Positions 1 to 33,077 of a stretch of 33,077 nucleotides of DNA are shown here, in pieces (within the stretch, counting starts at the first letter, position 1; the number at the start of each line of letters is the position of its first letter). Under the pieces are notes generated by a model that was not told the origin of the DNA, did no database searches, and saw only the letters and a list, made by a program, of their open reading frames with translations. Position numbers and translations under genes: made by a program. The stretch lies in NCBI GenBank assembly GCA_025464895.1, contig JAODMG010000103.1, positions 1 through 33,077 on the forward strand, in the 5' to 3' direction. Source of the DNA: Microbacteriaceae bacterium. Lineage in GTDB: Bacteria > Actinomycetota > Actinomycetes > Actinomycetales > Microbacteriaceae.

Positions 1-83
1 GGGATTAGCGCTCCTCGGCCGCACGAATATCCGCAAACGTACGTCGAGTGTCCCATTCAAATCCGTCCGTCTCCGCTGCCGAG

Positions 84-746
84 TCAGGCCTCCGACATGT
101 CCCCGTACCCCGGATCGCCCGCGCGCCGGTAGCTGAGCAGCACGCTGCCGCTGGCAAAGCCGAGGGGCGGTGCGGCGAGTTCGAATGCGGCCGGGATCGC
201 CCCGTTCCTGAACACTCGCTTGCCGGAACCCAGGGTCACCGGGAATATCCAGAGGCTGAGTCCATCCACGAGGTCGTGCGCCAGCAGCGTCTGCAGCAGG
301 TCGCCACTGCCGATCAGGCGAATCTCGCGGTGGGTGCGCTTCAGGTCGGCGACGTCGCGCGGGACATCCCGGATAACGGTCGTCCCGCTCCAGTCGGTGT
401 GCATCGCAGAATGTGACGCGACGTACTTCGGAATGCGATTGAAGTGGGTGCCGATCGGGTTGTCGGCTGGGGCATTCGGCCAATATGCGGCAAAGATGTC
501 GTACGTCTTCCGACCGACGAGTAGAGCGTCCATCTGCAGGAGCTCGTCCAGGATGACCCGCCCGGACTCCGCTTCCGCGAATGGAGCCTGCCAGCCTCCG
601 TGCGCGAAGCCGCCCTCGTCATCCTCGTCCGGGCTGCCCGGCCCCTGCATCACTCCATCGATCGTCATGAACATGTTGACGATGAGCCGGCCATTTGCGC
701 CGTTTCCCTGGATTTCGTCCACCGGTTTCTCCCTCCCGCGAATCAC
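84..746 (-). CDS. Dihydrofolate reductase / RibD C-terminal-like family protein
   Basis: 220-aa ORF with MFMTIDGVMQGPG, LLVGRKTYDIFAAYWP and LTLGSGKRVF-type motifs of the DHFR-like/RibD_C family. Confidence 0.85.
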   Translation of the reverse strand: MIRGREKPVDEIQGNGANGRLIVNMFMTIDGVMQGPGSPDEDDEGGFAHGGWQAPFAEAESGRVILDELLQMDALLVGRKTYDIFAAYWPNAPADNPIGTHFNRIPKYVASHSAMHTDWSGTTVIRDVPRDVADLKRTHREIRLIGSGDLLQTLLAHDLVDGLSLWIFPVTLGSGKRVFRNGAIPAAFELAAPPLGFASGSVLLSYRRAGDPGYGDMSEA

Positions 747-806
747 TATCTTCCGATGGTGCCGCAGGCAGCCGTCTTAGCGCTACATGCGCCGGGCCTG
801 GATTTA

Positions 807-825
807 GCGCAACCATAGGTTGCGC
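807..825. promoter_or_regulatory. Perfect palindrome GCGCAACC-ATA-GGTTGCGC, candidate ArsR operator
   Basis: 8-bp perfect inverted repeat with 3-nt spacer in the divergent intergenic region; another GCGCAACC half-site at 852-859. Confidence 0.65.
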
Positions 826-848
826 AAGCGAAGGCGATCAGATAGATT
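820..848 (+). promoter_or_regulatory. Candidate sigma70-type promoter TTGCGC-N17-TAGATT
   Basis: -35-like 820-825 overlaps the palindrome, 17-nt spacer, -10-like 843-848; CDS starts at 885. Confidence 0.5.
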
Positions 849-884
849 TATGCGCAACCAAGCATTGCGGAAAGTGGGACGAGC

Positions 885-1346
885 ATGGAATACGGAAGCA
901 TTGAGCGTGAAATCTATCTCGAAGCCTCGCCAGAGGTTGTCTTCGAGGTGGTCAGCAGCTCTGAGCACATCGCGAAGTGGTGGTCGGATGAGGCGGAGAT
1001 TGAGACGATTGGTGACGAGGGCCACGTACTCTTCCGCGGCGACCGAGCGGACGACAACAAGATCGTCCCACTCATGGTTATCGAGGCACGCCATCCGCAC
1101 CGCTTCTCTTTCCGCTGGGACTTCACCGCAGGCGCGGTCCCAGGTCCGGATAACTCCCTCCTCGTGACCTTCGATCTGGAACCGGTCGGCAATGGAACTC
1201 TCGTGAAGATGACCGAATCCGGCTTCCGCGAACAGGGTTGGGAAGCGGCAGTGCTGGAGGAGAAATACCTGGACCATACCCATGGGTGGGACTACTTCAT
1301 ACCGCGACTTGGCGAATACGTCGCAGTTCTGGTGTCGTCCTCATGA
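885..1346 (+). CDS. SRPBCC / AHSA1-like domain protein
   Basis: 153 aa, starts MEYGSIEREIYLEASPEVVFEVVSSSEHIAKWWSDEAE, typical of the AHSA1 family. Confidence 0.85.
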   Translation: MEYGSIEREIYLEASPEVVFEVVSSSEHIAKWWSDEAEIETIGDEGHVLFRGDRADDNKIVPLMVIEARHPHRFSFRWDFTAGAVPGPDNSLLVTFDLEPVGNGTLVKMTESGFREQGWEAAVLEEKYLDHTHGWDYFIPRLGEYVAVLVSSS

Positions 1347-1702
1347 CGGCAGCCATTGACGACAGGCTATGGTCTGCCATCGGAGACCCCACACGTCGCC
1401 GGATGCTCGATCTTCTTCTGGTAGACGGCGGTGGTACTGCGACGAGCCTCAGTGAACATCTGCCGGTTACGCGCCAGGCGGTCTCGAAACATCTAGCCGT
1501 CCTCGATCGTGCGGGGCTGGTACGTGGGACGGCAGCGGGCCGGGAGATGCGCTACCGAATCGACAATGCCCAGTTTGCCCGCGCGGTATCTCAACTGGCG
1601 TTGGTCGGGACGGCCTGGGATGGGCGGCTCCGCCGGATCAAGCACATCGCTGAAGCGATCCAGAGCGCCAACAATCAAATCGAAAAAACAACGCGAGACT
1701 AG
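1343..1702 (+). CDS. ArsR-family winged-helix transcriptional regulator
   Basis: MTAAIDDRLWSAIGDPTRRRMLDLLL...LPVTRQAVSKHLAVLDRAGLV; ATG at 1343 overlaps the upstream stop (ATGA). The ORF-track start at 1238 is too long. Confidence 0.9.
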   Translation: MTAAIDDRLWSAIGDPTRRRMLDLLLVDGGGTATSLSEHLPVTRQAVSKHLAVLDRAGLVRGTAAGREMRYRIDNAQFARAVSQLALVGTAWDGRLRRIKHIAEAIQSANNQIEKTTRD

Positions 1703-1711
1703 GAGCAAGAA

Positions 1712-2155
1712 GTGGTAGACATCCTTCACAGGATCGGAGTCAAGGACTCGTCTGCTGACGTCGTCTTCGACGCGTTGACCACGCTCGGTGGACTGTCCAG
1801 CTGGTGGGCCAGCGACACGAGCGGATCCGTCGACGTCGGCGGCGTGATCCAACTTCGCTTTCTGCCCGGCGGATTCGACCTGAAATTGATAGAGCTCACG
1901 CCATGCGCGAGTGTGCGATGGGAGGTCGTCGATGGTCCAGCGGAGTGGATCGGGACCACTGTCAACTGGGAGATCAAACAGGATGGCGACTACACAATCG
2001 TCCTCTTCAGCCACGCAGGGTGGAAGGAGCCAGTCGAGTTCATGAACCATTGCAGTACCAAATGGGCGACCTTCCTCCTGAGCTTGAAGTCGCTTCTGGA
2101 ATCCGGCACCGGCTACCCGGATCCGAACGACGTCCAGATCAGCAACTGGCACTAA
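1712..2155 (+). CDS. SRPBCC domain protein
   Basis: 147 aa, VDILHRIGVKDSSADVVFDALTTLGGLSSWWASDTSG...; 10 nt downstream of arsR, likely same operon. Confidence 0.8.
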   Translation: MVDILHRIGVKDSSADVVFDALTTLGGLSSWWASDTSGSVDVGGVIQLRFLPGGFDLKLIELTPCASVRWEVVDGPAEWIGTTVNWEIKQDGDYTIVLFSHAGWKEPVEFMNHCSTKWATFLLSLKSLLESGTGYPDPNDVQISNWH

Positions 2156-2435
2156 TCCTGACGCTGAGCTGGACGAAGCGTAAGCAGCGCCTTCTTGGTT
2201 CGGTACCTCACCAGTCGATTCAACGCGACTCGCAGGCAGTTGTCCGGTACCAGTCTGTGGCGTAGACGATCGCGCGACTGTCCCGGTATGCTCCCAAGAG
2301 TCCGTTTTGCGAAGAGGAGGTGGTGTCCCGTGAGCGTCGTATCCATTGGGTGCTCTCCGTCTTTGCGACGGGCGGTTGACTGACCTGAGTGTCGTCGAGA
2401 GCGCCGTGAATCGGTAACCCCGAAAGGCAACACTC

Positions 2436-3188
2436 ATGCATTTCACTTCTCAGACATCCTCGAACGGCGTCATCGAACGCAGTTTCACGCTCGATGACAT
2501 TCCCGGCGTCCTCTGGTCGCCAGCCTTGCCGAGTCCGGCACCCCTCGTTCTGATGGGGCACCCGGGCGGATTGCACAAAAAGGCGGAAGGCCTCGTGGCC
2601 CGGGCCATCCATCTCGTGTCCACCCAAGGCTTCCACGTCGCATCGATCGACGCGCCCGGGCACGGCGACCGGCCGAGATCCGCCGAAGACGCGCGGTGGG
2701 TCGACCAGCTCATGCGGGCACGCGCTGCAGGAGAACCGCTCGGCTCGATCGTCTCGGCCTTCAACGCCTCGATCGCCGAACGAGCCGTTCCCGAATGGCA
2801 AAGGACCCTGGACGCCCTTCAGGCTCTGCCCGAGATCGACGAGGACCGACTCGTCGGCTACAGCGGAATGACACTCGCCACCGAAATCGGCATGCGGCTA
2901 GCCGTGGCCGAACCCAGAATCGGCGCGGCCGTGCTCGGTTCGGCCTTTGCCTCCGAGCCCCTCATCGAGGCCGCGCAGCTCGTCACCGCGCCGGTGCTGT
3001 ACCTGTTGCCGTGGGATGACCTCGAGATCGATCGGGAGTCCGGGCTCGCCCTTTTCGACGCGTTGGGGCCCGCGGAGAAGGTCATGCACGTGACTCCCGG
3101 CCCGCACCAGCGAGTGCCCTGGGTCGAGACCGAGGATGCAGCCCGGTTCTTCACGCGCGTCCTCGCCACCGCCACCTTGGCCGCCTGA
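2436..3188 (+). CDS. Alpha/beta hydrolase (dienelactone hydrolase-like)
   Basis: 250 aa with LVLMGHPGG, SIDAPGHGDRP, GYSGMT nucleophile-elbow-like segment and C-terminal GPHQRVP. Confidence 0.75.
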   Translation: MHFTSQTSSNGVIERSFTLDDIPGVLWSPALPSPAPLVLMGHPGGLHKKAEGLVARAIHLVSTQGFHVASIDAPGHGDRPRSAEDARWVDQLMRARAAGEPLGSIVSAFNASIAERAVPEWQRTLDALQALPEIDEDRLVGYSGMTLATEIGMRLAVAEPRIGAAVLGSAFASEPLIEAAQLVTAPVLYLLPWDDLEIDRESGLALFDALGPAEKVMHVTPGPHQRVPWVETEDAARFFTRVLATATLAA

Positions 3189-3200
3189 TTCACTCCGGGC

Positions 3201-3226
3201 TCGGCGGCAGAATTCGCTGCCGCCGA
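3201..3226 (+). terminator. Strong stem-loop TCGGCGGCAG-aattcg-CTGCCGCCGA
   Basis: 10-bp perfect stem with 6-nt loop just 3' of the hydrolase stop; no U-tract follows. Confidence 0.5.
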
Positions 3227-3291
3227 AGTCGGGCGACGCTTAGAAGTGAGGAAACGCAGAGATATTCGCGCGAGACCGTTAGCGTTGGCAG

Positions 3292-3963
3292 ATGAATTTG
3301 CGGCCATGCGCACAGCGCCCTCCGATCCTGAACGGTCTGCCGGATGGCGCGGCCGACGAGGTCTCTGTAGGGCAACTTCTCCTGCCCGGAATGATGGCCT
3401 ACGCACGAGTTCTGAACCCTGCGCGACGGCGCGACGCCGACATCCGATGGGATGAGATCGGTGCACCGCAGGTGGACTCAACGACCCAGTGGCCCGAGAT
3501 CGCCGCCGCGGGCCACGTCGACTCTCGCGACCCGTGGGAACCCTACTCGGGCACCGTCGACGCGGCGATCGCGAACAGACTCGCCCAACTTCTGGTGACG
3601 CGTACGACGACACCGGACGAGTGTTTCTTCCTGGTGTGGGAGGGCTACGGCGGTCTGCGGCCAGAAGTGAGAACCGCAGCCACCGTCGAAGTCGCACCCC
3701 ATTCGCGACGGATGCACATTCTCAGTGGCCGGGTAACGGATGCGACCCAATCGATCGAGACTGCGCCGTCGGGACACCCGTTGGGCCGGTCGCCAATGTG
3801 GTGGATCCCCGGCGACGGAGCGTGGTGCGTTGGGAACGACATCTATGGGCGAAGCGTCTTCGTGGGCGGGACCGCGGAGGCCGTCTCCGCTATTGTCGCC
3901 GATCCCCTGCTCGAGGCCTACGTCGCTGATGCGGACCAGACGCTAGCCAACGAGGTCTATTGA
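3292..3963 (+). CDS. Hypothetical protein of an uncharacterised actinobacterial type
   Basis: 223 aa, LPGMMAYARVLNPARRRDADIRWDEI, CFFLVWEGYGGL, WWIPGDGAWCVGNDIYGRSVFVGG; coherent globular ORF in an uninterrupted frame. Confidence 0.6.
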   Translation: MNLRPCAQRPPILNGLPDGAADEVSVGQLLLPGMMAYARVLNPARRRDADIRWDEIGAPQVDSTTQWPEIAAAGHVDSRDPWEPYSGTVDAAIANRLAQLLVTRTTTPDECFFLVWEGYGGLRPEVRTAATVEVAPHSRRMHILSGRVTDATQSIETAPSGHPLGRSPMWWIPGDGAWCVGNDIYGRSVFVGGTAEAVSAIVADPLLEAYVADADQTLANEVY

Positions 3964-4254
3964 GATGGACATCGGCGAGAGCTCGAGTGATCGTGGTCCG
4001 CGCGTCTACGACGGATCGCTGGCGGGTTTCCTGTTCGGGAGCATCCCCAGAACGGGGTACAGGGGAGGGACAAACGCCCCTGTCTAAGGCGGTTCCCGTG
4101 CAACGAAACGCCCCCAGTCCGGGGGAGGAATAGTCAGTTCCGCCCCGTCTCGGCTTGCGTCTGTACTGGTGCGGCCCTAACGTTGGGCGAAGGGAAGACC
4201 TCTGGTCACGTGTTATTTGGGGTACGTGGTCGGCGGTTGGGGGGCTCGGGGGAA

Positions 4255-5163
4255 ATGAAGCGTTTCGCGTTACTGACCACTATTTTCACGGCGGTGCTGA
4301 CGTTGGTGCTGCCGTTTGTCGGCGGCGGTGGCCCGTCCCTGGCAGCGGGACTCGCATCCTCGACGGTGTCGGGGAGCACGCTTCCGCGGTTCGCTTCACC
4401 GGTCACCGCCGTTGCGGCTGCTCCGCAGGCGACCACCGCCAGCGCGTACATCAGCGACCCACGGATCGCGACGACCATCTCAGCTCACACCGCGCTGCTG
4501 AAGGTCGACTCGGAGCACCTGGCGCAGAAGCCTGTGCCGAAGATTGTTGTTCCGCCGCCCGCCGCGCCGAGTGGCGGCAGCTCATCCAAGGCCAAGTCGA
4601 CCGGAAGCAAGTCCAGCACCGGTGGAACGGTTGTGCAACGCCAGGCTGCTCTTGTGGCCGCGGGAAGCTCGTGCCCCGGCAACGTCGGCGGTTCGGCCGG
4701 CGGCGCTCCGAGCCGCACCTCAGCCGGCGGGGTCGCAGGCACCACCTCTGCCGACGTCGCGGCATTCGCGGCCAAGTTCAACGCCATCCGGGTGGCCCAG
4801 TGTCTTCAGCCGATCCCGATGGCGAACATCCGCTACGACTCCTGCATGGAGACGCGGCTGTTCTGGATTGCGGAGGATCCGAGCACGGATCCGCTCAGCG
4901 CCTGGGGCCACATGGGGTCGGTGCGCAGCGACGGCGTTCCGAGCGTCGGCTGTGACGGCAACCTCGCCGGCGGTTCCGGAAACACCGGGGCAACGGTCGC
5001 CCAGAAGTGGTGGGACTCGCTCTCGCACCGGGCATCGCTGTACCGTCCGAGCTATGCGGGAAGCACGGCCCACGTGTGTATCGCCTTCGCGATGGTGCAC
5101 GGCGGAATCCCCAACGAGCCATACGGTTTCGCCCGGGCGGCTGCCCGCTGGATCAGCTGCTAG
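4255..5163 (+). CDS. Secreted CAP (SCP/PR1-like) domain protein
   Basis: MKRFALLTTIFTAVLTLVLPFVGGGG signal peptide, Ser/Gly/Lys linker, C-terminal domain with WGHMGSV, AQKWWDSLSHRASL, CIAFAMV. Start chosen downstream of the ORF-track start 4183. Confidence 0.7.
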   Translation: MKRFALLTTIFTAVLTLVLPFVGGGGPSLAAGLASSTVSGSTLPRFASPVTAVAAAPQATTASAYISDPRIATTISAHTALLKVDSEHLAQKPVPKIVVPPPAAPSGGSSSKAKSTGSKSSTGGTVVQRQAALVAAGSSCPGNVGGSAGGAPSRTSAGGVAGTTSADVAAFAAKFNAIRVAQCLQPIPMANIRYDSCMETRLFWIAEDPSTDPLSAWGHMGSVRSDGVPSVGCDGNLAGGSGNTGATVAQKWWDSLSHRASLYRPSYAGSTAHVCIAFAMVHGGIPNEPYGFARAAARWISC

Positions 5164-5253
5164 GGAACTGCCGACAAGAGTGGGACTTCGCGCCCGGCGC
5201 AGAATGTTAGATTCGCTTGAACGACGGTTTCTCGGTCGCGGAAAGAGGGAATC

Positions 5254-6234
5254 ATGGCAGCGCTTCGTTGGGGAATTCTTGGCACAGGCGGGATCGCCCA
5301 CAGCCAGGCTGCTGATCTGATCGGCAACGGTTTCACCCTGACCGCGGTGGGATCGAGGACCCAGGGATCCGCGGATGCCTTCGCCGCCGAATTCGGAATT
5401 CCTACGGCACACGGCAGCTATGAGGCGTTGGTTGCTGACCCGGAGGTTGACGTGATCTACGTGTCGACGCCACATCCGTTCCACGCCGAGAACGCGCTGC
5501 TCGCTCTCGACGCTGGCAAGCACGTGCTTCTCGAAAAGCCGTTCACCGTCAACGCAGCCGAGGCGGCCGCGGTCGTTGAGCATGCCACGAAGAACAACGT
5601 CGTGGTACTCGAGGCGATGTGGGCTCGCTTCCTGCCGCATATGGTGCGAATCCGCGAGATCATCGCAGCCGGCACCATCGGCGAGGTGCGCACGCTCATC
5701 GCCGACCACGACCGCCTGCTCCCCAAGGACCCGGCGCACAGGATCAACAACCCGGAGCTCGGCGGCGGCGCGCTCCTCGACCTCGGTATCTACCCCGTTT
5801 CGTTCGCGTCCGACCTGTTCGGTGCTCCCAGCACAGTGCAGGCCAACTCGTCACCGACGGCCACCGGAGTCGATCGCCAGACCGCGATCATCCTCGGCTA
5901 TGCCGATGGGCAGCAGGCCGTCCTGCACGTGTCACTCGACACGGAGGGGCCGAACCGCGCGGCCATCATGGGCACGGAGGGCTGGATCGAAATCGACAGG
6001 GTCTGGTACAGCCCGACCTCGTTCACCGTCTTCGACTCGCAGGGCGGAGTCGTCGAGAAGTTCTCCTCGGAAGTCAGCCCGCGCGGGATGCAATACCAGG
6101 CCTGGGAGCTCGAGCGACTGGTGGAGGCCGGACTGCCCGCTGGCGACATCCTTCCCCCGTCGGAGAGCGTCGCGATCATGGAGACGCTCGACGAAATCCG
6201 CCGCCAGATCGGCCTGGTCTACCCAGGGGAGTGA
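5254..6234 (+). CDS. Gfo/Idh/MocA family oxidoreductase
   Basis: MAALRWGILGTGGIAHSQAADL, DVIYVSTPHPFHAENALLALDAGKHVLLEKPF. Confidence 0.92.
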   Translation: MAALRWGILGTGGIAHSQAADLIGNGFTLTAVGSRTQGSADAFAAEFGIPTAHGSYEALVADPEVDVIYVSTPHPFHAENALLALDAGKHVLLEKPFTVNAAEAAAVVEHATKNNVVVLEAMWARFLPHMVRIREIIAAGTIGEVRTLIADHDRLLPKDPAHRINNPELGGGALLDLGIYPVSFASDLFGAPSTVQANSSPTATGVDRQTAIILGYADGQQAVLHVSLDTEGPNRAAIMGTEGWIEIDRVWYSPTSFTVFDSQGGVVEKFSSEVSPRGMQYQAWELERLVEAGLPAGDILPPSESVAIMETLDEIRRQIGLVYPGE

Positions 6235-6284
6235 CCTGGTTGCCGAGCCGTTACTCCCGCCGCCCGGCCAGATAGCATGGGGGT

Positions 6285-7799
6285 GTGAGTGAGCCACAGG
6301 AGCCCCAGTCGCCCGAACCGCAGGCGTCTGAACCGCTGAGTCGGCGCGGTGGTCCCGGTGCTTCGGATGCCGGCACGCCGCCGACCAGCGGACTGGCCGC
6401 GGTCATCGCGCGCCATCCGAGGGCCTGGCTGTTCTCGACCCTCGCCGTTGTATTCGTGCTGCTCGGAACCGGCGCAGTCTTCGCCGGGGCCGCCGTCGGT
6501 CAACAGGGGCGGTCCGATGCCGCAGCGGTGGCGTCATCCAGCCCGAAGTCTCCAACGCCAACCGTCGAGCCGCCGCGCCCGGTCCCCGCCTCCCTCGCAG
6601 CGCCCGCCCGACTTCGCACCTGTTCGATCGCCGCCATGGCCAGCGACGGCAGGCTCGGGAAGTTCGAGGGCAGCGTCATCAACGCGAAGACCGGCGAGGT
6701 GCTGTTCGACCGGTCGGCAGGCGTTCCTGGGGCCACGGCCAGCGTCATGAAGACGCTCACTACCTCGGTCGGTCTCGCCGTTCTCGGGCCGGACTACCAG
6801 TTCTCGACGAGGGTGTTCGCGGGAACCACCCCGGGGAGCATCGTCCTGGTTGGCGGCGGCGATCCGACCCTCAGCGCCGGTCACGGCACCGTCTACGCCG
6901 GTGCGCCGACTCTCAGCGATCTCGCGAACCAGGTGAACACGACCTGGTCCAAGGCCAACCCTGGCGTACCGATCACGAGCATCGTGCTCGATGCGACAAT
7001 GTGGAACATCGCGGACGCGTGGGACCCGAGTTGGCCGGCATCCGAGCGCACCCAGGGCTACCAGCCGCTGATCGTGCCGCTCATGGTGGACGGCGACCGG
7101 GCGAATCCGGCGAAGCAGGACAGCCCCCGTAGCGCCGATCCCGTCCAGGCGGCCGGCGTCGCGTTCCAGTCGGCACTGGGCGCGTCGGCTGTCGGGGCGG
7201 TGCTCAGCAAGGGAACCGGGTCGACCGGCAATCCGATCGGCGAAGTGAAGTCGCAACCGCTGAAGGTGCTCATCGGTCAGCTTCTTCCGGTCTCCGACAA
7301 CACTCTCGCCGAGATGATCGCGCGGGTGAGCTCGAAGGTCGCGGGAGGGGGCGGATCGGCCGCGTCGCTCACCGGCGTATACACGAAGACGCTCGCCGGC
7401 TACGGCATTAAGACGCCGGGGCTCGTGATCAAGGATGGTTCGGGAGAGAGCCCGCAGGATGGCGTCCCGCCCATCGTCGTCTCGCAGTTGATGGCCAAGG
7501 TCCTCGGAGGCGGCCAGAATCTCAGCATCATCTACAACGCCCTGCCGGTCTCGGGTAAGACCGGGACGCTCGCCGGGCGGTTCACCGGGGCAAACGCCGT
7601 CGCACGGGGCAGCGTCAACGCCAAGACCGGCTGGATCATCGGCGCATATACCCTCGGAGGCATAGTCCACGCGGCAGATGGAACGGCGCTCGCGTTCGCG
7701 TTCTACGCCCTCGGACCGGTCAAGGGCACGGCGATGGCGGCCCTCGATACCGTCACAACCGCTGCGTACAAGTGCGGCGACAACCTCTCCAATAACTGA
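6285..7799 (+). CDS. dacB: D-alanyl-D-alanine carboxypeptidase / PBP4-type
   Basis: Transmembrane N-terminus, ASVMKTLTTSV (SxxK), SDNTLAEMIAR (SxN), VSGKTGTLAGRF (KTG). Confidence 0.85.
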   Translation: MSEPQEPQSPEPQASEPLSRRGGPGASDAGTPPTSGLAAVIARHPRAWLFSTLAVVFVLLGTGAVFAGAAVGQQGRSDAAAVASSSPKSPTPTVEPPRPVPASLAAPARLRTCSIAAMASDGRLGKFEGSVINAKTGEVLFDRSAGVPGATASVMKTLTTSVGLAVLGPDYQFSTRVFAGTTPGSIVLVGGGDPTLSAGHGTVYAGAPTLSDLANQVNTTWSKANPGVPITSIVLDATMWNIADAWDPSWPASERTQGYQPLIVPLMVDGDRANPAKQDSPRSADPVQAAGVAFQSALGASAVGAVLSKGTGSTGNPIGEVKSQPLKVLIGQLLPVSDNTLAEMIARVSSKVAGGGGSAASLTGVYTKTLAGYGIKTPGLVIKDGSGESPQDGVPPIVVSQLMAKVLGGGQNLSIIYNALPVSGKTGTLAGRFTGANAVARGSVNAKTGWIIGAYTLGGIVHAADGTALAFAFYALGPVKGTAMAALDTVTTAAYKCGDNLSNN

Positions 7800-7831
7800 A
7801 CATCGCTGAACTGTCCTCGAAGGAGGCGGCC

Positions 7832-8452
7832 ATGAGCCGGGCGCTTTTCATAATTGACGTACAGAACGACTTCACCGAGGGCGGCGCGCTCGCGGTCGAA
7901 GGCGGCGCGGCTGTTGCGGCAGGGATCTCGAGGATGCTCGCGGAGCATCCGAATCGCTACGACCACGTCTTCGCCTCCCGCGACTGGCACGACGCGGACA
8001 ACGACAACGGCGGCCACTTCGCCACGAACGACCCGCCCGACTTCGTGACCACCTGGCCGCGGCATTGCGTCGCCGGTACGCAGGGGGCCGAATTCCACCC
8101 CGAGCTCGACACGTCGTCCGTGGACGTGCAGGTGCGCAAGGGCCAGGGAAAGCCCGCGTATTCGATCTTCGACGGCGTCACAGACGACGGCGCGACCCTC
8201 GCCGAGAAGCTCGACGAGTTCGGGATCATCGACGTGGATGTCGTCGGCATCGCCACCGACTACTGCGTGCTGGCGTCCGCGATGGGTGCCGTCGACCACG
8301 GCCGCAAGGTGCGGTTGCTTACCGACCTGGTCGCCGGAGTCGCGCCGGAATCCAGCGCGGTAGCCGTCGCCAGTATGGGCGCGGCCGGTGTCGTCATCGC
8401 GACTTCGGATTCATCGTCAACTCGATCGGCATCAACGGAGCAAGAGTCATGA
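7832..8452 (+). CDS. pncA: Nicotinamidase / isochorismatase-family hydrolase
   Basis: MSRALFIIDVQNDFTEGGAL, ASRDWH, VDVVGIATDYCVLASA; SD-like AAGGAGG upstream. Confidence 0.88.
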   Translation: MSRALFIIDVQNDFTEGGALAVEGGAAVAAGISRMLAEHPNRYDHVFASRDWHDADNDNGGHFATNDPPDFVTTWPRHCVAGTQGAEFHPELDTSSVDVQVRKGQGKPAYSIFDGVTDDGATLAEKLDEFGIIDVDVVGIATDYCVLASAMGAVDHGRKVRLLTDLVAGVAPESSAVAVASMGAAGVVIATSDSSSTRSASTEQES

Positions 8453-8511
8453 TCTCGGAAGGTCCTCGTCCGGCTGCTGTCGCCTGGCGATCGGTACGCC
8501 ACAATTGACGG

Positions 8512-9300
8512 ATGTCCGTAATCGAGATCGCCGACCTGGCCGACCCTCGCCTGGCCGACTTCTCGCACCAGACGGATGTCGCGCTCAAGAAGACCGGCGG
8601 CGGGTTGTACATCGCCGAGTCGGCGCTCGTCCTCGAGCGGGCGCTGCGGGCAGGGCATCGGCCGCGCTCGGTGCTGGCCCTCGGCGGAACGGTCGATGAG
8701 GCGATCGCGCTCGTCGGAGACGATGTGCCGATCTTCTCCGGGCCAGGGGAGCTGCTCGCGGAGCTGACCGGCTATCTCCTGCATCGCGGCCTCATCGCCT
8801 CGATGGATCGTCCGCCGCTCCCCGACGCCGCCGACCTTCTCGCCTCGGCGAAGCGTGTCGTCGTGCTCGAGAACGTCGCGGACCCGACCAACGTCGGCGC
8901 AATCTTCCGCTCGGTCGCCGCGATCGGGGCGGATGCCGTGCTCGTCACCCCGCGCTGCTCCGACCCGTTCTACCGGCGCGCGATCCGGGTCTCGATGGGG
9001 ACCGTGCTGCAGGTGCCGTGGACGCGCGTCGGCGACTGGACGTCCACACGGCAGTTGCTGGCGGCATCCGGATTCCACGTCGCGGCCCTGGCGCTGACGG
9101 ATGACGCGGTCGACCTTCGAGCGTTCGCCGCCGCAGCGCCCGATCGGGTGGCCATCGTGCTCGGCGCAGAAGGGGACGGACTCACCGACGAGGCGATCGC
9201 GGCGGCCGACACGGTGGTGTCGATCCCGATGGCGCACGGGATCGACTCTCTCAACGTCGCGGCGACGGCGGCGGTCGCGATGTGGGCGCTCGCCGACTAG
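8512..9300 (+). CDS. TrmH/SpoU family RNA methyltransferase
   Basis: VLENVADPTNVGAIFRSVAAIGADAVLVTP, IVLGAEGDGLTDEAI, VSIPMAHGIDSLNVAATAAV. Confidence 0.92.
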   Translation: MSVIEIADLADPRLADFSHQTDVALKKTGGGLYIAESALVLERALRAGHRPRSVLALGGTVDEAIALVGDDVPIFSGPGELLAELTGYLLHRGLIASMDRPPLPDAADLLASAKRVVVLENVADPTNVGAIFRSVAAIGADAVLVTPRCSDPFYRRAIRVSMGTVLQVPWTRVGDWTSTRQLLAASGFHVAALALTDDAVDLRAFAAAAPDRVAIVLGAEGDGLTDEAIAAADTVVSIPMAHGIDSLNVAATAAVAMWALAD

Positions 9301-9304
9301 CCCC

Positions 9305-11206
9305 TCAGACCAGCAGCTGGTGCTTGGCCAGCTCCTTGTAGAGCGGAGTCGACTTCACCAGCTCCGAGTGGGTGCCGACGCCGACGACGCGTCCGTGATC
9401 GAGAACCACGATCTGGTCGGAGTCGACGACGGTCGAGAGCCGGTGCGCGATGACGATGAGCGTGCGATTCTCGGCCACGGCGTCGATCGCCTCCCGCAGC
9501 ATCTGCTCGTTGAGTCCGTCCAGCGACGACGTCGACTCGTCGAGCAGCAGGATCGGCGGGGCGGCGAGCAGGGTGCGCGCGATCGCGAGACGCTGGCGTT
9601 CTCCGCCGGAGAGCATGACGCCATCCTCGCCGACCGCGGCATCCAATCCGAGTTCGTTGCGTTCGAGCACCTCGGTGAGGTTGACGGAATGCAGCACGGC
9701 GATGCAGTCGTCGTCGCTGGCGTTCGGCGAACCGAGCAGCAGATTCTCGCGGATCGTGCCGGCGAGCACCGGGGCGTCCTGCTCGACGTAGCCGATCTGG
9801 GAGCGCAGAGCGTCACGATCGAGGGTACGGATGTCGACGCCGTCGAGTCGGACCGCCCCGCTCGTCGGGTCGTAGAACCGCTCTATCAGCGAGAGGATGG
9901 TGCTCTTTCCGGCGCCGGATGGTCCGACCAAGGCCGTGCGCTGGCCGCGCGCCGCGCTGAAACTCACGCCGTGCAGCACAGTGAGGGACTGGGCAACCGT
10001 GGCGTCGGCAGGGGTGAAGTCCGCAAGGGCGGCGTCGGAAGCACCGGAGGAAGCCGCAGCCAACGCCTCGGCGATCACCTTCGACGTCTCGTCCCTTCTG
10101 GCGCCGGCCGGGTAGGTGAAGTGCACGTCGTCGAAGCTGATCGCGGCATCCGTCGACACCGGCGACATCGCGTATTCGGAGCTGATGGAATCGCCATCCG
10201 CTTCGCTGGGGAGATCGACGATCTCCTGGATGCGGCCGAGCGCGCCGAGCGCCTGGTTGACCGAGGTGATGGCGCCGAACGCCTGGCCGAGCGGCATGAT
10301 CATCAGGAACAGGAACAGGATGAACGCCACCAGGTTCGCGACCGTGATCGCACCGCTCGCCACCCGGAAACCGCCGACGCCGAGCACCACCAGGAACGAC
10401 ACCTGCAGCGCTATGCCCGCGATCGGTACGACGAGGGCCGAGATCTTCGCCACGCTGATGCCCATCTCCCAGGCGGATTCCGCGTTCCTCTGCACGGTCG
10501 CGATCTCCCGCTCGGTCGCATTCGACGCACGCACGGTACGGATGGCGCTGATCGCGCGTTCGACGGCGGCGGCCAGGTCGCCGACCCGTTCCTGTGCCTT
10601 CCTGCTCGCCACCCGGATCCGGCCGGACAGGGTGACCACGGTGAGGACCGAGACGGCGACGACGAGCACGGTGAGGCCGAGCAGCACCGGGTCGATGATC
10701 GCCATCGCGACGAGGGCTCCGACAAAGGTGAGGGATCCGCCGATCGCTTCGACCAGTCCCTGGGTGAGCACCGCGCGCAGCAGCGTCGTGTCCGACCCGA
10801 CCCTGGAGACGAGGTCACCGGTCCGCCGAAGATCGAATTCGCTGATCGGGAGGTTCAGCATCCTGGACACCAGCCGACGACGACTGGAGAGCACAACGCC
10901 CTCGCCGGTGCGCTGCAGCAGGTAGTGCTGGAAGCCGCTGATGAGTCCGGATGCCACCACCAGCGCGACGAGGAGCCAGACCAGTCCGCTCAACGATGAG
11001 CCCTTCTGCACGAGCGCGATCACCTGGCTGACCAGGAGCGGCTGGGCGAGGGAGGCGAGGGCTCCGAGCACGCTCAGCACCACCACGAAGGACAGCACCC
11101 GCTTGTGCTCGAGGATGTATGGCATGAGCTGGCCGAAGGTGGCGCGCGGTCCGTCATCCCTTTTGCGGGCGAAAATGGACCGGCGTTGCTGGGTGTTGGA
11201 GCTCAT
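9305..11206 (-). CDS. ABC transporter ATP-binding/permease (exporter half-transporter)
   Basis: TM domain then ALVGPSGAGKSTILSLIERFYDPTSG, VMLSGGERQRLAIARTLLAAPPILLLDESTSSLD. Likely start MSSNTQQRRSIFARKR at 11206, not 11551. Confidence 0.9.
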   Translation of the reverse strand: MSSNTQQRRSIFARKRDDGPRATFGQLMPYILEHKRVLSFVVVLSVLGALASLAQPLLVSQVIALVQKGSSLSGLVWLLVALVVASGLISGFQHYLLQRTGEGVVLSSRRRLVSRMLNLPISEFDLRRTGDLVSRVGSDTTLLRAVLTQGLVEAIGGSLTFVGALVAMAIIDPVLLGLTVLVVAVSVLTVVTLSGRIRVASRKAQERVGDLAAAVERAISAIRTVRASNATEREIATVQRNAESAWEMGISVAKISALVVPIAGIALQVSFLVVLGVGGFRVASGAITVANLVAFILFLFLMIMPLGQAFGAITSVNQALGALGRIQEIVDLPSEADGDSISSEYAMSPVSTDAAISFDDVHFTYPAGARRDETSKVIAEALAAASSGASDAALADFTPADATVAQSLTVLHGVSFSAARGQRTALVGPSGAGKSTILSLIERFYDPTSGAVRLDGVDIRTLDRDALRSQIGYVEQDAPVLAGTIRENLLLGSPNASDDDCIAVLHSVNLTEVLERNELGLDAAVGEDGVMLSGGERQRLAIARTLLAAPPILLLDESTSSLDGLNEQMLREAIDAVAENRTLIVIAHRLSTVVDSDQIVVLDHGRVVGVGTHSELVKSTPLYKELAKHQLLV

Positions 11207-11258
11207 CGTCCTATTCTCCCGCCACCGAGGTCGGAGGCTGTCACTAGGCTTGGTTATC

Positions 11259-12185
11259 GTGCCTACGTCAGTCATCACCGCCAACCTCCTGACCAAGGAA
11301 TACAAGGGTTTCGCGGCAGTGGACGGCATCTCGTTCGATGTCGCTCCCGGCGAATCCTTCGGTCTTCTCGGTCCGAACGGCGCGGGAAAATCTACGACGA
11401 TGCGGATGGTCGGTGCAGTGTCCACGCGCACGAGCGGCGAACTCAGCATCCTGGGGCTCGACCCGAACGAGCACGGTCCGGAGGTGCGTTCCCAGCTCGG
11501 CGTCGTTCCCCAGTCCGACAACCTGGACATGGAACTGCGGGTGCGCGACAACCTGATCGTCTACGGTCGCTACTTCGGCATCCCGCGCTCGGAAGTGGGA
11601 AAGAAGGCGGATGCGCTGCTCGAGTTCGCGCAGCTGTCCGATCGGGCGAAGTCGAAGGTCGACGACCTCTCCGGCGGGATGAAGCGGCGGCTGACCATCG
11701 CGAGAGCGCTCATCAACGACCCGCGCATCCTGCTGCTGGACGAACCGACCACCGGCCTCGACCCGCAGGCACGGCACATCCTCTGGGACCGGCTGTTTCG
11801 GCTGAAGGAACAGGGCACCACCCTCCTGCTCACGACGCACTACATGGATGAGGCAGAGCAGCTCTGCGATCGATTGGTCGTTGTCGACAAGGGGAGCATC
11901 ATGGCCGAGGGCTCTCCCGCGAGCCTGATCAAGAAGTATTCGACTCGCGAGGTTCTCGAGGTGCGATTCGGATCCGAGCGCAACGCGCAGGTGGCGGAGC
12001 AGATTGCCGGCATCGGCGAGCGCATCGAGGTGCTACCGGATCGACTGCTGATCTACAGCGACAACGGTGAAGCGGAACTCGCCAGGATCACCGCCGCCGG
12101 GCTCGAGCCGATGACCAGCCTGGTCCGTCGATCCAGCCTCGAGGATGTGTTCCTTCGGCTGACGGGACGGAGCCTGATCGAATGA
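11259..12185 (+). CDS. ABC transporter ATP-binding protein (daunorubicin/NodI-type)
   Basis: GTG start at 11259; FGLLGPNGAGKSTTMRMV, DDLSGGMKRRLTIARALINDPRILLLDEPTTGLD. Confidence 0.9.
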   Translation: MPTSVITANLLTKEYKGFAAVDGISFDVAPGESFGLLGPNGAGKSTTMRMVGAVSTRTSGELSILGLDPNEHGPEVRSQLGVVPQSDNLDMELRVRDNLIVYGRYFGIPRSEVGKKADALLEFAQLSDRAKSKVDDLSGGMKRRLTIARALINDPRILLLDEPTTGLDPQARHILWDRLFRLKEQGTTLLLTTHYMDEAEQLCDRLVVVDKGSIMAEGSPASLIKKYSTREVLEVRFGSERNAQVAEQIAGIGERIEVLPDRLLIYSDNGEAELARITAAGLEPMTSLVRRSSLEDVFLRLTGRSLIE

Positions 12186-13078
12186 GTATCGGACAGCGTT
12201 CCGGGGCGGCTGCGACGCCGGCGTTCGACGCGTCGGCATCCGCGACGACTCCGGCCGAGGCGAAAGAGCTCGCCATGGTCGGTGGCGTCAAGCCGCGGCG
12301 CTACGGATCGTGGTATGTCGCGGAGCACCGCATCCGTTCGATGCGGTCCTACCTGCAGACCATCGTTGCGACGAGCATCGGCAACCCGCTGGTCTACCTG
12401 TTCGCTCTCGGGGTCGGGCTGGCCAGCCTGATCGACACGAATCTCGGCCCAACCGGATTCAACGGCATCAGCTATCTCGCCTTCGTCGCGCCCGCTTTGC
12501 TCTGCACGGCCGCGGTCACGGTCGCGGCAGAGGAGTCGACCTATCCGATGATGATGGGGTTCAAGTGGAATCCGATCTTCTACGGCATGAATGCCGCGCC
12601 GATCACCGGCAACCAGATCGTCAACGGAATGGTGATCTCGATCCTGGCGCGGATCATCCCGACCTGCGCGATCTACTTCGTGGTCATGCTGCTCTTCGGC
12701 GCGGTCGCGTCGCCGTGGGGCGCGCTCGGCATCCTGGTCGCGTCGCTCACCGGCATCTCCGTCGGACTGGTGATCATGTCGTACACCTCGCGCATCGAGG
12801 AGGACAAAGGCCAGATGGCGATGATCATGCGCTTCGGGATCACGCCGATGTTCCTGTTCTCCGGCACCTTCTTCTCGCTCGGCCAGATGCCGATCTACCT
12901 GCAATGGATCGGATGGATCTCGCCGCTCTGGCATGGAACGGAGCTCGGCCGGGTGCTGAGCTACGGCGCGTCTGAGCCGACCTGGCTGACCGTGCTGCAC
13001 ATCGCCTATCCACTCGCCCTCTGCTGGTTCGGCTGGAAAGCGACCCAGCGGGTCGTCACGAGGAGGCTGAACAAGTGA
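12182..13078 (+). CDS. ABC-2 type transporter permease
   Basis: Multi-TM protein overlapping the ATPase stop by 4 nt; ISYLAFVAPALLCTAAV, FLFSGTFFSLGQMPIYLQWIGWISPLWHGTELGR. Confidence 0.87.
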   Translation: MSIGQRSGAAATPAFDASASATTPAEAKELAMVGGVKPRRYGSWYVAEHRIRSMRSYLQTIVATSIGNPLVYLFALGVGLASLIDTNLGPTGFNGISYLAFVAPALLCTAAVTVAAEESTYPMMMGFKWNPIFYGMNAAPITGNQIVNGMVISILARIIPTCAIYFVVMLLFGAVASPWGALGILVASLTGISVGLVIMSYTSRIEEDKGQMAMIMRFGITPMFLFSGTFFSLGQMPIYLQWIGWISPLWHGTELGRVLSYGASEPTWLTVLHIAYPLALCWFGWKATQRVVTRRLNK

Positions 13079-13905
13079 CCGTTACGCTCGCTCCGGTTCG
13101 ACCGGAGGCCGCCAGGAGGAGCCGATTCGCGGGCAGCCTCTACGCGGGGAATGCCCGTTCGGTGGTCGGTCGCGGGCTGCTCGCCACCAAGAGCACCAAC
13201 TGGGCGGTGGTGGTCAGCGGCTTCTTCGAGCCGGTCTTCTATCTGCTCTCGATGGGCATCGGCTTAGGTGTGCTCGTCGGCACGGTGTCGACGGGAGGCC
13301 AGCAGGTGTCCTACCCCGCGTTCATCGCGCCGGCGCTTCTCGCGGTGTCCGCGATGAACGGGGCGATCTACGACTCGACCTGGAACGTCTTCTTCAAGAT
13401 GCAGTACGCCAAGACCTACGAAGGCATGCTGACGACCTCCCTCGGGCCGCTGGATGTCGCATTCGGCGAGATCTCGCTCGCCCTGTTGCGGGGCGCCGTC
13501 TATGCGGCCGGATTCATGGTGGTGATGCAACTGTTCGGCCTCAACCTCGCCTGGACCGCCATCCTCGCCCTGCCGGCCGTTCTGCTGATCGCCTTCGGGT
13601 TCGCGAGCCTCGGAATGGCCATCACGAGCTACATGAAGACCTTCCAGCAGATGGACTGGATCGCGTTCATCCTGCTGCCGATGTTCCTGTTCTCCGCGAC
13701 TTTTTACCCGCTGAGCGTGTATCCGGAACCGATCCAGTGGGTCATCCAGGCGCTGCCGCTCTGGCATGGCGTCGAGCTGGTGCGCGGGCTCACCACCGGA
13801 GCGCTCAGTATCGCCATGCTCTGGCACGTTCTGTACTACCTGGTGATGATCGCCGTCGGACTGGTCTTCACCACGAACCGTCTGCGCGCACTCTTCCTCG
13901 ACTGA
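13075..13905 (+). CDS. ABC-2 type transporter permease
   Basis: Paralog of the previous permease; YPAFIAPALLAVSAMNGAIYDSTWNVFFKM, FLFSATFYPLSVYPEPIQWVIQALPLWHGVELVRG. Confidence 0.87.
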   Translation: MTVTLAPVRPEAARRSRFAGSLYAGNARSVVGRGLLATKSTNWAVVVSGFFEPVFYLLSMGIGLGVLVGTVSTGGQQVSYPAFIAPALLAVSAMNGAIYDSTWNVFFKMQYAKTYEGMLTTSLGPLDVAFGEISLALLRGAVYAAGFMVVMQLFGLNLAWTAILALPAVLLIAFGFASLGMAITSYMKTFQQMDWIAFILLPMFLFSATFYPLSVYPEPIQWVIQALPLWHGVELVRGLTTGALSIAMLWHVLYYLVMIAVGLVFTTNRLRALFLD

Positions 13906-13921
13906 GCTCGTGCGGCAGACT

Positions 13922-14020
13922 TCAGAGGGGCGTGGTCAGAAGCTGCACGACGAACGCCGCGGCAAGTGCGACTGCTACCGCCGCGGCCAGCCAGCCGATC
14001 GGTTTGCGTGGGTCGCGCAC
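13922..14020 (-). CDS. Small single-pass membrane protein candidate (32 aa)
   Basis: Read by hand: GTG-start ORF VRDPRKPIGWLAAAVAVALAAAFVVQLLTTPL*; charged N-terminus then one hydrophobic helix; directly 3' of ribH. Below the ORF-track size cutoff. Confidence 0.5.
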   Translation of the reverse strand: MRDPRKPIGWLAAAVAVALAAAFVVQLLTTPL

Positions 14021-14051
14021 CAGCCAACTCTACCGAACGGTGTCGCAAGGC

Positions 14052-14522
14052 TCATGGCGCGAGCGAGCGGATGATGCGAGCCGTGGCCAGGGCCGCCTCC
14101 GCCGCCTCCGCACCCTTGTCTTCCTTCGACCCTGGAAGTCCGGCACGGTCGATCCCCTGCTGTTCGTCGTCCAGCGTGAGCAGGCCGAAACCGACCGGCT
14201 TGCCGGTGTCCAGGGCGACCCTGGTGAGGCCGTCCGTCGCGGCCGACGAGACGTACTCGAAGTGCGGGGTGCCCCCGCGGATGATGACGCCGAGGGCGAC
14301 AACGGCATCCGCCCCGGCGTCCAGCGCGGCCTTGCTCACGACGGGAAGCTCGAAGCTGCCTGGTACCCGGATCTCGGTGACCTCGGCTCCCGACTCGGTG
14401 AGTACCCTGCGCGCTCCGGAGAGGAGTCCTTCGCTGATCTCCTCGTGCCAGCTGCCGGCGACGATGGTCACCTTGAGTCCGGTTCCGTCCGTAGCGATCT
14501 CCGGTGCTCCTGCGCCGCTCAT
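14052..14522 (-). CDS. ribH: 6,7-dimethyl-8-ribityllumazine synthase
   Basis: [57 protein letters not shown]. Confidence 0.95.
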
Positions 14523-15913
14523 AGTTCCTGCTCTCTTCTGGTCTGACTGGCGATCCTGTCGGCGGCTCGCGCCTGGTCGGCTCGCGCTTGGCTGGCCCTC
14601 TCTTGACTGGCCCTCTTTTGACTGGCCCTCTCTTGACTGGCCCTCTTTTGACTGGCACCGACTGCGTCGTCAAGAGTGACATCGTCGGGAAGTATGTGCC
14701 CCATCCTGTCCCGCTTGGCCTCGAGGTAGCGCTCGTTGAAGCTGCCGACGCCGACGACGAGCGGCACCTGTTCCGTCACCGTGATGCCCCGCTCGCGCAA
14801 CTGGCGGAGCTTGTCCGGGTTGTTGGTGATGATGCGGGCCGCCGAGATGCCGAGATCCTCGAGAATCGCGACGGCGGCGCCGTAGTCGCGTCCGTCGGCG
14901 GGGAAGCCGAGCGCGATGTTCGCATCGAGCGTGTCCAGGCCCTCCTCCTGCAGGCGGTAGGCCTTGAGTTTGTTGATCAGCCCGATGCCGCGTCCCTCGT
15001 GACCGCGCATGTAGATGACGATGCCGCCCTCGGACTGGATCTGGTCGAGCGCGGCATCCAACTGGGGTCCGCACTCGCACTTCAGGGAGCCGAACACCTC
15101 ACCGGTCAGGCATTCCGAGTGCACCCGGAGGAGGGTGCCGTTGCTCGGGGTGCCCGAGATCACGGCGAGGTGGTCCGCGCCGGTCATCCGGTCCCGGTAT
15201 GCGCGAAAACGGAACTCACCGTGCGTGGTCGGCACTGTCGTCTCGACCTCGAAGATCACCCTGGAGCTCTCCGGGATGGGGACCACCGGAACGTCAGCGT
15301 CCAAATGCGTCGCCTGCAGATAGATGATGAGAGCCTCGATCGTGATCACCGCGATGTTCTCGCGCTGGCCGAACTTGATCAGGCCAGGCAGGCGCATCAT
15401 CTCGCCGTCGTCGTCGACGATCTCGGAGATGGCGCCGACCGGGGTGAGGCCGGCGAGCTTCATCAGGTCGACGGCGGCCTCGGTGTGGCCGTCGCGCTCG
15501 CGCACCCCACCGTTTGCCGCGCGCAGCGGCAGGATGTGGCCCGGCCGGTTGAGACTCGACGGCGTCGAATCGATGTCGGCCAGAACGCGCAGGGTGTGGG
15601 CGCGATCGGCGGCGCTGATGCCGGTGCTGAGGCGGTCGGCGGCATCCACGGACACCGTGTAGTTGGTTCCGCGCGGGTCTTCGTTGTTCGCCACCATGAG
15701 CGGCAAGTCGAGCCGGTCGGCGAGTTTGTTGGTCATCGGGGCGCAGATGAAGCCGGAGGAGTGCCGCACCATCCAGGCGATCCATTCCTGGCTCGCCAAC
15801 TGTGCTGAGATGACGACGTCACCCTCGTTCTCGCGGCTCTCGTTGTCGACCACGATGATCGGTCTTCCCGCGCGCAGTTCGTCGAGGGCGGTTGGGATGT
15901 CGGCGAGGCTCAT
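14519..15913 (-). CDS. ribBA: Bifunctional 3,4-dihydroxy-2-butanone-4-phosphate synthase / GTP cyclohydrolase II
   Basis: [34 protein letters not shown]..., [41 protein letters not shown]; start at 15913 rather than 16126. Confidence 0.95.
14592..14651. repeat. 15-bp tandem repeat (four copies, CTGGCCCTCTCTTGA / CTGGCCCTCTTTTGA alternating) in the 3' end of ribBA
   Basis: Direct reading; encodes [10 protein letters not shown] pentapeptides, with diverged flanking units ASQAR and ADQAR. Confidence 0.95.
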
Positions 15914-16599
15914 GACCTGCTCCTTTCGACGACGCTGGCGGCGCCATCCTGTTGCTGCTCGTCCTGCTCGTCTGGGTTGGATTGCTCGTTCTGCTGGGGG
16001 AAGGCCATCATGCGCTGCACCTGGCGGGCGAGGATGTCCGTCTCGATGTTCACCGGATCGCCGATCCCCTTCGCGCCGAGCGTCGTGGCGCTGAGGGTTT
16101 CCGGGATGAGCGAGACCTCGAACCACGCCTCCGCGGCTCCCGGTTCGCTGACCGCGCTGACCGTGAGCGATACCCCGTCGACGGCGATCGACCCCTTGCG
16201 GGCGACCAGGGCTGCGATGTCATCCGCGAGGCTGAAGCGCAATACCCGCCAGGCGCTGCCTTCTGTCGAGGAGAGGAGGGTGGCTGTGCCGTCGATGTGG
16301 CCCTGTACGATGTGGCCGCCGAGCCGGTCGCCGAGTCGCGCGGCGCGCTCGAGGTTCACCCGCTCGCCGACCGCAGGAGCGGTGAGGGTGCTCATGGCTA
16401 TCGTCTCGGCCATCACATCCGCGGTGAACCAGTCGGTGCCCTGGTCGACGACGGTCAGGCAGACGCCGCTGACCGAGATCGAGTCGCCATGTGACGCATC
16501 GGATGCCGCGATCGGCGCCCGCACCGTGATCCGCGCGGCGTCGCCGCTCGGCGTCCAGTCGAGCACCTCGCCACGTTCTTCGATGATTCCAGTGAACAT
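15910..16599 (-). CDS. ribE: Riboflavin synthase (alpha chain)
   Basis: MFTGIIEERGEVLDW, ISVSGVCLTVVDQG, DRLGGHIVQGHIDGTATL; start at 16599 overlaps the ribD stop. Confidence 0.95.
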   Translation of the reverse strand: MFTGIIEERGEVLDWTPSGDAARITVRAPIAASDASHGDSISVSGVCLTVVDQGTDWFTADVMAETIAMSTLTAPAVGERVNLERAARLGDRLGGHIVQGHIDGTATLLSSTEGSAWRVLRFSLADDIAALVARKGSIAVDGVSLTVSAVSEPGAAEAWFEVSLIPETLSATTLGAKGIGDPVNIETDILARQVQRMMAFPQQNEQSNPDEQDEQQQDGAASVVERSRS

Positions 16600-17639
16600 T
16601 ATGAGTTCCTCTCGACCGGACGGGCGACGACCAGAAGGTCGCCGCCGAGTTGTTCGACGTTCGTGATTCGCAGCCGCGTGGCTTCGGCGATCGTGCCGAC
16701 GCCGATGTCGGTGATCGCGAGCTTCTCTCCGCCGATCAGGGCGGGGGCGAGGTAGACCAGGAACTCGTCGACGAGGCCGGCTGCCACGAATGCGCTCGCC
16801 AGTATCGGCCCTCCCTCGACGAACACCCGCCGGATGTCGCGCGCGAACAGTCCGTCCAGGATCGTCGACAGATCCCGGTTCCCGGTCACGATCGTGCCCA
16901 TCGGGTGGGCGAAGACTTTGGCGTCCGCGGGTATCGGCCGCTCGCCGACCACCACCGGAATCGGTTGGTGCGGCAGCAGCTCCCCGCCGTCGCCGCGCGC
17001 GGTCAGGGACGGGTCGTCGGCGAGTACCGTGCCCGTGCCGACCAGGATCGCGTCGGATCGTTCGCGTTGCTCGTGCACGTGCTGCCTTGCCGCCGTACCG
17101 GTTATCCACTGGCTGGTGCCGTCCGCCGCGGCCGTGCGGCCGTCAAGACTCGATGCCCACTTGACCGTCACGAACGGGCGGCCGAGCCGGGTTGCGGTCA
17201 GCCAGGGGCGCATGGCCTCTGACACCTCATCCGCGAGCACGCCGGCGACAACCTCGACCCCGGCTTCTCGCAGGCGCTCGGCACCGCCGCCGGCCCTCGC
17301 GCTCGGGTCGGCAACGGCGTAGGCGACCGCGGCGACGCCCGCGGCGATCAGTGCTTCGCTGCACGGACCGGTGAGGCCGGTGTGATTGCAGGGCTCGAGG
17401 GTCACGACGGCGGTGGCGCCGGACGCCTGCCCGTCGGCGAGCTTCGATAGCGCGTCGACCTCGGCATGGGGCGTACCGGCTCCGCGGTGCCATCCCTCGG
17501 CCAGCACGGTGCCGTCTGCGGAGAGGATCACGCAGCCCACCTGCGGATTGACCCCGTAGGCGGGTCCGTGTGCGGCCAGCGAGAGGGCGTGACGCATGGC
17601 GGATCGGATGGTGTCATCCGCGATCGCTCTGTCTGTCAT
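16599..17639 (-). CDS. ribD: Bifunctional diaminohydroxyphosphoribosylaminopyrimidine deaminase / 5-amino-6-(5-phosphoribosylamino)uracil reductase
   Basis: VNPQVGCVI, GWHRGAGTPHAEVDAL, TLEPCNHTGLTGPC, VKWASSLDGRTAAADGTSQWITG. Confidence 0.95.
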   Translation of the reverse strand: MTDRAIADDTIRSAMRHALSLAAHGPAYGVNPQVGCVILSADGTVLAEGWHRGAGTPHAEVDALSKLADGQASGATAVVTLEPCNHTGLTGPCSEALIAAGVAAVAYAVADPSARAGGGAERLREAGVEVVAGVLADEVSEAMRPWLTATRLGRPFVTVKWASSLDGRTAAADGTSQWITGTAARQHVHEQRERSDAILVGTGTVLADDPSLTARGDGGELLPHQPIPVVVGERPIPADAKVFAHPMGTIVTGNRDLSTILDGLFARDIRRVFVEGGPILASAFVAAGLVDEFLVYLAPALIGGEKLAITDIGVGTIAEATRLRITNVEQLGGDLLVVARPVERNS

Positions 17640-17738
17640 CCGGTTCCTCAGTCTCTGGTCGAGACGAGCTCCGGGGGACTCTGCAACCTGCGCAGAACCC
17701 GCGACCGAATCATCGACAGCGTCGATGCATCAGTCGCG

Positions 17739-17888
17739 CGTGCTTCCTTCCATCCGGACTGAGGAATCTTGCGATTCCATAACCGTCGGTCCCGGAATTT
17801 CACCAGGTCAGCCACGGCACCGGTCTCCCGATGCCATAGGTCGCGGACTATAACCGCCGGTTCGGATTTTCACCGACCCCGGAGCACG
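17739..17888 (-). ncRNA. FMN riboswitch (RFN element)
   Basis: Minus strand reads CGTGCTCCGGGGTCGGTGAAAATCCGAACCGGCGGTTATAGTCCGCGACC...GACCGGTG...CTGGTGAAATTCCGGGACCGACGGTTATGG...CAGTCCGGATGGAAGGAAGCACG; conserved RFN blocks plus closing P1 CGTGCT/AGCACG; upstream of ribD. Confidence 0.96.
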
Positions 17889-17999
17889 TTCTTGCATTAC
17901 GAGTCTATCCAACGCCGTCTGGGCTCGGATATTCCCGCCGTCGCATCCCGTAACGGTGGCTCGCGGTCCCGTCCGGCGCCCATCAGTCGGCCGCCACAC

Positions 18000-18084
18000 C
18001 GCTCAAATGCAGGACCACAGCCACGAAACGACAGGATTCACGCGGATCTTTACCAAACGAACGCTCCGCTCCTGCATTTGAGCG
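18000..18084. repeat. Intergenic element bounded by a perfect 15-bp inverted repeat CGCTCAAATGCAGGA...TCCTGCATTTGAGCG
   Basis: Arms 18000-18014 and 18070-18084, 55-bp interior. Confidence 0.85.
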
Positions 18085-18119
18085 TCGAGGACCACGATGC
18101 ACGTGCGCGCGAGGCCGCG

Positions 18120-18842
18120 CTACCGGAGGCCGAGGACGGCGGGCAGCTCGCCCAGGCCGTGGATCACCGGGACACCGGATGCCGCAGCCGACGCGAGCTC
18201 GTCGGGGGAGGCCGCGCGGCTCCGGTCCAGCCACACGCCGAGGAGTCCGGCGGAGGCCGCACCGATCGCATCCGTCTGCAGCCGGTCGCCGACGTATGCG
18301 GCCTCGGATGGCGGCACACCGAAGACGCGGCAGGCGTGCTCGAAGATCCGAGCATCCGGCTTCGCATATCCGAGCTGGCCGGAGGCGATGACGTTCTCGA
18401 TCCGCGGCGCCAGGCCGATGCGTTCGATCTTGGCCAGTTGGAAGGCGAGGTCGCCGTTCGTGATGATGCCGATCCGCAGCGGAGCGATCGCGTCCAGGCA
18501 GGCGATGGTGTCATCGTGGAGGGTCCAGGCCCGCATGTATTCCTGGAAGTATGAGTCGAACCAGGCATCCGCTTCGTGATCTTCGAGGAGCACGCCGTAC
18601 TCCTCGGCGAAGAGGCGCGCCCGTTCGCGTCGCTGCTGGGCAAAGGTCAACTCACCACTGAGATAGCGGTGATAGTGCACCTCTTCCAGCTCCCGCCAGC
18701 GGTGCGCGGCGGCTCGTGCGTCGGCGGCCGCGATGGCTCCGCCGAGTGAGCGCCGGTACTGCGTAATCCCGCTCACCACCGACTCGCGGTGCGCGAACAG
18801 GGTGTCGTCAAGGTCGAACAGCACTACCTTCACAGCGGCCAT
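18120..18842 (-). CDS. HAD family hydrolase
   Basis: MAAVKVVLFDLDDTLFAHRE, GIITNGDLAFQLAKIERIG, YAKPDARIFEHAC, AAYVGDRLQTDAIGA. Confidence 0.9.
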   Translation of the reverse strand: MAAVKVVLFDLDDTLFAHRESVVSGITQYRRSLGGAIAAADARAAAHRWRELEEVHYHRYLSGELTFAQQRRERARLFAEEYGVLLEDHEADAWFDSYFQEYMRAWTLHDDTIACLDAIAPLRIGIITNGDLAFQLAKIERIGLAPRIENVIASGQLGYAKPDARIFEHACRVFGVPPSEAAYVGDRLQTDAIGAASAGLLGVWLDRSRAASPDELASAAASGVPVIHGLGELPAVLGLR

Positions 18843-19390
18843 CCCTCCGACGGTTCGCGGGAGTCCCCACGCAACAGGACCGCCTGCCACGAGTCGACGC
18901 GGATGTCACGATGCACGAGCGACTGACGCGATACGCCTTCGAAGTGGAACCCGGCCCGGCGGGCGACGATCGCAGAACCGACGTTGCCGACCAGCGATTC
19001 CCAGTGGATGCGGGTCAGCCCGAGGCCGTCCTCCTCGAACGCGTACTCCACCAGGGCCTGCAGCGCCTCGGTCATGATGCCAAGGCCACGATGCTCGCGG
19101 CCGAGCCAGAATCCGACCGTAGCGGACCCGAGCGGTTCGAAGCGAAGTTCGATCACCCCGCGGAGGACGCCGTCCGAGCGGATTGCCCACAGGGTGAGAG
19201 TCGGAGAGAGCGACGCATCCTTCGCATACTTGCCGACGAAGAATCGGGCGCTCGCTCGCTCATAGGGAACCGGCACGGGAACCCAGCGCTGCAGTTCATC
19301 GTCCTGGCAGTACCGGTAGACAGCGTCTTCGTCCCGCTCGGTCAGCGAATCGAGCAGCAGTCGGTCGGTTTCGAGCGTCGGAGTGTGCAT
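18830..19390 (-). CDS. GNAT family N-acetyltransferase (RimJ/RimL-like)
   Basis: METPTLETDRLLLDSL-type start (MHTPTLETDRLLLDSLTERDEDAV), VGFWLGREHRGLGIMTEALQALVEYAFEE, IHWESLVGNVGSAIVARRAGF. Confidence 0.9.
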   Translation of the reverse strand: MHTPTLETDRLLLDSLTERDEDAVYRYCQDDELQRWVPVPVPYERASARFFVGKYAKDASLSPTLTLWAIRSDGVLRGVIELRFEPLGSATVGFWLGREHRGLGIMTEALQALVEYAFEEDGLGLTRIHWESLVGNVGSAIVARRAGFHFEGVSRQSLVHRDIRVDSWQAVLLRGDSREPSEGWPL

Positions 19391-19391
19391 C

Positions 19392-20399
19392 TCAGGCCTT
19401 GTGAAGGAGTCCGATCCGGTCGTACACGGTTGCGAGGGTGCGGTTCGCGATCTCTGCCGCGCGATCGGCGTTGCCCGCGAGCACTCGATCGAGCTCGGCC
19501 GGGTCGGCGAGGAGCTCGAGGGTCCGCTCGCGGATCGGCGCGAAGGTCGCGACCACGACGTCAGCCAGTTTCGTCTTGAAGTTGCCGTAGCCACGGCTCC
19601 CGAATTCCGCTTCGAGCGATGCGATCGATTCGCCGGCCAACACAGAGTAGATCGTCAGCAGGTTGGAAATACCCGGCTTCGATTCCGGATCGAAACGCAC
19701 GTCGTTGTCGGCGTCGGTCACCGCCGATTTGATCTTCTTCGCCGTGACGGTCGGTTCGTCGAGCAGCCAGACGACTCCAGCCTCGGATGACGCGGACTTG
19801 CTCATCTTGCTCGTCGGTTCCTGCAGGTCGTAGATCCGTGCGGTCTCCCGCTGGATCCTGGCCTCCGGGATCGCGAACGTGTCACCGAACCGCGAGTTGA
19901 ATCGGCCGGCGAGGTCCCTGGTGAGCTCGACGTGCTGGCGCTGGTCGTCCCCGACCGGCACGACCGCCGCTTGGTAGAGCAGGATGTCCGCGGCCATGAG
20001 AGTCGGGTAGGCGAACAGCCCGACGGTCGTCGAATCCGCGCCCTGCCTGGCCGACTTGTCTTTGAATTGGGTCATCCGGCTTGCCTCGCCGAAGCCGGTG
20101 ATGGTGTTGAGTATCCAGGCGAGCTCCGGATGCGCTGGCACGTGCGACTGCACGAAAAGTGTCGATGCGGCCGGGTCGATCCCCGCCGCGATGTACTGGG
20201 CAGCCGTGCGCCGGGTGTTCTCGCGCAGTTGGGTCGGATCCTGCTGCACGGTGATGGCGTGCAGGTCGACGATGCAGAAGATCGCATCGTGGCTCGCCTG
20301 CAGCTCTTTCCACTGCACTATCGCCCCGATGTAGTTGCCGATCTGCAGCGAGTTGGCCGAAGGCTGGATGCCGGAGAACAGTCGAGGTTTGGAGCTCAT
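19392..20399 (-). CDS. trpS: Tryptophanyl-tRNA synthetase
   Basis: [62 protein letters not shown]. Confidence 0.96.
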
Positions 20400-20469
20400 G
20401 AGGCCAATTCTTTCAGAAGTGCATTGAACAAATGCGCTAAGGCTCGGCGCACGCCCAGTTCTGGAGATG

Positions 20470-21303
20470 TCAGATGGAGTAGTCCACCACGACCGGGGCG
20501 TGGTCGGACCATCGCTTGTCGTACGCCTCCGCGCGATCGATCGCGTAACCCGTGACCTTGGCGGCCAGCGCTGGCGTGGCCATCTGGTAGTCGATCCGCC
20601 ATCCGGTGTCATTGTCGAAGGCCTGGCCGCGCTGGCTCCACCAGGTGTACGGTCCCTCGACCTCACCCGCACACCTGCGGCCGATGTCGACCCAGCCGAG
20701 ACCGGCGCCGGCGTTGTAGTCCGCCTCGGCCTCTGCGCCGAAGAAACGGTCGAAGTACTCGCGCTCCTGCGGCATGAATCCAGCCCGCTTCACGTTGCCG
20801 CGCCAGTTCTTGATGTCGAGCGTGCGGTGCCCGACGTTGAGGTCGCCGACGACGAGGGCGAGTTCGTTGTGCGCCTGCAGCGCCGGGAGGCGTTCGACCA
20901 TCGCGTCGAGGAATTTGTACTTCTCGACCTGCTTCGGGGTGTCGGCCTCCCCGGAGTTCACGTAGGTGCTGACGACGGTGACTATCGACCCGCCCACCTC
21001 ATAGTCGGCCTCGAGCCAGCGGCCGGCGCTGTCGAAGTCGTCCGGGCCGAACGTGACCCGGTGAATGGATGCCTTGTTGCGGCTGGCCAGCGCGACGCCG
21101 GCCCGGCCCTTCGCCGTCGCGGCATCGTGGAGGATGTTCCACCCCGGACCGAGGAGGTTCTCGAGGTCTTCTGTCGACGCCCGGACCTCCTGGATCGCCA
21201 GGATGTCCACGGCCCGGCTGTCGAGCCATTCGCCCATTCCCTTGCGGTAGGCGGCGCGCACACCGTTGGTATTGATCGTGACAATCCTGAGGGGCGTCGG
21301 CAT
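20470..21303 (-). CDS. xth: Exodeoxyribonuclease III
   Basis: [74 protein letters not shown]. Confidence 0.93.
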
Positions 21304-21328
21304 GAATCCATCCTATGGTCGCCCACCG

Positions 21329-22435
21329 TCAACCCTTTTGGCGTGGCCTCCGCGGTGCACGGGCCTGCTTGGAGAAGATCCGCGCGATCCACGGCCGGTG
21401 CCGGGCGGCTGCGATGACCCCGGCCTCGGCGGCCACGGCGGCGGCACGGTCCCGTTCGGCTTCTGCCCGCGCCGGATCGAGGATGACGCCGTCATCCGCA
21501 ATCCCGACCGAGATCCAGGATGCGGCGAGCAGGATCACCTGGCAGATCAGGTTGAACCACACCAGCAACCCGATGATCACGGCGAACGACGCGAGGAGGG
21601 GGTTCCTGCTCGCGCCACCGAGGAGTGAGCTTCCGAGCACCTTCAACACGCCGAGCCCGACCGCGCCGAGCAGCGAGCCGAACCAGAGTCGCTTCGCCGG
21701 GATCTTCAGCCCGGAGAGCAGCCTGAACATCGATGCGAGCACCGCGGTGTCGAGCGCGAGCATGAGCACCAACCCGATTGTCCTGGCCAGGAGGATCGCC
21801 GCGATCGATTTCTGGCCGACGCCGAAGAGATCGAGTGCCGCCCCGATCGCCTGGGTACTGAACACGGTGAGGGCCGCGGATACGATGAGGGCGGCGCCGT
21901 AGCCGATCGCGACCGCCAGGTCTTTGAGCTTCAGCAGGGCGAAGTTCATGGTGAGGCCCGGCAGGTCGAAGATTGTGCGGACGGCGTCGCGGCAGGATGC
22001 CAACCAGCCGAGCGCGGTCAGCAGCAGTCCGACGAGAGCGATCGCGCCCGTCCAGCTGAGCACCGGCGTCTCGAGGAGAACCTTCGGGTCGATCGCGCCG
22101 GTGCCTGGGCCCGTCTTGATCAGCCCGGGAATGGAATTGTTGATGAGCCCGAAAAACGCCGCCCGCAGATCGGGCTGAGCCTGCAGGAACAGGCCGGCGA
22201 CCGAGAAGCCGACCCAGAGGGCCGCGAAGACGGCGAAGATCGCCTGGTAGGAGAGCCCGCCGGCCAGCAGGGGACCACGATTGGCGGCGAAATGCTGGAA
22301 CACGCGCACCACTTTCACGCGCTGCACCGCCGCGACGATCCTGGCGATGGTGGCCTTCAGCCCGCCGGGTTCCGCCGGCTGGTTCTCGGCCGTCCCCCCG
22401 CCGGATTCGCTGCCTGCGCGCCGCGATGTGGCCAT
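21329..22435 (-). CDS. YihY/BrkB family inner-membrane protein
   Basis: RVFQHFAANRGPLLAGGLSYQAIFAVFAALWVGFSVAG and multi-TM pattern typical of the family. Confidence 0.85.
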   Translation of the reverse strand: MATSRRAGSESGGGTAENQPAEPGGLKATIARIVAAVQRVKVVRVFQHFAANRGPLLAGGLSYQAIFAVFAALWVGFSVAGLFLQAQPDLRAAFFGLINNSIPGLIKTGPGTGAIDPKVLLETPVLSWTGAIALVGLLLTALGWLASCRDAVRTIFDLPGLTMNFALLKLKDLAVAIGYGAALIVSAALTVFSTQAIGAALDLFGVGQKSIAAILLARTIGLVLMLALDTAVLASMFRLLSGLKIPAKRLWFGSLLGAVGLGVLKVLGSSLLGGASRNPLLASFAVIIGLLVWFNLICQVILLAASWISVGIADDGVILDPARAEAERDRAAAVAAEAGVIAAARHRPWIARIFSKQARAPRRPRQKG

Positions 22436-22492
22436 TCCGCCAGCTTAGTCAGCGAGGCGCGAACGCCAAGGGGACGTCAATAACGGACCAGA

Positions 22493-23254
22493 TCAGGCGT
22501 GCCCGCGCAGGATGGCCTGCTTCACCTCGGCGATCGCCTGCGTCACCTGGATGCCGCGGGGGCAGGCATCCGTGCAGTTGAAGGTCGTGCGGCAGCGCCA
22601 GACGCCCTCCTTGTCGTTCAGGATGTCGAGGCGTACCTGCGAGCCCTCATCGCGGGAGTCGAAGATGAAGCGGTGGGCGTTCACGATCGCGGCCGGTCCG
22701 AAGTACTGGCCGTCGGTCCAGAACACCGGGCAGCTTGAGGTGCAGGCCGCGCAGAGGATGCATTTGGTGGTGTCGTCGAAACGCTCACGCTGGGCAGGGG
22801 ACTGCAGGCGCTCCTTGCCGTCCTTCGGCTTGCTCGACGCCATCAGGAACGGCTGGACGTCCTTGAAGCTCTCGAAGAACGGGTCCATGTTGACGATGAG
22901 GTCCTTCTCGAGCGGAAGTCCCTTGATCGCCTCGACGTAGATCGGCTTCGAGATGTCGAGGTCTTTGAGCAGGGTCTTGCAGGCGAGACGGTTGCGTCCG
23001 TTGATGCGCATCGCGTCGGAGCCGCACACGCCGTGCGCGCAGGAACGGCGGAAGGTGAGCGACCCATCCTGCTCCCACTTGATCTTGTGGAGTGCGTCGA
23101 GCACGCGGTCGGTGCCCCGCATCTCGACGTCGAAGTCCTGCCAGCGCGGCTCGTCATCCACGTCTGGATCGAAGCGCCGGATGATGAGGGTCGCCATGAA
23201 GGTCGGGATCTCCTCAGGCACGGTTGGCTCGTTTTCGACGATGGCAGTGCTCAT
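22493..23254 (-). CDS. sdhB: Succinate dehydrogenase iron-sulfur subunit
   Basis: RRSCAHGVCGSDAMRINGRNRLACKTL, CILCAACTSSCPVFW, CRTTFNCTDACPRGIQVTQAI. Confidence 0.95.
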   Translation of the reverse strand: MSTAIVENEPTVPEEIPTFMATLIIRRFDPDVDDEPRWQDFDVEMRGTDRVLDALHKIKWEQDGSLTFRRSCAHGVCGSDAMRINGRNRLACKTLLKDLDISKPIYVEAIKGLPLEKDLIVNMDPFFESFKDVQPFLMASSKPKDGKERLQSPAQRERFDDTTKCILCAACTSSCPVFWTDGQYFGPAAIVNAHRFIFDSRDEGSQVRLDILNDKEGVWRCRTTFNCTDACPRGIQVTQAIAEVKQAILRGHA

Positions 23255-23257
23255 TAC

Positions 23258-25072
23258 TCAGTACTTTCTTTCCATTGGAGGATAGTTCGTGATGACCACG
23301 GGCTTCCAGTCGAGCCGGATGTGTTCTCCCGCGTCGGCAGACTCTGGGTCGCCGGTCAGGTAGGCCATGGTGTGCACCAGGAAGTTCTCGTCGTCCCGCT
23401 TCGGGTAGTCCTCGCGCATGTGTCCGCCGCGGCTCTCCTTGCGGGAGCGCGCGGAGTAGACCAGCACCTCGGCGAGGTCGAGGAGGAATCCGAGTTCGAC
23501 CGCCTCGAGCAGGTCGGTGTTGAACCGCTTGCCCTTGTCCTGCACCTGGATGTTCTTGTAGCGGGCACGGAGCTTCTCGATCAGCTCGGTGACCTCCTGC
23601 AGCGACTCGTCGGTGCGGAAGATCTGGGCGTTGCGATCCATCGAGTCCTGCAGCTCCTTGCGGATGGCTGCGATCCGCTCTGTACCGTCGCCGCCGCGCA
23701 CCATATCCAGGATCTTCTTCACGCCGTCGGCCGGGGATTCCGGAAGGGGAACCCACTCCGCCGTCTTCACGTACTCGACGGCGTTCTTGCCCGCCCGCTT
23801 GCCGAACACGTTGATGTCGAGCAGGGAGTTGGTGCCGAGGCGGTTGGAGCCGTGCACGCTCACGCAGGCGCATTCGCCGGCGGCGTAGAGACCGGGGACC
23901 ACTTCGGTGTTGCTGCGCAGGACCTCGGCGTTGTTCGTGGTCGGGATGCCGCCCATCGCGTAGTGCGCGGTCGGCAGGACCGGAACCGGCTCGGTATACG
24001 GCTCAACGCCGAGATAGGTGCGCGCGAACTCGGTGATGTCCGGCAGCTTCTCGTCGATCACGGCCGGTTCGAGGTGGGTGATGTCGAGGTAGAGGTAGTC
24101 CTTGTTCGGTCCGGCCCCACGGCCCTCCCGGATCTCGAGCGCCATCGATCGGGCGACGATGTCGCGCGGCGCCAGGTCTTTCAGCGTCGGGGTGTACCGC
24201 TCCATGAATCGTTCGCCGCTCGCGTTTCGCAGGATCGCCCCTTCGCCGCGGGCTGCTTCCGAGAGCAGGATGCCGAGGCCGGCAAGTCCGGTCGGGTGGA
24301 ACTGGAAGAATTCCATGTCCTCGAGCGGCAGTCCCTTACGCCAGATGATCCCGACGCCGTCACCGGTGAGGGTGTGGGCGTTGGATGTCGTCTTGAAGAT
24401 TTTGCCGAAACCGCCGGTGGCAAAGATGATCGCCTTGCCCTGGAACACGTGCAGCTCGCCGGTGGCGAGCTCGTAGGCGACGACCCCGGACGGCTGGGGG
24501 ACCCCGTCGACCTCGGTCATCACCAGGTCGAGCACGTAATACTCGTTGAAGAAGTTGATGCCGAGCTTGACGCAGTTCTGGAACAGGGTCTGCAGGATCA
24601 TATGGCCGGTGCGGTCCGCGGCGTAGCAGGCGCGACGCACCGGGGCCGCCCCGTGCTCACGGGTGTGGCCGCCGAATCGACGCTGGTCGATCCGGCCGTC
24701 CGGCGTGCGGTTGAACGGCAGGCCCATGTTCTAGAGGTCGTGGACGGCGTCGATGGCCTCCTTGGCCAGGATCTCGGCCGCATCCTGGTCGACCAGGTAG
24801 TCGCCGCCCTTGACGGTGTCGTAGGTGTGCCACTCCCAGTTGTCTTCCTCGACGTTCGCGAGGGCGGCGGCCATGCCACCCTGCGCCGCACCAGTGTGGG
24901 ACCGGGTCGGGTAGAGCTTGGAGATGACGGCGGTCCTCGCGTGCGGTCCAGCCTCGATCGCCGCGCGCATCCCGGCCCCACCGGCACCGACGATGACGAT
25001 GTCGTGCTGGTGGTAGTGGACGCCGTCGATTACCGCGCCATCCACGTAGGCGCTGCTTGCCTCGTTCGCCAT
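23258..25072 (-). pseudogene. sdhA: Succinate dehydrogenase flavoprotein subunit interrupted by one in-frame TAG (possible pseudogene or sequence error)
   Basis: [12 protein letters not shown]...[20 protein letters not shown]...[21 protein letters not shown]...[38 protein letters not shown]...; both halves are in the same frame, stop at 24731-24733. Confidence 0.93.
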
Positions 25073-25527
25073 TACTGTGCCGGGCAGAAGGACGGGAGGA
25101 GCGCGGCTGCGGTTCCTGCTGGGCATGGGTCAAAGTTATAGATCACGAGGGTTCCAAGCAGGAGTAGTACGACGGTAGAAGCGATGAGCGCTCCCTTGAA
25201 AATGCCACGAAGGAGAGGTTTGTGGGCGTAATCGTTGACGATGGTGCGCATGCCGTTCGCACCATGGATGAGCGCGAGCCAGAGAAGCAGTGTGTCCCAG
25301 ACCTGCCAGAACGGCTGCGACAGCTTTCCGCCGACGAAGGCGAAGTCGATCGCCCGGACGCCGATGCCGACGTAGAGGTTGACGAAGAGGTGGCCGAAGA
25401 TGAGGACGACGAGGACGATGCCGCTCGCCCGCATGTAGATCCAGCCCCACTTCTCCACGTTGAAGCGGCGGGGACGGCGAACCGTCTGGGGAGCCCGAGG
25501 GGATTCGATCGTTACGCCGCTCATCAC
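25072..25527 (-). CDS. sdhD: Succinate dehydrogenase hydrophobic membrane anchor subunit
   Basis: Small multi-TM protein between sdhC and sdh[18 protein letters not shown]. Confidence 0.9.
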
Positions 25528-25985
25528 ATCTCCGCAAACACGTTGGTCAGTTGACGGGGAGCGAAGCCGGCCATGAGCACGACCCAGAGCGCGATGACGA
25601 TCCAGAACATCAGTCGCTGGTGCTTCGCGCCGACGCTCCAGAAGTCGATCAGGATGATCCGCAGGCCGTTCAGGGCGTGGAAGCCGATCGCGGCGACCAG
25701 CGCCAGTTCTCCGAGGCCCATGATCGGCGTCTTGTATGTGCCGATGACCGCGTTATACGCGCCGGGGCTCACCCGGACGAGCGAGGTGTCCAGGATGTGC
25801 ACGAGTAGGAAGAAGAAGATCGCGACACCGGTGATGCGGTGGAGCACCCACGACCACATGCCTTCTCGGCCTCGGTAGAGGGTCCCACGAGGAGCCCGCG
25901 GTGCGCTGATCTTCTGACCTGATCGTTTCTTGGCTTCTGGCTCGGGTTCGGCCAGGGCCCCCGCCGTCTTCTCTGGCACGAGCAA
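25524..25985 (-). CDS. sdhC: Succinate dehydrogenase cytochrome b556 subunit
   Basis: GTLYRGREGMWSWVLHRITGVAIFFFLLVHILDTSLV, GFHALNGLRIILIDFW. Confidence 0.93.
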   Translation of the reverse strand: MLVPEKTAGALAEPEPEAKKRSGQKISAPRAPRGTLYRGREGMWSWVLHRITGVAIFFFLLVHILDTSLVRVSPGAYNAVIGTYKTPIMGLGELALVAAIGFHALNGLRIILIDFWSVGAKHQRLMFWIVIALWVVLMAGFAPRQLTNVFAEM

Positions 25986-26100
25986 CCCTCCCTGCGGATG
26001 ATTCAGCCCCGGCTGCGGGGCGTGCGTGAGTGCAATCTATGGACGGCTTCCAGTGTATTCCCGTGCTCACGATCGCGAGGCCACCGTGGGCCGAAATTAG

Positions 26101-26112
26101 CTTGATATCGAG
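26101..26112. promoter_or_regulatory. Near-palindrome CTTGATATCGAG upstream of sdhCDAB, candidate regulator site
   Basis: Direct reading; only one mismatched base pair across 12 bp; followed by AT-rich ATATATTG in a GC-rich genome. Confidence 0.3.
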
Positions 26113-26121
26113 ATATATTGC

Positions 26122-27255
26122 TCAGCGAACCGCGAGGGCGCCGCGTCGGTGAGCGATGGCCACGGTGTAGTGGCCGATCAGCTCCCCGCAGATCGAGTCC
26201 CAGGAGCGGTCCAGCACCGAGCGGCGCCCCGCTTCGCCCATCCGTAGCCTCATGGCGTCGTCGCCGGCCAGCATCGAGACGAATTCGCGAAGGGCGAAAC
26301 CGTCATCCGGCTCGAACAGGAAGCCGTTCTGCCCATGGCTCACCAGGTCGATCGGGCCGCCCGCCCTCGGGGCCACGACCGGAACTCCGCTGGCCTGCGA
26401 CTCCTGCAGCGTCTGCCCGAAGGTCTCCTCCGAGCCGGTGTGGACGAACAGGTCGAAGCTCGCGTACGCCCGCGCGAGGTCCTGCCCGGTCAGCGTGCCG
26501 AGGTAGCTGACCGCCATGCCCTTGAGTTCGCGCTTCACGCTCGGCAGCGACGGGCCGTCCCCGACGATCGCCAGCCGGATGTTCGGCAAACCTCGCAGCG
26601 CTGCCAGCCGCTCCAGCTGCTTCTCCGGTGCGACCCGGCCGACGTAGCCAACGATCGTCTCTCCCTGCGGGGCGAGACGCCGTCGAAGGCGGTCGGTGGC
26701 GGGGTCGAGACGGTTGCGCGGGTGATAGCGCACGAGATCGACCCCGCGACCCCAGCGCGCGAGGCGTTCGACCCCGGCGTCGCCGAGATCCTGCATCGAT
26801 GCGGATGACGGGGCGAGCGTCACATCCGCACCGTCGTGAACCCAGCGCACCAGGCGCCAGGCAAGGCCGGATGCCCGCCCGAGGCGATTCCTGCGGGCGT
26901 AGCCTGCGACATCCGTCTGGAAGACCGCGACCGAGGCGATCCCCAGCCGACCGCTCGCGGCGATGGCCTGCGCTCCGAGGAGGAAGGGGGATGCCGCGTG
27001 CAGGACGTCCGGCCTGAAGTCCCCGAGGAGCTTCTGCACATGGGGGCTCGGCAGCCCGACCGGGAATTGCCGGTAGGCGATCGCCGGGACCTGATGGATG
27101 GGGAATCCCGCATAGCTCTTCGGCGCGCCGGCGGCAGGAGAGATGACCATCGCGTCGTGCCCGTTGTCGCGCAGGTATTCGAGCACTTTGCAGACGCTCG
27201 TCGTGACGCCGTTGAGGGTGGGCAGGAAGCTCTCGCTGACGATTGCGACACGCAT
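26122..27255 (-). CDS. GT4-family glycosyltransferase (GDP-mannose-dependent alpha-mannosyltransferase-like)
   Basis: MRVAIVSESFLPTLNGVTTSVCKVLEYLRDNGHD, GYVGRVAPEKQLERLAAL, FVHTGSEETFGQTLQESQASGVPVVAPRAGGPIDLV. Confidence 0.88.
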   Translation of the reverse strand: MRVAIVSESFLPTLNGVTTSVCKVLEYLRDNGHDAMVISPAAGAPKSYAGFPIHQVPAIAYRQFPVGLPSPHVQKLLGDFRPDVLHAASPFLLGAQAIAASGRLGIASVAVFQTDVAGYARRNRLGRASGLAWRLVRWVHDGADVTLAPSSASMQDLGDAGVERLARWGRGVDLVRYHPRNRLDPATDRLRRRLAPQGETIVGYVGRVAPEKQLERLAALRGLPNIRLAIVGDGPSLPSVKRELKGMAVSYLGTLTGQDLARAYASFDLFVHTGSEETFGQTLQESQASGVPVVAPRAGGPIDLVSHGQNGFLFEPDDGFALREFVSMLAGDDAMRLRMGEAGRRSVLDRSWDSICGELIGHYTVAIAHRRGALAVR

Positions 27256-27341
27256 CGCGGCTCCGTTCAGGCTCGGTTCCTGAACCGTAGCCAGCGGGAA
27301 TGTCCAGCTGATGAATGCCGTCTTAAGTCTAAGGTTGGTCC

Positions 27342-28481
27342 ATGCAAGCCCATAGAGATGTACAGGATCGGCCGGATGGTCTCGACCGTTTTTACAGCAT
27401 CATCCCTGCGGGCGGCATCGGTTCTCGCCTGTGGCCTCTGTCCAGGGCGGATGCCCCCAAGTTCCTGCACGACCTGACCGGCTCGGGCAAGACGCTGCTT
27501 CGCGGCACCTGGGACCGGTTGCTCCCGATCTCCGGCGTCGATCGGATCATGGTGGTCACCGGGCGCGCGCATCGGGCGGCGGTCGAGGTTCAGCTCCCCG
27601 ACCTCGCCGACCTGAACGTGGTGCTCGAGAGCGAGCCGAAGGATTCCTCTGCGGCCATCGGGCTGGCGGCCGCGATCCTCCGCCATCGCGAGCCGAACGT
27701 CATCATCGGGTCGTTCGCGGCCGACCACGTGATTTCAGACACCCGCGGGTTCAAGCGGGCCGTGGTCCAGGCGGTCGCCGTGGCCGACGCCGGCTACATC
27801 GCCACCATCGGCATCACACCGACAGAGCCGGCGATCGGCTTCGGCTACATCCACTGCAGCGAGCACCTCGACATCCCCGGCGCACCGAGCGCGGTCGGGG
27901 TCGACTCGTTCGTGGAGAAACCAGACCTGGCGACCGCGGAGAAGTACCTGGCCGCGGGGGACTACCTCTGGAATGCCAGCATGTTCATCTCGAGAGCCGA
28001 CGTGCTCCTCGACCAGTTGGGCGAGTCGGAGCCGGAGCTCCTGGCCGGACTCACTGAGCTCGCAGAGGCCTGGGACACCCCGCGCCGCGGCGCCGTCGTC
28101 GACCAGGTCTGGCCGCGGCTCAAGAAGATCGCGATCGACTACACCGTCGCAGAGCCGGCGGCGGCCGCCGGTCGTCTCGCCGTCGTCCCGGGCGACTTCG
28201 ACTGGGACGATGTCGGCGACTTCGCCTCGATCGCCAAGCTCCACTCGGCCGGCCGCAAGTCGGATCTCGCCATCCTCGGCGAGAACGCCAGGGTGCTCGC
28301 GGATGCATCGAGCGGCGTCGTCATCAGCCAGAGCGGTCGCCTCATCTCGCTGATCGGCGTGAGCGACATCGTCGTCGTCGACACTCCGGATGCCCTGCTC
28401 GTGACCACGACGGCGAACGCCCAGCGGGTCAAGGCGGTCGTTGACGCACTCAAGCTCTCCGGGCGCAGCGACATCCTCTGA
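27342..28481 (+). CDS. manC: Mannose-1-phosphate guanylyltransferase
   Basis: FYSIIPAGGIGSRLWPLSRADAPKFLHDL, GSFAADHVI, FVEKPDLATAEKYLAAGDYLWNASMFI; exact start uncertain. Confidence 0.88.
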   Translation: MQAHRDVQDRPDGLDRFYSIIPAGGIGSRLWPLSRADAPKFLHDLTGSGKTLLRGTWDRLLPISGVDRIMVVTGRAHRAAVEVQLPDLADLNVVLESEPKDSSAAIGLAAAILRHREPNVIIGSFAADHVISDTRGFKRAVVQAVAVADAGYIATIGITPTEPAIGFGYIHCSEHLDIPGAPSAVGVDSFVEKPDLATAEKYLAAGDYLWNASMFISRADVLLDQLGESEPELLAGLTELAEAWDTPRRGAVVDQVWPRLKKIAIDYTVAEPAAAAGRLAVVPGDFDWDDVGDFASIAKLHSAGRKSDLAILGENARVLADASSGVVISQSGRLISLIGVSDIVVVDTPDALLVTTTANAQRVKAVVDALKLSGRSDIL

Positions 28482-28611
28482 TCCGTTTGGCCTGTGGCCA
28501 TCGATGGGGCGGCAACCGTCTCCGGTGCTCGACGTCACGAAAGCGTAACGAAGGCCGTCGCTGCCGTCTGCGGGGGGATCGGGGCATCCCGCGCTCGGTA
28601 ACGTCCGAGAT

Positions 28612-29673
28612 ATGTCGAAAATTCTCCTGCGTTCGAGCGTTGTCATCGCTGCGGCCGTGATTGCCCTCTCCGGTTGTGCCTCAGCGCCAGGGACATCGTC
28701 GAGTCCGAGCGCGGCGAGCTTCTGCGCTCGCATGGTCACCAACTCGGGAGGACTGCAGGATCGCTCGTTCAACGAGTCGAGCTGGGCAGGGCTGCAGAAG
28801 GCGGAGGAGGACGACAACATCGCCGCCAGGGTGCTCGTGTCGAACTCCGAGAGCGACCTCACGCCGAACGTCGACCAGGCCGTCGCGAGTGGGTGCGGAT
28901 TCGTGTTGACAGTCGGCTATGAACTGGCGCCGGCGACGGAGAAGGCCGCCAAGGCCAATCCGAAGACGGACTTCGCCATCGTCGACGAGACGGTCGTTGC
29001 CCCCAACGTTAAGCCGATCATCTTCGATACAGCACAGGCGTCCTACCTTGCCGGCTACCTCGCGGCCGGCGTGAGTAAGACCGGGACGGTGGCGACCTTC
29101 GGCGGAAGCAGCCAGCCTCCCGTAAACCTCTTCATGGACGGCTTCGTCGACGGCGTCGCGAAATACAACCAGGTGCACGGCACAACCGTCCGCGCCCTCG
29201 GCTGGAGCAAGTCGGCCCAGGATGGAGTGTTCACCGGGGATTTCGAAGACACTGCGAAGGGGCTGACCGTCACCCAGAACCTGATCGACCAGGGAGCGGA
29301 TGTCATCCTCCCGGTCGCCGGGCAGGTCGGAGAGGGTGCGGCGGCGGCGGCGCTCGCGGCCGGGCACGTCTCGATCATCTGGGTGGACAACGACGGCTAC
29401 GACACACTTCCGGCCAAATACCGCGGGATCGTGCTGACCTCTGTGTTGAAGAACACCCAGGATGCCGTCGCCGGCATCGCGAAATCCAGCAAAGACAACA
29501 GCTTCACCAACAGCCCATTCGTTGGAACGCTGAAGAACGGTGGAGTCGGCATCGCGGGTTTCCACGATCTTGCGTCGTCGGTGAGCGCGAAGCTCGCCTC
29601 GGAGGTAAAAGATCTTCAGTCGCAGATCATCGCGGGAAAGATCGAAGTCATCTCGCCCAGCACGCCGAAGTAG
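28612..29673 (+). CDS. BMP-family ABC transporter substrate-binding lipoprotein
   Basis: Lipobox ALSGCAS, MVTNSGGLQDRSFNESSWAGLQKAEED, QASYLAGYLAAGVSKTGTVATFGG. Confidence 0.92.
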   Translation: MSKILLRSSVVIAAAVIALSGCASAPGTSSSPSAASFCARMVTNSGGLQDRSFNESSWAGLQKAEEDDNIAARVLVSNSESDLTPNVDQAVASGCGFVLTVGYELAPATEKAAKANPKTDFAIVDETVVAPNVKPIIFDTAQASYLAGYLAAGVSKTGTVATFGGSSQPPVNLFMDGFVDGVAKYNQVHGTTVRALGWSKSAQDGVFTGDFEDTAKGLTVTQNLIDQGADVILPVAGQVGEGAAAAALAAGHVSIIWVDNDGYDTLPAKYRGIVLTSVLKNTQDAVAGIAKSSKDNSFTNSPFVGTLKNGGVGIAGFHDLASSVSAKLASEVKDLQSQIIAGKIEVISPSTPK

Positions 29674-29811
29674 AAGCAGAGACAACCCGAAGTGCAGAGG
29701 CACATTTCCTAAACATTTCGGCACCATCGCGGCTTTGTAACTGTTAGGCGACGGCACCCTATTCGGCCCCGTACGTCCTCGCAACTTTGGGTAAGTTATA
29801 CACAACTAAGT

Positions 29812-29829
29812 CCCAGCTTTCCTGCTGGG
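29812..29829 (+). promoter_or_regulatory. Leader hairpin CCCAGC-tttcct-GCTGGG ahead of the second BMP gene
   Basis: 6-bp perfect stem, 9 nt upstream of the GGAGG Shine-Dalgarno (29839-29843). Confidence 0.35.
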
Positions 29830-29848
29830 CAGCACCTTGGAGGACACC

Positions 29849-30952
29849 TTGAGAATCACCTCACGGAAGGCCGTATTGAGCGGCCTTGCACTGCTCGGGA
29901 CGAGCGCAATACTGCTCACCGGGTGTGCATCAGCACCGAAAGCGAGCAGCACGAACGCCGCCGCTCCGAAGTTCCTTCCCTGTATGGTTTCCGACGCGGG
30001 CGGATTCGACGACAAGTCGTTCAACCAGCTTGGTCTTGAGGGCTTGCAGCAGGCCTCGAAGACCCTCGGCATCAAGTACAAGGAGGCCCAGTCGAACGCA
30101 GACACCGACTACGCGCCGAACATCACCAGCCTGGTGGATGCCGGCTGCAACCTGATCGTCACGGTCGGATTCAACCTCTCCGCAGCAACGGTCACCGCAG
30201 CCCTGGCCAACCCGAAGGTCGAATTTGCCATCATCGACGATGCCGCAGACAACAACTTCGACGGTAAGACCGACGCTCCGAACATCAAGCCGATCCTCTT
30301 CGACACCGCGCAGGCCGCATTCCTCGCCGGTTACGCTTCGGCCAGCTACAGCAAGGCCGGAACCGTCGGAACCTTCGGTGGCATCGGCTATCCGACTGTA
30401 ACCATCTTCATGGACGGCTTCGCCCAGGGAGTCGACTACTTCAACAAGCAGAAGGGCAAGTCGGTCAAGGTCCTCGGATACGACCCGGCCAACCCGAAGG
30501 CTGCGGCGATGACCGGTGGCTTCGACGCGAACGACACCGCCAAGACCGTCGCGCAGAACCTGATCGACCAGGGTGCTGACGTGATCTTCCCGGTCGGTGG
30601 ACCGATCTTCCAGAGTGCTGGAGCGGCCATCACCGATTCCGGTAAGCCGATCGCACTGCTCGGAGCGGACGCGGATGTCTTCGACACCTTCCCGAAGTAC
30701 GACTCGCTCTACCTCACCTCGGTGCTGAAGGGCATGAAGCCCGCGGTCAACGACGTCGTCACGGCCGCGGCCAAGGGCAACTTCGACCCGGCGCCGTACC
30801 TCGGGACGCTGAAGAACGGCGGGGTCGGCATCGCGCCGTTCCATGACTACAAGTCGAAGGTCGCGCCCAGCCTGCAGGGCGAGCTCGACAAGATCAAGGC
30901 GTCGATCATCAGCGGTGACATCAAGGTCAAGTCCTACCTCGCAGCGAGCTAG
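29849..30952 (+). CDS. BMP-family ABC transporter substrate-binding lipoprotein (paralog)
   Basis: Likely TTG start at 29849 behind GGAGG; lipobox LLTGCAS; MVSDAGGFDDKSFNQLGLEGLQQA, AAFLAGYASASYSKAGTVGTFGG. Confidence 0.92.
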   Translation: MRITSRKAVLSGLALLGTSAILLTGCASAPKASSTNAAAPKFLPCMVSDAGGFDDKSFNQLGLEGLQQASKTLGIKYKEAQSNADTDYAPNITSLVDAGCNLIVTVGFNLSAATVTAALANPKVEFAIIDDAADNNFDGKTDAPNIKPILFDTAQAAFLAGYASASYSKAGTVGTFGGIGYPTVTIFMDGFAQGVDYFNKQKGKSVKVLGYDPANPKAAAMTGGFDANDTAKTVAQNLIDQGADVIFPVGGPIFQSAGAAITDSGKPIALLGADADVFDTFPKYDSLYLTSVLKGMKPAVNDVVTAAAKGNFDPAPYLGTLKNGGVGIAPFHDYKSKVAPSLQGELDKIKASIISGDIKVKSYLAAS

Positions 30953-30992
30953 CACCGATCAAGCCGGGGCTGAGGCAACGGTGAAGGCAATG

Positions 30993-31026
30993 GGTCGGGG
31001 TGGCCAGCGTCGCTGGTCCCCCGACC
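30993..31026 (+). terminator. Long GC-rich stem-loop between BMP gene and ABC ATPase
   Basis: GGTCGGGG-t-GGCCAGC-gtc-GCTGGTC-CCCCGACC: 15 pairs, one G-U wobble, one bulged T, 3-nt loop. Confidence 0.65.
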
Positions 31027-31120
31027 TCCCCTATTCTTGAACGACCCCGACGGCAATGTCGCCGGATGGATCGGGGCTAGCGGTGCTCGTTGAGAGGCAG
31101 CGCCCGCTGAAAGGTGCAGT

Positions 31121-32641
31121 ATGAAGCTCGAACTCCGCGGGATCACCAAGCGATTCGGCTCCCTGGTGGCCAACGACCACATCGACCTCACGGTCGAACC
31201 CGGAGAGATCCACTGTTTGCTCGGCGAGAACGGCGCAGGTAAGTCCACGCTGATGAACGTGCTGTACGGCCTCTACCAGGCCGACGACGGCGAGATCCTG
31301 CTCGACGATGCCGTGCAGCATTTTGCCGGGCCAGGGGATGCGATGAAGGCCGGCATCGGGATGGTCCATCAGCACTTCATGCTGATTCCCGTCTTCACCG
31401 TTGCCGAAAACGTGATGCTCGGCCACGAGGAGACCAGATTCGGCGGCCGCCTCGACCTCGACGGTGCGCGTGCCAGGGTTCGTGAGATCTCGAAGCGATT
31501 CGGATTCGACGTCGATCCGGACGCGCTGGTCGAAGACCTCCCGGTCGGAGTCCAGCAGCGAGTCGAGATCATCAAGGCGCTGGCGCAGGATGCCAGGGTG
31601 CTCGTGTTCGACGAGCCGACCGCCGTGTTGACCCCACAGGAGACCGACGAGCTCATCGGCATCATGAAGCAGCTGCGCGACTCTGGCACCTCGATCGTGT
31701 TCATCACGCACAAGCTGCGCGAGGTGCGCGAAGTCGCGGACCGGATCACCGTCATCCGTCTCGGCAAGGTCGTCGGAGAGGCGCAGCCGACGGCGACCAA
31801 CACCGAACTGGCCTCGCTCATGGTCGGGCGAGCGGTCGACCTCACCGTCGATAAAGGGCCGTACGCGCCGGGCGAGATCGCTCTCACCGTCACCGACCTG
31901 ACCGTGATCGACTCTCGTGGCCAGATCGTGGTCAACAAGGTCAACTTCGATGTCAGAGCCGGGGAGATTCTGGCCATCGCCGGTGTGCAGGGGAACGGGC
32001 AGACCGAGCTGACCGAGGCGATCATGGGGCTGCAGCAGCACGTGACCGGCGACATCCGGCTCGATGGCAAGCCCATTCGCCACCTGAACGTGCACCGGGT
32101 GCTCGGCGCCGGGGTCGGATTCGTGCCCGAGGACCGCACAGAGGACGGTCTCGTCGCTGGCTTCACCGTGGCCGAGAACCTCATGCTCGACCGGTTCGAC
32201 TCTGCCCCGTTCGTTCGAGCGGGCACCCTGCAGCTCGGCGAATTGACGGAGTTCGCCGAGGCGAAGATGGGGGAATTCGACATCCGGGCGCAGGGCATTG
32301 CGAGTCACGCCGGCCAGCTGTCCGGCGGAAACCAGCAGAAGGTGGTGCTCGCGCGCGAACTGAGCCGCGAGTTGCGGCTGCTGGTGGCCGCCCAACCCAC
32401 CCGCGGGCTGGATGTCGGATCCATCGAGTTCGTGCACACCCGCATCGTCGCCACCAGGGATGCAGGCATTCCGGTCGTGGTGGTCTCGACCGAACTCGAC
32501 GAGGTGGCCGCCCTCGCCGACCGCATCGCCGTCATGTACCGCGGATCGATCGTCGGCATCGTCGCCAGCGACACCCCTCGCGAGGTGCTTGGACTCATGA
32601 TGGCCGGCGAACTGCCGGCAGGAACGGAGATTGCCGCGTGA
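31121..32641 (+). CDS. Nucleoside/sugar-type ABC transporter ATP-binding protein (two NBDs)
   Basis: CLLGENGAGKSTLMNVLYGLYQADDG, VHQHFMLIPVFTVAENVMLG, second domain LSGGNQQKVVLARELSRELRLLVAAQPTRGLD. Confidence 0.93.
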   Translation: MKLELRGITKRFGSLVANDHIDLTVEPGEIHCLLGENGAGKSTLMNVLYGLYQADDGEILLDDAVQHFAGPGDAMKAGIGMVHQHFMLIPVFTVAENVMLGHEETRFGGRLDLDGARARVREISKRFGFDVDPDALVEDLPVGVQQRVEIIKALAQDARVLVFDEPTAVLTPQETDELIGIMKQLRDSGTSIVFITHKLREVREVADRITVIRLGKVVGEAQPTATNTELASLMVGRAVDLTVDKGPYAPGEIALTVTDLTVIDSRGQIVVNKVNFDVRAGEILAIAGVQGNGQTELTEAIMGLQQHVTGDIRLDGKPIRHLNVHRVLGAGVGFVPEDRTEDGLVAGFTVAENLMLDRFDSAPFVRAGTLQLGELTEFAEAKMGEFDIRAQGIASHAGQLSGGNQQKVVLARELSRELRLLVAAQPTRGLDVGSIEFVHTRIVATRDAGIPVVVVSTELDEVAALADRIAVMYRGSIVGIVASDTPREVLGLMMAGELPAGTEIAA

Positions 32642-33077
32642 GCGACAGCCAAATCCCCGCGCAGGGCCAGAAGCCGGACGCGGAGCTCATCGAGCCCGGC
32701 CAGGTCCCCACGATCGATGAGCCCACCCAGCCGTCCCGGTTCTCCGCAGCGCTGAAGGAGGTCGTCGGCGGAAACGCGATGATCTCGGTGCTCGCCATCC
32801 TGCTCGCGCTCGTGGTCGGAGCGATCATGATCGCCGCGACCAACGCGGATGTGCAGGCCGCATCCGGATACTTCCTCGCCAGACCGACCGACACCCTCTC
32901 GGCGATCTGGAACGCGGTCTACGGCGCATATTCCGCGCTGTTCCAGGGGGCGATCTACAACTTCAGGCGGCCGGACTTCGCGAGCGGCATCCGACCGCTC
33001 ATGGACACTCTCACCTTTGCGACTCCGCTGATCGCCGCCGGCCTCGGAGTCGCGCTCGCGTTCCGGGTCGGGCTGTT
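32638..33077 (+). CDS. ABC transporter permease, truncated by window end
   Basis: GTG start overlapping ATPase stop; (M)SDSQIPAQGQKPDAELIEPG...NAMISVLAILLALVVGAIMIAATNADVQAASGYFLARPTDTLSAIWNAVYGAYSALFQGAIYNF...; no stop before 33077. Confidence 0.88.
   Translation, partial: MSDSQIPAQGQKPDAELIEPGQVPTIDEPTQPSRFSAALKEVVGGNAMISVLAILLALVVGAIMIAATNADVQAASGYFLARPTDTLSAIWNAVYGAYSALFQGAIYNFRRPDFASGIRPLMDTLTFATPLIAAGLGVALAFRVGL

Follow-up and report, generated by a model that had tools for sequence, protein, structure and literature searches.

Results

The element and its surroundings

The window, that is the whole stretch of 33,077 nucleotides that was analysed, contains a HAD-like hydrolase gene on the minus strand (18120-18842; codon-usage gene call, HAD name from an earlier reading), whose 3' end points toward a short non-coding element, and an FMN riboswitch that belongs to the rib operon lying downstream, also on the minus strand (17737-17890; Rfam RF00050, 77.5 bits). 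The gene call and the Rfam match agree with the initial annotation, which had placed the element between these two features. The outer arm end lies about 35 bp past the stop codon of the HAD gene, and the element is about 110 bp upstream of the riboswitch. Its left arm CGCTCAAATGCAGGA (18000-18014, plus strand) and its right arm TCCTGCATTTGAGCG (18070-18084, plus strand) are, as first reported, exact reverse complements of 15 bp, separated by an interior of 55 bp (18015-18069) whose length is fixed. They form the only perfect inverted pair of at least 13 bp with a span of 50-130 in the whole window, and dinucleotide shuffles give 0.24 13-mer pairs and 0.0 15-mer pairs of that span per window. 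Each arm includes a family core that is conserved across genera, AAATGCAGGA at 18005-18014 and TCCTGCATTT at 18070-18079 (both plus strand), and the core-to-core length of 75 bp assigns the copy to the 74-77 class described below. A recurrent central motif, GGATTC, is found at 18034-18039 (plus strand), near the middle of the element (centre 18042).

The whole element folds with the arms as a stem (DNA z about -5, RNA z -4.7 to -6.8), and its interior holds no continuous hairpin, in agreement with the initial annotation. When folded alone, three of four arm sequences do no better than shuffles, and the window right arm folds weakly (z -2.05); by inspection, the GTAG/CGTC tag is absent from the arm foot. 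Neither a U-tract terminator, whose absence had already been noted, nor a sigma-70 promoter was found at the element. The statement that the element contains no ORF holds in part: mechanical ORFs do overlap it (for example 17983-18234, minus strand, 83 aa), but not one passes the codon-usage caller. The FMN riboswitch is the only Rfam match over the gathering score in the window, and the element has none. Elsewhere in the window, the C-terminal tail of a predicted RibBA-like protein is a degenerate repeat (14519-14640).

Dispersed copies in the host genome

Searching the host assembly, a draft that is 87% complete, with the window element as DNA query retrieved a full-length relative on contig C114 and arms elsewhere. 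The arm CTCAAATGCAGGA, with one mismatch allowed, occurs 37 times in this genome (reversed control, 0), and these arms are nearly all paired. Eighteen copies were read, with a core of 75 or 87-88 bp, and a covariance model finds the same 18 and no others in the genome. The distance between outer arm ends is 93-94 bp in 16 of them and 81 bp in the remaining two, the window copy and the C114 copy; the latter (C114:658-738), just upstream of the nuclease gene described below, is the closest host copy to the window element in length and sequence. Conservation among the host copies decreases from the arms (97.5% identical) to the inner part of the repeat (87%) and to the interior (55.7%), and covariation is slight, with two-sided changes at 2 of 20 pairs. 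The option of a structured RNA, raised by the initial annotation, was rejected in view of the blank Rfam result and this slight covariation.

In two genera, a DUF6421 gene has a copy at one and the same place within its coding sequence (L042:1571-1658, host contig C41; L065:1506-1593, G028), and each of the two copies has the outer arms specific to its own genome. This corresponds either to an old in-frame insertion or to coincident targeting.

Spread in the family and constraint on arms and length

A pattern search of 400 genomes of the family, carried out after the covariance-model search, detected the core layout AAATGCAGGA-N45-75-TCCTGCATTT in 33 genomes belonging to 16 of 85 genera (control pattern, 0). 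The proposal that copies be sought in the host and in its relatives has thus yielded the 18 host copies and this wider distribution. Among the genomes compared, the host genus is represented by the host alone. The number of exact copies per genome reaches a maximum of 43, and it spans 2 to 43 inside one genus. The inner core is common to all, and the next 3-5 outer bases vary by genome (GCTC, TTCCG, CACGG, TCAG, GTCGA, GTACC, TGACC) and are still inverted-repeated, a complementarity across genomes that does not distinguish a hairpin from two equal protein sites.

Ninety-one copies were collected with core lengths of 64-95 bp allowed, and they fall into two classes, 74-77 bp (n=61) and 86-88 bp (n=30), with none of any other length in that range; the two classes are apart by about one helical turn. 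A single 68-bp pair, outside the set of 91, occurs in genome G180. In genome G126, the interiors of ten copies are near random (0.43 versus 0.387 for shuffled sequences), yet all ten copies are 76 bp long. GATTC or GAATC is found at most 9 bp from the centre in 26 of 82 copies, in several genomes, and in none when an off-centre window of the same size is considered. The combination of fixed arms, helical spacing and drifting interiors would be required of a pair of sites that a single protein complex recognises in duplex DNA, but not of an RNA loop.

Two sets of outside matches were set aside: three matches of the strict host-arm pattern in unrelated taxa, whose interiors differ and which were taken as chance, and eight matches in viral contigs, mostly in AT-richer DNA without the layout of the AAATGCAGGA family. 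The viral contig L140 (IMGVR_UViG_3300021254_000027) carries at 12297-12386 tandem hairpins, AAATGCAGGATGGG..CCCATCCTGCA and AAATGCAGGATTGCG..CGCAATCCTGCATTT, that resemble the element core, but their loops are short. At two loci of G028 (L076 and L079), 88-bp elements alternate with a palindromic repeat CTGGTTGAGGAGCGCCCGAGCG in tandem arrays with periods of ~290-310 bp. In three or more species of genus g58, a conserved copy is located in the start region of a YeiH-like transporter gene (L121:2859-2935, L122:3172-3248, L137:2797-2873), where the ATG start could come from the arm AAATGCAGGA.

Genomic context of the copies

According to a simple codon-usage caller, whose gene calls make these counts approximate, 38 of the 91 copies are located between convergent genes, 36 between tandem genes and 5 between divergent genes, 9 are inside ORFs and 3 are unassigned. 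The 3' end of a gene adjoins 82 of the 91 copies, at a median distance of 87.5 bp. The description of the element as a REP/MITE-like dispersed one is borne out by these many intergenic copies, situated mostly 3' of genes. Macrodomain-type sites were considered and rejected, the first ten copies listed for each of G126, G387 and G269 being evenly spread.

The enzymes first suggested as partners were not recovered. The RAYT/Y1 (HUH) transposase PF01797, the predicted REP-associated tyrosine transposase, is absent from all 30 genomes searched (the host and 29 related genomes), and control genomes matched; no IS with ends matching the arms was seen in the 87% complete host assembly. Target-site duplications of 3-9 bp show no clear excess over shuffled flank pairs, and no pair of an insertion and its empty site was found among the genomes compared. 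The single missing copy that was compared, in G342, resembles a partial deletion rather than a clean excision.

A flanked nuclease gene

BLAST comparison of the genes beside the copies singled out one protein, with an AbiEi-like N-terminus and a DUF559/REase_MTES_1575 C-terminus. DUF559 is present in 34 of 40 genomes searched, and the flanks of the DUF559 genes of these 40 genomes were scanned. Most element-rich genomes have a single doubly flanked nuclease gene; in 14 such genomes, copies lie on both sides of exactly one DUF559 gene and beside none of its paralogues. The host nuclease gene is divided between contigs C114 and C5, and each of its outer sides has an element; the first scan saw one side only at the contig end, and the N-terminal half, directly preceded by a copy, was recovered on C114 by an alignment search. 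Further flanked nucleases occur in G190, G219, G185, G366 and G331, and in G074 and G009 with arm variants; in G342, the gene is flanked on one side only. The upstream flanking copy precedes the nuclease start by 60-125 bp.

The gene order dapD-nuclease-gltA, the usual setting of the flanked gene, is shared by 12 genomes from 5 genera, and no unflanked paralogue examined holds this position. No AbiEii toxin or other second toxin gene was found at this locus, the neighbours being dapD and gltA. At the same locus in G129 (L225, contig C3), the nuclease gene is seemingly broken by a frameshift, and one intact flanking element remains. In the protein tree, the flanked nucleases cluster (5 label changes versus a shuffled mean of 13.6).

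The nuclease-type residues D, E-x-D, H and R-D are invariant. PF04480 scores over its Pfam cut-off and PF18741 below it; AbiEi_4 reaches 23.9 bits for a cut-off of 25 in one member, and the PADLOC AbiEi models match down to E 1e-7. The profile relatives of the nuclease domain in the PDB include 3hrl and 3r3p, a mobile intron protein (E 2.6e-5) which we take to be I-Bth0305I. The protein possesses a VSR-like nuclease domain with intact catalytic-type residues, as do EDxHD/VSR-like homing endonuclease elements.

Fourteen exact copies each are present in G057 and G276, which have no detectable nuclease, and 11 in G040, whose only nuclease has other arms. Either the upkeep of the copies does not strictly depend on the nuclease, or the latter was lost recently. 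In none of these three genomes are the copies accompanied by a flanked nuclease with such arms, which sets a limit to the proposed partnership and leaves some probability to readings by host function.

Paralogues with their own palindromes

An arm-blind search, allowing up to 2 mismatches, detected palindromes that match each other upstream and downstream of 40 of 94 nuclease genes and in 0 of 564 shuffles; the match is perfect for 28 of the 94 and for none of 564 shuffled flanks, the 94 loci being not all independent because several genomes per genus are included in places. About half of the DUF559 genes have no matched flanks. Matched flanks occur at six loci outside the family as well, and two Tsukamurella plasmid homologues lack them. 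A second host paralogue, on C20, has another palindrome, AAATTCAGGA...TCCTGAATTT, at its flanks. The AAATTCAGGA family comprises 10 exact copies in the host, one of them beside the C20 nuclease, and 1-12 in six other genomes. Its copies can be clustered (11 in 57 kb at G028:C12:152583-209730; 7 in 30 kb at G036:C1:1074682-1104610), in contrast with the even spread of the AAATGCAGGA family.

Arm similarity increases with nuclease identity, from a mean score of 5.2 below 36% identity to 12.9 above 60%, and a Mantel test of arm similarity versus protein identity gives 37/2000 with a correlation that is weak overall (0.135). Common descent accounts for part of this trend.

Discussion

In the model we favour, to which we give a probability of roughly 60% including its mechanism, the window element belongs to a family of dispersed, non-coding palindromic repeats, and this family is paired, as DNA partner, with a dedicated wHTH-DUF559/VSR-like nuclease in an analogue of the REPIN-RAYT system. 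The partnership between the element and the nuclease is well supported, and we infer that the nuclease also mobilises the element. The enzyme would be chromosomal and usually single-copy, with an AbiEi-like winged helix at its N-terminus and a DUF559/VSR-like domain at its C-terminus. The winged helices of two protomers would bind the two inverted arms from the same side of the DNA helix, and the nuclease would make a cut or a nick close to the centre of the element, after which repair or replication would copy the elements into new, tolerated intergenic sites. The copy upstream of the nuclease start would serve autoregulation. The window copy would be a passenger 3' of the HAD gene, having at most a side effect on the end of that transcript. 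This scheme of dimer binding, central cutting, copying by repair and autoregulation is drawn by analogy from the 3r3p and 3hrl matches and from published systems: the EDxHD homing endonuclease family acts as a dimer on a target of ~60 bp (PMC3943268), AbiEi antitoxins bind inverted repeats and autoregulate (PMC7319586), and REPINs have arms in inverted orientation around a spacer, the length of which is of importance, together with a linked enzyme (PMC3116915).

The same constraint on the arms and on their helical spacing in nearly all copies, with drifting interiors, would also be expected of an operator, regulon or nucleoid site, for which the wHTH-nuclease would be a regulator or a DNA-bridging protein and the copies would be functional for the host and not mobilised. 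The position of the flanking copy before the nuclease start, the affinity of AbiEi domains for inverted repeats (PMC7319586) and the persistence of copies in G057 and G276 without nuclease agree with this explanation. However, most copies are 3' of genes or between convergent ones and not at promoters (38 convergent, 5 divergent), the nuclease-type residues are invariant, and the presence of the element is patchy, with copy numbers that vary widely within one genus; we regard it as unlikely while taking it seriously. The adjacency to gene 3' ends and the strong RNA folds could instead designate a 3' hairpin terminator or mRNA stabiliser ending convergent transcripts, the nuclease gene being merely another terminator-bounded gene. 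Such a function is quite improbable, for there is no U-tract, a terminator needs neither a fixed length of 75/87 nor an invariant 10-bp core, and it leaves unexplained both the one doubly flanked nuclease paralogue per genome and the different matched palindromes of the other paralogues.

The junction of a nuclease domain with an AbiEi-type antitoxin-like domain brings to mind protected or addiction-type sites, where the nuclease would cut DNA, the palindromes would be silenced or antidote sites and the gene would be hard to lose. This is very improbable, given that a second toxin gene is absent from the dapD-gltA locus and that nuclease loss seems tolerated (G057, G276). Finally, the element is, like an IS-derived MITE, short, non-coding and bounded by perfect terminal inverted repeats, and it is dispersed and about 80-95 bp long; the autonomous copy of a DDE transposon, with GCTCAAATGCAGGA as its expected ends, could lie elsewhere or be missing from an assembly that is 87% complete. 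To this origin we give hardly any credence: target duplications are absent and no parent IS was seen, and the host arms, within the limits of that same draft, are nearly all in close pairs (81-94 bp) and not around a transposase ORF. Furthermore, the terminal bases vary by genome around a fixed inner core, and in DDE transposons the terminal bases are normally the most conserved.

Beyond the nuclease-element pair favoured here, one may ask whether a new class of mobile or selfish repeats has been encountered, in which AbiEi-wHTH/VSR-like nucleases would each own and copy a cognate palindrome, bound by a dimer and cut mid-element, with two spacings one helical turn apart, an origin independent of RAYTs several co-evolving pairs per genome, and a wide distribution in the class. 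We put forward this generalisation tentatively, at slightly worse than even odds. The DUF559/AbiEi-type proteins, to which current annotation gives the name 'AbiEi family antitoxin domain' or DUF559, recur in these genomes with no assigned role; the cognate palindromes provide a DNA target that can be tested and hint at what their role might be. The paralogues with different arms form a natural collection of nuclease/site specificities, and the flanks of a given gene allow its specificity to be predicted. Among the open-access papers searched, none connects DUF559/VSR-like proteins with dispersed palindromes.

Among known systems, the AbiEi antitoxin of type IV toxin-antitoxin pairs has an N-terminal winged helix, to which that of the nuclease appears to correspond, and binds inverted repeats (PMC7319586), whereas here this domain is fused to a nuclease domain, the sites are dispersed and no AbiEii toxin adjoins the gene at the shared dapD-gltA locus. 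The EDxHD homing endonuclease I-Bth0305I belongs by profile match to the same nuclease superfamily and is bound as a dimer to a long target of ~60 bp (PMC3943268), to which the long element and the dimer postulated here would correspond; it differs in that our gene is free-standing and chromosomal, has a wHTH, is flanked by whole target-like elements and is accompanied by dispersed copies, no intron or intein being seen. Compared with REPIN/RAYT, the enzyme is a wHTH-DUF559/VSR-like nuclease instead of an HUH Y1 transposase, the main host arm is not a self-hairpin and lacks the GTAG/CGTC tag, and exact-arm copies number up to 43 here versus hundreds. The resemblance nevertheless extends to the inverted doublet with conserved arms and a less conserved spacer of fixed length (71 or 110 bp in REPINs; Bertels and Rainey 2011, PMC3116915), to copies that are dispersed and mostly extragenic, to a dedicated enzyme gene with repeat copies beside it, and to several enzyme/repeat pairs per genome whose sequences diverge together. 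This comparison suggests that evolution may have arrived twice at the REPIN-RAYT way of life, by way of unrelated enzymes.
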